The translations under genes were made by a program, and so were the position numbers. Source: Thermus sp. 2.9 (lineage in GTDB: Bacteria > Deinococcota > Deinococci > Deinococcales > Thermaceae). Taken from it: a stretch of 47,653 nucleotides of DNA. The stretch spans positions 1-47,653 of the forward strand of contig NZ_JTJB01000057.1 in the NCBI RefSeq assembly GCF_000794385.1, read 5' to 3'. Within the stretch, counting starts at the first letter, position 1, and each line of letters opens with the position of its first letter. Positions 1 to 47,653 of this stretch are shown in pieces. The notes below the pieces were generated by a model. It searched no databases, was not told the DNA's origin, and was given only the letters and a program-made list of their open reading frames with translations.

Positions 1-65
1 GGAGGCATGCTGACCAGCAAAGCGTAGAGATCCCCGCAAAAAGTGGCCAGAGGCTGCTTTGGCAC
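1..65 (-). CDS. possible 5' end of a further operon gene (partial, runs off window)
   Basis: A GTG codon lies directly after the TAA of the Argonaute-like gene. It is preceded by an AGGTGG Shine-Dalgarno-like stretch about 8 nt upstream, and 21 codons stay open to the window edge. The predicted peptide begins VPKQPLATFC. The other two frames are also open over this short stretch, so openness alone proves nothing; the case rests on the start, the ribosome site and zero spacing to the upstream gene. If real, it would be the fourth gene of the helicase/methylase/Argonaute operon and a candidate for the missing effector. Function cannot be read from 65 bases. Confidence 0.3.
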   Translation of the reverse strand, partial: MPKQPLATFCGDLYALLVSMP

Positions 66-2063
66 TTAGTCCCCCACCTTATGGGTGCCCGGGTGACGCA
101 GTTTATCCCACTCCGTCTCGTCTGCCACACTTAGAGGGACCGTCCCCGGGTGGTAAAGCCCCCCTGCGGGCTTGCTGAGCCAGTAGACCTGAGCCACCGC
201 TTGCTCAAGCGGTAGATCGCCCTGGGCCACCTGTATCCGCAAGGCTCGAGGCCATCCCGGATGACCAGGATGAACGAGGAGATACGCCATCTCCGAAGAG
301 GCGAGAAAATAGGTCCCGAGGGGAAGCTTTTTGTGGGAGAAGCGTAGGTTGGTTCGTTCTATCCACACCACAGGGTGGTGGGTCCAAGAGAGGATGTTGT
401 CCAGCGCCTGGCCACTCCCGAGGAAGTGAATCACCAAACGGTGGGGGAGTTCCTCGGTCTTGGGCAAACCGCTCCCCTTGGCGAGGACAAAACCCTCGGG
501 GCTTAGAAGGCGCCAAAGATAGCCTTCGTCGCGACTGGTTCGTAGGCCAAGGATGGGGTGGTCAAGACAGGCCAAGGCATAGGGGACAGCGTTGCAGAGT
601 CTGACCAGGAGGTCGTACGCAAGGGAATGTATGTTTGGCGGAGTCCCCATGAGCGTTTTAGGCTGCACCACCTGGCCTTTGGAGTTAGGGAAAAGGCTCT
701 TCAAGCTCTGGATGAGGCGCTTTAAAGCTTCGCTTCTCACTTCGGCCGGAGCCAGGATCAGGTTGATCTGGGGCTGCGCACCTTTCTCCAGCGTTGTCGC
801 TTCTGAGGGTGCACCACGGGCCACCTCTCCAGTTAGAGGAGCGTACCGAATGGCGGGGAGGAGGAGTTGGAGCTTCACACCCAGTCGCTCCAGTTCTTGT
901 TGGAGGGAATTCTCCCCATTGGCGGGCGTAAAGTGGGCCAGGATTTCCTTACCTTTTTGCGACTTCTCTAAATCCGAGCGCGGCACCAGGTGGTAAAGCA
1001 AAAGCCATCTGGGGTTATAGCTGTGCTTAAGGGTGTGCGCCAGTTTGCCCGAGCGTTGCGGGGGCCTGCCCCGTTCTTGGATCTCTATATGGGTGCTGGG
1101 TTCATATTGGGTAACCGAGGTAACCTCCCCGTTAACTCCCTCGGGAAAGACGGGGCGAATATATAGGCTTTGGGGGGCGCTCAGAAAGCCCAAGCGTCGC
1201 ACCTCCTTCGGTTCCGCAGCCATGCCTTTGGCCATGCGTAGGCCTCGGCCCTCCACCCGAAATAGAGCATCTGTAGGAACGGCGAGGGGCTCGGGTACGA
1301 GGAAGTCTTTAAAAGAGCCCACCTTCCTCAGGAGATCCGCAAAGTCAAACTGGCTCGCCTCAAAAGCCTCTTGCAAGGAAGAACGAAAGCCGCCTTGCTT
1401 CCCTGTAATGCCGAGTTGGCTTAGGTGTCCAGGATGGAGAAGCAGATGGGCTTTGGGCCCGGCTTCTTTCCAATCGGTGGATTTGCCCGTGGCAAGCTCT
1501 ACTGCCTTAAGACGATGTCTAGGGGCGGCCGCCTCTAAGGTGCTCATAACCCCCTTGTCCAGAGCGCCAAGGGGCAGATCGCTGAGAACTTGCTTGGAAA
1601 GGTCCACCAAAGCGTAAAAGATCCCGTCCAAGCAAATGGCTTCTATGGAATAGGCCTGATGTTGCCGAATGGGAAATGGCTTGCCCTGATGGGGGCCAGA
1701 AAGCAGAAAGCCTTCAATGCGTACCCAGTCTTCCGGATCTACCCACAAGCTTCCCGCGCGGTAAAAGCCGTTTTGTTTAAGGATGCGGTTAATGTGGCTG
1801 TTGAGCGCTAGGGTGCGTTCCCGGGTGGAGCTTGCGGGAGCATCCCCTAGGTACTTGGCAGCGACCTCGGGGCGCTCCAAAGCGAAGACCCAAACCTCCT
1901 GTCTCACGATTTGTGCGTACCAACCTTGACTACGAAGGTACGCTATAAACCCCTCAGGGTTTCTGTGTACATAGCGAAAAACGCGTCCATTAGCCGGGTC
2001 CACTTTAAGGGGAAAAAGGTTCACGTAAAGGGGGCTTGCGCTCCATGGTGCCGCGGTACGCAT
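66..2063 (-). CDS. long prokaryotic Argonaute with inactivated PIWI domain
   Basis: A 665-residue protein with pAgo architecture. The N-terminal start (YVNLFPLK, residues 13-20) resembles pAgo N domains. A linker/PAZ-type segment is rich in pAgo signatures (LVDLSKQVL, 152-160). A MID-type segment contains GQVVQPKTL (463-471). A PIWI C-terminus (about 580-655) has the YFLASSEMAYLLVHPG and PRALRI strands. The PIWI catalytic IGID-type motif reads ILGLRTSRD (504-512), with Arg508 where the first catalytic Asp is expected. The VIHRDGR motif is VIHFLGSG (544-551), and only about 30 residues separate the two, leaving no room for the Glu finger. Cleavage is therefore probably lost, as in long-B pAgos that guide or recruit a partner. 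The ATG follows a GGAG site and lies 4 nt after the methylase stop, so the three genes form one operon. G+C is visibly lower than in the neighbours, suggesting transfer. The family call is by eye against known pAgo motifs. Confidence 0.8.
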   Translation of the reverse strand: MRTAAPWSASPLYVNLFPLKVDPANGRVFRYVHRNPEGFIAYLRSQGWYAQIVRQEVWVFALERPEVAAKYLGDAPASSTRERTLALNSHINRILKQNGFYRAGSLWVDPEDWVRIEGFLLSGPHQGKPFPIRQHQAYSIEAICLDGIFYALVDLSKQVLSDLPLGALDKGVMSTLEAAAPRHRLKAVELATGKSTDWKEAGPKAHLLLHPGHLSQLGITGKQGGFRSSLQEAFEASQFDFADLLRKVGSFKDFLVPEPLAVPTDALFRVEGRGLRMAKGMAAEPKEVRRLGFLSAPQSLYIRPVFPEGVNGEVTSVTQYEPSTHIEIQERGRPPQRSGKLAHTLKHSYNPRWLLLYHLVPRSDLEKSQKGKEILAHFTPANGENSLQQELERLGVKLQLLLPAIRYAPLTGEVARGAPSEATTLEKGAQPQINLILAPAEVRSEALKRLIQSLKSLFPNSKGQVVQPKTLMGTPPNIHSLAYDLLVRLCNAVPYALACLDHPILGLRTSRDEGYLWRLLSPEGFVLAKGSGLPKTEELPHRLVIHFLGSGQALDNILSWTHHPVVWIERTNLRFSHKKLPLGTYFLASSEMAYLLVHPGHPGWPRALRIQVAQGDLPLEQAVAQVYWLSKPAGGLYHPGTVPLSVADETEWDKLRHPGTHKVGD

Positions 2064-2067
2064 AGGT

Positions 2068-5000
2068 TCACTCCTCTTTGGATAGCCGTTCCCAAGCTTC
2101 CAGCACGAGCCTCCGGGTGCGGTACTCGCCGTAGCGCTTGATCTCCTTTTCCCTGAGTACCCGGAAGGTTTCCCCGGGGAAGGCGCTGGCTCGGTGGCGC
2201 TTCTGGTAGTGGCGCTCCTCCAGGGGGTCTTCCACCTCCTCGTAATCCGACAGGATGTCGGCGAGCTCCTTTGGCGTGAGGTCCTTGGGGTCCAGGATGT
2301 AGCGGAGTTGCTTGCGGTTCAGGCCGTAGAGCCTGGCGTAGTAGGCGTCAAGCTCGGCCCGGAGGATGGCCCGCCGCTCCTCGTCCCAGCGGAAGGGCGG
2401 GAAAGGGTAGGGGCCCTCTAACCACTCGGGGGGTTCGTCTGGGTGGGTTTTGGCCTTTTCCCGCCAGCGCCCGATGGCTTCCCGGAGGCCCTCGTCCGCT
2501 TCCTCCCAGACTTCCTGGGCGAAAGGCGCCAGGTCCCAGGCGGTGTAGGTGAGTTCCAGGACGCGGGGGACGATGAAGCGGAGGTCTTCTTCCGTGTAGC
2601 GGTCGGGGGGGAGGATGGGGAGTTGCTTCACCACGTGGTATTTAAGATGGGTTCCGCCGATTTTTTGCCGGGTGGCGTAGTCCACCACCAAGGCGTTGAG
2701 GGAGCCCAGTAGGAGAAGAGCTTCCGGGGCAAGGCAAGAAGGAAGCATCTGCAAGAAGGTATCCCCTGCACCCACGCGCGGGTACACGGAGGCGATTAGG
2801 GTGCGCTCGTTAGTGGCATTGGTAATATCCCGCCACCCCATGGACCAAGGGCGCTCCCACCGCCATATCACATTTCCCTGCCTGTCCCTGACCTCGAGGC
2901 GCCCCTCCACCTCTTGAGCCGCCACAAAGTAGCGGGGCAGGGGCAGGCGGGTGGGGTCTTGGTGCTCTTCAGGGGTGAGGTCCCGGGTGTCTTCCCCCTC
3001 GTAGGTGGCGAAGCGGTGGTCGTAGTGCCAAATCATCTTGGCCTCGTAGAGGGGCAGGTAGACCTCCTCGCCCCGCACGAAGCGGTTCCCCACCAGGCGG
3101 AAGCCTTGGGCCAGAAGGGCTTCCTGGGTGCGGAAGAGGTGGGCGTCGTTGGACATGTGAAAGAGCGCCAGGAACCGCACCCCCCAGGGGTTCTCTTCAA
3201 GCCCCTCCCGCCACAGGACGGGCACCCTCCGGTAGACCGCCCGGGTGAGCTCGGCGTCCTGCCGGGTGCGGAAGACGGGGCAGGTCTTGGTGTTGGGGTT
3301 GAGGAGGGCGAAGTCCTCGGGGGCCAGGGAGAAGACCCGGGCAGCGTCCTCCAGGTCCTCGGGGCGGGTGAGGAAGAAGGCGAGGCGGGCGGGCTCCTTC
3401 CCCGGGGGCTTGAGGGCGAAGACGGTGAACTTGTAAGAGCGGTGTACCCCGGGAAAGAGGCCCTCCCGGTTCTCAAAGTCGTAGAGCGCCGCAAGCTCCC
3501 CCCGCTCCACCACCTGGGCGAAGAACTCCTTGTTGGAGTCGTCCGTGGCGATGCCCGTGGGCAGGACGAGGCCCGCCCTTCCCTGGGGGGCCCGGAGGGC
3601 GCGGGCCAGCTCGGCGAAGAGGGGATAGGTGTTCACGTCCCCTCGGGCGGTGAGGGGAAAGCGCCCTGAGTGGCGCACGAACCCCGAGACCGCCTCGGCC
3701 TCGGCCAGGGCCTCCTGGTAGGCCCGGAAAAGCTCGGGGTTTTTCTCTTTTAGGGCCTGGATGAGGCGCTTGCGCTTGGCGGCGTTCTCCGCCTGGGCGA
3801 TCTCAGGGGCCTTGTCGGCGAAGAACTCCTTGTCCTGGAGCTTCAGCTTCTCCCACGGCGGGTTCCCCAGCACCACGTCAAACCCGCCCTTCTGGAAGAC
3901 ATCGCGAAACTCCAGCCACCAGTGGAAGAAGCGGTGGCGGCGCTTGGCGGCCTCTATAGCGTGGCGGGTGGGCGGGGAGAGGTAGGAGCTTCCCTCCCAC
4001 TGGGCGAGGGAAGCCCCCATCTGCTGGGCGAGCCAGTTGAGGCCCTGGGCGTCGGGGAGGCGCACCCCGGGGGTGGGCCGGAGGAAGAAGGCGGCGGTCC
4101 AGTAGTCGGCCAAAAGCTCCCACTTCCGCACCTCCTCGCTCTCCCGCCACGCCCGGTAGCGCGCCCGCTTCTCCTCCACCTGGGCCGCGTTCTCCTCCTC
4201 AAAGTCCAGGAAGGGGGGTTTGAGGAGGGGGAAGAGGAGGCTTCCCGCCCCGGGGCCGAAGCTGAGCCCCTTGCGCACCTCCTTGGGCACGCCCTCCCGG
4301 TCGTAGGCCTCCTTGGGGATGCCCCGCGCCAGGAAGTCCTCCGGGGCCCCCACCAGGGAGTTCCCCACCTTCAGGTGGTGGTCCAGGAAGGAGAGGGGCT
4401 TGCCCTTGGCGGCGGAGGCCACCCAGAGGGCGAGCTTGGCGAGTTCCACCGCCATGGGGTTCAGGTCCACCCCGTAGAGGCACCGGGAGGCCACCAGGTG
4501 GCGGGCGGCGTAGAGGGCCTCCAGGTCGTCCTTCCCCTGGCCCCGCACCTCCAGAAGCTTCTCCGCCAGGTACTCCAGGGCCGAGATGAGAAAGGCCCCG
4601 CTTCCCATGGCCGGGTCCAACACCTTGAGGGAGAGGAGGGCCTCTTCCTGCTTTTTGGGGTCCTCCCCGGCCTCCCGGAGGCGGGCCTCCACCACGGGGA
4701 CGAGGCTTTCCTGCAGGACCAGCTGGACGAGCTCCCGCGGGGTGTAGTAGCTTCCCGAGGCCTTGCGCTCCAGGAGGTGGCCCTCCAGGGTGTAGCGCCC
4801 GTCCACCATCCTGGGGGCCAGGGAGAGGATGCCCTCGTAGACGTGGCCGATCTCCTCCACCTCGAGGTCCCGGTAGTTGATGCGCTCCAGGGCCCCTTCC
4901 CGCTCCACGTGGGTGAGGAGGCGGATGGCCCGGAGGAGCTCGCCGTTCTTGGGCCGGGGGAGGTCAGGATGGAGGGCCCGCTCCCCGGGGTCCAGGACGC

Positions 5001-6072
5001 CCCCCGTGAGGAGGGGAAGCCCCTCCGGGGCGAAGAGCTCCCCGTTCAGGGCGGGCACGCCCAGGCGTTCGTCCCCCCGGTAGACGAGGCGGAAGGTGGC
5101 GAGGAGCTTTTCCCAGAGGTCGGTGTGGCGGTCTTCGTACGCCACCAAGAGGTCCTGGCGGGAGGCCTTTTCCCTGAGGGCGCTCACGCCGTACTCCCGC
5201 TCGTAGACCCAGGAAAGCTCCCCCCCGTGGGGGATGAGGTCGCGGCTTTCGGCGTAGAGGAGGAAGAGGAGGCGGTAGACGAGGCGGAGGAGCTCCTCGT
5301 GGTAGGCCCTGAGGTGCTCGGGGTCTTGGAGCTTTCGCCGCAGGTCCTCGGTGAGGAAGGCGTTGCCCAGGACCTCGAGGGCCTCCACCACCCCCTTGCG
5401 CAAGGCGTCGCGGGCCTTGATGCCGCTTTGGCGGGCCGCTTCGTAGTAAAGGTCCAGGGGGGTATTCTCGCCGTTACCTTTTTGGAAGCGGCTAGGGGAG
5501 AGGAGAAGGAGGAGGATTTGGAACTCCTTGAGGGCTTGTTCCCGAGGGGCCTCAAAGAGCTCCACCAGGTTGAAGGCCACGTACCCCGGAAGGGAGACGT
5601 GGTAATACTTCCGCAAAAGCCGCACCTCCCAGGGGGCCGCCAGGATGCCCCAGCTTTGCGTGGGGTGCAGGTTGAGGTAGGTCTGCAAAAGGGCCTGCGG
5701 GCTCTTTTCCCTGCGGCTTGGCCGTAGGTCTAGCTCGGTGGCCACCAGGTGCAAGGGTGGGGCATCCTCCCCGTCCCAGCCCCGGTGGCTGATGGGGAAG
5801 GACTGGTCCCCCGCCGCAAGGTGGCTTCGGTTGAAGACGGGCTGGAAGCCCAGGGCGCGGAAGAAGGGCAGAAGCCAGGACTCCCGGGCCCGGGAGGTGT
5901 CCCTAAGTTGGGATAAGGGCGGCTGGCGCTCGTAGAGGCTCAGCAGGGCGTAGAAGCGGTGCCGCACCTCCTCAGGGGTCAGGGCGAGCTCCTTGAGGGC
6001 CTCGAGGCGGGTCAGGCTTTGCAAGAACTCCTCGGTGAAGAGGCCGCCGGAAACGCGTATGGCGTGGAACAC
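2068..6072 (-). CDS. large N6-adenine DNA methyltransferase (DrmMI / Eco57I-like)
   Basis: About 1334 residues. Numbered from the upstream in-frame TTG at 6078 (two codons earlier), it has YYTPREL at 445-451, the SAM-binding motif DPAMGSGAF at 488-496, a VDLNPMAVELAK segment (537-548) and the catalytic NPPW at 739-742. This is the gamma-type N6-adenine methylase order, followed by a long target-recognition and C-terminal region. The N-terminal 200 residues include a segment ending WGILAAPWEVRLL, similar to the N domain of type IIG/ISP enzymes where a PD-(D/E)xK nuclease normally sits; I see no convincing catalytic Lys. The start is placed at GTG 6072 because the AGGAGG site is 6 nt upstream; the TTG at 6078 directly abuts that site. 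The gene begins 12 nt after the helicase stop. Its likely role is self-marking or target sensing for the same defence operon. DrmMI of class 1 DISARM is the closest known analogue. Confidence 0.85.
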   Translation of the reverse strand: MFHAIRVSGGLFTEEFLQSLTRLEALKELALTPEEVRHRFYALLSLYERQPPLSQLRDTSRARESWLLPFFRALGFQPVFNRSHLAAGDQSFPISHRGWDGEDAPPLHLVATELDLRPSRREKSPQALLQTYLNLHPTQSWGILAAPWEVRLLRKYYHVSLPGYVAFNLVELFEAPREQALKEFQILLLLLSPSRFQKGNGENTPLDLYYEAARQSGIKARDALRKGVVEALEVLGNAFLTEDLRRKLQDPEHLRAYHEELLRLVYRLLFLLYAESRDLIPHGGELSWVYEREYGVSALREKASRQDLLVAYEDRHTDLWEKLLATFRLVYRGDERLGVPALNGELFAPEGLPLLTGGVLDPGERALHPDLPRPKNGELLRAIRLLTHVEREGALERINYRDLEVEEIGHVYEGILSLAPRMVDGRYTLEGHLLERKASGSYYTPRELVQLVLQESLVPVVEARLREAGEDPKKQEEALLSLKVLDPAMGSGAFLISALEYLAEKLLEVRGQGKDDLEALYAARHLVASRCLYGVDLNPMAVELAKLALWVASAAKGKPLSFLDHHLKVGNSLVGAPEDFLARGIPKEAYDREGVPKEVRKGLSFGPGAGSLLFPLLKPPFLDFEEENAAQVEEKRARYRAWRESEEVRKWELLADYWTAAFFLRPTPGVRLPDAQGLNWLAQQMGASLAQWEGSSYLSPPTRHAIEAAKRRHRFFHWWLEFRDVFQKGGFDVVLGNPPWEKLKLQDKEFFADKAPEIAQAENAAKRKRLIQALKEKNPELFRAYQEALAEAEAVSGFVRHSGRFPLTARGDVNTYPLFAELARALRAPQGRAGLVLPTGIATDDSNKEFFAQVVERGELAALYDFENREGLFPGVHRSYKFTVFALKPPGKEPARLAFFLTRPEDLEDAARVFSLAPEDFALLNPNTKTCPVFRTRQDAELTRAVYRRVPVLWREGLEENPWGVRFLALFHMSNDAHLFRTQEALLAQGFRLVGNRFVRGEEVYLPLYEAKMIWHYDHRFATYEGEDTRDLTPEEHQDPTRLPLPRYFVAAQEVEGRLEVRDRQGNVIWRWERPWSMGWRDITNATNERTLIASVYPRVGAGDTFLQMLPSCLAPEALLLLGSLNALVVDYATRQKIGGTHLKYHVVKQLPILPPDRYTEEDLRFIVPRVLELTYTAWDLAPFAQEVWEEADEGLREAIGRWREKAKTHPDEPPEWLEGPYPFPPFRWDEERRAILRAELDAYYARLYGLNRKQLRYILDPKDLTPKELADILSDYEEVEDPLEERHYQKRHRASAFPGETFRVLREKEIKRYGEYRTRRLVLEAWERLSKEE

Positions 6073-6084
6073 CCACAACCTCCT

Positions 6085-8838
6085 TTAGCTCGGCACAGGG
6101 GCCAAGAGGGTGATGGCGAGCAGCTCGGAGCCCAAGACCTCCAGCTGGTCTAGGGCTTGGAAGGCCTGGGGCAGGACGCCGTAGGCCCGTTCTAGGTCCC
6201 GCTTTAGGGCCGTTCGTTCGGCCTTTACCCGGGCCAAGGCTTCCTCGGCTCCCCGCTTCCCTAACTCCTCCAGGGGAGCCTTGAGGGCCCGCTCGGCCAA
6301 AGCCTTGGCCTGGTCCTGGGCGAGGGGGCGTGCCTTGAGCCGGGCGCGCCAAAGGGCTTCCGCCTCCTCGGGGGGGAGTTCGCTTAGATCCAAAAGGCGC
6401 ACCGCCCGGCGCACCAGGGTTTCCAGCACCTCGCCGCCCGGTCCGGCGAAGCGGGCCCGGTAGTGGTAAAGGGCGACAGGGGGGGTACCCAGGGGGCCGG
6501 GAAAGGCCATGAGGGCGGTGCGGGCCCCGTCCAGGTCCCGGTAGGCCCGGTAGCGCAGGTGGGCTATCAGGTGCTCCACCAGGGGATGGGAGAGGTCCAG
6601 CACCTCCACCCCCAGGGGCGCTTCCGGATGGAAGCTGAAGGGGCCAAAGGCGTTGGGCAACCCGGGCACCGCTTCCCCCGTGCCCCGGGTGGCGGTGTAG
6701 GGGTCTTCCCCCTCCACGCGCCAGCCCAGGTAGCGGAGCCCGTCCAGGACGAAGGCTTGCAAGACCTGGGGACTCCCGGCCCGTTCCAGGGCTTCTTGAA
6801 GGCGGCGCTCCACGTCGGGGAGGCTAAACTCGCTGTGGCCGTAGAAGCCTTCCTGGATGGCCTTCTTTGCCGCCTGCAGCTCTGTGGCCTCTTCCTCGGC
6901 GAAAAGGGGGGTTTGCAGCCGCCGTTCGCCCCGCCAGTCCTGGGACCACAGGGCCTCGAGGCGGCGCCGCAGGTAAGCCTCTTCCCCGAAGAAGGCGGGT
7001 ACCACCCCCAGTTCCTTGCGGATGCGCTCCGCCTTTTCCAGGAGGAGGCGGAAGACGGCCACGTCAAAGGAGCGTTCATAGTAGAGGGTCCGGATGCGGA
7101 CCACGGGCTCGGGTTGACCGAAGCGGTCAATCCGCCCGTTGCGCTGCTCCAGGCGGTTGGGGTTCCACGGCAGGTCGTAGTGGACCAGCTGGGCCGCGTA
7201 GTGCTGCAGGTTGAGGCCTTCGGAGAACACATCCGTGGCCACCAAAACCCCCACCTGCTCCTTGGCGAAGGCCTGGAGCACCTCGTTGCGTTCTTCCTCA
7301 TCCATCTCCCCGTGCACGGCGAAGACGGGTTGGGGAATGGTCTCCCGAAGCTTTTCCACCAAGTATTCCAGGGTGTCCCGGTAGCGGGTGAAGATCAGGG
7401 TCCGGCCCTTCCCGAGCCGTAGCGGGTCCTGGAGCATTTCCCGTAGGACCTCCAGTTTGCTGTCTTTGCGCCAGGTCTTCAAGTGGCGGAGGAGGGCCTC
7501 GAGGTAGCCCTTTTCTGCCTGGGCTCGGGCTTGGTCCGCCAAGCTAAGTTCCAGGCTGGCCTCCGCTTCCTCGGGCAGCAAGCGCTCCGGCGCGGTGTCA
7601 AACAGGGCCGCCACCTCGTCGGCGGTGGCGTCCATTCCCCCGGCCAGGACGCTTTCCAGGAGGGCCTTACGCCGTTCCAAACTCCTTTGCAACGCCCGGG
7701 GGGAACTGGTGGCGCGGCGCATCAGGTGCATGGCGAGCCAGCGCCCGAGAACGGGCACCTTGGCCGGGTCGGGGTCGTAAACCTCCGCTTGGTAGCGGCG
7801 CACCGCCTCAAAGAGTTCCAGCTCGGCGCGGTTGGGCTCCACCGCCACCTCCTTGGTGTCCCGCTCCGGGAAGGGGCTTTTTTTGCCTTCCTTGCGGAAC
7901 CACTCTTCCACGTCCTTTCGGCGGCGCTGCACCACGTGCTTCTTGGCCGCTTCCCGGTCCAGGCTTCCCCCTTTGAAAAGCCCCAACCCCCGGGCGTCCA
8001 GGTGTTCCAGGAGGCTATAGAAGCTTTCCGTGTAGCCGTTGTGGGGCGTGGCGGTGAGGAGGAGGAGGTGGGGCACCCGGCGGGAAAGCTCCCGTACCAG
8101 GCGGTAGCGCTCCATCTGCTTGCCCTTTTCCGTGGGGGGGCGGGCGGCCATGTGGGCTTCGTCCACCAAAAGGAGGTCCCAGTCTTGCAAGAGGACCAGG
8201 TTCCGGACCTCGTCCTGTTTGGCGTAGTCCACGCTGGCGATGACCCGGTCAAAGTGGGCCCAGGGGTTTGCTCCCGGGGGGAGGGTGCGGGTGAGGCGCT
8301 TCAGGTTGGGCCCGGATAGGATTTCAAACTCCAAGTGGAAGAAGCGGCGGAGCGCCTCTTGCCACTGGGCGAGGAGGTGGGCTGGGGCCAGGACCAAGAC
8401 CCGTCGGGCCTTGTTCCGCAGAAGGAGCTCCTTCACGATGAGGCCCGCCTCCACGGTTTTGCCTAAGCCCACGTCGTCGGCGATCAGGAGGCGCACCTCC
8501 GGCAGCCTCAGCGCCATGAGCAAGGGCACGAGCTGGTAGTTGGCGGGGACCACCCGCGAGCGCTGCAGGGCCAGGAAGGGGGCGTCGGCGTGGAGGGTGG
8601 AAAGCTCTAGGGCCCGGAGGAGCAGGTCGTGCAGGGCGGGATCCCCAGGGGTGGTGGGGGGAAGCCCCAAGGAGGTGAGTTGGAGGGCTTCCCCTTCCAG
8701 CGGGAGGTAGAAGAGGGCTTCCTCATCGGTGTCCACGGCGCGGGCAAAGAGCACGTCCCCGTGCCGGCGTTCCAGGCGGTAGTCGCGGCCTCGAGCCCGA
8801 AACAAGGTCCCGGGTTGGAAGGAGTCCACTGGGTTCAC
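6085..8838 (-). CDS. SNF2-family helicase (DrmD-like), first gene of defence operon
   Basis: A 917-residue SF2/SNF2 ATPase. The Walker A motif is DDVGLGKT (121-128), the Walker B motif is DEAH (226-229) and motif III is LTATPHNG (261-268). The C-terminal RecA lobe has LIFTRYRDT (481-489), VATDVFSEGLNLQ (533-545) and the arginine-finger motif QRNGRIDRFGQ (565-575). Residues 1-100 and the 300 after the helicase core are family-specific extensions. It presumably translocates on double-stranded DNA and works with the methylase encoded immediately downstream; SNF2-type DrmD next to an adenine methylase is the signature pair of class 1 DISARM. The start is GTG with an AAAGGAGG site. The 163-bp gap upstream separates it from the TRAP operon, so it probably has its own promoter. 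It could also be a helicase of another restriction-like system, and the drmA/B/C genes are not seen in this window. Confidence 0.88.
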   Translation of the reverse strand: MNPVDSFQPGTLFRARGRDYRLERRHGDVLFARAVDTDEEALFYLPLEGEALQLTSLGLPPTTPGDPALHDLLLRALELSTLHADAPFLALQRSRVVPANYQLVPLLMALRLPEVRLLIADDVGLGKTVEAGLIVKELLLRNKARRVLVLAPAHLLAQWQEALRRFFHLEFEILSGPNLKRLTRTLPPGANPWAHFDRVIASVDYAKQDEVRNLVLLQDWDLLLVDEAHMAARPPTEKGKQMERYRLVRELSRRVPHLLLLTATPHNGYTESFYSLLEHLDARGLGLFKGGSLDREAAKKHVVQRRRKDVEEWFRKEGKKSPFPERDTKEVAVEPNRAELELFEAVRRYQAEVYDPDPAKVPVLGRWLAMHLMRRATSSPRALQRSLERRKALLESVLAGGMDATADEVAALFDTAPERLLPEEAEASLELSLADQARAQAEKGYLEALLRHLKTWRKDSKLEVLREMLQDPLRLGKGRTLIFTRYRDTLEYLVEKLRETIPQPVFAVHGEMDEEERNEVLQAFAKEQVGVLVATDVFSEGLNLQHYAAQLVHYDLPWNPNRLEQRNGRIDRFGQPEPVVRIRTLYYERSFDVAVFRLLLEKAERIRKELGVVPAFFGEEAYLRRRLEALWSQDWRGERRLQTPLFAEEEATELQAAKKAIQEGFYGHSEFSLPDVERRLQEALERAGSPQVLQAFVLDGLRYLGWRVEGEDPYTATRGTGEAVPGLPNAFGPFSFHPEAPLGVEVLDLSHPLVEHLIAHLRYRAYRDLDGARTALMAFPGPLGTPPVALYHYRARFAGPGGEVLETLVRRAVRLLDLSELPPEEAEALWRARLKARPLAQDQAKALAERALKAPLEELGKRGAEEALARVKAERTALKRDLERAYGVLPQAFQALDQLEVLGSELLAITLLAPVPS

Positions 8839-8963
8839 GTTGGCCCTCCTTTGGGTAGGGGATGGGAAAGCGCCTTGGGGGCACGGTAAAGCGCCCCATG
8901 CCAGCCAACCCAGGAGGGGGATGGCGTTCTGGCCCGTCCAGCCATGTTCTAAATCCTAGTACC

Positions 8964-8984
8964 TTGTGGGCCAGGCTTCCACAA
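8964..8984. repeat. inverted repeat in the helicase upstream region
   Basis: TTGTGG and CCACAA arms (6 bp) enclose a 9-nt loop, in the 163-bp gap between the TRAP operon end and the helicase start. On the minus strand it lies about 125 nt before the helicase GTG. No T-tract follows in either direction, so it is not a typical intrinsic terminator. It may be an operator or part of the promoter region; the TTGTGG arm is followed 17 nt later by TACTAG, a poor -35/-10 pair. Confidence 0.3.
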
Positions 8985-9001
8985 AAAGCGACACTTCTGG
9001 G

Positions 9002-10309
9002 CTAACCCCCCGTCATGGTGCGGGGAAGCCAGGTGGCGAGCCCCGGGAAGGCCACCAGTAGGGCCACCATGAGGAGGAGGACGCCCATGAAGGGCAAGGC
9101 GTAGCGGGCGATCTGGAAGAGCTCCTCCCCGGTGAGGGACTGGAGGACGAAGAGGTTGAAGCCCACGGGAGGGGTGATCTGGGCCAGCTCCACCATGAGC
9201 ACCAGGTAGACGCCAAACCACAGGGGGTCCACCCCGATGGCCTTCACCACGGGGAGGATCACGCTGATGGTGAGGACCACGATGGAGATACCATCCAGGA
9301 AACACCCCAAGACGATGTACACCAGGCTGAGGAAGAAGATGAGGGCCAAGGGGCTGATCCCCGCCTCCACCGCCCAGGTGGCGAGGGCCCGGGGGATGCC
9401 GGTGAAGCCCATGGCCAGGGTGAGCACCCCTGCCCCCGCCAGGATGAGGCCGATCATGCTGGTGGTGCGCACCGCCCCCAGGAGGCTCTCCCAGAAGAGC
9501 GTGGGGGAGAGCTCGCGGTTTAGGGCGGCGAGGAGAAAGGCCCCCGCCACCCCGATGGCCGCCGCCTCCGTGGGGGTGGCCACGCCGAGGTAGATGGAGC
9601 CCAGGACCAGGAGGATGAGGAGGAGCACAGGGAGGACCCCAAGGAAGTCCCGAAGGGCCTCCCCCAGGGGCTTGACCGCCTCTTTTGGCAGCTCGTCCCG
9701 CCTGAGAAAGGCGAGGAAGGCCAGGAGGAGCATGAAGAGGAGGGTGAGGACCACCCCCGGCACCACCCCGGCCATGAAGAGCCGGGCCACCGACACCTCG
9801 GCCATGACCCCGTAGACGATCATGACGATGCTGGGGGGGATGAGGAAGCCCAAAGTACCCGCCCCGGCTAAGGAGCCCAGGGCCAGGGCCTTGGGGTAGC
9901 CCCGCCGTAGGAGCTCCGGCAGGGTGAAGCGGCCCACGGTGGCGGTGGTGGCGGCGGAGGAGCCGATCACGGCGGCGAAGAGGGCGCTCGCCACCACGTT
10001 CACGTGGAGAAGCCCCCCGGGAAGCCGGGAGAGGAGGGGGGCGAGCCCCTGGAAGAGCCCCTGGGCCAGGCGGGAGCGGTAGAGGACCTCCCCGAGCCAC
10101 ACAAAAAGGGGCAAGGCGGCCAGGCTCCAGCCCGAGGTGGCGGTCCAGAGGGCCGTGGCCAGGTTGGGGCCCAGGGGGGCGGTGGTGTAGAGGGCCAGGG
10201 CCAAAAGGCCCACCAGAAGAAGGGCGAGGCCCACGTAGACCCCCAGGCCCAAGAGGGCGAAGAGGGCGAGGATGAGGACCAGGCTGGCCTCGAGGAGGTT
10301 CACCGCCAC
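9002..10309 (-). CDS. dctM: TRAP transporter large permease (DctM family)
   Basis: A 435-residue polytopic membrane protein, the usual DctM length. It has the family's long run of hydrophobic helices and conserved loops, including SSAATTATVG (about 118-127), the LIPPSIVMIVYG segment and ITPPVGFNLFV near the C-terminus. It forms the Na+-coupled transport channel of a tripartite ATP-independent periplasmic importer, together with the DctQ and DctP subunits encoded just upstream. Its start overlaps the DctQ gene end by 10 nt. It is the last gene of an eight-gene operon that also holds an ABC importer. The substrate is not deducible from sequence, though TRAP systems typically carry organic acids. 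Confidence 0.93.
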   Translation of the reverse strand: MAVNLLEASLVLILALFALLGLGVYVGLALLLVGLLALALYTTAPLGPNLATALWTATSGWSLAALPLFVWLGEVLYRSRLAQGLFQGLAPLLSRLPGGLLHVNVVASALFAAVIGSSAATTATVGRFTLPELLRRGYPKALALGSLAGAGTLGFLIPPSIVMIVYGVMAEVSVARLFMAGVVPGVVLTLLFMLLLAFLAFLRRDELPKEAVKPLGEALRDFLGVLPVLLLILLVLGSIYLGVATPTEAAAIGVAGAFLLAALNRELSPTLFWESLLGAVRTTSMIGLILAGAGVLTLAMGFTGIPRALATWAVEAGISPLALIFFLSLVYIVLGCFLDGISIVVLTISVILPVVKAIGVDPLWFGVYLVLMVELAQITPPVGFNLFVLQSLTGEELFQIARYALPFMGVLLLMVALLVAFPGLATWLPRTMTGG

Positions 10310-10761
10310 CCCCTTACCGTCCGCCCGAAGGCCTCCAGGAGGGCCAAGCTGAAGAAGCTAAGCCCCAGGGCGAGAAAGCTTTGCGGGATCCAAAGGGGGA
10401 GGGGCAGGAGCCCCGGGGCCAGGTCCCCGTAGCGGTGGCTTTCCAGCACCCGGGCCCAAGCGTGGTAGGTGGCGTAGAGGCTTCCCCCAAGGCCAAGGAG
10501 GAGGGAAAGCGCCTCGAGGGCCCTCCTCGGTCCCGGGGGAAGCCGCTTCGGGAGAAGCCCCACCCGGATGTGCCCCCCGGCCCGCAGGGTGGGGGCGAGG
10601 CCCAGGAAGATGAGCCCCGCCGTGGCGAAGCCGGCGAGCTCCAAGGCCGAGGGGACTACGAAGCCGAGAAAGCGCCCCACCACCTGGGCCAGGATGACGA
10701 GGAGGATGAAGAGGGCCATGAGGGCCGCCAGGACCTCGGCCAAGCGGAAGAGGAGGTTCAT
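10300..10761 (-). CDS. dctQ: TRAP transporter small permease (DctQ family)
   Basis: 153 residues with four hydrophobic helices, the DctQ pattern: a first helix from about residue 9 (LAALMALFILLVILAQVVG), then the characteristic segment ELAGFATAGLIFLGLAPTL. It links the DctM channel to the periplasmic binding protein. The start is set at the ATG whose bases overlap the TGA of the upstream binding-protein gene (ATGA); an in-frame extension further upstream lies inside that gene and looks non-coding. Confidence 0.88.
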   Translation of the reverse strand: MNLLFRLAEVLAALMALFILLVILAQVVGRFLGFVVPSALELAGFATAGLIFLGLAPTLRAGGHIRVGLLPKRLPPGPRRALEALSLLLGLGGSLYATYHAWARVLESHRYGDLAPGLLPLPLWIPQSFLALGLSFFSLALLEAFGRTVRGWR

Positions 10762-11714
10762 CGCCCCAAGTACTGGCGGTAGACCTTGATCCCCGTGGCC
10801 CCCGCCTGGCGTTGCCACTCCAAGACCATGGTCTGGCCCACCTTTTTGAGTTCGGTCAGGAGCTGAGGCGAAGGCTTCACCACCTGCATCCCCCGGCTCG
10901 CCAGGGTCTTTAGGGCCTTCTCCTCCTGCTCTTGGCTGAGCTGCCAGCCCCGCTCCTCCGCTCGCCTTGCCGCCTGTAAGAGGGCCTCGCGGTCATTCGG
11001 GGAGAGGCCCTCAAAGGCCCTGCGCCCGATCACCACCATGTTCTTGGGGATCCAGGCCTTCACGTCGTAGAAGTAGCGGGCGAAGTCCCAGGCCTGGCTG
11101 TCCACGCCGGTGACGGGGGAGGTGACCATGGCCTCCACGATCCCGGTGGCGAAGGCCTGGGGGATGTCCGCCGCCTCCACCTGCACCGGGGTCATGCCCA
11201 AAAGCTCCGCCAGCCGGGCGGTGGCGGGGTTGTAGGCGCGGAAGCGCATCCCTTTAAGGTCTTGGGCCGAGTTCACCGGGCGCTTGGTGTAAAGGCCCTG
11301 GGGCGGCCAGGGGACGGCGTAGAGGAAGACCACCCCCCGCTGGGCGAGCCACCGCTCCACCTCGGGGCGCTGGGCCTGGTAAAGCCGCCGCGCCTCTTCG
11401 TAGCTCGTGGCCACGAAGGGGATGGAGTCCAGGTTGAAGAGGGGGTTCTCGTTGGCCAAGAGGGACATGAGGACCTCCCCCAGCTGGACCTGCCCGTTGC
11501 GCACCGCCGGGAGGATCTGGGGGTGGGGGAAGAGGGACCCCCCGGGGTGGACGGTGACCTTGACCCGCCCCCCCGTGGCCTCCTCCACTTCCTTGGCGAA
11601 CTGGAGGATGTTCTGGGTGTGGAAGTTGGCCGGGGGATAGGGGGTGGCCATGTTCCAGGTCTGGGCCTGGACCGTGAGGGAAAGGGCTACCAGGGCGAAC
11701 AGCGCCTTTCGCAT
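10758..11714 (-). CDS. dctP: TRAP transporter periplasmic binding protein (DctP family)
   Basis: 318 residues with a short Sec signal peptide (MRKALFALVALSLTVQAQ) and the DctP fold. NMATPYPPANFHTQ begins the mature protein. GGSLFPHPQILPAVRNGQVQ is followed by the conserved GMRFRAYN with the carboxylate-binding Arg. It captures an extracytoplasmic substrate for DctQM. The start has a GGGAGGTGA ribosome site. It lies 22 nt after the ABC binding-protein gene, the only real gap within this operon, so translation here is not strictly coupled. Substrate unknown; the neighbouring cyclase suggests a carboxylate or an amide-derived acid. Confidence 0.9.
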   Translation of the reverse strand: MRKALFALVALSLTVQAQTWNMATPYPPANFHTQNILQFAKEVEEATGGRVKVTVHPGGSLFPHPQILPAVRNGQVQLGEVLMSLLANENPLFNLDSIPFVATSYEEARRLYQAQRPEVERWLAQRGVVFLYAVPWPPQGLYTKRPVNSAQDLKGMRFRAYNPATARLAELLGMTPVQVEAADIPQAFATGIVEAMVTSPVTGVDSQAWDFARYFYDVKAWIPKNMVVIGRRAFEGLSPNDREALLQAARRAEERGWQLSQEQEEKALKTLASRGMQVVKPSPQLLTELKKVGQTMVLEWQRQAGATGIKVYRQYLGR

Positions 11715-11736
11715 CGCTACTCACCTCCCTTCCTGT

Positions 11737-12726
11737 TCACCGCTTGGGCACCTGGTCCACGAAGGCGTTGGTGTAGGTGCGTTTGAGGTCTATCCGCGCC
11801 CGGGCTACGTTGGGGTCAAAGGCGGAGAGCACGGTGAGGGGCCTCAAGGGAGCGGTGTCGCTGAAGCGCCCCGTGGGGGAGAAGCTTTCCAGGGAGTTCC
11901 GAAGCACCTTCAGGTAGAGGGCCTTATCCCCCAGGAAGTACTCCTCGGGCAGGATGGCGGCGATTTCCTCGGGGGACTTGCCCTGCATCCAACGCAGGCC
12001 CCGCACCATGGCGTTCACCAGGCGCTGGGCCGTGTCGGGGTTCCGCTCCAGCCAGGCCCGGGTGGTGTAGAGGACCGCGGCCGGGTACTCCCCGCCCAGG
12101 ACCTCCCGGGTTCCCTTGGTGGTGCGGGTGTCCGCCAGAACCTTGATGAGGCCCCGCTCCTCCAGGAGGGTGATGGCGGGCTCCACGTTGGAGATGGCCT
12201 CCACCTGCTTGTTCTGCACGGCGGCCACCGCCTGCGCCCCCACGGACACCCCCACCACCGCCACGTCCGTGGGCTTAAGGCCGTTTTTGACCAGCAGGTA
12301 GTTGAGGAAGAAGTGGGTGGAGGAGCCGGGGGCGGTGACCCCCACCCGGCGCCCTTTGAGGTCGGCCACCGTCTTCACCTGGTCGGCCAGGTCGGTCCGC
12401 ACCCCGAGGACGATGGCGGGGTAGCGCCCCACCTCCACGAAGGCCACGATGTCCCGGCCCTGGGCCTGCATCTGAATCGTGTGGTCGTAGTAGCCCATGA
12501 CCACCTCCACGCTCCCCCCGATGAGGGCCTGAAGGGCCCGGGAGCCCGCTTGGAGGTCCTGGATCACCACGTCTAGGCCCTCGTCCTTGAAGTAGCCGAG
12601 GCGCTCCACCACGGTGAGGGGGAGGTAGACCACGGCGGTCTTGCCCCCCACCCCCAGGACCACCCGCTTCTGGGCAAGGCTGAAGGCCAAGAGCACCAAG
12701 AGCGTCCACACCCAAAACCGCTTCAT
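11737..12726 (-). CDS. NMT1/SsuA-type ABC transporter substrate-binding protein
   Basis: 329 residues with a Sec signal peptide (MKRFWVWTLLVLLAFSLAQ). The NMT1/SsuA/THI5 fold shows as LTVVERLGYFKDEGLDV near the N-terminus and DLKGRRVGVTAPGSSTHFFL mid-protein. Family members bind sulfonates, nitrate, pyrimidine precursors or aromatic acids, so the substrate is open. Its ATG overlaps the permease stop by 4 nt (ATGA). With the permease and ATPase encoded just upstream it makes a complete SsuABC/TauABC-like importer. Confidence 0.88.
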   Translation of the reverse strand: MKRFWVWTLLVLLAFSLAQKRVVLGVGGKTAVVYLPLTVVERLGYFKDEGLDVVIQDLQAGSRALQALIGGSVEVVMGYYDHTIQMQAQGRDIVAFVEVGRYPAIVLGVRTDLADQVKTVADLKGRRVGVTAPGSSTHFFLNYLLVKNGLKPTDVAVVGVSVGAQAVAAVQNKQVEAISNVEPAITLLEERGLIKVLADTRTTKGTREVLGGEYPAAVLYTTRAWLERNPDTAQRLVNAMVRGLRWMQGKSPEEIAAILPEEYFLGDKALYLKVLRNSLESFSPTGRFSDTAPLRPLTVLSAFDPNVARARIDLKRTYTNAFVDQVPKR

Positions 12727-13493
12727 CTTCCTCCTCCTTCCTTAGGGCGCCACACCAGGAGCCTGCGCTCCAGGGCGCCCACCAGGGCGTCCAGCGCCAG
12801 GACGAAGGCCATGAGGACCGCCATCCCGGCGAAGACCCCCGTGGTGTCAAAGACCCCTTCCGCCTGGGCGATGAGGTAGCCGAGCCCGGCGGCGCTCCCC
12901 AGGTACTCCCCCACCACCGCCCCGATGACGGCGAAGCCGATGGAGGTCCTTAGGGAGCTGAAGATCCAGCTCGCCGCCGCCGGCAGGTAGACGTGGGCCA
13001 GGAGGTGGCGGCGGCGCGCCCCGAGGAGGCGGGCGTTCTGCAGGACGATGGGGCTCACCTCCTTTACCCCTTGGTAGGTGTTGAAGAAGGCCACGAAGAA
13101 GACCAGGGTCACCCCCAGGGCCACCTTGGAGAGGAGGCCGAGGCCGAACCAGAGGGTGAAGATGGGGGCGAGGACCACCCGGGGGATGGCGTTCAGGGCC
13201 TTCACATAGGGGTCCAGCACCGCCGCCACGCCGGGGGCCAGGGCGAGCCAAAGCCCGAAGACCACCCCAAGGAGGGTGCCGATGGCGAAGGCCAGGAGCA
13301 TCTCCGCGGTGGTCACGTAAAGGTGGGGGTAGACCTCCCCGGTGGCGAACCAGCGCCAGACCCGTTTGGCGATCTCCGAGGGGACGGAGAAGAAGAAGGG
13401 GTCGATGCGGCCGGTCCTCGAGGCCCACTCCCAAAGGAGCAGGAAGCCCAAAAGGAGCCCCGCCTGCCAAAGCCTCGCCCTAAGCCCCGGCAT
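12723..13493 (-). CDS. ABC transporter permease (SsuC/TauC-like)
   Basis: 256 residues with about six membrane helices and the binding-protein-dependent permease EAA-type loop around NARLLGARRRHLLAHVYLP (residues about 155-173), which contacts the ATPase. The N-terminal pattern LLGFLLLWEWASRTGRIDPFFFSVP is typical of the nitrate/sulfonate/taurine permease group. The start overlaps the ATPase gene end by 14 nt, and its stop overlaps the binding-protein ATG, indicating coupled translation. Confidence 0.9.
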   Translation of the reverse strand: MPGLRARLWQAGLLLGFLLLWEWASRTGRIDPFFFSVPSEIAKRVWRWFATGEVYPHLYVTTAEMLLAFAIGTLLGVVFGLWLALAPGVAAVLDPYVKALNAIPRVVLAPIFTLWFGLGLLSKVALGVTLVFFVAFFNTYQGVKEVSPIVLQNARLLGARRRHLLAHVYLPAAASWIFSSLRTSIGFAVIGAVVGEYLGSAAGLGYLIAQAEGVFDTTGVFAGMAVLMAFVLALDALVGALERRLLVWRPKEGGGR

Positions 13494-14253
13494 GGGCCCG
13501 CATCACCTCCCCCCTGAGGAGCTCCCAGATCTCCCGGTGGAGCCGCAGGAACTCCGGGGTGAGCCGGACCTCCGCCACGTCCCGGGGCCGGGGGAGGGGA
13601 ATGGGAAACTCCCCGATGGGCCGGGAGCGGGGCCCGGCGGAAAGGACCACCACCCGATCGGAGAGGGCGATGGCCTCCTCGAGGTCGTGGGTGACGAAGA
13701 GCACCGTCTTGCGGTCCTCCTGCCATAGCCGCAGGAGCTCGTTTTCCATGAGCTGCCTGGTCTGCACGTCCAGGGCCGAGAAGGGCTCGTCCATGAGGAG
13801 GAGCTTGGGGCCGGCGATGAGGACCTGGGCTAACCCCACCCGTTTGCGCATCCCCCCCGAAAGCTGATGGGGAAAGTGGCGGGGGAAGCGCCCAAGCCCC
13901 ACCTTCTCCAGCCAGGCCATGGCCCGCCGCCGGGCCTCGGGCCAGGGGAGGCCGCGGAAGACCAGGGGAAGGGCCACGTTGTCCAGGGCGGTCTTCCAGG
14001 GCAGGATGGCGTCCTGCTGGAAGAGGTAGCCCGCCAGGGGGTTGAGGCCCTTGAGGGGCTTCCCCTCCAGGAGGACCTCCCCCCGGCTTGGGGCAAGGAG
14101 GCCCGCCGCCACGTTGAGGAGGGTGCTCTTGCCGCACCCCGTGGGTCCCACCAGGCTCACGAACTCCCCCGGGGCGAGGCGGAGGGTAACCCCCTCCACC
14201 GCCACGTAGTCCCCAAAGGCCACGGAAACCTGGCGGAACTCCAGCAGGCTCAT
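13480..14253 (-). CDS. ABC transporter ATPase (SsuB/TauB-like)
   Basis: 257 residues with a complete ABC ATPase motif set: Walker A GPTGCGKST (36-44), signature LSGGMRKRVGLAQ, Walker B LLLMDEPFSALD and switch His in FVTHDLEEA. It energises the SsuC-like permease encoded next to it. Its start overlaps the end of the AhpD-like gene by 4 nt (ATGA). Group membership (nitrate/sulfonate/bicarbonate type) follows from the neighbours and general sequence character. Confidence 0.93.
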   Translation of the reverse strand: MSLLEFRQVSVAFGDYVAVEGVTLRLAPGEFVSLVGPTGCGKSTLLNVAAGLLAPSRGEVLLEGKPLKGLNPLAGYLFQQDAILPWKTALDNVALPLVFRGLPWPEARRRAMAWLEKVGLGRFPRHFPHQLSGGMRKRVGLAQVLIAGPKLLLMDEPFSALDVQTRQLMENELLRLWQEDRKTVLFVTHDLEEAIALSDRVVVLSAGPRSRPIGEFPIPLPRPRDVAEVRLTPEFLRLHREIWELLRGEVMRAHAGA

Positions 14254-14798
14254 GGGTAGTACTCGGGGTTGGGCCGGATGCCCAGGGCGTTCAGGAGGCG
14301 GTTGGTGAAGTTGAACATGGCGGCCACCTCGGCGGCCTCGAGGATGGCCTCGTCCGAAAGCCCCGCCTCCCTTAAGGGCCTCAGGTCCTCCTCCGTCATC
14401 TCGTGGTGCCGATGGGTCACCTTCAGGGCGAAGTCCACCAGGGCCCGCATCCTGGGGGGAAGCTCCGCCCGGCGGGGATTGGCGGCCAGGACCTCGGAAA
14501 GCCGCCAGTCCCCCGTGAGGTCCTTGAGGTAGCGCTTGTGGCTCGCCACGCAGTACTCGCAGCGGTTCTCCCCGCTAATGGCGATGGCCATGGCCTCCCG
14601 CTCCTCCCGGGTGAGGAGGCCCTCTTCCCGCATGAGGGCGTGGTAGTAGCGGAACCAAAGGGGGAAGCGGGGGCTTAGGGCGAAGGCCCGGGCCACGTTG
14701 GGGACGAAGCCCGTCCGCTCCCGGAACTCCTGGAAAAGCGCCCGCACCGCTTCGGGGAGCTCCTCCTCCTCGGGCACCCGGAGCCAGGAGATCACCAT
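14250..14798 (-). CDS. carboxymuconolactone decarboxylase / AhpD-like protein
   Basis: 182 residues. The peroxidase-related AhpD motif is clear: EREAMAIAISGENRCEYCVA then SHKRYL, giving the CxxC-x3-H site. Its N-terminal segment (FVPNVARAFALSPRFPLWFRYYHALM) fits uncharacterised peroxidase-related CMD proteins. It could reduce a hydroperoxide or act as a thiol-dependent enzyme on the transported compound. It overlaps the cyclase gene by 7 nt upstream and the ATPase gene by 4 nt downstream, so it belongs to the transporter operon. No catalytic residue is missing. Confidence 0.85.
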   Translation of the reverse strand: MVISWLRVPEEEELPEAVRALFQEFRERTGFVPNVARAFALSPRFPLWFRYYHALMREEGLLTREEREAMAIAISGENRCEYCVASHKRYLKDLTGDWRLSEVLAANPRRAELPPRMRALVDFALKVTHRHHEMTEEDLRPLREAGLSDEAILEAAEVAAMFNFTNRLLNALGIRPNPEYYP

Positions 14799-15601
14799 AC
14801 CGCCACCGCCCGCACCGGGCCGCCGGAGGCCTTCTGGTGCTTGGGCCCGCCCACGAAGAGGAGGGCCCCGGCGGGGGGTACCTGGGCCAGGTTCGCCAGG
14901 TTTTCCAGCCCGTACTTCCCCGCTCCAAGAAGGGTGACGTGGGCCTTGAAGTCCTTGGAAGGGCCGTGGTCCAGGGAGAGGGTGTCCACCCCCACCCCCA
15001 CGATCTCCCGCTCCCGCACCAGGAACTCCGCCGCCTCGGGGGAGAAGCCGGGGAAGTGGAGGGTGCCGGAGGCGTCCTGGTTGAGGAAGGCCTTGGGGTT
15101 GCGCCAGCGGGCCTCCCAGCCCGAGTGCATGGCCACGAAGGCCCCCTTGGGCAGGCGGCCGTGCTGGCGCTCGTAGGCCAGGATGTCGTCCACGGTGACC
15201 TGGGCGTCAGGATCCTTGGCCGCCCGCTCGTGGATGTGGATCACCGCCAGGGGGGCGATGAGGCTGGCCACGGGGAGCTTCTCGGCGGTGAGGCCCCCTT
15301 CGGCGAAGTGGGCGGGGGCGTCCATGTGGGTGCCCGAGTGCTCCCAAAGGTCCAGGCGGTTCCCGTAGTAGCCGTTTTGCCGCACCGTAACCAGGGTGGT
15401 GATGCGCATGGGCTCGGCCCCGGGAAACAGGGGGATCTCCGGGGAGAGCTCGTGGGTGAGGTCCACCGCCTTGCTGAAGGCCTTGCCCTGGACCTCCGCC
15501 TGCGCCAAGGCCTTACCCGCCAAAAGCCCGAGGCCCATCCCCAGGAAAGCCCTGCGGGAAAGGGCGCGGGCCACCTCTTCCATCACCAAGGGCGCGCACA
15601 T
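14792..15601 (-). CDS. secreted cyclase-family hydrolase (kynurenine formamidase / isatin hydrolase-like)
   Basis: 269 residues. The N-terminus has a twin-arginine-type signal, SRRAFLGMGLGLLAGKALA (residues 15-33), predicting periplasmic location. The cyclase-family metal site HSGTHMDAPAHF is present, with VDLTHELSPEIPLFPG upstream, as in kynurenine formamidase and isatin hydrolases, which hydrolyse amide or lactam bonds through a bound metal. It is the first gene of an eight-gene operon with an ABC importer and a TRAP importer, so it may generate an acid in the periplasm that one of them takes up; that is inference. The ATG follows AAAGGAGG. Confidence 0.85.
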   Translation of the reverse strand: MCAPLVMEEVARALSRRAFLGMGLGLLAGKALAQAEVQGKAFSKAVDLTHELSPEIPLFPGAEPMRITTLVTVRQNGYYGNRLDLWEHSGTHMDAPAHFAEGGLTAEKLPVASLIAPLAVIHIHERAAKDPDAQVTVDDILAYERQHGRLPKGAFVAMHSGWEARWRNPKAFLNQDASGTLHFPGFSPEAAEFLVREREIVGVGVDTLSLDHGPSKDFKAHVTLLGAGKYGLENLANLAQVPPAGALLFVGGPKHQKASGGPVRAVAVW

Positions 15602-15812
15602 GCTGGCCTCCTTTCTTGCCGTATAAACTTACCACGGGGCGGCAAAGGTAGGCAAGGGCTTGCCGGCCTGTCCTTTACCCGCTTTCCCCGACCGAGCCTG
15701 GTGCAGTGCGGAATTCACCCCTATTCCATGACCACCTGAACCTTCGGGGGACCTCCGCATGCGTAAGGGTGGGCCCTCATGAAACCAACACCCTGCGCTC
15801 AGGAACGGGCGG

Positions 15813-15818
15813 TAGCAT
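15813..15818 (+). promoter_or_regulatory. TANNNT -10 box of a leaderless promoter
   Basis: TAGCAT lies 7 nt before the ATG at 15826, the spacing that starts a transcript at the start codon, as is common in Thermus and Deinococcus. No Shine-Dalgarno sequence lies before this ATG. This also supports 15826 as start instead of in-frame codons further upstream. The rest of the 224-bp divergent gap (15602-15825) holds the AAAGGAGG of the cyclase gene and an AT-rich TTTATAC on the minus strand that may be its -10. Confidence 0.4.
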
Positions 15819-15825
15819 AGAGCAA

Positions 15826-16782
15826 ATGGGGCGATGGGGGTTTCCCCAGGGGGGGTTTAGGCGGTGGGGACGGGGGGTCTTCTGGCTGACCTTGTTGCTC
15901 CTCGCCCTCGCCGCTTGTCGCGGGACGGGCGAGGCCCCTGAGCCTCCTGGAAGCCCACCTCCTGCGCCTGGTCCTGCGCCGAGCGTGCGTACTTGGATCT
16001 ACCAGCTCACGGGCTATCCGGCCTCGGGGCTCGCCGCCTTGGGAGCCGCAGCCGCCGACCTTTACGTGATTGACCTCACCAAGGACGGGGCGACGCCTTG
16101 GTCGGGCGATGATCTTGCCGCCCTCGAGGGAAAACCCGTCTTGGCCTACATGGAGATCGGGGGGATGGAAAACTACCGGCCGGAGTATTCGGTGGTCCAA
16201 AAGGATGCGCCCGATCTACTCCTGAACTCGGTGCCAGGCTGGAGTGGGGAGTGGTATGCCAAGTACTGGGACGAGCGCTGGTGGAACCTAGTGGTGCGGC
16301 CTAGGCTGGACAAGGCCTTTGCGGCGGGGTTTAAAGGGATCTACCTGGACCTGGTGGATGCCTACGAGGGGATCAGCCTAAATTTGGTCCCGGGAGAAAC
16401 CCGGGATAGCTTGGCGGCCAAGATGGTGGCCCTCCTGGGGCGGATCAGCCAGTATGTCAAGGCCAAAAGGCCCGACTTTTGGGTCTTTCCCCAAAACGCC
16501 CCGGAACTCAGGATGCGGCCGGGATATCTCTCGGCCATAGATGGGATTGGCCTCGAGGAGCTCTTCTTCTACGCCACCGACAAACCCTGTACGGACTCGG
16601 GTTGCCAAGAACGCCTCGCCCACGCCCGCGCCATCCGGGATGCGGGCAAGCTGGTTCTCACGGTGGACTACGCCACCCGGCCGGAAAACGTGCGGGCGGC
16701 GTGCGAGAAGTCCCGTGCGGAGAGGTTTGTGCCGTACGTGACCGTGGTGGACTTGGATCGGATTAGCCCCTTGTGTCCGTGA
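15826..16782 (+). CDS. GH114 endo-alpha-1,4-polygalactosaminidase-like lipoprotein
   Basis: About 318 residues. A lipoprotein signal (LLLLALAAC, lipobox LAAC) is followed by a Pro-rich linker and a TIM-barrel of the GH114/TM1410 family. Visible motifs are WIYQLTGYP, the acidic strand LAYMEIGGMENYRPEY, FKGIYLDLVDAYEG and LTVDYATRPENV. Family members cut alpha-1,4-linked galactosamine-containing polymers such as Pel or galactosaminogalactan. The gene is convergent with a second GH114-type gene and overlaps it by 20 bp at the 3' ends. The start is set at the ATG opening a canonical lipoprotein signal, with a leaderless-type -10 box just upstream. Confidence 0.82.
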   Translation: MGRWGFPQGGFRRWGRGVFWLTLLLLALAACRGTGEAPEPPGSPPPAPGPAPSVRTWIYQLTGYPASGLAALGAAAADLYVIDLTKDGATPWSGDDLAALEGKPVLAYMEIGGMENYRPEYSVVQKDAPDLLLNSVPGWSGEWYAKYWDERWWNLVVRPRLDKAFAAGFKGIYLDLVDAYEGISLNLVPGETRDSLAAKMVALLGRISQYVKAKRPDFWVFPQNAPELRMRPGYLSAIDGIGLEELFFYATDKPCTDSGCQERLAHARAIRDAGKLVLTVDYATRPENVRAACEKSRAERFVPYVTVVDLDRISPLCP

Positions 16783-17464
16783 GGCTCAAAAGGTACCGTT
16801 CCTGGGCGAGGACCGGCGTTAGCCCGTAGGCCAGGGCCCGCTTCCTTGCGAAGCGGGCGAGCCTAGGGTCTGGGGCGTAGTCTAGGCTGTACCGCTCCCA
16901 GGGGTATTGGGTAAGGACCAGGGCCCAGCGGGCGTTGGCGCGGAGGGCAGGCCGGGGAAGGGGCTTTCCGCCCCCTTCCCACGTGGTGGAGAAGGCTTCA
17001 AAGACGATGCCGTCCACGAGTTCCGCCAGGTGGGGCAGGAGGGCGAAGCCGCGGTTGGCGAGGAGGAAGCAGGGCCCCACCGCCCTGCGGATTTCCAAGA
17101 GAAGGCGTAGGGTGCCTTCCCGGTTCGTGGCCGCCCCTTGGTCCAGGGTGTCTAGGAAGAGGCCGCGAAAGCCTCGGGCCAAGTAAAGCAAGGCGCTTTC
17201 CACCACCTTGGCCACCCAGGCTGGGTGGGTGGGGTCCACGAGCCTCGTGTTCCAAAGGGGGTTCAGGCCCCGCTGCCAGGGCGCCTCGGGGCCCGGGTCC
17301 TCCCCGAGGCTCAGGTAGGCCAGGGGCTCGGTGGGGGCTAGGGCCGCTAGCTCCTCTGGGGTGTAGGCCCAAGGCTGCAGGACCACGCGGCGGAAGGCCC
17401 GAAGCTCGGCAAGCCTTCCTTGGCCGTAGTAAAAGGCGAGGGGCTTAAAGAAGGTAGACGCCAT
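16763..17464 (-). CDS. GH114/PelA-type glycoside hydrolase domain protein, cytosolic-looking
   Basis: 233 residues with no signal peptide. The GH114-like barrel shows as LAFYYGQGRLAELRAFRRVV, PLAYLSLGEDPG, FRGLFLDTLDQG, LANRGFALL and LVDGIVFEAFSTTWEG. It resembles the hydrolase domain of PelA and the MJ1477/TM1410 proteins. It is the last gene of the polysaccharide operon and overlaps the membrane-protein gene upstream by 20 nt. Lack of a signal is odd for an enzyme acting on an exported polymer; an export signal in a longer form is not available because the upstream gene overlaps. Confidence 0.75.
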   Translation of the reverse strand: MASTFFKPLAFYYGQGRLAELRAFRRVVLQPWAYTPEELAALAPTEPLAYLSLGEDPGPEAPWQRGLNPLWNTRLVDPTHPAWVAKVVESALLYLARGFRGLFLDTLDQGAATNREGTLRLLLEIRRAVGPCFLLANRGFALLPHLAELVDGIVFEAFSTTWEGGGKPLPRPALRANARWALVLTQYPWERYSLDYAPDPRLARFARKRALAYGLTPVLAQERYLLSLTDTRG

Positions 17465-18056
17465 AGCGCTCCGGGTGGCGCAAGTACTCCAGGAAGTAGA
17501 GGAGGAGGGAAAGCCCCACGGCCCCCAGGATCAAGGGGTTTTCCGTCAGGTGGAGGAGGAGGGCGCTTGCCAGCAAGGCGAAGGCGCTGGCCCGGATGCC
17601 CCCCAGAGCGTTTAGGCCCAAGGCCACGGCGCTCGTGAAGCCCAAGAAGCCAAAGCCGAGGAGCGCCTTTCCGTAAACGTCCGACCAGGGAAGCGCCAGC
17701 AGAAGGACCAAGGTGGGGACCGAGGCGGTGAGGGCGTAGGTCCAGAAGGCGCGTTGGATGGCAAGAACGAGGGATTCCGGGCTCGCCTTTTGCCAAAGGG
17801 TTTGGCCCAAGGCCTGCACGAAGGCGGCCAGGCGCATCTCTATCAGCAAAGCGGCGAGCAGGTAAGCGGCTAGGCCCAAAAGCGCCCCTTGTCCTGCTCC
17901 TTCCACGAGGCGCCAGAGCACGAGGCCTTGCCCCAAGCCGTATGCGGCGTAGACCCATTCGGTTAGAGCGGCGTGGTACAAGAACAAGAGGCCGTGCGCT
18001 TTGGGCAGCCCCACTTCCCGAAGGAGGAAGGTTAGGGGGGAAAAAGCCCCACCCAA
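17445..18056 (-). CDS. polytopic membrane protein, polysaccharide locus (function unknown)
   Basis: 203 residues, almost entirely hydrophobic, with about six predicted helices. It is not recognised as a known family by eye. Position between a PelF-like glycosyltransferase and a GH114-type hydrolase suggests a role in export of the polymer, the job done by PelG (about 450 residues, 12 helices) in Pel systems. It and the adjacent 225-residue membrane protein together approach that size, so a split PelG-like transporter is one possibility. The assigned start is a TTG that overlaps the previous gene by 25 nt; no strong ribosome site is seen, so the start is uncertain. Confidence 0.65.
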   Translation of the reverse strand: MGGAFSPLTFLLREVGLPKAHGLLFLYHAALTEWVYAAYGLGQGLVLWRLVEGAGQGALLGLAAYLLAALLIEMRLAAFVQALGQTLWQKASPESLVLAIQRAFWTYALTASVPTLVLLLALPWSDVYGKALLGFGFLGFTSAVALGLNALGGIRASAFALLASALLLHLTENPLILGAVGLSLLLYFLEYLRHPERYGVYLL

Positions 18057-18709
18057 AGGGGAGAAGTTCCCACCATCCGGAGTACGATTGCCCCCAAGAG
18101 GAAGCCGGCGGCAACCCCTGTGGCCTTGCCCTCGAGGCCCTTAAGCGTCAAGACCCCTACCGCCACCCAGGCCACGCCCACGCTCCAGGAGGCGGCCGGG
18201 CCTAAATCCCAAGGGGCGGTGAGGGAAACGCCCACGACCCCCAGCCAGGCAAAGGCGGTGTGGACGCTTGGGATCTCGCCTGGGCCGAGCTCCACCGCCG
18301 CCTTAAGGGCTCCCCGGGCGGCGAGCTGGCTCCAGACCAGGAGGAAAAGGGCGGGAAGCCACCCCACCTCCCCCGCGCCTTGAAAAGCCACCAGGGTACC
18401 CAGCAGGGTGAGGGCCACCGCCAGGTGCCGCAACCCCAGGCCCCCTTGCGGCCTAGGGGCCTTTGCCCGGGGGCGAAAATCGCGCTGGGCCAGGGCGAAG
18501 AGGGCTTGGGCCAGGGCAAAGGTGCTCGTAAGCCCAAAGAGCCGTTCCACGCGGTAGCGGTTGTAGCCCAACACCTCAAGGTGGGCGGCAAGCTCGTAGG
18601 GGTCGCTCGCTTGGGCGAGGAGGTCTTGGAGGGTGCGGGCCAGGTCCTGAAGTGCTTGGGCACGAGGGGGTGGGAAGGTGGGGGGGCGGTACTCTCCTCG
18701 GGCGCTCAC
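18032..18709 (-). CDS. membrane protein with soluble N-domain, polysaccharide locus (function unknown)
   Basis: 225 residues. The first 80 are soluble and helical (DLARTLQDLLAQASDPYELA, then LEVLGYNRYRVERLFGLTST); the rest forms about five or six membrane helices. The start is GTG 18709, whose GTGA overlaps the TGA of the glycosyltransferase gene; reading further upstream in frame gives only low-complexity sequence. Unknown family. Context makes it a candidate subunit of the polymer export or synthesis complex, as PelE and PelG are membrane partners of PelF in Pel systems. Confidence 0.65.
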   Translation of the reverse strand: MSARGEYRPPTFPPPRAQALQDLARTLQDLLAQASDPYELAAHLEVLGYNRYRVERLFGLTSTFALAQALFALAQRDFRPRAKAPRPQGGLGLRHLAVALTLLGTLVAFQGAGEVGWLPALFLLVWSQLAARGALKAAVELGPGEIPSVHTAFAWLGVVGVSLTAPWDLGPAASWSVGVAWVAVGVLTLKGLEGKATGVAAGFLLGAIVLRMVGTSPLWVGLFPP

Positions 18710-20127
18710 TCCGGCACCTCCACCGCCCTGCGCAGGGCTAGACCCTCGTAAATGGCGGAAAACTCTCGCAGCATTCGCTCCAGGGTGTAAAGGGAGAGCA
18801 CCTTTTCCCGAGCCTTTTGGCCCAATTCCAGGCACCGCTCGGGATTTTGTAGAAACCCTAAGAGGGCTTCCGCCAACGCCTCGGGATCCATGGCGGGCAC
18901 CACCTCGCCCACCCCCTCCAAGACTTCCCCCACGCTTCCCACCCGGGTACCCACCAGGGTGCGGCCCACCGCCATGTTTTCAATGACCGTGTAGGGGAAG
19001 CCCTCGGAGATGCTGGAAAGAACCCCCACCCATCCCTGGCGGTAAGCCTGGTACACGGGGCTCGCCGGGCCCATGAAGCGCACGTTCGCTCCCAGGCCGA
19101 GCTCTTCCACGTGGGCCCTGACGCTGGCGGCGTAGCCCTCGTTGCCTCGAGGCACGGGGCCGAAGAGGAGGAGCCGGGCCTCCGGCGACGCCTCCCGCAC
19201 CCTGCCGAAGGCTTCCACCAGGGTGAGGAGGTCCTTCAAGGGGTCAATCCGCCCCACCCAGACGGCGGTGGGGGGGCCTTCCAGGCGGGGAGGCGCCTCG
19301 GGGAACTGGGCGGGATCTATGCCGTTGGCCACCACCCGGATGCGCTTGGGGTCAGCCCCCAGCTCCACCTCCCAACGCAGGTTGAAGCGGCTCACCGTGG
19401 TGATGAAATCGGCCTTCTGGTAGGCCAAGCGGCTCGTGAGGTGGTAGAAGCGGGCCTGGACCAGGCGCTCCGCCGGAGAGGGGTTGGTTTCCGAGAAGGC
19501 CAGGTACCGCTCCCGCAGGAAAACCCCGTGCTCCGTGAGGAGGAAGGGCACCCCCAGGTGCCGGGATACGAGCCAAGCGGGAATGACCGCCAGGCCCCCG
19601 CTGGTGGCATGCACCAGGTCCACCTCGGGAATGGGGTCTAAAGCCAGGAGGGGAAGCAGGGTGGCGCGCAGCCAGTGCAAGACGGCAAGCCCCTCCCCCA
19701 AGGTGGGGGGGCGGCCAAGGAGGAGGCTGAGGCGTTGGCTGAGGAGCCCTTGGACCTTGGGATGGAGGAAGAGGTCGTGAAGGTGGCGCTTGCGCAGAAG
19801 GAAAAGCTCCCAAAGCCCCTCTTGGAAGCTGGCGAGGTCAAGTTCCAGAAAGGAGAAGAGCTTTTCCAAGGCGGGAAGAAGGGCGTGCAAGGGAGCGGGG
19901 GAGAAGGGGAAGGACCGGGGCGGGCGGAAGAGGTGAAGGGTCCGCAAGGGGGTGCCGGGAGGCAGGGGCAGGACCGGCTTGGTCTGCTGGGGTCCCCAAA
20001 GGGCGAGCACCGTGAAGGCCCCTTCCAGGCCGAAAAGGAGCTGCTCGCACCAGCGGCTTACCCCGCCCACGGCGTAGGGGTAGGTCCCTTCGGTGATGAA
20101 AAGAACCCTAAGGCGTTTGGAAGGCAT
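18706..20127 (-). CDS. PelF-like family 4 glycosyltransferase
   Basis: About 473 residues. The N-terminal LRVLFITEGTYPYAVGGVSRWCEQLL is characteristic of PelF (DUF3492 plus GT4). The GT-B donor site follows: VANGIDPAQF, VWVGRIDPLKDLLTLVEAF and SSISEGFPYTVIENMA with the EGFP..IE motif. PelF polymerises UDP-linked GalNAc/GlcNAc at the cytosolic face. The start is ATG 20127, which overlaps the deacetylase gene by 20 nt; an upstream in-frame TTG (20145) is less likely. It sits between the deacetylase and two membrane proteins, as in pel-type operons. Confidence 0.85.
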   Translation of the reverse strand: MPSKRLRVLFITEGTYPYAVGGVSRWCEQLLFGLEGAFTVLALWGPQQTKPVLPLPPGTPLRTLHLFRPPRSFPFSPAPLHALLPALEKLFSFLELDLASFQEGLWELFLLRKRHLHDLFLHPKVQGLLSQRLSLLLGRPPTLGEGLAVLHWLRATLLPLLALDPIPEVDLVHATSGGLAVIPAWLVSRHLGVPFLLTEHGVFLRERYLAFSETNPSPAERLVQARFYHLTSRLAYQKADFITTVSRFNLRWEVELGADPKRIRVVANGIDPAQFPEAPPRLEGPPTAVWVGRIDPLKDLLTLVEAFGRVREASPEARLLLFGPVPRGNEGYAASVRAHVEELGLGANVRFMGPASPVYQAYRQGWVGVLSSISEGFPYTVIENMAVGRTLVGTRVGSVGEVLEGVGEVVPAMDPEALAEALLGFLQNPERCLELGQKAREKVLSLYTLERMLREFSAIYEGLALRRAVEVPE

Positions 20128-22219
20128 AGGTGCCCGTTCCGACAAAGCAGCGGTTCACGCCAGCGTAGGCTTCGCAGGCGGGGCCTTGGACGCCTGTCAC
20201 CCAGACGGGCTTGCCCTGGAGGGTGAGGGTGCGGGCGGCCGGGTCAATCAGGGCCTTCACGCTTCCCGTCCGCACCGCCTCGTAGTGGCGGTAGCGCTTC
20301 AGGGCGTGCTCCCCGTACTCCCCCCAGGTGGGGGAGAGAAGGGGGAGGGCGGTGTAGGTGGCGTACTTGGCCACAAGGGTTTCCACCCAGTCAAAGACCA
20401 GGTTCTTGCCCGGGGCGTACTCATGGAGGTTGGCCTGGTGGAAGTAGTGGCTTCCCCCGTCGGTGAAAAGGTGCCAGAGCGCCAGGTTCGTTTCCTGCTG
20501 CAGGTATTCCGCGTAGGTCAGGTCGCGGGGCCAGTAGGGGTCAGTGCCGCCCGGGCCATAAACGCTGTTGTAGGCGGCTAGGGCTTCCTGCGCCGTGGTG
20601 ACGTTGTAAAAGACGTTAGTGGGCCGGTCCGCCACCAGGTAAAGCCCGGGGGCGAGGGGGTGGGGGTAGGCGCAGGTGCGGCAGGGGGGCTTTTGGCTAT
20701 CCACCGACCAGTTGATCTTGGCGAAGCGCACCTTGTACTCCGCAAGGGCCTGGAGGAAGAAGGGGTTAGAGGCCCCAAGGCCGTTGTCCGTGCGGGGGAA
20801 GTCGTAGGGGTTTTGTCCCTTCCAGCCAAAGCCGGAGTACTGGCCGCTTTTGAACACGGTGTGCTCGTAGCGGAGGCCGAGGAGGCTCGCCACCCGGTTG
20901 TTCTCGGCGATCTCGCGCTCCGCCTGGGCCAGGTCGGTGAAGTCCATGTCCCAGTGGGTGTAGGAGTGGTTGTAAAAGCGGAAGGTGTCCTTTAGGGCCT
21001 GGCTGGCCTGGACCAGGTCGTCCGCCAAGTTCAGGGGCTCTTGCGCCAGGGTTTCGGACGGGTCGCAGGGGTCTTGGTTGTCGTTGGGGTTGGGGTCCAA
21101 GACGGCCCCACAGCCGTTAAAAGCCAGGTCCAGGGTGAAGGCCTGAGCCACGGGGTAGGTTTGGCGGAGGATCGCCTGCTTGGCGGCGACGGCCTGGGCC
21201 TCGGCCCCGCTGAGGCGGAAGGTGAGGGTGTTCCCCACCCCGGAGCTATCCCCAGAGACCTCGGTGGAGAGGAACCAGTCGTCCACGTCTACCCTGAGGT
21301 AGCGGCTGTACTCCCCCACGTACACCCCTCGGGTGAGCCAGCGGATGAGCCCGGGGGCGAGGAGCCAGGTGTGGACGAGGTAGGGGCTTTGGTCAAAGGT
21401 GAGGACGAGTTGCTCCCGCCCGTCAGCAGTGGCGCGCACGATGCCGAAGAGGTTGCCATCGGCGTCCGTGAGAAGGGGGGTGGCGGCGCACGTGCCGCTT
21501 AGCGTCGCCTTGTAGGCATAGGCGTGCCGGAGGGGCAGGGTGCCCGTGAGGTCCGGGAAGAGGGTTTGGCCTTCTTGCGTCAAGGTGAGGGGGTAGCTTT
21601 GCGTGGCGAGGTCTATGCCGTTTGGGTCGTAGGCTGCGGGGCTTGGGGTTAAGAAGCCGGCCACGTTGCTCAGGCAGTGGTCCTCGGGGTAGGTTCCGGG
21701 ATAGGTGTAGAGGACGAGTTCCCGAACGCCGTAATCCCGCTCGTAGGCCCAAAGGCGGTTCCAGTCGTCCGCGGACATGTGGTAGGTGGGTCCCGAGTCG
21801 GACCAGGTGGCCAGCTGGCCCTCCGCCAGGATCACCCCTTGGAAGCGCCCGGTGCCGTCGGGGTTGGTGAGGGGGACCTGGCTGAAGGGCGTCTGGCTCA
21901 CGTTCACCACCTCGTAGGGGATGAGAAACGTTTCCAGGATGTCTTGGGCGGCGGCGAAGTGGGGGGCTTGCTCGGGGTCGGTGGAGGTGGTCAGGACCAG
22001 GATGCGGGCCTCGTACTTGGCCCCGGGAAGGGCCTGGGGCCTTAGGGGAAGCGTGAGGGGTACGGGCCCCTCGAGGGCCGGCAAGGGGCGGCTTGGAAGC
22101 ACCGGCAAGGCCGGGGGGGCGAGGGGCGGGCCCTTCACCTGCACCTTGGGTGCCTGGGAGGACGGGCCTTGGAAGCTGCAGGCGGCGAGGAGGAGGGCAA
22201 GGAGGGCGAGGCGGCGCAT
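20108..22219 (-). CDS. CE18/Agd3-like polysaccharide deacetylase lipoprotein
   Basis: 703 residues. A lipoprotein signal (LALLALLLAAC) precedes a Pro-rich linker. The catalytic half has YLRVDVDDWFLSTE (307-320), with the paired Asp of metal-dependent deacetylases, and FYNHSYTHWDMDF (415-427), with the HxxxH pair. Length and motif order fit the CE18/Agd3 enzymes that deacetylate GalNAc in fungal galactosaminogalactan and the related domain of PelA. It is therefore likely to make the surface polymer cationic. It begins 4 nt after the upstream surface lipoprotein and overlaps the glycosyltransferase gene. I rate the CE18 assignment as probable, made from motifs and context. Confidence 0.75.
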   Translation of the reverse strand: MRRLALLALLLAACSFQGPSSQAPKVQVKGPPLAPPALPVLPSRPLPALEGPVPLTLPLRPQALPGAKYEARILVLTTSTDPEQAPHFAAAQDILETFLIPYEVVNVSQTPFSQVPLTNPDGTGRFQGVILAEGQLATWSDSGPTYHMSADDWNRLWAYERDYGVRELVLYTYPGTYPEDHCLSNVAGFLTPSPAAYDPNGIDLATQSYPLTLTQEGQTLFPDLTGTLPLRHAYAYKATLSGTCAATPLLTDADGNLFGIVRATADGREQLVLTFDQSPYLVHTWLLAPGLIRWLTRGVYVGEYSRYLRVDVDDWFLSTEVSGDSSGVGNTLTFRLSGAEAQAVAAKQAILRQTYPVAQAFTLDLAFNGCGAVLDPNPNDNQDPCDPSETLAQEPLNLADDLVQASQALKDTFRFYNHSYTHWDMDFTDLAQAEREIAENNRVASLLGLRYEHTVFKSGQYSGFGWKGQNPYDFPRTDNGLGASNPFFLQALAEYKVRFAKINWSVDSQKPPCRTCAYPHPLAPGLYLVADRPTNVFYNVTTAQEALAAYNSVYGPGGTDPYWPRDLTYAEYLQQETNLALWHLFTDGGSHYFHQANLHEYAPGKNLVFDWVETLVAKYATYTALPLLSPTWGEYGEHALKRYRHYEAVRTGSVKALIDPAARTLTLQGKPVWVTGVQGPACEAYAGVNRCFVGTGTYAFQTP

Positions 22220-22223
22220 GGCT

Positions 22224-24173
22224 TCACCTTCCCTTCTGGGGCAGGTTCAGGGGGCTTAGCCCCAGACCCTGCGGCTGGATGCTCGCTACCCCGCTTCCTT
22301 GCTGGACCCCGTTGGCGTCCAAGGTCAAGACGTGCCACCAGGTGTTGTACCCGACACCGCTTGTGGGGGCGGGGAAGTTGGCCACGGGGTAGCCCGCGTT
22401 AAAGACCTGCACCTGAGCCCCTGAGGTGCTCCAACTACCCCCGCCGAAGTACCAGTGGACGTAGACGCGGTAGCTTCCCCCTTGGTAGGCGAAGCGGAGG
22501 GTTTCCTGCCCGGGGCCTTGGGGGGTATCCCCTTCCAGGCAGGCGGGGCCGGTGGGGGGGCAGGTGCCCGGGTTGTTCCAGTAGATGTGGTTCGCCGCCG
22601 GGCTGTCGGGGTAGAAGAGGTGGAGGTCCAAGTCGGCGGCGTTGTTCCAGGAGAGGAGTATGCGCCACTCGGAAGCGTAGGTGACGGTGAGGGTGAAGTC
22701 CCAGATCCCTGGGGTGCCGCCCCCTTGGGGCGTGGCCCGAAGGCGCAAGGGGTAGGTGCCGGGGGGTGGGTTTTGCACCTGGAGGGCCACGGGTCCGCCG
22801 CTCGCCGGAAGGGTGGTGCCGGAGAGGGCGATGCCGGGAGGAGGAGGGGTTCCGTCCTGGCGGGTGAGGGTGAGGTCCAAGGGGGTGTTGAAGCCGTTTT
22901 GCGGCGTTACGTTGACCTGGAGGCTTCCTGACCCGCCCCAGGGCAGGGTTAGGGCGGTATCCCCGCTTAGGGTGAAGCCCGTGGCCCTCAAGGTGAAGCT
23001 TGCCTCCCGCACCCGGCCTCCTCCTTCCGCCCGGAGGGTGAGGGCGTAGTCCTGAGGACTCAGGCTCGGGGCCAGGGCGAGGGTGAGGGCAAGGGTGAGG
23101 GGGTTTGGGCCAAGGCTTACCTGGGTGGGGCTCAGGAGGATGCCCGAGGGCGGGTTGACCAGGCTCAGGTTTACGGGTCCGGTGAAGCCGTTTAGGGGGG
23201 TGAGGGTGAGGGTGGCCTGGGCGGTGCCGCCCACGGGGGCGGTGGGGGTGCCCGAAAGGCTTAGGACGAAGTCGGGGGCGGTGCTGTTCACCGCGATGGC
23301 CCGGCTTCCCGCGCTCCCGGCGCTGAAGAGGATGGCCCCTTGGCTCACGCTTTGGTTGGCGGAAACCCGGTAGACTTTGCCCGCGTAACCCGAAGGGGTG
23401 GTGTCCTGGACGACGAGCCCCTCGGCCGCCTGGAAGGTAAGGGGGGGAAGCGTGCCGTGCCCGGAGTTGCCCACCAGGACCAGGGCGGTTTCGCCGGGGT
23501 TGAGGTTAAGGGCCAGGGGCGCCACCTCGAGGCCCGGCCCCAGGTTCGGATTCACCACCTTGCGCAAAAGCCGTACTAGGTCCTGCTCGTCCGCGTAGCC
23601 GCTGGAGTCCAGGTCGGCGTGGTAGCGGCGGTAGGGGGTGGGGGAGGCCGCACCCGTGAGGAGGTCGGCGAGGAGGAGGGCGTCCGACAGGCTCACCCCT
23701 CCGCTTCCGTTCAGGTCACCCAAAGGGTTTTGCGCAAAAGAGGCCTCCACCTCGTTCTGGGCTATGCCAGGAAGGGGGGTGTAGCCCTGAGAGGCCAGCT
23801 GGCCTTGGGGGGCCGGGCCTCCCCCTTCCCAGGAGGGGGTGATCCGGGTTGCTTCCGCTTCCAAAACGCGGACCTCGGGTCTTGCCCCCGGTCGAAGGAC
23901 CTGGAACTGGACCCGAAGCACCTCGCCGGAGCGGGCTTGGTAGGAAACCCCTGCCAGGCGCACCTGGCCCGCCTCCTGGTACACCTCGGTGAGGAGGGGG
24001 CTTTGCAGGCCCAGGTAACGGAGGGCGCTTGGGTCAAAGGTGATGTCCACAAGCAGACCCCGCGTGGCCTCGCCACGCAGGACCAGGGTGTCGGGAGAAG
24101 GGGCATGAGTCCCTTGCGGACCCCCGCAGGCGGCGAGGAGGAGAAGGACGAGCAAGTAGGGGCGTTTTGCCAT
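22224..24173 (-). CDS. surface lipoprotein with cohesin-like, dockerin-like, Ig-like and DUF2135-like domains
   Basis: 649 residues. The lipobox is LLLLAAC. A cohesin-like domain (about 28-120) begins LVLRGEATRGLLVDITFDPS. Two dockerin-type loops follow (GDLNGSGGVSLSDALLLADL and ADLDSSGYADEQDLVRLL, about 150-210), with Asp, Asn and Ser at calcium-binding positions. Next come repeated Ig-like modules with the recurring phrase LTPLNGFTGPVNLSL. A C-terminal module begins ILLSWNNAADLDLHLFYPD and contains HIYWNNPGT, like DUF2135/YfaP. It is a probable calcium-binding adhesin anchored by lipid, paralogous to the 732-residue protein encoded upstream. It sits in the same operon as the deacetylase and glycosyltransferase. 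Confidence 0.75.
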   Translation of the reverse strand: MAKRPYLLVLLLLAACGGPQGTHAPSPDTLVLRGEATRGLLVDITFDPSALRYLGLQSPLLTEVYQEAGQVRLAGVSYQARSGEVLRVQFQVLRPGARPEVRVLEAEATRITPSWEGGGPAPQGQLASQGYTPLPGIAQNEVEASFAQNPLGDLNGSGGVSLSDALLLADLLTGAASPTPYRRYHADLDSSGYADEQDLVRLLRKVVNPNLGPGLEVAPLALNLNPGETALVLVGNSGHGTLPPLTFQAAEGLVVQDTTPSGYAGKVYRVSANQSVSQGAILFSAGSAGSRAIAVNSTAPDFVLSLSGTPTAPVGGTAQATLTLTPLNGFTGPVNLSLVNPPSGILLSPTQVSLGPNPLTLALTLALAPSLSPQDYALTLRAEGGGRVREASFTLRATGFTLSGDTALTLPWGGSGSLQVNVTPQNGFNTPLDLTLTRQDGTPPPPGIALSGTTLPASGGPVALQVQNPPPGTYPLRLRATPQGGGTPGIWDFTLTVTYASEWRILLSWNNAADLDLHLFYPDSPAANHIYWNNPGTCPPTGPACLEGDTPQGPGQETLRFAYQGGSYRVYVHWYFGGGSWSTSGAQVQVFNAGYPVANFPAPTSGVGYNTWWHVLTLDANGVQQGSGVASIQPQGLGLSPLNLPQKGR

Positions 24174-24184
24174 ATGAGCACCTC

Positions 24185-24959
24185 TTAGGGGCCGAGGGAA
24201 AGGCTACCCACAGCCACGGATTCCTCTTCGTAGGAGCCTGCTTGCACCAGGATCCCTTCTTCTAGGGAGAGCACGTCCCCGCCCGACCCCCTCAGGGCAA
24301 CCACTCCCACCTGACCGGGACCCTGGAAGGCTTGGGTGGCTTCGCAGGCCACCAAGGCGTTCCAGAGATTCGGGTTCCGGGAAACCTGGTGGAGGTCGGC
24401 GAGGCCCTCCTTGGGTGAGGGCTCCTGGGCTGAGGGTAAGGGTGAAACCCAAGAGGACCTCGAGGCGAAACCCCGCTCCTTGGTGGGGCCGGAGGGTTTG
24501 GCCGAGGTGGGTGGCCACGAAGTAGCCGTTCTCCCCCCGCTCCGGGAGTCTTGGCTTAAGGGCCAACAGGACCAAAACCCCGAGGTCCTTTTCCTGGGCG
24601 AGGTGGCCGCTTTGCGCCCGGAGCTTGAGGGCGTAACTTCTGGGCGCAAGCGTGTCTAGGGCAGAATCCCCCAGGGTTTCGTGGACTGCGTTGCCGGAAA
24701 GCCACACGGAGGAGGGGGTCAGGGCGAAACCGGGCGCAGAGCTGCCGTCCCAGTGGGCCAAGGTGAGATGCACCGAGCCGGCGAAACCCTCTTCTGGCGT
24801 GAGGGTGATCCGGGTGGCCTGGTTCCCCCCTTGGGGAATGGTGAGGGTGGAGGGGAGGGGGCCTGAGAGGGTGAAGGAGGGACCAGGCACCCGGGGAAGC
24901 TGGGTATAAGAGGTAAGCCCTAAAAGCACGAGAAAACCCCGCATCCAAGCTGCCTTCAT
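24185..24959 (-). pseudogene. surface protein, frameshifted (third paralogue, Ig-like plus C-terminal domain)
   Basis: Start ATG 24959 overlaps the stop of the upstream paralogue (ATGA). The first part has a signal-like N-terminus (MRGFLVLLGLTSYTQ) and one Ig-like module (SFTLSGPLPSTLTIPQGG onward). At GALTQGG the frame breaks. Removing one base of the CCC run at 24405-24407 restores GALTQGGLADLHQV, which matches GALTSGCTLDFVQV of the paralogue, and the rest aligns to the paralogue C-terminus (RNPNLWNALVACEA against TSPNQWNVALVCNS). One inserted base, real or a sequencing error, therefore explains the disruption. It lacks the cohesin and dockerin parts found in its neighbours. Confidence 0.75.
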
Positions 24960-27154
24960 GGGGTCAGGGTGAGGCTTCCTCCGCTCACCGAGGTGTCCTC
25001 GGTGTAGTCGGGCTTGGTAAGCGCCACGTTCCCCACGCTCAGGGTTCCGCCGCCCGTTCCCGTGACGGTGAGGACTGCGAGCTGGCCGGGTCCGGTGAAG
25101 GAGCTGTTGCACACGAGGGCCACGTTCCACTGGTTGGGGCTCGTGGATACCTGAACGAAGTCCAGGGTGCATCCTGAGGTCAAGGCACCCGTGCCCGCGC
25201 TCAGGCTGAAGCCTGCGGGTAGCGTGACGCTAAAGAGAGCGGCGCGGTAGGCGTCCGTGGTGCCCACCAGGTTCACCCCCACGCTGTAGGTGTTGCCCGT
25301 GCGGCCCAGGAGGGTGGGTTGGAGGGCCTTGGGGGCGGCGTTAACCGTGAGGGTAAAGGCCTGGCTCCGGGCGAGGCCGCCACCTGTGGCTTGGAGGGTA
25401 AGGGTGTAGTTGCCGGGGGGCACGTTGGGCCCCACGTTCAGGACGAGGGCCACGTTGCCATTGGTGGTGGGGTTTTCGGCGAAGGCGTAGGTCACCTGGT
25501 TGCTCCCGTTGCCGAGGATGGTCCCGCTCAGGCTCAGGGACACGGGTCCAGAGAAGTGGGTGCGGTTGAGGGTGATGTTCACTGTATCCGAAGCGCCTTG
25601 TGTTATGGCGATGTCGCTTGCACTCACGGTGAAGTCGTAAAGGGTGACGCTCAGGGGCTGGCTGCGGGAGAGGCTCCCCCCGGTTGCCCGCACTTGGAGG
25701 TTGTAAACCCCAGCCGGGGCGCTTCCCACCTGCACGGTCAAGGCCACGGGGCTGCTTGCGGGCAGGGTGGCGCTAGCCGGGCTTAGCGTGAGGGGAGTGG
25801 GGTTGCCGTTGGTGTCGGTGAGCCCCAGACTCACGCTCCCACTGAAGCCGCCGTAGGTGGAGAAGAACGCTTGTAGGTTTGCCGTTCTCTCCACTGGGAG
25901 GGTGAGGGCGTTTTGGTCTAGGTAGAAGTCAAACCCTGGGCTTTCTTGAACCACCAAAGCGAAAGGTTTTTCTTGGGAGTTGCTTCCGCTTTCCGCCCTA
26001 AGGCGCAGGGTGTAGGTGCCCGGGCTGACCCCGCTTCCTACGCTAAGGGTGAGGGTACCGCTGAAGGGGCCACTCAGGTTCACCGTGGACGGGCTTTGCA
26101 GGCTCACTCCAGAGGGGGCGTCCAGGAGGCTCAGGCTCACGGTACCCGTGAAGCCGTTGACCGGGGTAAGGCTAAAACCTAGCGTGGCGGTTCCCCCGGG
26201 GGTAGTGCTGGTGCTTGGGGCGGCTAGGTCCAGGGTGAAGCTGGGGTAGGGGGCGTGGACCCGGGCGGTGCGGGTGCCGGCGGCGCCGGCTTGGCACTGA
26301 ATGCTGCCTTCCAGGGTGTTGCTCTGGGCCTGCAACCTGTAGGCCTTGCCCGCGGCTCCCTGGGGGGTTTCGTCCGTCAAGGCGATCCCTTGGGGGTGGG
26401 TGCAGGACACGGTGGGAAGGGTGCCATTCCCGGAGTTGTTGAGGAGGAGATAGGCGGACGCGCCAGGGCTCAGGGTGAAGTCCTGCGGGGCGAGCTCCAG
26501 GTTAGGTTCTAAACCCGGGTTCACGATCTTCCGCAAAAGAAGGGCCAGGTCTTGGCCTGTGAGGGTGCCGCTGGAGTTGAGGTCCCCGTGGTAGCGCTGG
26601 TAAGGGGTGGGGCTCGTGAGGTTGCCGGCCAGAATATCCGCGAGCAAAACGCCATCAGCAAGGCTTACAGCCCCACTTCCGTTGAGATCGCCCAAGGGGT
26701 TTCGCACGAAGGAGGGATCGGCCTCTGCCTGGTCAATTCCTTGGACCACGGATTCCGGCAGGACCAGGGTCTGGGATTGTAGGGTTCCTCTTCCCCAGGT
26801 TTGCCTTACCGTCTGGCCTTCAGGGTAGGTTTCCACCACCCGCACCTCCGGCCGTGCCCCAGGCCGAAGCACCTCAAAGGTGAGCGCCAAGATGGGGCCC
26901 GAGGGCGCATTGGGGGCCACCGCTGCCGCCCGGACCTTCCCCGCTTCGGCGAAGGCCTCGGCGGCGTAGGGGCCTTCCGCCCCCACGTAGCGCAACGCCG
27001 CGGGGTCAAAGGTGGCCTCCACCAAAACCCCCCGCACGCCGTTACCCTGGAGCGCCAGGGTCCAGGTTTCCGGGGACCGGCTCGCGGGTTGTGAGCAGGC
27101 CCCAAGCAAGAGGCCTAGGGCCAATCCTAATACCACACGCCAACGCTCTTTCAT
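24956..27154 (-). CDS. surface lipoprotein with cohesin-like and dockerin-like domains and Ig-like repeats
   Basis: About 732 residues from ATG 27154, which has a GGGAGGTG site; upstream in-frame codons give an implausible N-terminus. The lipobox is LGLLLGAC. The cohesin-like domain (residues about 28-110) contains GVLVEATFDPAALRY. The paired dockerin-like loops are GDLNGSGAVSLADGVLLADI and GDLNSSGTLTGQDLALLL. Three or more Ig-like modules carry repeated phrases such as FSLTPVNGFTGTVSLSL. The C-terminal domain starts about LQPTLLGRTGNTYSVGVNLV and resembles another cohesin-like sandwich. The role is cell-surface adhesion or scaffolding near the polysaccharide machinery. It appears to head the operon that runs down to the GH114 gene. 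Confidence 0.78.
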   Translation of the reverse strand: MKERWRVVLGLALGLLLGACSQPASRSPETWTLALQGNGVRGVLVEATFDPAALRYVGAEGPYAAEAFAEAGKVRAAAVAPNAPSGPILALTFEVLRPGARPEVRVVETYPEGQTVRQTWGRGTLQSQTLVLPESVVQGIDQAEADPSFVRNPLGDLNGSGAVSLADGVLLADILAGNLTSPTPYQRYHGDLNSSGTLTGQDLALLLRKIVNPGLEPNLELAPQDFTLSPGASAYLLLNNSGNGTLPTVSCTHPQGIALTDETPQGAAGKAYRLQAQSNTLEGSIQCQAGAAGTRTARVHAPYPSFTLDLAAPSTSTTPGGTATLGFSLTPVNGFTGTVSLSLLDAPSGVSLQSPSTVNLSGPFSGTLTLSVGSGVSPGTYTLRLRAESGSNSQEKPFALVVQESPGFDFYLDQNALTLPVERTANLQAFFSTYGGFSGSVSLGLTDTNGNPTPLTLSPASATLPASSPVALTVQVGSAPAGVYNLQVRATGGSLSRSQPLSVTLYDFTVSASDIAITQGASDTVNITLNRTHFSGPVSLSLSGTILGNGSNQVTYAFAENPTTNGNVALVLNVGPNVPPGNYTLTLQATGGGLARSQAFTLTVNAAPKALQPTLLGRTGNTYSVGVNLVGTTDAYRAALFSVTLPAGFSLSAGTGALTSGCTLDFVQVSTSPNQWNVALVCNSSFTGPGQLAVLTVTGTGGGTLSVGNVALTKPDYTEDTSVSGGSLTLTP

Positions 27155-27248
27155 GGCACCTCCCGAATACAACAACCCAAATCTTTTGCGGGATGGAAGA
27201 CGGAAGACCAAGCCTCCCCAGTAGGAGAGAAAGGGGAACCGCTACGCT

Positions 27249-27293
27249 GCGGGGCAAGAAATCATCATCTATGCATTTCTGCTTCCACCCCGC
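27249..27293 (-). promoter_or_regulatory. hairpin in the leader of the surface-protein operon
   Basis: On the minus strand GCGGGG pairs with CCCCGC, and inside it AGAAAT pairs with ATTTCT around a 12-nt loop. The region lies about 100-140 nt before the surface-protein ATG. It fits none of the riboswitch consensus sequences I tried by eye (including c-di-GMP-I). It may be an RNA leader element or chance. Confidence 0.35.
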
Positions 27294-27298
27294 TATTA

Positions 27299-27316
27299 CA
27301 ACTTTAAAGAAAGTTG
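27299..27316. promoter_or_regulatory. perfect inverted repeat, candidate operator
   Basis: CAACTTT and AAAGTTG arms (7 bp) surround a 4-nt AAAG spacer. On the minus strand it abuts TGTAAT (27295-27300), a -10-like hexamer, about 145 nt before the surface lipoprotein start. A second element with the same AAAGT/ACTTT core lies about 60 bp away, consistent with repeated binding sites for one regulator. Confidence 0.4.
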
Positions 27317-27359
27317 AGACGCTTGTCTTCCGCCTTTGGGCTTAGGCCATAGGGACCTT

Positions 27360-27384
27360 AAAGTCTTAGGACTTTTGCGCAAAA
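27360..27384. promoter_or_regulatory. two overlapping palindromes, second candidate operator
   Basis: AAAGTC and GACTTT arms with a 4-nt spacer (27360-27375) overlap the 12-nt palindrome TTTTGCGCAAAA (27373-27384). They sit between the GH114/CBM9 gene end and the surface-protein leader. They may also act as a weak transcription stop for the gene ending at 27398, but no clear terminator stem with a T-run is visible. Confidence 0.35.
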
Positions 27385-27397
27385 AGGCCTAGGTTTC

Positions 27398-28783
27398 TTA
27401 GGGGGGATCCGTTAGCCGGCCTAGGGCCACGTAGGGCACAAAGCCGAGTTCCAGGGCGCGCTGTTCCGCCCAAGCCCTGGCCTCGAGGCTTGGGGCCACG
27501 TCCAAGCTCAAGGCGGGAAGCCCCCGGCTTCGGAAGGGCCAGACGGGGCTCGGGTCGGCCAAGCTGGGCCTTCCGGCGGCGTCCAGGGAGAGGCCCGAAT
27601 AGACGACCCCATCTAGGTAACGGGCGGTGCGCCGCAAGACCCGGAAGCCCCGGTGTTGCAGAAAAAGGGCCCCGGGCTCGGCCTGGCGTAAGCCCCGCAC
27701 CAAGGCGGCTAGGGCGGGGATTTTCTCAGGGTAAAGGTCGGCCAGGTCCAGCCCGTCCAGGAAGAAGCCTTCAAACCCCAAGGCGAGCAGCCGGGCCGCC
27801 TCGGCCCGCACGTAGGCCCGCCAAGCGGGGGACGCAGGGTCCATGAGGAGGGCGTCCGGCGCATAGGGGTTGGGCCCCAAAGCGGCGTGCTGCCACCCTC
27901 GGGCTTCCGCCTCCTTTCGGGGAACCACCCCCAGGGGCAGGTAGGCCACCACCTTCGTTCCCCCCTCCTTGAGCCCCCGCACCAGGTCCAGGGGAGCTTC
28001 TCGGGCCAAGACCACCAGGTCGTACGCCCGGAGGCGGGCAAGGGTTTTGGGATCTCCCCCGTAGTAAAGCGCCCAGCGCTTAAGCCCTTGGAGGTGGCTT
28101 GGAATGGGGGGAAGGGCCGCTTCCCGGGCCCGCACCTCTGCGGTTAGGGCCTCGAGGTCCTGCGGGGCCTGGAGGAAGACCAGGTAGCCGTAATTGCCCG
28201 GGGAGTGGAAGCTTCCCCCCATGGGCCAGAGGGTGTACTCCTGGGCACTCGGGTGGCCGCGGCCCACCTTGAGTTGCCACAGGCTCCCGGGCTTGGGGGG
28301 AGGAAGGGCTTCCCCGAAGGGGATGCGCAGGGCCGCCCACCACCCCCCCGGGAACGTCCCGGTCCGGGCCTCGTAGGAAAGGGGAGCGGTGTAGCGCCGG
28401 AAGCGCACGCCCTTGGGGTTCACCGCCAGGTGCAGGTCCGGGGCCTCCTCGTCAAAGGGGTCCCACCGCAGGAAGACCTCGAGGGTATCGTCCTGCCACC
28501 ACTCGGGGTCGTCCGGGCCCCGCTCCGCCTTGGGCGGCGCCTCCTGCTCCAGGCGGGCCAGCACGTACAAGGCCTCGCCGTCGTAGGCCACCTGGAAGCT
28601 CCCGGGAAAGCGGGCGGTTTCGGGGGGGTACGTGGTGGTGAGGCGAAGGGAATAGACGGGAAGCCCCGGGTAGCTTTCCACGCCCCAGGGGCCTTGCGGG
28701 CGGGGCAGGGCTTGGGCCACCACCACCCTTTGGGCCAAGGCCAATCCACCCAGGGTCAATAGGGCTAGCAAAATTCGGAGCAT
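27398..28783 (-). CDS. secreted CBM9/DOMON-like plus GH114-like glycosidase
   Basis: 461 residues with a Sec signal (MLRILLALLTLGGLALAQ). Residues about 20-210 form a CBM9/DOMON-type carbohydrate-binding sandwich (FQVAYDGEALYVLARL, then WWQDDTLEVFLRWDPF). Residues about 235-455 form a GH114-like barrel (WALYYGGDPKTLARLRAYD, VVAYLPLGVVP, FEGFFLDGLDLADL and RYLDGVVYSGLSLD). Its role is binding and cleaving an extracellular amino-sugar polymer. It starts 17 nt after the ABC permease stop, preceded by a strong TATAGT box 6 nt from the ATG, so it can be transcribed on its own as a leaderless message. It flanks the polysaccharide operon. Confidence 0.78.
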   Translation of the reverse strand: MLRILLALLTLGGLALAQRVVVAQALPRPQGPWGVESYPGLPVYSLRLTTTYPPETARFPGSFQVAYDGEALYVLARLEQEAPPKAERGPDDPEWWQDDTLEVFLRWDPFDEEAPDLHLAVNPKGVRFRRYTAPLSYEARTGTFPGGWWAALRIPFGEALPPPKPGSLWQLKVGRGHPSAQEYTLWPMGGSFHSPGNYGYLVFLQAPQDLEALTAEVRAREAALPPIPSHLQGLKRWALYYGGDPKTLARLRAYDLVVLAREAPLDLVRGLKEGGTKVVAYLPLGVVPRKEAEARGWQHAALGPNPYAPDALLMDPASPAWRAYVRAEAARLLALGFEGFFLDGLDLADLYPEKIPALAALVRGLRQAEPGALFLQHRGFRVLRRTARYLDGVVYSGLSLDAAGRPSLADPSPVWPFRSRGLPALSLDVAPSLEARAWAEQRALELGFVPYVALGRLTDPP

Positions 28784-28789
28784 GGATTC

Positions 28790-28795
28790 ACTATA
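28790..28795 (-). promoter_or_regulatory. TATAGT -10 box, leaderless promoter of the CBM9/GH114 gene
   Basis: TATAGT (5 of 6 to consensus) ends 6 nt before the ATG at 28783. TGGACC lies 16 nt upstream as a possible -35 inside the ABC permease 3' end. No Shine-Dalgarno is present between box and start, as expected of a leaderless gene. Confidence 0.45.
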
Positions 28796-28800
28796 GCCCC

Positions 28801-29598
28801 TTAGCGCCTGGGGTCCAGCCGGTCCCTTAGCCCGTCCCCCAAGAGGTTGAAGCCGAGCACCGCCAGGGTGAGGGCGAGCCCCGGCACCAAGGCGGGGAAA
28901 GGGGAGAGGGGCAGGAAGCTTTGCGCCTCCCGGAGCATCCGCCCCAGGCTCGGGGCGGGGGGCTGGACGCCGAGGCCCAGGTAGGAAAGGGCGGCCTCGG
29001 CCAGGAGGGCGGCGGCGAAGGCCAGGCTGGCCTGGACGAGGAGGGGCCCGAGGAGGTTCGGCAGGAGGTGGCGGAGGAGGATCCGCCCCCTCGAGGCCCC
29101 CAAGGCCACGGCCGCCTCCACAAACGGGGCGCTCCGGAGGCTTAAGGCGTAGGCCCGGGCCAGGCGGAAGAAGGCGGGCACCATGGAAAGCCCCACGGCC
29201 AGCATGCTGCTCAGGGCCCCAGGCCCGAGGAGGGCGGCGAAGAGGAGGGCGAGGAGAAGCCCGGGGAGGGCGTAAAGCGCCTCCATCAGGAGGCTAAGCG
29301 CCCCGTCCCATGGCCCCGCCAAATAGCCGGCGAAAAGGCCCAAGGCCACCCCCAGGGTAAACCCCACCCCCACGGCGATGCCGCCCACCCAGAGGGCGTT
29401 TTTGGCCCCGTGGAGGACCCTCGCCAGGAGGTCCCGGCCCAAGGGGTCGGTGCCCAGGGGGTGCTCGGGGGAAGGGGGGCTCAGGCGGCGGAGGAAGTCG
29501 GGGGCGTTGGGGTCCACGGGGTAGAGGAAGGAGGCGAGGGCCAGGAGGAGGAAGAGGCCCACCAGGAGGCACCCCAGGAGGAGGCTTGGGCTACGCAT
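28801..29598 (-). CDS. peptide-type ABC transporter permease (DppC family)
   Basis: 265 residues. The N-terminal periplasmic segment ends HPLGTDPLGRDLLARVLHGA, the classic DppC/OppC signature. The EAA loop reads [20 protein letters not shown], and the end has LSYLGLGVQPPAPSLGRML and GDGLRDRLDP. With the DppB-like partner encoded upstream it forms the channel of an oligopeptide/nickel-type importer. Its ATG overlaps the partner gene by 8 nt. No ATPase gene of this system is in the window, so a shared ATPase is needed. Confidence 0.92.
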   Translation of the reverse strand: MRSPSLLLGCLLVGLFLLLALASFLYPVDPNAPDFLRRLSPPSPEHPLGTDPLGRDLLARVLHGAKNALWVGGIAVGVGFTLGVALGLFAGYLAGPWDGALSLLMEALYALPGLLLALLFAALLGPGALSSMLAVGLSMVPAFFRLARAYALSLRSAPFVEAAVALGASRGRILLRHLLPNLLGPLLVQASLAFAAALLAEAALSYLGLGVQPPAPSLGRMLREAQSFLPLSPFPALVPGLALTLAVLGFNLLGDGLRDRLDPRR

Positions 29599-30526
29599 AC
29601 TCCACCCTCGGGTCCAAAAGCCCGTAGAGGAGGTCCACCAAGACGTTGAAGAGCACGATGAGGGCCGCCATGGTGAGGACCAGGCCCTGGAGGAGGGGGT
29701 AGTCCCGGGCCTCCAGGGCGGTGAGGGCCAGGCTCCCCAGGCCCGGCAGGGCGAAGACCGCCTCCACCACCACCGCCCCCGTGAGGAGGAAGCCCCCCTC
29801 GAGGCCGAGCAGGGTGACCAGGGGAAGGCTTGCCGGCTTCAGGGCGTGCTTGAGGAGGACGGAAGGCTCCGGCACCCCCTTGGCCCGGGCGGTGCGGATG
29901 TAGTCCTGGGAAAGCACCTCCAGGAGGCTCGCCCGGGCCATGCGGAACAGGATGGCGGCCCGGGAAAGGGCCAGGGTGAGGGCGGGGAGGAGGAGGTGGC
30001 GGAGGGCCTCCCTGGGGCTCGCCCAGCCCGGGAAGCCGCTTGCGGGCAGGAGCGGGAGATGGACGGCGAAGAGGTAAAGGAAGACCACCCCCAAAAAGAA
30101 CGTGGGGAGGGACTGCAGGACGGTCACAAGGCCGCTTAGGGCAAGGTCCAAAGGGGGAAAGCGCACCGCAAGGAGCGCCAAGGGGAGGGCCAAGGCCAAG
30201 GCCCCCAAAAGCCCCAGGAAGACCAGGGCCAAGGACAGGGAAAGCCGCTCCTCTAGGAGTTCCGCCACGGGCTTGCCGTAGCGGATGGACTCCCCCAGGT
30301 CCATGCGGGCAAGCCCCCCGAGCCAGTCCAGGTAGCGCGCCAGGGGGGGCTTGTCCAGACCCAAGGACCTCTCCAGGGCCGCCCGGGCCTCGGGGGAGGC
30401 CTCGAGGCCCAGGATGGCCTGCACCGGATCCCCAGGCAGGAGGAGGAGGGAGGCGAAGACCAAGGTGGCGGCAAGCCAAAGGGTGGCCAGGGCGAGGAGG
30501 AGGCGCCTTAAGAGGAAGCCCCGCAT
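29591..30526 (-). CDS. peptide-type ABC transporter permease (DppB family)
   Basis: 311 residues with six helices and DppB features: MRGFLLRRLLLALATLWLAA at the start, the periplasmic segment LGLDKPPLARYLDWLGGLAR then MDLGESIRYGKPVAELL, the EAA-type loop VLSQDYIRTARAKGVPEPSV and C-terminal DLLYGLLDPRVEYA. The ATG directly follows the TAG of the binding-protein gene. It makes the membrane channel with the DppC-like protein. Confidence 0.92.
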   Translation of the reverse strand: MRGFLLRRLLLALATLWLAATLVFASLLLLPGDPVQAILGLEASPEARAALERSLGLDKPPLARYLDWLGGLARMDLGESIRYGKPVAELLEERLSLSLALVFLGLLGALALALPLALLAVRFPPLDLALSGLVTVLQSLPTFFLGVVFLYLFAVHLPLLPASGFPGWASPREALRHLLLPALTLALSRAAILFRMARASLLEVLSQDYIRTARAKGVPEPSVLLKHALKPASLPLVTLLGLEGGFLLTGAVVVEAVFALPGLGSLALTALEARDYPLLQGLVLTMAALIVLFNVLVDLLYGLLDPRVEYA

Positions 30527-32008
30527 CTAGCGCGCCAGGTAGACCCGGGTCACGTTGAGGCTCGGGGTGGGCTGGTTCTGCCACCAGCCCATCACCTCCC
30601 GGCGCATGGCGGCGATGTAGGGGGCGTTCATCACCCAGACGTTCACCGCGTCCTGGGCCAGGAGGCGTTGCATTTCCTTCATGAGCTCACAGGCCCGGTT
30701 GGGGTCGGGGGTGCGCAGGTACTGGGTGTAAAGCTCCCGGAAGCGAGGGGAGTCGTAGCGGAAGTAGTAGCTCGGGTTGGCGTATATCCCGATGTCGTGG
30801 GGCTCGGAGTGGCCGATGATGGTCATCTGGTAGTCCGCCCCGCGGAAGACCCGGGAAAGCCAGGTGGCCCACTCCACCACCTCCAGCCGGGCCTGGACCC
30901 CGATCTGGCCCAGCTGGGCGGCGATGGCCTCCCCGAGCCGCCGCTCATAGGGGTAAGGGGCCGCCAAGGTGAAGGTGAAGCGCAAGGGGTTATTGGGCCC
31001 GTACCCCGCCTCCTGCAAAAGGGCCCGGGCCCGGGCGGGGTCGTAGGGGTAGAAGCCGGAGAGGTCTTCGTAGCACCGCTCTCCCGGCGAGCGGTGGCTG
31101 CCGATGGGGGTGCCATAGCCCAGCATCACCCCCTCCACCAGGGCCTTCTTGTCCACGGCGTGCTGCATGGCCCGGCGCACCCGGAGGTCGTTGAAGGGGG
31201 GGCGGCTGTTGTTCATGCCCACGGTGATCTCCGTGGTGGTGAAGCCCGTGACCACCTTGAAGGCGGGGTCCCGCTGCAACACCAGGGCGTTTTCCGGGCT
31301 CACCCCCAGGCCGATCACGTGGATGTCCCCGGCCCGGAGGGCGGCGAGCTGGGCGTTCGGGTCGGGGAGGAAGCGGAAGAAGACCCGGTCCAGGTAGGGA
31401 AGGCCGGGCTCGTAATAGCCGTCAAAGCGCTCCAACCGCACCCCCACCCCCCGCTCCCAAGCCACGAAGCGGAAGGGTCCGGTGCCGATGGGGTTCGTGC
31501 GCTGCTCCTCCACCCGCCCTTTGGGCCCGATGACGGAGTCGGGGCGGGCCAGGTTGAAGAGGAAGTCCTGGTTGGGCTGGCGCAGGCGGAAGACCACGGT
31601 GTAGGGGTCCTTGGCCTCCACGCTTTGGATGTCCTGGTAGTACTCGGGGTGGGTGTGGCCGGACTTGGGGTCCCGGGCGCGGGTGAACTTGAAGACCACG
31701 TCCTCGGCGGTGAAGGGGCTCCCGTTGTGGAAGCGTACCCCCTTGCGCAGGTAGAAGGTCCAGGTGAGGCTCGTGGGGCTTCCCTGCCAGCGCTCCGCCA
31801 AGGCTGGGACAATCTCCCCCTTCTCGTTGAACTTCACCAGGCCTTGGAGGACGTTGTCGTAGAGCATGCGGGGGATCTCTTGGCTGGTGGAAGCGGTGGG
31901 GTCCAGGACCGGGGGCTCGGCCAGGATGGCCACCCGAAGCTCCCCGCCCCGGGTCTGGGCCAGGGCGAGGGAGAATCCGAGGGCAAGGAGCGCCAGGGTG
32001 CGTTTCAT
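30527..32008 (-). CDS. ABC transporter substrate-binding protein, family 5 (peptide/nickel type)
   Basis: 493 residues from ATG 32008, which follows a GGGAGGAA site and opens a good signal peptide (MKRTLALLALGFSLALAQ). SBP_bac_5 hallmarks are LAEPPVLDPTASTSQEIPRM, LAERWQGSPTSLTWTFYLRK then GVRFHNGSPFTAEDVVFKF, and the ligand-domain segment VRRAMQHAVDKKALVEGVML. It binds peptides or similar oligomers in the periplasm and is followed immediately by both permease genes. Confidence 0.92.
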   Translation of the reverse strand: MKRTLALLALGFSLALAQTRGGELRVAILAEPPVLDPTASTSQEIPRMLYDNVLQGLVKFNEKGEIVPALAERWQGSPTSLTWTFYLRKGVRFHNGSPFTAEDVVFKFTRARDPKSGHTHPEYYQDIQSVEAKDPYTVVFRLRQPNQDFLFNLARPDSVIGPKGRVEEQRTNPIGTGPFRFVAWERGVGVRLERFDGYYEPGLPYLDRVFFRFLPDPNAQLAALRAGDIHVIGLGVSPENALVLQRDPAFKVVTGFTTTEITVGMNNSRPPFNDLRVRRAMQHAVDKKALVEGVMLGYGTPIGSHRSPGERCYEDLSGFYPYDPARARALLQEAGYGPNNPLRFTFTLAAPYPYERRLGEAIAAQLGQIGVQARLEVVEWATWLSRVFRGADYQMTIIGHSEPHDIGIYANPSYYFRYDSPRFRELYTQYLRTPDPNRACELMKEMQRLLAQDAVNVWVMNAPYIAAMRREVMGWWQNQPTPSLNVTRVYLAR

Positions 32009-32033
32009 GGGTTCCTCCCTTACGGAAAGCGTA

Positions 32034-33122
32034 TCACAGGGTTCCAGGGGTGGGGCCCTCGCCGCCAAAGAGGCCCCGCTTCCTGGCCTCGAGGTCCAGC
32101 CCCACCGCCTCCAGAAGCCGCTTCGCCTCCATGAGGTCGCGGGTCCAGGTTTCCACGTAGTCCCGAAGCGTTTCCTGGCTCAGGGGGCGGAGGAGGCTCG
32201 GCTCAAGGCGGTTTCTTCCTTGGATTAAAAACCAAGCTTCGTTTCCCCGGAAGGCCGCCCAAAAGGGCTTGCCCAGGGCCTTCCTGAACGCCACCAAAGC
32301 CTCCTGCACCCTGGGGGTGAGGAGCTTCCTCGCCTCGATCTGGTCGCCGTACACGTCAAAGAGGCGCTCGAAGGAGCTGGACTCCAGGGCCACCCGCTCC
32401 CTTCCGCCGAACCTCCAGCCCAGGCCCCAGAGGAGGAAGGGGAGGGACACGAGGGCCATGAAGCCCACCACCGGGGGCACCTGGCCAGCGCTCCCCTCCA
32501 CGGGCTCTCCCAGGGCGAGGAGAAGGAGGAGGACCCCCCAGAAGAGGGCGAGGAAGAGGAGGACGGTCCCGCGGGAGGCCCCGCCCGCCTGGAGGGGCGC
32601 CCCTTGGGGGGCGAGGCGGGTTTCGCCCGGGACGGCGAAGGGAAGCGCAAAGCGGTAGAGGGTGCCCGAGAGGAGGCGGACGTGGTAGGTGCCGTTCTTG
32701 GTGCGCACCTTGCGGTAGAGGGCGATGTCCGAGGAGCGGAAGGCGAAGGGACCCACCGTCCCCTCCAGGTAGTCCTCGCCCTCGTAGCGGTCCGCCCGGG
32801 GCAGGAGGCCCGAGGCCTCCGCCTCGTGCCAGGGCAGGCCCGGGACGGGGCGGTAGGTGAAGCCCAGGGCCTCCGCCAGGGGGGCTACCAGGGCCCGCTT
32901 GAGCCGCAGGCGCAAGGCGCGCAAGAGTCCAAGGGCGAGGCCCGGGGGAAGGGCCACGAGGAGGGCGTAGAGAAGGCCCACTCCCCGGAGTTCCAGGGCC
33001 TGGAAGCCGAGGAAGAGAAGATAGGCCCAGAAGGGGGTGGCGAGGAAGAGGAGGAGGGCGAGGAGGAGGGTGCGCTGGCGGTGGGCCTCGAGGGGGGCGA
33101 GGTCTTCGGAAAGGCGCTCCAT
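32034..33122 (-). CDS. DUF3137 membrane protein paired with LemA
   Basis: 362 residues. Two helices near the N-terminus (LLLALLLFLATPFWAYLLFL and LLYALLVALPPGLALGLL) are followed by a soluble region with FRSSDIALYRKV. A second hydrophobic pair (GTVLLFLALFWGVLLLLLAL) and a C-terminal soluble part with LFDVYGDQIEARKLLTPRVQ then WFLIQGRNRLEPSLL complete it. This arrangement is typical of DUF3137, usually encoded next to LemA. Function is unknown, proposed to be membrane-associated. The ATG is 3 nt after the LemA stop. Confidence 0.82.
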   Translation of the reverse strand: MERLSEDLAPLEAHRQRTLLLALLLFLATPFWAYLLFLGFQALELRGVGLLYALLVALPPGLALGLLRALRLRLKRALVAPLAEALGFTYRPVPGLPWHEAEASGLLPRADRYEGEDYLEGTVGPFAFRSSDIALYRKVRTKNGTYHVRLLSGTLYRFALPFAVPGETRLAPQGAPLQAGGASRGTVLLFLALFWGVLLLLLALGEPVEGSAGQVPPVVGFMALVSLPFLLWGLGWRFGGRERVALESSSFERLFDVYGDQIEARKLLTPRVQEALVAFRKALGKPFWAAFRGNEAWFLIQGRNRLEPSLLRPLSQETLRDYVETWTRDLMEAKRLLEAVGLDLEARKRGLFGGEGPTPGTL

Positions 33123-33125
33123 GGG

Positions 33126-33689
33126 TTAGGCGAAAAGCTTGCCCAGGTCTGGCGTCTCCCGCTCCTCCTCGGGGATGGTGAAGACGGGCTTCCGACCCAG
33201 GCCCATGAGGGGAGCGAGGAACCGACCCGGGATCTGCTCGATGGCGTTGTTGTAGTCCGTCACCGCCTGGTTGTAGAAGCGCCGGGCGGCGGCCAGGGAG
33301 TCTTCCACCTCCGTGAGGGCCGCCTGGAGCTGGAGGAAGTTCTGGCTCGCTTTGAGGTCTGGGTAAGCCTCGGCCCGGAGGCGCACCTGGGCGAGGAGGC
33401 GGGAAAGCTCGCCCTCCAGGCGGAAGGCCTCCTCGGGGCCCTTCCCCTCCGCCTCCTTCGCCCGCTCCCGGAGTTCCACCAGCCTCTCCAAAAGCTCCCG
33501 CTCGTGGGCCATGTAGCGCTTCACCGCCTCCACCAGGTTGGGGATAAGGTCGTGGCGCTTCTTGAGGTAGGCTTCCACGGCGCCGTAGGCGTTATCCACC
33601 TGGTTTTTGCGGGCGATAAGGGTGTTATAGGTGAGGAAACCCCCCAGGACGAGGAGCGCCGCTACCCCGAGCACGAAAGCCAGGTCCAT
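33126..33689 (-). CDS. lemA: LemA family protein
   Basis: 187 residues. One N-terminal helix (LAFVLGVAALLVLGGFLTYN) is followed by the LemA coiled region: ARKNQVDNAYGAVEAYLKKR, HDLIPNLVEAVKRYMAHERE, YPDLKASQNFLQLQAALTEV and YNNAIEQIPGRFLAPLMGLG, all family signatures. It is a small membrane-anchored helical bundle of uncertain function. The start is ATG 33689 with GGGGAAG before it; an upstream in-frame ATG (33707) coincides with TAGAAT, which reads better as a -10 box. Confidence 0.92.
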   Translation of the reverse strand: MDLAFVLGVAALLVLGGFLTYNTLIARKNQVDNAYGAVEAYLKKRHDLIPNLVEAVKRYMAHERELLERLVELRERAKEAEGKGPEEAFRLEGELSRLLAQVRLRAEAYPDLKASQNFLQLQAALTEVEDSLAAARRFYNQAVTDYNNAIEQIPGRFLAPLMGLGRKPVFTIPEEERETPDLGKLFA

Positions 33690-33734
33690 GCTCTTCCCCT
33701 TCTCCATTCTAGCGCTGAAGACTTTCCAGCGGCC

Positions 33735-34892
33735 CTACGCTAGGTAGAGCGCCGCCAAGGCGGCGTAGACCCGCGCGGCCAGGACCACCTCCTCCAGGTC
33801 CACCCACTCGTCCACCTGGTGGGGGAGCGTCTTTCTCCCCGGGCCCATGACCACCACGGGAAGGCCGCCCCAGGCCCGGAGGAAGGTGCCGTCCGTGGCG
33901 CCGGGCACGCCGCCCAGGCGCGCGGGAAGGCCCAAAAGCCTCAGCGCTTCCTCGGCCGCTTGCACCAGGGGGTCTTCCCTGGGGGTTTCCACCGGGGGGC
34001 GGTCTTCCAGCACTTCCACCCCCACCCCGGCCAGGGCCTCCAGCTCCTTGAGCAGGCTGGGGTGGTCCACCCCGGGCACGGTGCGCACGTCCAGGGCCAC
34101 CTCCGCCTGGGCGGGGATCACGTTCAGCTGCCCCTCCCCGGCGCTGGCCAGGAAGCGGGTGGGGGTGAGGTAGGTGGGGCCCAGATAGGGGTGGGGATGG
34201 GCCTCCTGCAGGCGTGCCTCCAGCTCCCGGAGGGCCACGACAAAGCGGGCCGCCTTGGGGATGGGGTTATCCCCGGCGTAGGGCATGGCCCCGTGGGCCA
34301 TCCTCCCGGGGAAAAGGAGGCGGATGCGCAAGGCCCCCTTCTGCCACAGGCACATCTCCATCTCCTCGGGCTCCGCCACCAAGGCCCCGCGGAAACCCTG
34401 GGCAAGCCCGGCCTTTAGGAAGGCCTTCACCCCCAGCATCATCCCCTCCTCGTCCGCCAAGGCGGCGAGGCGCAAGGGGCGCTTGGGCCTGCCCAGGGCC
34501 CGCTTCACCGCCAGCATGGCCCCCACCAGGGCGGCGAGGCCCCCCTTCATGTCGCATGCCCCCCGGCCGTAGAGCCTTCCCCCCTCCACCACCCCGGCGT
34601 AGGGAGGGTAGGTCCAAAGGGCCTCGTCCCCCGGGGTGACCACGTCGGTGTGGCCCTCGAGGAGTAGCCCTCCTTCCCCCTCCCCCAGGTCCGCCACCAG
34701 GTTGGGCCTCCCCGGGGCCGCCTCCTGGAGGAAGACGGACAGGCCCCGCTCCTTCAGGTAGCCTTCCAGATAGGCCACAACCCCCGCCTCCCCCGGCCCG
34801 GGGTAGTGGCTCGGGATGCGAACGAGGGCCTGGAGGAGGTCCACCACCTCCTTCTCCTCCACCGCCTCCGCCGCCCGCAGGGCCTCGGTCAC
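33735..34892 (-). CDS. M20 family metallopeptidase/deacylase (ArgE/DapE group)
   Basis: 385 residues. Zinc-site motifs are in order: LLLEGHTDVVTPGD, GRLYGRGACDMKGGLAALV, the catalytic LAALADEEGM, VAEPEEMEM, and near the C-terminus the His of KTLPHQVDEWVDLE. A dimerisation lid follows AHGAMPYAGDNPI. It probably hydrolyses an N-acyl amino acid or dipeptide. The start is GTG 34892, whose GTGA overlaps the dehydrogenase TGA, so translation is coupled; sequence upstream of it in this frame lies inside the dehydrogenase gene. It could be an acetylornithine or acyl-amino-acid deacylase; the substrate is undetermined. Confidence 0.88.
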   Translation of the reverse strand: MTEALRAAEAVEEKEVVDLLQALVRIPSHYPGPGEAGVVAYLEGYLKERGLSVFLQEAAPGRPNLVADLGEGEGGLLLEGHTDVVTPGDEALWTYPPYAGVVEGGRLYGRGACDMKGGLAALVGAMLAVKRALGRPKRPLRLAALADEEGMMLGVKAFLKAGLAQGFRGALVAEPEEMEMCLWQKGALRIRLLFPGRMAHGAMPYAGDNPIPKAARFVVALRELEARLQEAHPHPYLGPTYLTPTRFLASAGEGQLNVIPAQAEVALDVRTVPGVDHPSLLKELEALAGVGVEVLEDRPPVETPREDPLVQAAEEALRLLGLPARLGGVPGATDGTFLRAWGGLPVVVMGPGRKTLPHQVDEWVDLEEVVLAARVYAALAALYLA

Positions 34893-36313
34893 CACCGTTC
34901 CACCACCACCTTTCGTTGGGTGTAGAAGAGGAAGGCATCGGGCCCGTGGGGGTGGAGGTCGCCGAAGAAGGAGTCCCGCCAGCCGGAGAAGGGGTAGAAG
35001 GCGAGGGGCTGGGCCACCCCCACGTTCACCCCCACCATGCCCGCCTGCACCCTTTCCCGGAAGGCCCGGGCCGCCTTGCCGCTTTGGGTGAAGACGCAGG
35101 CCATGTTCCCGTAGGGCACGGCGTTGGCCTGGGCGATGGCCTCCTCCAGGGTCTGGGCGTAGGAGACGGAGAGGACCGGTCCGAAGATCTCCTCCCGCCC
35201 CACGGCCATCCTGGGGGAGACCCGGTCCAGGACCGTGGGCCCCAGGAAGAAGCCGGGCCCCTCCACGCCCCGCCCGTCCAGGGCCAGGCCCGCCCCCTCC
35301 TCCAGGCCCCGCTGGATGTAGCCCACCACCCGCCTGCGGTGCTCCTCCCGGATGAGGGGGCCCACCTGCACCCCCTCCTCCCACCCGGGGCCCACCTTGA
35401 GCCTCTGGGCCGCCTCCACCACCCGCTCCAGGAGGAGGGGCCCCACCTCCCCCACCGCCACGGCCACGCTCCCCGCCAGGCACCTTTCCCCGGCGTTGCC
35501 GAAGGCGGAGTTGAGGATGGCGGGCACCGCCTGCTCCAGGTCGGCGTCGGGGAGGACCACCAGGTGGTTCTTGGCCCCCCCGGCGGCGGAGACCCGCTTG
35601 CCGTGGGCGGCGGCCAGGGCGTAGAGCCTGCGGGCCACGGGCTCCGAACCCACGAACTGGACCGCCCGCACCTGGGGATGGGCGGCCAGGGCCTCGGCGG
35701 CCTCCTTGCCCCCGTGGACCAGGTTGAGGACGCCCTCGGGGAAGCCGGCCTCCAGGAAGAGCTCGGCCAGGCGCACCGCTCCCAGGGGGGTGCGCTCGGA
35801 GGGCTTGAGGACGAAGGTGTTGCCGGCCACCACGGCGATGGGGAACATCCAGAGGGGGATCATGACGGGGAAGTTGAAGGGGGGTATGCCCGCCACCACC
35901 CCCAGGGGATAGTGGAAGAGGTTCTGGTCCACGCCCCCCGTGACCTCCCGCAGGGTCCTTCCCTGGAGGAGGGTGGGGGCGGAGAGGGCGAAGTCCACCA
36001 CCTCAATGCCCCGGCGCACCTCGCCCCGGGCCTCCTCCAGGGTTTTGCCGTGGTGGAGGGTGACCAGGCGGGCCAGGTCCTCAGCGTGCTTTTCCAGGAG
36101 CTCCTTGAAGCGGAACATGAGGCGCACCCGCTCCAGGAGGGGTGTCTGGCTCCAGTGGGGGAAGGCCCGGTCCGCCGCCCCCACCGCCCGGTCCACCTCC
36201 TCGGGGCCCGAGAGGGGGACTTCCTCCAGCACCTCCCCCGTGGCGGGGTTGTAGACGGGGAGGGTGGGGCGGTTGGCCTCTTCCCAGCGGGCGCCAATGA
36301 GGTTTTTGAGCAT
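34889..36313 (-). CDS. mmsA: CoA-acylating methylmalonate-semialdehyde dehydrogenase
   Basis: 474 residues. An aldehyde dehydrogenase with MMSDH features: YNPATGEVLEEVPLSGPEEV, FNFPVMIPLWMFPIAVVAGN, LKPSERTPLGAVRLAELFLE, catalytic Cys in NAGERCLAGS, and FSGWRDSFFGDLHPHG at the end. It converts methylmalonate or malonate semialdehyde and CoA to propionyl- or acetyl-CoA with NAD+, in valine, beta-alanine or inositol catabolism. It heads a short run with an M20 enzyme. A divergent promoter region separates it from an SDR gene. Confidence 0.92.
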   Translation of the reverse strand: MLKNLIGARWEEANRPTLPVYNPATGEVLEEVPLSGPEEVDRAVGAADRAFPHWSQTPLLERVRLMFRFKELLEKHAEDLARLVTLHHGKTLEEARGEVRRGIEVVDFALSAPTLLQGRTLREVTGGVDQNLFHYPLGVVAGIPPFNFPVMIPLWMFPIAVVAGNTFVLKPSERTPLGAVRLAELFLEAGFPEGVLNLVHGGKEAAEALAAHPQVRAVQFVGSEPVARRLYALAAAHGKRVSAAGGAKNHLVVLPDADLEQAVPAILNSAFGNAGERCLAGSVAVAVGEVGPLLLERVVEAAQRLKVGPGWEEGVQVGPLIREEHRRRVVGYIQRGLEEGAGLALDGRGVEGPGFFLGPTVLDRVSPRMAVGREEIFGPVLSVSYAQTLEEAIAQANAVPYGNMACVFTQSGKAARAFRERVQAGMVGVNVGVAQPLAFYPFSGWRDSFFGDLHPHGPDAFLFYTQRKVVVERW

Positions 36314-36333
36314 GCCTTTCCCCCTTTGCCCTC

Positions 36334-36362
36334 ATCATCCTCCGCCGGGCCTTGCTTGGCAA
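36334..36362 (-). promoter_or_regulatory. candidate promoter of the mmsA/M20 unit
   Basis: TTGCCA (36357-36362, 5 of 6 to the -35 consensus) is followed 17 nt later by GATGAT (36334-36339, 4 of 6 to the -10 consensus). The mmsA ATG is about 20 nt further downstream. It lies in the 70-bp divergent gap with the SDR gene. Confidence 0.45.
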
Positions 36363-36383
36363 GGGAGGGCGTGGAGGGGTAGG

Positions 36384-37190
36384 ATGGGGCCAAAGCCTAT
36401 GGACTACCGGCGCCTTTTTGATCTGACGGGACAGGCGGCCTTGGTGGTGGGGGCGGCTTCGGGCATTGGGCGGGCTGCGGCGGAGGCCTTGGCCGCCTTT
36501 GGGGCCCAGGTGGCCCTGGCGGACCGGGACGAGGCGGGGCTTTTGGCGCTTCTGGAAACCCTCCGGGCCCAGGGCCACGCGGCGGAAGCCTATCCCCTGG
36601 ACATCGCCGAGAAGGAGGCGGCGGACCGCCTCGTGGCCTGGGCCCTGGACCGGTTCGGCAGGCTGGACACCCTGGTCACCACCCCGGCCATTAACGTGCG
36701 CAAGCCCCTCCTGGACTACACGGACGAGGAGGTGGACCGGGTGGTGGACCTGAACCTGAAGGCCACCTTGCGCCTCCTCCGGGCCGGAGGGCGGGTGATG
36801 GCGGAGCAAGGCTCGGGAAGCCTCATCGCCTTCGCCTCCATCCGCGCCTTGGTGGTGGAGCCGGGCCAGGGGGTTTACGCCGCCACCAAGGCGGGGATCT
36901 TGCAACTGGTCCGGGCCCTGGCGGCGGAGCTTGGACCCAAGGGGGTGCGGGCCAACGCCATCGCCCCCGGGCCCATCGAAACCCCCCTCACCGCCCCCAT
37001 CAAGGCGAACCCCGAGTGGTACCGGGTCTACGCCGAGAAGACGGCGCTTGGGCGCTGGGGGAGGCCGGAGGAGGTGGCCATGGCCGTGGTCTACCTGGCC
37101 TCCCCCGCCAGCAGCTACGTCACCGGGACCCTCTTCCTGGTGGACGGGGGTTGGACGGCGGTGGACGGGCGCTACTGGCCCCCCCTTTAG
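36384..37190 (+). CDS. short-chain dehydrogenase/reductase
   Basis: 268 residues of the classical SDR family. The cofactor loop is GAASGIGRAA (about 21-30). The acidic residue in ALADRDEAG suggests NAD(H) preference. The NAG-type strand is replaced by TTPAINV, the catalytic Ser lies in LIAFASIRA, and YAATKAG provides Tyr and Lys. The end has RWGRPEEVAMAVVYLASPAS then SYVTGTLFLVDGGW, typical of 3-oxoacyl or sugar-alcohol dehydrogenases. The ATG has a GGAGG site. The substrate cannot be named; divergence from mmsA suggests a linked catabolic role. Confidence 0.9.
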   Translation: MGPKPMDYRRLFDLTGQAALVVGAASGIGRAAAEALAAFGAQVALADRDEAGLLALLETLRAQGHAAEAYPLDIAEKEAADRLVAWALDRFGRLDTLVTTPAINVRKPLLDYTDEEVDRVVDLNLKATLRLLRAGGRVMAEQGSGSLIAFASIRALVVEPGQGVYAATKAGILQLVRALAAELGPKGVRANAIAPGPIETPLTAPIKANPEWYRVYAEKTALGRWGRPEEVAMAVVYLASPASSYVTGTLFLVDGGWTAVDGRYWPPL

Positions 37191-37202
37191 GGGGTGGGGG
37201 CC
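37177..37202 (+). terminator. GC-rich hairpin across the SDR stop codon
   Basis: GGCCCCCCC, then a short loop containing the TAG, then GGGGGTGGGGGCC can form a very stable stem. No T-tract follows, so it may act as a Rho-independent-like pause or only reflect GC bias. The following 37203-37446 is G+C-rich with no convincing gene; weak hairpins such as CGCCC/GGGCG near 37425-37445 are all I see. Confidence 0.35.
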
Positions 37203-37446
37203 GGGCTTGCCGCCCCGTGGCCCCAGGGAGGAGGGGGGCGCCCCGGACCCCGCTGGTGGGCCCTCCGGGGCTTGGGTGTGACCGCTACGCCGGGCGTTCT
37301 GGCCGGGTCCTTGTGGCGGGCGCGGGCCTGAGCCTCGCCGGAGCCTGCGGGGGTGGGTACCGGCCCAGGCGCCCCGAACCGGGGTCGGGCGAAGCCTAGC
37401 GGGTAGGCGGATTCTTCCGAAGGGACGCCCGCCCCCACGAGGGCGG

Positions 37447-37492
37447 TTGACCCCTGTGGCCTACTTGGACAAGATAACCCCCCAGGGTTATC
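37447..37492 (+). promoter_or_regulatory. promoter-like TTGACC and perfect GATAACCC/GGGTTATC inverted repeat
   Basis: TTGACC (37447-37452) is a good -35 match. The inverted repeat GATAACCC-CCCA-GGGTTATC (37473-37492) has perfect 8-bp arms and begins at the place where a -10 (AAGATA or GATAAC, spacing 18-20) would lie. It ends just before the AAAGGAGG of the binding-protein gene. Position between promoter and ribosome site fits a repressor operator or an RNA hairpin that gates translation. Confidence 0.5.
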
Positions 37493-37509
37493 GCCCGAAA
37501 GGAGGCGGT

Positions 37510-39072
37510 ATGTGGCGCTGGTTATGGACGGCGCTCTTGTTGGCGGGTATTGCCTTGGCCCAGGACCGGACCCAGGTGCTGGTCTACGGCGGGGACTGGA
37601 CCGATCTCATCACCCTGGACCCGCAGGTGGTTTACGAGTTCAGCGGGGTGATGATCGCCGATAACATGTACGAGACCTTGGTGCGGTTTGAGGGGAACGA
37701 CCTCGCCACCTTGCGCCCGGGCCTGGCGGAGAGCTGGAAGGTGGAGCGGGGAACCACGGACTGGATCCTCACCTTCAACCTCCGGCGGGGAAGCCGCTTC
37801 TCCAGCGGGCGGGAGGTCACGGCCAAGGACGTGGTCTTTAGCTTTGAGCGGGCCCTTGAGCGCAAGGGCCCCGGCTCCTTCCTCTTCACCGACATCGCCC
37901 AGCTCAAGCCCGGGGCCACCAAGGCCCTGGACCCCTACACCTTGGAGGTCCGCATTCCCAAGTCCGCCTCCCCGCAGTCCTTCCTTTCCATCCTCACGTT
38001 CACCATCGGGGGCGTGGTGGACTCGGAGGAGGTCCAGAAGAACGCCAAGGGCGGGGACTTGGGCAAGGACTGGCTCACCAACAACTCCGCGGGTTCCGGC
38101 CCTTACCGGCTCGTGCGCTGGGACCGGGGGAATCAGGTGTTCCTCGAGGCCAACCTCCACGCCCGCGTCAAGCCCAAGATCCCCCGGGTGGTCCTGCGCT
38201 ACATCCAGGAGCCCGCCGTGCTCCGCACGGCCTTGGAGTCGGGGGAGATCGACATCGCCGAGGGCCTCACCCCCGAGGGGCTCAAGGCCATCGCCGCCAA
38301 CCCCCGCTTCAAGGTGGTGCGGGCCGAAACCCTGCGCCTCCAGTACCTGGGCATGAACATGAAGGCGGGGAGTCCTTTCGCCAACGCCAAGCTGCGGGAG
38401 GCCATGCGCTACGCCGTGAACCAGGACGAGCTCATCCAGGGCCTCCTCCAGGGGAACGCCATCAAGATCCAGACCTTCATCCCCAAGGGGCTTCTCGGCT
38501 ACAACCCGGCAACCTCCTACAAGTACGACCCCGAGCGGGCCCGCAAGCTCCTGGCGGAGGCGGGCTACCCGCAGGGGCTGGAGTTTGAGCTTTTGGTTAG
38601 CACGGGCATCTGCGGGGGCAGGGTGCCCTGCCCGGACGTGGCGGCCAAGCTCCAGGCGGATATGGCCAAGGCCGGGTTCCGCGCCCGGATCCGGGCCATC
38701 GCCAACGCCGAGGTCCTCGCCACCTACCGGGCCCAGAACCACCAGGTGGTCCTGGCGGGCTGGAGCCCGGACTTCCCGGACCCGGATGGGAACGCCACCC
38801 CCTGGGCGGACTACGGAGCCCGCTCCCTGGCCTGGCGCAACAGCTACAACGACGAGGTGGCGGCCAAGCTCGCGCGCCAGGCCGCCCTCGAGGCCGACCC
38901 CCAAAAGCGCAAGGCGCTCTACAAGGTTCTCACGGAAAAGGTGTTGCGGGAAGGTCCCTACGTGGTCCTCTACCAGCCGGCCCAGCCCATCGGACTCTCG
39001 GCGAAGGTGGAGGGCTTCTTGAAGAACCCGATGATGTCCGCCCCCCTCTGGCAGGTGAGCAAGCAGCCCTAA
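37510..39072 (+). CDS. ABC transporter substrate-binding protein, family 5 (peptide type)
   Basis: 520 residues from ATG 37510 (AAAGGAGG site) with signal MWRWLWTALLLAGIALAQ. SBP_bac_5 features are TLDPQVVYEFSGVMIADNMY, LAESWKVERGTTDWILTFNL, REVTAKDVVFSFERAL and ANAKLREAMRYAVNQDELIQ. The Cys pair in STGICGGRVPCPDVA may form a disulfide. It delivers an oligopeptide-like ligand to the two permeases encoded downstream. NagA next to the operon suggests that muropeptides or amino-sugar oligomers could be the ligand, which is inference. Confidence 0.9.
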   Translation: MWRWLWTALLLAGIALAQDRTQVLVYGGDWTDLITLDPQVVYEFSGVMIADNMYETLVRFEGNDLATLRPGLAESWKVERGTTDWILTFNLRRGSRFSSGREVTAKDVVFSFERALERKGPGSFLFTDIAQLKPGATKALDPYTLEVRIPKSASPQSFLSILTFTIGGVVDSEEVQKNAKGGDLGKDWLTNNSAGSGPYRLVRWDRGNQVFLEANLHARVKPKIPRVVLRYIQEPAVLRTALESGEIDIAEGLTPEGLKAIAANPRFKVVRAETLRLQYLGMNMKAGSPFANAKLREAMRYAVNQDELIQGLLQGNAIKIQTFIPKGLLGYNPATSYKYDPERARKLLAEAGYPQGLEFELLVSTGICGGRVPCPDVAAKLQADMAKAGFRARIRAIANAEVLATYRAQNHQVVLAGWSPDFPDPDGNATPWADYGARSLAWRNSYNDEVAAKLARQAALEADPQKRKALYKVLTEKVLREGPYVVLYQPAQPIGLSAKVEGFLKNPMMSAPLWQVSKQP

Positions 39073-39121
39073 GCCCTTGGGGTGTCGTGGAGCCCGTGGC
39101 CGCGAGCCACGGGTTTCCCTT

Positions 39122-40129
39122 ATGGTCGCTTACCTGGTCCGACGGCTCTTCATGGTCCTCTTCGTGGGCGTGGGCATCACCTTCGTTACCTTCGTCATCG
39201 CCCAGGTGATCCCCATAGACCCCGTGGTGGCCGCCTTGGGAGAGAATGCGAGGGAGGAGCAGATCCGGGAGTTTAGGGAGCGCTACGGGCTGGATCGGCC
39301 CATCCTGGTGCAGTACGGCATCTACCTAAGGCGGCTCTTGCACCTGGACCTGGGCCGTTCCCTGCGCACGGGCTGCCCCGTGGCGGAGGACCTTAGGGAG
39401 TTCTTCCCGGCCACCTTGGAGCTATCCTTGGCGGCCTTTTTTGTGGCGGTGGCCTTGGGGCTTCCCGCAGGGATCCTGGCCGCCCTCCGGCAAAACCGCC
39501 TGCCCGATGTCTTGGTGCGCTTCTTCGCTCTCCTCCTTGGTTCCACCCCGGTCTTCTTCCTGGCCATCCTGCTGCTGGACGTGTTCCACCGCCAGCTGGG
39601 CCTCCTGCCGGGCCCGGGGCGGCTGGACCCCTACCTCATCCCCCCGCCCCGGGTGACGGGCCTCGTCACCCTGGACGCCCTCCTGGCCAGGGACCTCGCT
39701 GCTTTTTGGGATGCGCTGCACCACCTCCTCCTTCCCGCCTTCGTCCTGGGGTCCGCCTCCGCCGCCCTCCTCGCCCGCATGACCCGGGCGGCCATGCTGG
39801 AGGTCCTCTCCCAGGACTACGTGCGCACCGCCCGGGCCAAGGGCCTGGCCGAGGGACAGGTGGTCCTGCGGCACGCCCTTAAAAACGCCGCCCTGCCCAT
39901 CCTTACCCTGTTGGGCGGCCTCCTTGGGGGCCTCCTTTCGGGGGCGGTGCTCACGGAAACCATCTTCTCCTGGCCCGGGTTTGGGCGCTACGTGACCCAG
40001 TCCGCCACCAGCCTGGACTTCCCGGCGGTGATGGGGGTGACCCTGCTGGTGGGCGTGGTCTACTCCCTTTTGAACCTCTTGGTGGACCTCCTTTACGCCC
40101 TCTTGGACCCGAGGATCCGCTATGCGTAG
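39122..40129 (+). CDS. peptide-type ABC transporter permease (DppB family)
   Basis: 335 residues. The DppB family start is MVAYLVRRLFMVLFVGVGIT, followed by the periplasmic segment RERYGLDRPILVQYGIYLRR then DLGRSLRTGCPV. The EAA loop is VLSQDYVRTARAKGLAEGQV and the end is DLLYALLDPRIRYA. An in-frame extension upstream to 39077 is unlikely because it lacks family sequence. The gene overlaps the next permease by 8 nt (ATG inside its 3' end). Confidence 0.9.
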   Translation: MVAYLVRRLFMVLFVGVGITFVTFVIAQVIPIDPVVAALGENAREEQIREFRERYGLDRPILVQYGIYLRRLLHLDLGRSLRTGCPVAEDLREFFPATLELSLAAFFVAVALGLPAGILAALRQNRLPDVLVRFFALLLGSTPVFFLAILLLDVFHRQLGLLPGPGRLDPYLIPPPRVTGLVTLDALLARDLAAFWDALHHLLLPAFVLGSASAALLARMTRAAMLEVLSQDYVRTARAKGLAEGQVVLRHALKNAALPILTLLGGLLGGLLSGAVLTETIFSWPGFGRYVTQSATSLDFPAVMGVTLLVGVVYSLLNLLVDLLYALLDPRIRYA

Positions 40130-40945
40130 GCTTGCGAGACGCTTTCTTCGCAACCCCGGGACGGTGGTCGGCCTTGTCCTCCTCCTTTTCCTCGTCCTGG
40201 TGGCCCTTTTCGGCCCGGGCTTGGTGGGGGACCCCTTAGAGCAAAACGTCCTGGAGCGCCTCAGGCCCCCGAGCCTCGAGCACCCCCTGGGCACGGACCA
40301 GCTGGGGCGGGACGTCCTGGCCCGGGTGGTCCACGGGGCCCGCATCAGCCTGGGGGTGGGTTTCGGCGTGGTCCTGCTGGCGAGCCTCCTGGGTACAGCG
40401 GTGGGCCTTTTGGCCGGGGGGCTTGGGGGGCGGTGGGACAACCTCCTCATGCGCCTCACCGACGTCTTCTTCGCCTTCCCCTCCCTGATCCTCGCCATGG
40501 CCATCGCCGCCGCCTTGGGGCCCAACCTGGTGAACACCGTCTTGGCCGTGGCCCTGGTCACCTGGCCCATCTACGCCCGTTTGGTGCGGGCCCAGGTTCT
40601 GGCCCTGAGGGAAAGGGAGTTCGTGGAGGCGGCCCGGGCCCTGGGGGCGGGGCAGGGGCGGATCCTCCTCCGCCACCTCCTCCCAAACGCCCTCACCCCC
40701 GTCCTGGTCCAGGCCAGCTACGAGGTTGGGGCGGCCATCCTCACGGCGGCGGGCCTTTCCTTCATCGGCTTCGGGGCGCAGCCCCCCCCCTGGAGTGGGG
40801 CGCCATGGTGGCGGAAACGCGCAACTACATGGCGGAGGCGCCCTGGGCGGCCACGGCTCCCGCCCTCGGCATCCTCCTCACCGTCTTGGCCTTCAACCTC
40901 TTGGGGGACGGGCTCAGGGACGTCCTGGACCCGCGGGGGTGCTAG
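40122..40945 (+). pseudogene. peptide-type ABC transporter permease (DppC family), frameshifted at a C9 tract
   Basis: The first 225 residues read as a normal Dpp[41 protein letters not shown] and [12 protein letters not shown]. At a run of nine C (40782-40790) the frame changes. A tenth C gives [13 protein letters not shown], which matches the family QPPxxEWG motif in length, and the reading then continues through [20 protein letters not shown] to [13 protein letters not shown] with stop at 40943-40945. The disruption is therefore a single-base deletion or a sequencing miscall in a homopolymer, or a slippage-prone tract. The stop codon shares CTAG with the stop of convergent nagA. Confidence 0.82.
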
Positions 40946-42018
40946 GCCACCCGCTGGCCCCCCAGGTAGACGGCCCGCACCCGCAGGTCCTCGTCCAGGA
41001 TCACCAGGTCCGCCCGCTTGCCCGGGGCGATCTCCCCTCGGTCGGCGAGGCCCAGGTAGCGGGCGGGGTAGAGGGAAAGCCGCCTCGCCGCCTCCTCCAG
41101 GGGGATGCCCCAGGCCACCAGGTTCCTGAGGGCCTGGTCCTGGGTGAGGGTGCTCCCCGCCAGGCTCTCTCCCAGCCACACCCCTTCCCCCCGCTTCTCC
41201 ACGCGGTGGGCCCCGAGGGGATAGGTCCCATCCGGCATCCCCGCCGCCGCCACGGCGTCCGTCACGAAGTAGAGGCCGGGGATGCTTTTCAGGACCAGGC
41301 GGAGGGCGGCGGGGTGGACGTGGAGCCCGTCGGGGATCAGCTCGGCCCACGGGCCCCGCTCCAGGGCCAGGCCCACCACCCCGGGGGCGCGGTGGTGGAG
41401 GCCGGTCATAGCGTTGTAGAGGTGGGTGAAGCCCGTGGCCCCGGCCTCCATGGCGGCCAGGGCCTCCTCGTAGCCCGCCTCGGTGTGGCCGAGCTGGACC
41501 CGCACCCCCCGCGCCACGAGGAAGCGGACCAGGTCCAGGGCCCCGGGAAGCTCGGGGGCCAGGGTCACGGCCCGAACGGGGGCCAGGGAGAGGAGGCGGG
41601 AGGCCACCTCCGGGTCGGGGAGGAGGGGGTAAGGGGGCTGGGCCCCGAGGCGCCTTGGACTGATGAAGGGGCCCTCGAGGTGGGCTCCCAATAGGGCCTC
41701 TCCGAAGGGGCCTTCGGCCGCTTCCCGGATGCCCCTTAGGGCCCGCTCCAGCTCGGGCAGGGGTGCGGTGACCGTGGTGGCGAGAAGTCCCGTGGTGCCG
41801 TGGCGGAGGTGGAAGCGGAGGGTTCCTTCCACCCCTTCCCGGCCTGCCATGACCTCGTACCCCCCGCCCCCGTGGACGTGGAGGTCCAAGAAGCCGGGGA
41901 GGATGTAGGGACCTTCCACGGGGGCTTCCTCCACCCTTGCGATCCGCTCGCCAAAGTGGAGGCGGCCCTTTAGGAAGCCCGTGGGGGCGAGGATGCGGCC
42001 CGCCAGCACCTTGTTCAT
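40942..42018 (-). CDS. nagA: N-acetylglucosamine-6-phosphate deacetylase
   Basis: 358 residues of the amidohydrolase superfamily. The metal and catalytic motifs are [54 protein letters not shown] and [15 protein letters not shown] with the catalytic Asp. The C-terminus has [20 protein letters not shown]. It removes acetate from GlcNAc-6-P to give GlcN-6-P in amino-sugar or cell-wall recycling. Start is ATG 42018, 7 nt after TACCCT and so probably leaderless; an ATG 6 nt upstream is too close to the -10. It is convergent with the ABC operon. Confidence 0.92.
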
Positions 42019-42025
42019 CCCCATT

Positions 42026-42031
42026 AGGGTA
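42026..42031 (-). promoter_or_regulatory. TACCCT -10 box of nagA (leaderless)
   Basis: TACCCT lies 7 nt before ATG 42018. TTAGCA sits 17 nt upstream as a possible -35 (4 of 6). There is no ribosome site. It partners with a divergent TAAGCT box 20 bp away. Confidence 0.4.
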
Positions 42032-42051
42032 GCGTGCGGGGTCGCCTTTGC

Positions 42052-42057
42052 TAAGCT
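42052..42057 (+). promoter_or_regulatory. TAAGCT -10 box of the decarboxylase-like gene (leaderless)
   Basis: TAAGCT lies 6 nt before ATG 42064, with a preceding TGC giving TGCTAAGCT. There is no Shine-Dalgarno in the 39-bp divergent gap. A leaderless transcript starting at the ATG is the simplest reading. Confidence 0.35.
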
Positions 42058-42063
42058 CTGCCC

Positions 42064-43218
42064 ATGAGCCCGGAGTTCCTTAAGGCCCTAGAGGACGCCC
42101 TGCGCCGCTTTCCCACCCCCTTCTACGCTTACGACTGGTGGGCGGTGGCGGACCGGGTGGCGAGGCTAAAGGAAGCCTTCCCCTTTGCCCGCCTCTTCTA
42201 CGCCATCAAGGCAAACCCGCGCCTCGGCCTCCTGCGGCGGCTCAGGGCCCAGGGCCTGGGGGCGGAGGCGGTGTCCTTGGGCGAGGTGGTGCGGGCCTAC
42301 CGGGCGGGATTCTCCCCCGAGGAGGTCCTCTGGAACGGACCCGTGAAGCCCCGGGAGACGCTAAGGGCCCTCCGGGGCCGGGAGCCTGTGGTGGTGCTGG
42401 ACTCGAGGGGTGACCTGGAGCGGGTGGCGGAGGAGCTTCCCCGGGCGCGGGTCCTCCTCCGGGTGAACCCCGATCTCCCCGTGAAGACCCACAGCCACCT
42501 GGCCACAGGGCGGGGGGAGAGCCAGTTCGGCGTCCTGCCGGGGGAGGTGCCGGCCATGCTCCGGGAGGCGCAGGAGCGGGGGCTCGAGGTCCTGGGCCTA
42601 CACCTCCACCTGGGCTCGGCCTTGGAGAACCCGGAGGATTTCCTCCAGGGCTATGGGGTGCTTCAGGCCTTAAGGCAAGGGGTGGGGCTGTTCCCCGTGC
42701 TGGACCTGGGAGGCGGGTTCGGCCTTGACCTGGACCTTAAAGCCCTGGCTCCCGCCATGGTGTCCCTGGCCCGGGCCTATGGGGCGGAGGTCTGGCTGGA
42801 GCCCGGGCGCTACCTGGTGGCGGAGGCCGGTGTTCTGGTGGCCCGGGTGATGGGGATCAAGGAAACCCGCAGACGCTACATCCTCCTGGACGCTGGCATG
42901 ACCACCTTCCTGCGTCCTGCCCTCTACGGCGCCCGGCACCCGGTCCTGCCCCTTTACCGGGGTGGGGAGGAGGAGGTGTACGACCTGGCGGGGCCCGCCT
43001 GCGAGGCCGGGGACATGCTGGCCCGGGGGGTGCGCCTTCCCCGGCCGGAGGAGGGGGACGCCGTGGCCATCCTGGAGGCGGGAGCCTACGGGGCCAGCAT
43101 GGCCCTCCCCTACTTGGACACCCCTAGGCCCCTGGAACTCCTTTGGACGGGGGAGGCCTGGGAGGTCTTGCGGCCCCAGGACACCTGGGAAAGCCTCTTC
43201 GCCGAGGAAGAGCATTAG
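42064..43218 (+). CDS. diaminopimelate decarboxylase-like PLP enzyme (fold III)
   Basis: 384 residues. PLP Lys is in FYAIKANP (about 47). Other motifs are LHLHLGSALENP, LDLGGGFGLDLDL (phosphate-binding Gly loop), LEPGRYLVAEAG, the catalytic Cys region GPACEAGDMLA and the closing AYGASM. This is the ornithine/diaminopimelate decarboxylase group. Thermus makes lysine by the LysW/alpha-aminoadipate route and has ornithine in its peptidoglycan, so a DAP role is not assured. It may decarboxylate another diamino acid or act in recycling with nagA, from which it diverges. The gene symbol is withheld for that reason. Confidence 0.82.
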   Translation: MSPEFLKALEDALRRFPTPFYAYDWWAVADRVARLKEAFPFARLFYAIKANPRLGLLRRLRAQGLGAEAVSLGEVVRAYRAGFSPEEVLWNGPVKPRETLRALRGREPVVVLDSRGDLERVAEELPRARVLLRVNPDLPVKTHSHLATGRGESQFGVLPGEVPAMLREAQERGLEVLGLHLHLGSALENPEDFLQGYGVLQALRQGVGLFPVLDLGGGFGLDLDLKALAPAMVSLARAYGAEVWLEPGRYLVAEAGVLVARVMGIKETRRRYILLDAGMTTFLRPALYGARHPVLPLYRGGEEEVYDLAGPACEAGDMLARGVRLPRPEEGDAVAILEAGAYGASMALPYLDTPRPLELLWTGEAWEVLRPQDTWESLFAEEEH

Positions 43219-43274
43219 AGAAAAGAGGGAGCGTGGGGAAGCTCTGTCATGGCCTAAGCCCGTAGCCTGACTCC

Positions 43275-43293
43275 CCCGCCTCTTCAGAGCGGG
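43275..43293 (+). repeat. CCCGC/GCGGG hairpin with TTCA loop, IS200/IS605-end-like
   Basis: CCCGC and GCGGG arms continue into CTC/GAG around a TTCA loop. Such hairpins are typical of the right end of IS200/IS605 elements and of their associated RNA. It lies about 200 bp upstream of a TnpB zinc-ribbon remnant, so the element is scrambled or more than one copy existed. Confidence 0.3.
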
Positions 43294-43485
43294 ATACACG
43301 GTGGTCCCCACGCCGCCAGGTTCTGGTGGCTCAGCACGGCGCAAGGCTCACCGAGGGTAGAACCATACCAAGGACGCGCCAAGCGTTCCACATACTGCCC
43401 CCACCTCACCAAACCCACGGCCAAGGACCTAGACGCTCGCTGGGGCTCTGCCGCCGTCTCTGCAACGCAGCCCTCCAAGCGCAGG

Positions 43486-43650
43486 AGCCTGGACTGCTCG
43501 GTTTGCGCCCATGGGTTTGGGAGTTTTTGTGCCCGAGTTGCGGGACTTCCCTCCACCGAGGCGCGGCCGGGGCCATCCGTTGGCTCGCTGAAGGAGGCGG
43601 AAGAAGTGGGGCGGCGAACGGCGCCGGGGGGCATCGGTTTTGGCCCTCTT
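43486..43650 (+). pseudogene. TnpB (IS200/IS605 OrfB) C-terminal remnant
   Basis: The zinc-ribbon of TnpB is readable in two frames. CSVCAHG lies in one, then FLCPSCGTSLHRGAAGA in another after a frameshift, together giving the CxxC...CxxC and the (H)RDxNAA-like motif, decayed. Nothing coherent of the RuvC core remains. The 43219-43758 gap holds only this remnant, the hairpin near 43275 and otherwise non-coding sequence. Confidence 0.45.
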
Positions 43651-43758
43651 CCTCTGGGAGAAGCTGGGGATGGGGGTGTGGGTTTTTGCGGGGTGTTCGG
43701 GTCGTGCAGGCTTTGAGGTAGAAGGGCCTAGCAACCGCCTCAGAAGGAGAATGGGCCT

Positions 43759-44529
43759 CTAGGGCTTCTCTGGAGGTAGCTTGCGGTTGGTGCTCAGGTC
43801 AAACGCCGAGACGCTTCGTAAAAGGGCCTCCTCGTTTACCAAGAGCCATTTCCTGACCTCAAAAGGAGCGTTCCGCATTAGCCAATCCTTGGCTGCGGCT
43901 CCGCGACCAATGACCAAAGCGTTGGCCCAGTAGCCCAGGGCGTTGCCCTTCATCGCTTCCAGATCGCCTCGTTTCTTCCCCTCCAGAAACCCCTTCCGGT
44001 AGTGTTCCATCTCTCGCAGGCTCAGCCTGGGGAAACGCCGTGTGGCCTCGTAGAATACCATTCCATCATAGGCGTAGACCCGAACCACTCCCGGGGAGAG
44101 GGCAAACGGGAGGTCGCCAAAATAGCTGTAGATGCGAGTGAGGACCAGCTCGGAGCGGCCGTCCCCATCTAGGTCCCGAAGCTCAAAAACCCCATCCCCC
44201 AATTCCTCGTAAAGCAGGTTTCGCAGCTCCCCCTCCTGGCTGAAAAGGTAAAGGGTAAGGCAGCAGTGAGCCCCACCCGAAAAGTCCGTGACCAAGAGTT
44301 CCCTCGGGGCCTTGCCTGTGACTTCCACAAAGGAGGCGCTGAGCAACCAGCCCTCGATTTCCACCGCTGTGCGCCCGCCTGCCAGAATTCGGGCCACCTG
44401 GCCTCCTCCAGGGCTTCCTTCTATGCGCACTGTGTAGCTACCCCAAGGGAGGGTTTTTAGAGGCTTCTGGGCAAGGCCTGAAAGGCTCAAGACCAAGGAC
44501 ACCAGGACAAGGGAAAGGGGGAACTTCAC
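43759..44529 (-). CDS. secreted hypothetical protein with FG-GAP/VCBS-like calcium motif
   Basis: 256 residues with a signal peptide (MKFPLSLVLVSLVLSLSGLA). No family recognised for the whole chain. FSGGAHCCLTLYLFSQEGEL and FELRDLDGDGRSELVLTRIY resemble a single propeller-type calcium blade (DLDGDG). The C-terminal third is helical (GFLEGKKRGDLEAMKGNALG), possibly TPR-like. The start is GTG; the only ribosome-like GGGGGT lies about 12 nt upstream. G+C is lower than that of the core genes. It is probably periplasmic. Confidence 0.7.
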   Translation of the reverse strand: MKFPLSLVLVSLVLSLSGLAQKPLKTLPWGSYTVRIEGSPGGGQVARILAGGRTAVEIEGWLLSASFVEVTGKAPRELLVTDFSGGAHCCLTLYLFSQEGELRNLLYEELGDGVFELRDLDGDGRSELVLTRIYSYFGDLPFALSPGVVRVYAYDGMVFYEATRRFPRLSLREMEHYRKGFLEGKKRGDLEAMKGNALGYWANALVIGRGAAAKDWLMRNAPFEVRKWLLVNEEALLRSVSAFDLSTNRKLPPEKP

Positions 44530-44607
44530 GGCGTCATTTTACCCCCTTAGAGGTCAGGCTTTTCCCCTTGTTCCAGGTCCTTTGGGGCATTTCTCGGTGG
44601 TGTTCTG

Positions 44608-44650
44608 CCTTCGTGTGCTACCCCAAATCCCCACTCCCGCCATCCTGAGA
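44608..44650 (-). mobile_element. end remnant of a reverse-oriented IS982-like element
   Basis: This stretch, beginning CCTTCGTGTGCTAC, is nearly identical to the reverse complement of the right end of the element at 46025-46892, including the bases for the last transposase codons. Only the terminal 43 bp are left before unrelated sequence and the IS256-type element. It records a second copy in the opposite orientation. Confidence 0.7.
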
Positions 44651-44663
44651 ATGGTCGTGTAAG

Positions 44664-45851
44664 GAATTATGTGTATGGGTTTGTGTAAAAAAGGGGGGGT
44701 ACAGGAGCCATACAGGAGGTACCCCATGGACCCGTCTACCCTGCAAGTCCTGCTACGGGAAGCGGTGAAGGAAACGGTGACCGAGGTGCTCCAGCTCCTC
44801 CTGGAGGCGGACCGGGACGCCTTTCTCCGGCAAAAGGGCGGGCGCGAGAACGGCCACTACCCCCGCAGGTTGGAGACCGCCTTCGGCCAGGTGGAACTGG
44901 CCATCCCCCGGGATCGGGAAGGGCGGTACTACCCCAGCTTCCTCCGCTATCGCGGGGACTCCGTCAACCAGCCCTACGCCCGCCGCCAGGTGGACGTGGG
45001 GGAGGTGGCGGTGGCCTTGTACGCCGCCGGGGTCACCCAGCGCAAGGCGGCGGAGGTGATGAGCCTCCTCCTGGGCCACCGCTACACCCACGAGACCAAG
45101 GGCGCCATCACGGACGAGGTGCTGGAGAAGGCGGAGGCCTTCCGGGGGAGGCCCTTGCCGGAGGAGGAGGTGCTGAGGGAGGGACTTGGGGTGGAGCGGG
45201 TTGCTTTGCCCGAAGGGCAAACATCTTGGATCCGTGTACGTGGCCCTTGGGGTGACGCCGGATGGGGCGCGGCGGGTGCTGGGCTTCTGGCTTTTGCCCA
45301 CGGAGAACGCCTTAGCCTGGGAGGGGGTTTTGCGGGAGCTATGGGAGCGGGGCCTGCGGCGGGTCTTGCTTTTCCTCACGGATGGGCTTCCGGGTATAGA
45401 GGAGGCCATCCGGCGGGTGTATCCCCTGGCGGAGTGACAGCGGTGCGTGGTGCACCAGGTGCGGGGGAGTTTGAGCCAGGTGCGGTCTCGGGACCGGGCT
45501 GCCCTGGCCCAGGACCTGCGGGGGGTTTACATGGCGGAGAGCCGGAGGGAGGTTTGGGGGGGCAAGTATCCCGCTTTGGTGGCGGCCTGGTGGAAGGGTG
45601 CTTTGGCCGTACTTGCGGAGCACCAACCTCATGGAGCGGTTGATTCGGGAGATCAGGCGGGGGACGAAGGTGCGGGACCACAAGTTTCCTCGGCCGGAGG
45701 CGGTGTTCAAGCTTTTGTACTTGGAGGGGGAGCACTTGGAGGGGAGGTGGGGGGAGCGAAGGCTGAAAGGGTTTGCCGAGGCGCGGGAGGTGTTGGAGCG
45801 GATGCTTCAGGAGCGGTATGCCCCCCGTACACAGACCTTGACACATAACTC
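44664..45851 (+). mobile_element. IS256-family insertion sequence, degraded
   Basis: Imperfect terminal inverted repeats of about 24 bp bound it. The left end begins GAATTATGTGTATGGG and the right end, reversed, begins GAGTTATGTGTCAAGG; both then read TGTGTA. The 1.19-kb length is slightly under the usual 1.3 kb, consistent with an internal deletion. No target-site duplication was found by eye in the 9 bp at either end. Confidence 0.75.
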
Positions 45852-45855
45852 TTGA
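44726..45855 (+). pseudogene. IS256-family (mutator) transposase, broken
   Basis: Intact N-terminal half: ADRDAFLRQKGGRENGHYPR, AFGQVELAIPRDREGRYYPS and AGVTQRKAAEVMSLLLGH. Near 45190-45230 the frame shifts and the segment carrying the first catalytic Asp is missing. Another frame continues with VYVALGVTPDGARRVLGFWL and LFLTDGLPGIEEA (second Asp), then meets TGA at 45435 where family members have Trp or another residue before QRCVVHQVR. A further frameshift near 45598 leads to STNLMERLIREIR (catalytic Glu region) and EAVFKLLYL. At least two frameshifts and one stop make it non-functional. Confidence 0.85.
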
Positions 45856-45903
45856 CATGACCTCCACCGTCCTGAAGGGACCTTTCATGGTGTTTCGCAA
45901 TGG

Positions 45904-46024
45904 CTACCGAAACCGGTAGCGCCCATCCTTCAGATCTGCCATCTTCCCCCGGGTCCGCCAAACCCGGAAGTTGTTCTCCGCCCTGGCCTTGGACTGGCCA
46001 AGGTGTTCCTCCAAGAAGGAGATG
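45904..46024 (-). pseudogene. C-terminal fragment of a small gene interrupted by the IS982-like element
   Basis: The minus strand encodes ISFLEEHLGQSKARAENN then FRVWRTRGKMADLKDGRYRF and a stop, with coding-like residue use, and begins exactly at the left end of the IS. If the IS is removed, the same frame continues from the right flank (IKYPVLQRF), giving one open frame across the junction. No family recognised. The stretch 45856-45903 between the IS256-type element and this fragment shows nothing. Confidence 0.4.
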
Positions 46025-46892
46025 CCTTCGTGTGCTACTTGATCTGAAGCCCTGGGGTGTGAAAAAAAGGGGGGTGCTATGGAAGCTGACCGCGAGCACC
46101 CCCGGAACATAGCCTCCGGCTGACTTACTATCTTGACGCGGAAACCCTCCTGGTCGCCACCTACCGCTGGGTAGACGACACCTTAAAGGCCCTCCAAGCC
46201 CAAGGCATTAAGCTCCCCAAGAGCCAAAAGCATCCAAAGGCTACCTCGCCGCTAAGGTCACCCTCCGCGCTTACTTCCCCTCTCTCCCCCACCTCTCCCG
46301 CTTCCACCCGGCGCTCAAAAACGCCCATTCCCTTTTGGCCCACCTCGCCCAAACCCTGGCCGGGGGAGAAGGCTTGCGCAAGCTACGGGCTTCGCCCGTG
46401 ACCCAGGGGGTGGACCTCAAACCCATCCCCTTAGCCCACGGCCACCGCGTCCACCGCTTCTCCCTTCCCGAGTCCGCCGTGGGGGTGGGGCCCTTGGGAG
46501 CCTTCGCGGGCTACGTCTTGGTGGCGGTGATGAACGAGAGAGGCCTGTTTCCCAAGGTGTTCCCCTGACGGGGAAGCGGCCGCTTTGGCCTCCTGCCCGG
46601 CAACGCTCGGGAGACTTGGGGGGAAGCGCTTTTGCTTGGGCTTCCCGTGGTCCTGGGGGACCGGGGGTTTCGCTGGGTCCGGGGGGTGAGGAACTGGATA
46701 GAAACCCGCTTCAGCGTGATGGCGCGCTCTTTGGGGTTTCATCGGGTAGAGGCCAGGTCCTTCTGGGGTCTTTGGGGGCGGGTGAACCTCATCCGCAAGG
46801 TACGCTATCGCGTGACTTTGGCGCACAACCTCATCCGGAGCCGGATCCTTCTCAGGATGGCGGGGGTGGGGATTTGAGGTAGCACACGAAGG
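46025..46892 (+). mobile_element. IS982-like insertion sequence, degraded
   Basis: Both ends carry the 14-bp inverted repeat CCTTCGTGTGCTAC (46025-46038 and reverse at 46879-46892). The 868-bp body holds a broken transposase. A 43-bp piece of a second copy in the opposite orientation lies at 44608. No clear target duplication is visible (left flank GAGATG, right flank AATCTT). Confidence 0.75.
46079..46877 (+). pseudogene. IS982-like transposase, broken
   Basis: Recognisable blocks are in different frames. DAETLLVATYRWVDDTLKAL sits near the start. YFPSLPHLSRFHPALKNAHS is followed by KPIPLAHGHRVHRF, PLGAFAGYVLVAVMNERG and LFPKVFP, then a TGA at 46566. A third block starts LPVVLGDRGFRWVRGVRNWI with ETRFSVMARSLGFHRVEA and TLAHNLIRSRILLRMAGVG. 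The D...D...E order (VDLKPIP, LGDRGF, WIETRF) fits a DDE transposase of the IS982 type. Frameshifts and a stop abolish function. Confidence 0.7.
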
Positions 46893-47141
46893 AATCTTTG
46901 TAAGACCGGATATTTTATCCGAGCGCGTAACCTCCCTACTGGGGAAATACCACGTTCTTTGATGCGCCAGAGGCCCTCGGGGCTTCCTGCGTCACGGCCC
47001 AGACTCGGGCCGGGGAGCTCCGGGTGATGGCCTTGGCCGAGAGAAGGGCGGGGAAGGTTTTTGCCCCCCATCTAGATGGGAACCTGGAGGCGCGGATTAT
47101 CATGGGGGCGAAAGCCCCTAGGCGTGGGAGGTGGGGAAAGA
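46893..47141. other. unassigned stretch between the IS982-like element and the repeat gene
   Basis: On the plus strand about 46949-47140 an open frame with high G/C third positions reads EALGASCVTAQTRAGELRVM then ALAERRAGKVFAPHLDG, which may be a gene remnant but has no clear start or family. On the minus strand the segment next to the IS continues the interrupted small gene. Both cannot be fully real. GGAGGTG near 47128 is the ribosome site of the next gene. Confidence 0.3.
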
Positions 47142-47653
47142 ATGGAGGAAGCGGCCCTGAACAACCTGGATTGGAACACCAAGCGGGAACTGGCGGGAAA
47201 CCCGGGCACGCCCCCAGAGGTTCTCGACATCCTGGCGGGGGATGAGGACTGGAGGGTGCGTCGGGCGGTGGCGGAGAACCCCAGCGCGCCCCCGGAACTC
47301 CTCGAGCGCTTGGCGGGGGATGGGAAGTGGCGGGTGCGGGAGGGGGTGGCGAAAACCCCAACGCGACTCTAGAGATCCTCGAGCGCCTGGCGGGGGATGA
47401 GAGTGAGGCGGTGCGGGGGGCGGTGGCGGAGAACCCCAATACGCCTCCCGAAACCCTCGAGCGCTTGGCGGGGGACGAGAGCGGGGAGGTGCGGGAGAAG
47501 GTGGCGGAGCACCCCAACCACGCCTCCAGAACTCCTCGAGCGCCTGGCCGGGGATGAGTTTTGGCGGGTGCGGAAGAGGGTAGCGGAAAAACCCCAACGT
47601 TTCCCCGGGACTCCTCGAGCGCTTGGCGGGGGATGAGAGCGAGATGGTGCGGG
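47142..47653 (+). pseudogene. LRV-type leucine-rich repeat-variant protein with indels, partial at window edge
   Basis: ATG 47142 follows GGAGGTG. A short cap (MEEAALNNLDWNTKRELAG) is followed by tandem 26-residue units of the form NPxTPPExLERLAGDExxxVRxxVAE, the leucine-rich-repeat-variant pattern of stacked helices. The frame is broken three times: a one-base deletion near 47350-47353, and one-base insertions near 47516-47519 and 47587-47591. Each repair restores perfect repeat consensus. The gene is therefore either decaying, mis-sequenced in short homopolymers, or slippage-prone. It continues beyond the window. Such proteins act in protein-protein contact; the role here is unknown. Confidence 0.7.
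47199..47653 (+). repeat. 78-bp coding tandem repeat (at least 5.8 units)
   Basis: Unit starts at the Asn codon lie at 47199, 47277, 47354, 47432, 47510 and 47590, so spacing is 78 bp except where single-base indels occur (77 and 80 bp). The most conserved block encodes LERLAGDE. The array runs off the right edge. Confidence 0.85.

Follow-up and report, generated by a model that had tools for sequence, protein, structure and literature searches.

The 665-aa protein encoded at positions 66 to 2063 on the minus strand of the window, the 47,653-nt stretch of Thermus sp. 2.9 DNA that we analysed, was identified as a divergent long prokaryotic Argonaute (pAgo) with a predicted catalytically dead PIWI site, based on its intact ORF, its homologs, structure comparison with Foldseek and VIA-align, and PADLOC matches to PprPIWI and pAgo models. 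Its gene (ago) lies in an operon with genes of the anti-phage system ARMADA. With a probability of about 0.55, we place the protein in a small family of rapidly evolving dead long Argonautes, which our searches recovered only in Thermus and, as decayed remnants, in a related genus, and which would serve ARMADA as an accessory recognition subunit for its helicase-nuclease.

The reading frame of ago runs intact from an ATG at 2063 to a stop at 66. When 50 genomes of the family and 111 of the phylum were searched, three clear relatives were recovered, all from the same genus, Thermus: one in genome G042 (55% identity), one in Thermus caliditerrae (G031, 44%) and one in Thermus scotoductus DSM 8553 (G040, 44%). 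A chance ORF or a misassigned frame was ruled out by these homologs at 44-55% identity, the homologous ORFs in other Thermus genomes being full-length at 55% and 44% identity. The G040 copy is frameshifted, possibly through a sequencing error, and the three intact copies (648-665 aa, 44-55% identity) share long invariant blocks in PIWI. The same genome searches found ago fragments in G028 and G008. No intact free-standing copy occurred among the 111 Deinococcota genomes, and direct protein searches found no relatives in plasmids, phages (tblastn) or IMG/VR; a second contig scan gave matches in T. caliditerrae and T. scotoductus alone. The family has four known members, and the association counts given below are accordingly small and not phylogenetically independent.

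Neither Pfam nor NCBIfam gave a match in the 665-aa protein, and searching PDB sequences with phmmer and with profiles of ago gave none either. Among the PADLOC profiles, the PprPIWI and pAgo models matched the C-terminal part weakly but collinearly (PprPIWI at 5e-6 for the window copy and 3.6e-8 for G031), direct hhalign comparison with TtAgos was weak (E 0.0027) and covered the C-terminal PIWI only, and pairwise scoring against shuffled sequences gave borderline values. A template-free AF2 model built from the four family members had a mean pLDDT of 44, reaching 70-85 over much of the PIWI core, and a separate MID-PIWI model had a mean confidence of 49; the low confidence is attributed to there being only four sequences. 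In the Foldseek search with the full model, 18 of the 18 top matches were Argonautes, the best being MpAgo (5ux0) over the whole length (E=1.1e-9), and the first non-Argonaute appeared only at E=0.03. All VIA-align rows (50/50) were likewise Argonautes, and residues 487-633 of the model superposed on residues 456-642 of TtAgo (3dlb_B) with a Z of 10.3 and 2.8 Å over 133 residues. The separate MID-PIWI model matched PfAgo at 4e-6. On the strength of these models, the protein is an Argonaute with a MID-PIWI fold. The sequence-only reading had arrived at this identity by inference, and it was borne out by the fold comparison together with the weak profile matches; superposition on TtAgo and comparison with pAgo families, which it had named as checks, both pointed the same way, the former through a low-confidence model and the latter through C-terminal matches.

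The PIWI domain (approximately residues 500-650; positions 114 to 566, minus strand), delimited by VIA-align to 3dlb_B, is shortened by a missing Glu-finger segment. MAFFT alignment of the family with TtAgo misaligned the catalytic region, and residues were mapped instead from the structural alignment range and the conserved G506, H546 and G549. The catalytic positions of TtAgo, which we take to be numbered D478, D546 and D660, were located on this basis. Structural alignment and family columns placed Arg508 (codon 540-542, minus strand) at the first catalytic Asp (D478), where the four family members carry R/R/H/V; Arg508 was rejected as a conserved signature residue, and the conserved feature is the loss of Asp. 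In place of the third-Asp motif, the family columns align VIHFLGSG (residues 544-551; positions 411 to 434, minus strand), with L548/G549 at the site itself. This position reads L/M/L/R or G across the four members, with no acidic residue in either column (548 or 549), and H546 and G549 of the motif are invariant. The distance from the first to the third motif is 40 residues, compared with 68 in TtAgo (D478 to D546), indicating loss of the Glu-finger segment. At the fourth DEDX position all four members are acidic (D/E/E/D at 648), with Asp648 (120-122, minus strand) aligned to TtAgo D660 by the hhalign C-terminal alignment and the alignment columns. No Asp is invariant across the four members in residues 430-660, which argues against an alternative tetrad. 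Invariant residues of the family include R574, E591 and E620, and an intact DEDX elsewhere in PIWI was rejected on the lack of an invariant Asp and the inability of E591 and E620 to form a DED set.

From sequence and model together, the PIWI site is predicted to be dead, with cleavage by the known mechanism lost. The Asp-to-Arg exchange, the replacement of the third-Asp motif by VIHFLGSG and an interval too short for a Glu finger had all been read from the letters alone, and each was recovered, Arg508 at exactly the position given. The broader claim that the site is destroyed stood for three DEDX positions and failed for the fourth, which keeps its acidic residue; a tetrad elsewhere in PIWI, which that reading had named as the observation that would overturn it, was looked for as described above. 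Its view that the Argonaute fold is kept while the nuclease site is lost agrees with the structural comparison to TtAgo and other Argonautes and with the absence of D1, E and D3 from all family members. The DEDX tetrad is absent from all short and long-B pAgos and is thus not required for membership among Argonautes.

The window is the whole of contig C57, which ends past ago, and carries the gene order armA-armB-ago. The first operon gene, armA (6085 to 8838, minus strand), encodes a 917-aa BrxHII/RapA/DrmD-type SNF2 helicase with intact Walker A and DEAH motifs. It is followed by armB (2068 to 6078, minus strand), which was assigned from profile matches and motifs to a 1336-aa PglX/DrmMI-type N6-adenine DNA methyltransferase with intact GSG and NPPW. 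In the window as in G042, 4 nt separate the armB stop from the ago start; joint transcription and translational coupling of ago with armA and armB are probable. The same genome (G000) encodes on contig C56 a DruE/YprA-like nuclease-helicase of 1751 aa, ArmC, 81% identical to that of G042; its 5' end lies 64 nt from the C56 contig end, and C56 and C57 are separate, without overlap. The four genes armA-armB-ago-armC are contiguous in G042. The G031 locus runs from the end of armB (78% identical) through ago and, on the other strand, DprA-like and phosphoribosyltransferase-like genes to armC, and the order in G040 is armC-armD-ago; armB and ago are thus adjacent in the window, G042 and G031. ArmC matches DruE in G000 (C56), G042, G031 and G040, with intact GSGKS and DEVH motifs and a Vsr-like domain retaining the conserved E, RFDF and DG..H residues.

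Judged by gene content and order, the armA/armB/armC set is that of ARMADA (PMC12458937), a system related to DISARM and Druantia. Standard class 1 DISARM was not supported, as the third of the large genes resembles DruE/YprA and the ORFs checked included no drmB or drmC; ARMADA fits better. This context lends strong support to the earlier proposal that a separate protein must act as effector: ago shares an operon with armA and armB, and the same genome encodes an ArmC whose helicase motifs are intact and which has a Vsr-like nuclease domain.

Several further features of these loci were recorded. Several ArmC proteins, those of G042, G040 and the SNM strains, end in ~80 residues that resemble the C-terminal end of BrxL at ~50% identity (L009 2711-2960, L037 18270-18517) and are absent from ArmC of G000 and G031; a BrxL gene adjoins armA in loci L037, L038 and L064, all without an intact ago. 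Part of an Mrr-type restriction endonuclease gene, in the opposite orientation, follows armC (L014, G000:C56 3-374). The operon in the window is adjoined by a TRAP transporter (DctPQM, 9002-11714), with no further defence genes, and a Mutator-family transposase gene is found at 44669-45643. The window DNA at ~43.7-44.6 kb is ~98% identical to DNA beside a disrupted ARMADA copy in G008. This copy (G008:C192, L062, 5744-9816 and 15099-18227), in a genome of another genus of the family, is ~99% identical to armA and the start of armB and to the end of armC, while the rest of armB, ago and the start of armC are replaced by ~5 kb of other sequence; it reflects either contamination or disruption after a recent transfer.

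Among described systems, the closest is ARMADA type II (Bell et al. 2025 preprint, PMC12458937), with a RapA-like helicase ArmA, a PglX-like methyltransferase ArmB and a YprA-like ArmC with a Vsr-type nuclease in the same order. The ArmA-ArmB pair of this type is present in the window, and ArmC following ArmB was read in G042 as armB-ago-armC, the G000 armC being on its separate contig. A RelE-UvrD ArmD, the GajB-like helicase of type II, is found in G040 and in T. thermophilus SNM plasmids. What sets the Thermus loci apart is the ago gene, which sits in the armB-armC interval or follows armD; the terms Argonaute, PIWI and Ago do not occur in the main text that describes ARMADA. A further difference is that none of the three genomes in which ago is intact has armD; ArmD follows ArmC "almost always" in type II (PMC12458937), and its absence lowers support for assigning the Thermus ago loci to this type while remaining compatible with it.

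Inactive long pAgos (long-B and PIWI* long-A; PMC6299218) share with the Thermus protein a long Ago, an inactive PIWI and adjoining nuclease and helicase genes. The Thermus protein differs in being too divergent for Pfam Piwi, with a shortened PIWI and a mostly non-canonical MID motif, and in having a whole ARMADA system as its partner rather than a single nuclease. Of the features that mark the long-B clade (an inactive PIWI, PAZ* and a YK motif, besides placement by MID-PIWI), the window copy shows the inactive PIWI and lacks the YK motif, at a divergence too high for placement in a tree. PprPIWI is the best PADLOC match of its C-terminal PIWI region, which recalls PIWI-RE; PIWI-RE proteins, however, have a different N-terminal domain and DinG-type helicase partners (PMC10991935), whereas the Thermus ago has its best fold match in MpAgo over most of its length and ARMADA genes as partners, and no DinG-like gene was recognised among the ago neighbours examined.

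With TtAgo, the protein shares the MID-PIWI fold and element order, a C-terminal PL-x-x-A-D motif and the host genus; TtAgo keeps DEDD, whereas the dead ago is without D1, the Glu finger and D3. A TtAgo-type gene with conserved catalytic motifs is also present in G000 (G000:C18:24043-24759; L034), which thus apparently encodes one active and one dead Argonaute as judged from their catalytic motifs, and another is present in G042. Short pAgo systems combine an inactive Ago with a partner effector. The SPARTA/SPARDA short pAgos resemble the Thermus case in having a dead Ago whose effector step would pass to a partner; they are short and paired with an APAZ-effector, whereas the Thermus ago is long and its candidate effector is a helicase-nuclease. 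Division of labour between an inactive pAgo and a partner effector has been proposed or is known (PMC6299218).

The distribution of ago was compared with that of the other ARMADA genes. An armC clade, delimited by E<=1e-100 against G042 ArmC, is present in 4 of 27 Thermus species genomes, and ago is found in the same four; the chance of this overlap under independence is 1 in 17,550, a figure to be read with the caution that species are not independent. Searching with G000 ArmC at E<=1e-60 revealed more distant armC-like genes (~36% identity) in G028, G041 and G044, with an ago fragment only in G028. The armD gene is absent genome-wide from G000, G042 and G031 and within the genus set is found in G040 only. 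The three intact agos are therefore those of genomes without armD, and both agos in armD-containing loci are broken, although these numbers are small; the second is an N-terminal remnant directly behind armD, beside an IS630 transposase, in T. thermophilus SNM3-3. ARMADA without ago occurs in T. thermophilus SNM1-7, on Allomeiothermus silvanus pMESIL01 and in G010, indicating that Ago is not required for ARMADA. Ago-positive and Ago-negative loci are not separated in the ArmC tree, which fits gain and loss of ago.

In the favoured explanation, a dead Ago acting as recognition subunit of ARMADA, the Ago would bind nucleic acid without cutting it, either as guide plus invader DNA or as ends or single-stranded DNA from replicating invaders. 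It would then pass the target to ArmC, whose YprA/DruE-like helicase and C-terminal Vsr-like nuclease would do the processing, and ArmB would mark self DNA. Where genomes lack ArmD, the usual fourth component, Ago may take its place. The genus-wide co-occurrence with armC, the 4-nt coupling to armB and the two positions inside ARMADA argue for selection to stay with the system; guide or target binding, contact of Ago with ArmC or ArmB, replacement of ArmD and anti-phage activity are what we infer. The more specific version, in which a guide-loaded dead Ago directs ArmC to invader DNA, replaces ArmD and makes a DISARM/Druantia-like system nucleic-acid-guided, is put forward tentatively, as an unlikely form of the model.

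The same gene neighbourhoods allow ago to be a passenger with a function of its own, for instance in regulating or competing with the canonical TtAgo that the same genome encodes, since TtAgo-type genes accompany it in G000 and G042. The armB-armC interval looks like a variable cargo slot: T. thermophilus SNM strains have a toxin-antitoxin-like pair there, G002 has a HigBA-like pair together with DprA and further genes, and G010 and G059 have other genes again. A macro-domain-like gene is also found in this interval of Thermales ARMADA (small modules: L037 11746-12893 and 6994-7707; L063 13721-17945; L065 13143-18333), and an NYN-domain gene precedes armB in SNM strains. The second position of ago, behind armD in G040 and SNM3-3, would likewise suit an independent passenger. 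However, ago accompanies the armC clade in every species genome that has it, keeps its spacing to armB, occupies two different positions that are both within ARMADA, and is nowhere free-standing and intact in the phylum set, which makes an independent passenger improbable.

The MID domain bears on whether a guide is used at all. Its core (approximately residues 432-500; positions 564 to 770, minus strand) was examined in family alignment columns for the YKQTNK motif, which contacts the guide 5' end (PMC6299218). Q464, at the position of TtAgo Q433, is invariant in the four members, and a basic residue stands at or beside the K457 position. The first two residues of the motif are variable (E/Y/A/K at 445 and R/R/W/E at 449). 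The full set, in a region where the alignment is uncertain, reads E445 R449 Q464 Q467 R488 in the window and a near-canonical Y R Q N K in G042; G031 and G040 diverge more, which leaves the motif incomplete in every member but that of G042. The statement that the MID block is well preserved thus held for Q464 and the basic residue near K457 and did not hold for the first two residues in the window and two of the three relatives. Such variability, and the restriction of intact ago to genomes without armD, would suit an Ago that uses no guide and serves as a structural DNA- or RNA-binding subunit replacing the ArmD helicase module. The persistence of Q464 and of the basic residue, and the near-canonical set of G042, speak against this, and pAgos with divergent MID pockets such as MpAgo still bind guides (PMC6299218); we consider an unguided subunit more doubtful than an independent passenger.

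Sequence divergence and composition set ago apart from its operon. Between the window and G042, ago is 54-55% identical and its neighbours 73-83%, and its G+C content is 57% (63% at third positions) compared with 67% (84-89%) for armA and armB. The low G+C suggests separate acquisition, and together with the low conservation it fits either a later, separate acquisition or weak constraint. Differences at first, second and third codon positions of ago are 0.35/0.25/0.62; NG86/YN00 dN/dS is saturated, and the far smaller differences at the first two positions indicate that the protein is kept under constraint. A horizontally acquired Ago now decaying without function, as its fast divergence, the G040 frameshift, the SNM3-3 truncation and the G008 and G028 fragments might suggest, is very unlikely given this constraint and three intact ORFs with long invariant PIWI blocks.

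To our knowledge, how DISARM, Druantia and ARMADA discriminate invader from self DNA is not settled. A dead Argonaute inside ARMADA would offer a concrete candidate for a recognition subunit and would link pAgos to YprA-helicase systems. Our results suggest that a defence system built on a helicase-nuclease has acquired a partner that would bind nucleic acids and is absent from the main text of the paper defining it (PMC12458937). The blank Pfam and NCBIfam results also show that curated profiles can miss Argonautes such as the Thermus dead ago. Thermus is genetically tractable, and its heat-stable proteins favour structural work.

Follow-up and report, generated by a model that had tools for sequence, protein, structure and literature searches.

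A gene of regular repeats lies at the right-hand end of the window, the 47,653-nucleotide stretch of Thermus sp. 2.9 DNA analysed here, and its reading frame is broken. Has the gene decayed in the organism, is it intact in the cell and broken only in the assembly, or does it vary its product by changing frame?

Identity and extent of the repeat array

The array gene occupies positions 47142..47653 on the + strand. It starts at ATG 47142 with a partial N-terminal unit, continues as units of 78 bp, or 26 residues, and is still open at the contig end; an alternative in-frame start is ATG 47076. The window is the entire contig C57 of a 62-contig, 2.40-Mb genome, and its right limit, where the array runs off, lies where it does because the contig ends there. 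As assembled, the reading frame ends after 76 codons from ATG 47142, or 98 from ATG 47076. TRF found a period of 78 with 5.2 copies (score 412), and the Pfam LRV profile (PF01816) matched two frame pieces of the array with E=2.6e-17 and 1.5e-15, which rules out a chance repeat. The corresponding scores, 62.4 and 56.8 bits, lie above the cut-off of 21.6 and, together with a relative in Meiothermus luteus whose LRV protein matches 1lrv_A (E=2.3e-9), bear out the identification as LRV that had been made in an earlier, sequence-only reading of this DNA. Both the LRV family and 1LRV, its relative of solved structure, are already known. Judged by these matches, the window carries the 5′ portion of a gene whose predicted product is an LRV solenoid, an elongated scaffold for protein binding. 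The product is related to PDB 1LRV, and the fold is predicted from that sequence relationship.

A long open antisense frame also spans the array (window 46936-47652, - strand), probably as a side effect of high GC. A plasmid origin was not backed, as 46880-47653 had no match in the plasmid collection. PF01816 was found in 26 of the 111 genomes of the phylum, and in the genus in only Thermus sp. 2.9 and, as a weak match, in G020. Few genomes of the genus therefore have LRV (2 of 27), and its loss is evidently tolerated. The M. luteus array forms one open frame of 360 aa. Its gene likewise lies near a contig end (L129:1-460), and to the eye the DNA immediately upstream of it seems to hold a transposase fragment and an LRV-like remnant.

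Frame changes within the array

When the array was translated in three frames, the units passed from frame to frame. Three frame changes were called on the + strand both by a profile frame tracker and by a codon-usage HMM that has no knowledge of LRV. The first (-1) lies at 47352..47353, in a run of four As, the second (+1) at 47516..47519, at a CC pair with no longer run, and the third (+1) at 47586..47589, in a run of five As; the HMM placed its three shifts within 47142-47653 near 47350, 47528 and 47611. Three breaks had been proposed in the sequence-only reading, and the two methods uphold all of them. Their placement at short homopolymers holds for A4 and A5 and fails for the middle break. 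The units had also been described as perfect in each frame; they are regular, with 7 of 92 residues at conserved columns departing.

The LRV profile was made of 17 units from eight relatives. The three breaks in the window stayed in place at frameshift penalties of -10 and -14, and no shift was called in the 1080 bp of the M. luteus array, which had itself supplied 8 of the 17 profile units. Six Meiothermus-type arrays that are long and diverged drew between 9 and 21 false shifts from the tracker, and L126 drew 2. Because of these many false calls the tracker is weak evidence by itself, and more weight rests on the codon HMM and the translations. The training set of the HMM was 19 long open frames from the window. 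Of 44 unmodified 512-bp pieces taken from these same frames, it reported shifts in 2; once three indels had been simulated in such pieces, it reported two or more shifts in 41 of 44 (pfs 0.003). A coarser first version called no frameshift inside the array, scoring the first break as the end of a gene and the last part of the array as non-coding. Coarse codon modelling also gave frame-change junctions at window 24412 and 40781, which may be ordinary gene overlaps.

As the assembly stands, the frame is broken where relatives are open, as in a pseudogene. In all 47 related loci among the matches listed, the LRV match lies wholly in one open frame (171-1072 aa), a count that rests on tblastn, which favours intact frames.

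Continuation of the array on a second contig

When this genome was searched at the DNA level, further array was found only at C58:4-211, besides a 33-bp match on C39 that sits within another open frame, and Pfam LRV matches in the genome are confined to the ends of C57 and C58. The array resumes at the left end of C58 and extends from C58:1 to ~215. Because it begins there within a unit and on the same strand, the two contig ends very likely belong to one array, to judge from the sequence. We infer that C57 and C58 are adjacent. No exact sequence overlap joins the two ends. On C58 the tracker called shifts at 41-42 and 67-70 at both penalties, and one at 200-203, likely the third there, at -10 only; its other calls lie past the end of the regular units. 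The better HMM missed the C58 shifts because it chose an antisense frame there (C58:1-190).

Beyond the array, C58 carries a non-coding stretch, a TROVE gene, small genes (one of the YbjN family), and genes for a MoxR-type AAA protein, DUF2201 and a PD-(D/E)XK nuclease. The distance from the 3′ end of the array to MoxR/DUF2201 is about 3.3 kb, with TROVE between. The TROVE (Ro-like) gene followed by the YbjN-like, MoxR AAA and DUF2201 genes spans 727-6135 of this locus (L119, on C58). TROVE occurs in 13 of 50 genomes of the family and in 6 of 27 of the genus; in G020 a Mutator-type transposase match lies ~0.4 kb from the TROVE gene. A search for Y RNA beside TROVE in 7 loci gave no Rfam match at gathering score. 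PADLOC returned no match for the LRV, TROVE, MoxR or DUF2201 proteins submitted, and weak Cas4 matches only for the PD-(D/E)XK gene of C58.

Probable recent decay and possible sequence error

We think it somewhat more probable than not that the LRV gene decayed recently by real single-base indels. Successive single-base indels, carried by the organism itself as well as by the assembly, would have broken the gene in a region full of dead insertion sequences, and its 3′ part would now stand on C58. Two broken transposon remnants lie within 2.5 kb to the left of the array, and frame-broken genes beside insertion sequences are common. One is a decayed insertion-sequence remnant with a broken frame at 46020..46897 (+ strand), with 19-nt terminal inverted repeats that are 95% complementary. 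Related fragments on contig C36 show 90-96% identity, and comparison with them gave 49 substitutions and 3 gap openings. The other, at 44653..45866 (+ strand), is a frame-broken Mutator-type transposase, which we take to be IS256-like, with Pfam Transposase_mut matches in two different open frames.

The alternative that survives best is that the gene is intact in the cell, and that low coverage or a poor consensus where assembly failed left single-base indels at both ends. We regard this as a serious possibility, though short of a probable one. The array is divided between two contig ends, and exact repeats of up to 26 bp inside it could break short-word assembly. No shift is farther than about 300 bp from one of the two contig ends, which counts against decay, although the array reaches just 512 bp inward. 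Damage in the array consists almost only of single-base indels. There is no stop in 212 codons, and the departures at conserved columns noted above compare with 6 of 121 in the intact M. luteus array (p=0.57). The relaxed substitution constraint of a pseudogene is thus not seen, and the decay is therefore either recent or not real. Clean substitutions with many indels are also what sequencing error resembles.

The same pattern also resembles the spectrum of mutations that has been measured in Thermus, as given in the available part of PMC2688765. For T. thermophilus that text reports a genomic indel rate of 0.00038, or 0.00013 without a hotspot, with 46 of 54 indels being single-base, and a substitution rate of 0.00054 that rests on two chain-terminating mutants. 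At these rates six indels predict about 8-25 substitutions. Such a load is compatible with the clean array, because simulated loads of 10, 20 and 30 substitutions (400 runs each) gave no stop and no more than six departures with P of 0.72, 0.49 and 0.19, respectively. Old neutral decay was rejected, as the array is too clean for loads of at least 60 substitutions (P 0.005 at 60 and 0.000 at 98). The load of 98 is that expected in the array at the 49:3 ratio of the insertion-sequence remnant, a ratio that mixes in older divergence, including time under selection; it was matched in 0.000 of 400 runs, so the ratio, taken at face value, would speak against real decay. If the indels are real, the array is a natural case of the indel-heavy Thermus mutation spectrum acting on a dispensable gene.

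Sequence error was also weighed against the rest of the assembly. At other contig ends the HMM (pfs 0.003) called at least three shifts in 0 of 36, at least two in 3 of 36 and any in 10 of 36, the 36 ends being sampled from the 62-contig genome and both ends of C62, a 3,565-base contig, overlapping; in interior pieces of the assembly any shift was called in 7 of 36. Contig-end noise across the assembly is thus not backed, and we lean towards recent decay because the other contig ends are not broken like the array. Mis-assembly of a tandem repeat should moreover join units in register, by multiples of 78, and not produce one-base shifts. Also against error, breaks occur in the neighbouring mobile elements as far as 3 kb inward, the nearer of which has diverged from its relatives. 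Decay and error therefore survive from the three explanations offered in the sequence-only reading, with decay favoured, and the third, repeat-driven variation, is unsupported.

Phase variation and recoding as unlikely explanations

That third explanation, in which repeats or homopolymers would drive phase variation and yield different truncated forms, we consider very improbable. It draws on the short A runs at two of the three window breaks, but where a phase-variable gene has a long simple-sequence tract at its switch, the tracts here are A4, CC and A5 only, and runs of at least four As occur 46 times in the 29,241 bp of the window's 19 long open frames. According to the portion of PMC1088944 available, the length prone to slippage is nine A or T in a large share of bacterial genomes. 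Gain or loss of units, in multiples of 78 bp, would keep the frame, and several breaks would need to switch jointly. It is likewise highly doubtful that the array serves as a variable scaffold for recognition within a MoxR-DUF2201(-TROVE) RNA/protein remodelling module and is switched or diversified in this lineage by frequent single-base indels, with frame states differing among the cells of one population. Least credible of all is recoding, by which transcriptional slippage or ribosomal frameshifting would restore the product: Thermus dnaX does use transcriptional slippage at nine As (same portion of PMC1088944), but no run near nine A or T occurs within the array, several events of both signs would be required in about 720 bp, and the 47 relatives among the matches listed need none.

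The MoxR-LRV-DUF2201 neighbourhood

MoxR and DUF2201 lie beside LRV in 9 of 11 Thermaceae loci (L121-L128, L130), the 11 being mostly strong PF01816 matches of the phylum search. The gene order is MoxR-LRV-DUF2201 in seven loci, all from genus g4, which we take to be Meiothermus; it is LRV-DUF2201-MoxR in L126 (genus g2) and LRV-MoxR-DUF2201 in L130 (genus g4). Neither partner was present in the stretch fetched for the weak G020 locus or for the M. luteus locus, whose left side is mostly out of view because the contig ends close by. Outside the phylum, among the 47 matches listed, a DUF2201-like gene was near LRV in 2 and MoxR in 1. A Spartobacteria locus (L087) likewise has the trio of MoxR, LRV and DUF2201, and an Azoarcus locus (L063) has LRV with DUF2201. 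Some viral contigs of IMG/VR, 100-180 kb long, also contain LRV repeats, with open frames of 189-194 residues in 3 of 12 loci (L212, L215, L216); neither a DUF2201-like gene nor MoxR was found near LRV in these 12 viral-contig loci. A jumbo phage study (PMC7824862) reportedly mentions both TROVE and MoxR.

The neighbourhoods of the relatives suggest that the intact ancestor would have been a binding partner of the MoxR-DUF2201 pair. An LRV gene that is broken as assembled matters little on its own; a more useful by-product is that the MoxR-LRV-DUF2201 neighbourhood recurs among Thermaceae, since this recurrence points to a function for an LRV family. No publication was found that combines the LRV phrase with MoxR or TROVE, DUF2201 was absent from the 10 papers listed out of 189 in a further literature search, and in the accessible text of PMC7159879, on MoxR-vWA conflict systems, LRV and DUF2201 are absent and HEAT repeats appear once.

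Comparison with known systems

The array resembles known LRV proteins (PF01816; PDB 1LRV) in its 26-residue unit and in scoring over the cut-off of the LRV profile, and differs from them in being frame-broken and divided between two contigs. With the Meiothermus-type LRV genes (~890-935 residues) it shares the repeat family, and MoxR (AAA_5) and DUF2201 are also found on C58. In the Meiothermus-type loci, however, MoxR, LRV and DUF2201 are adjacent and open, whereas on C58 TROVE and small genes separate the LRV remnant from MoxR-DUF2201. For many of the bacterial frameshift singletons in the GeneTack survey, error and indel mutation were inseparable (PMC3711429, in the part available). The present array is like those singletons in that its frame breaks have no conserved site among relatives, and unlike them in having five or six shifts in one array.
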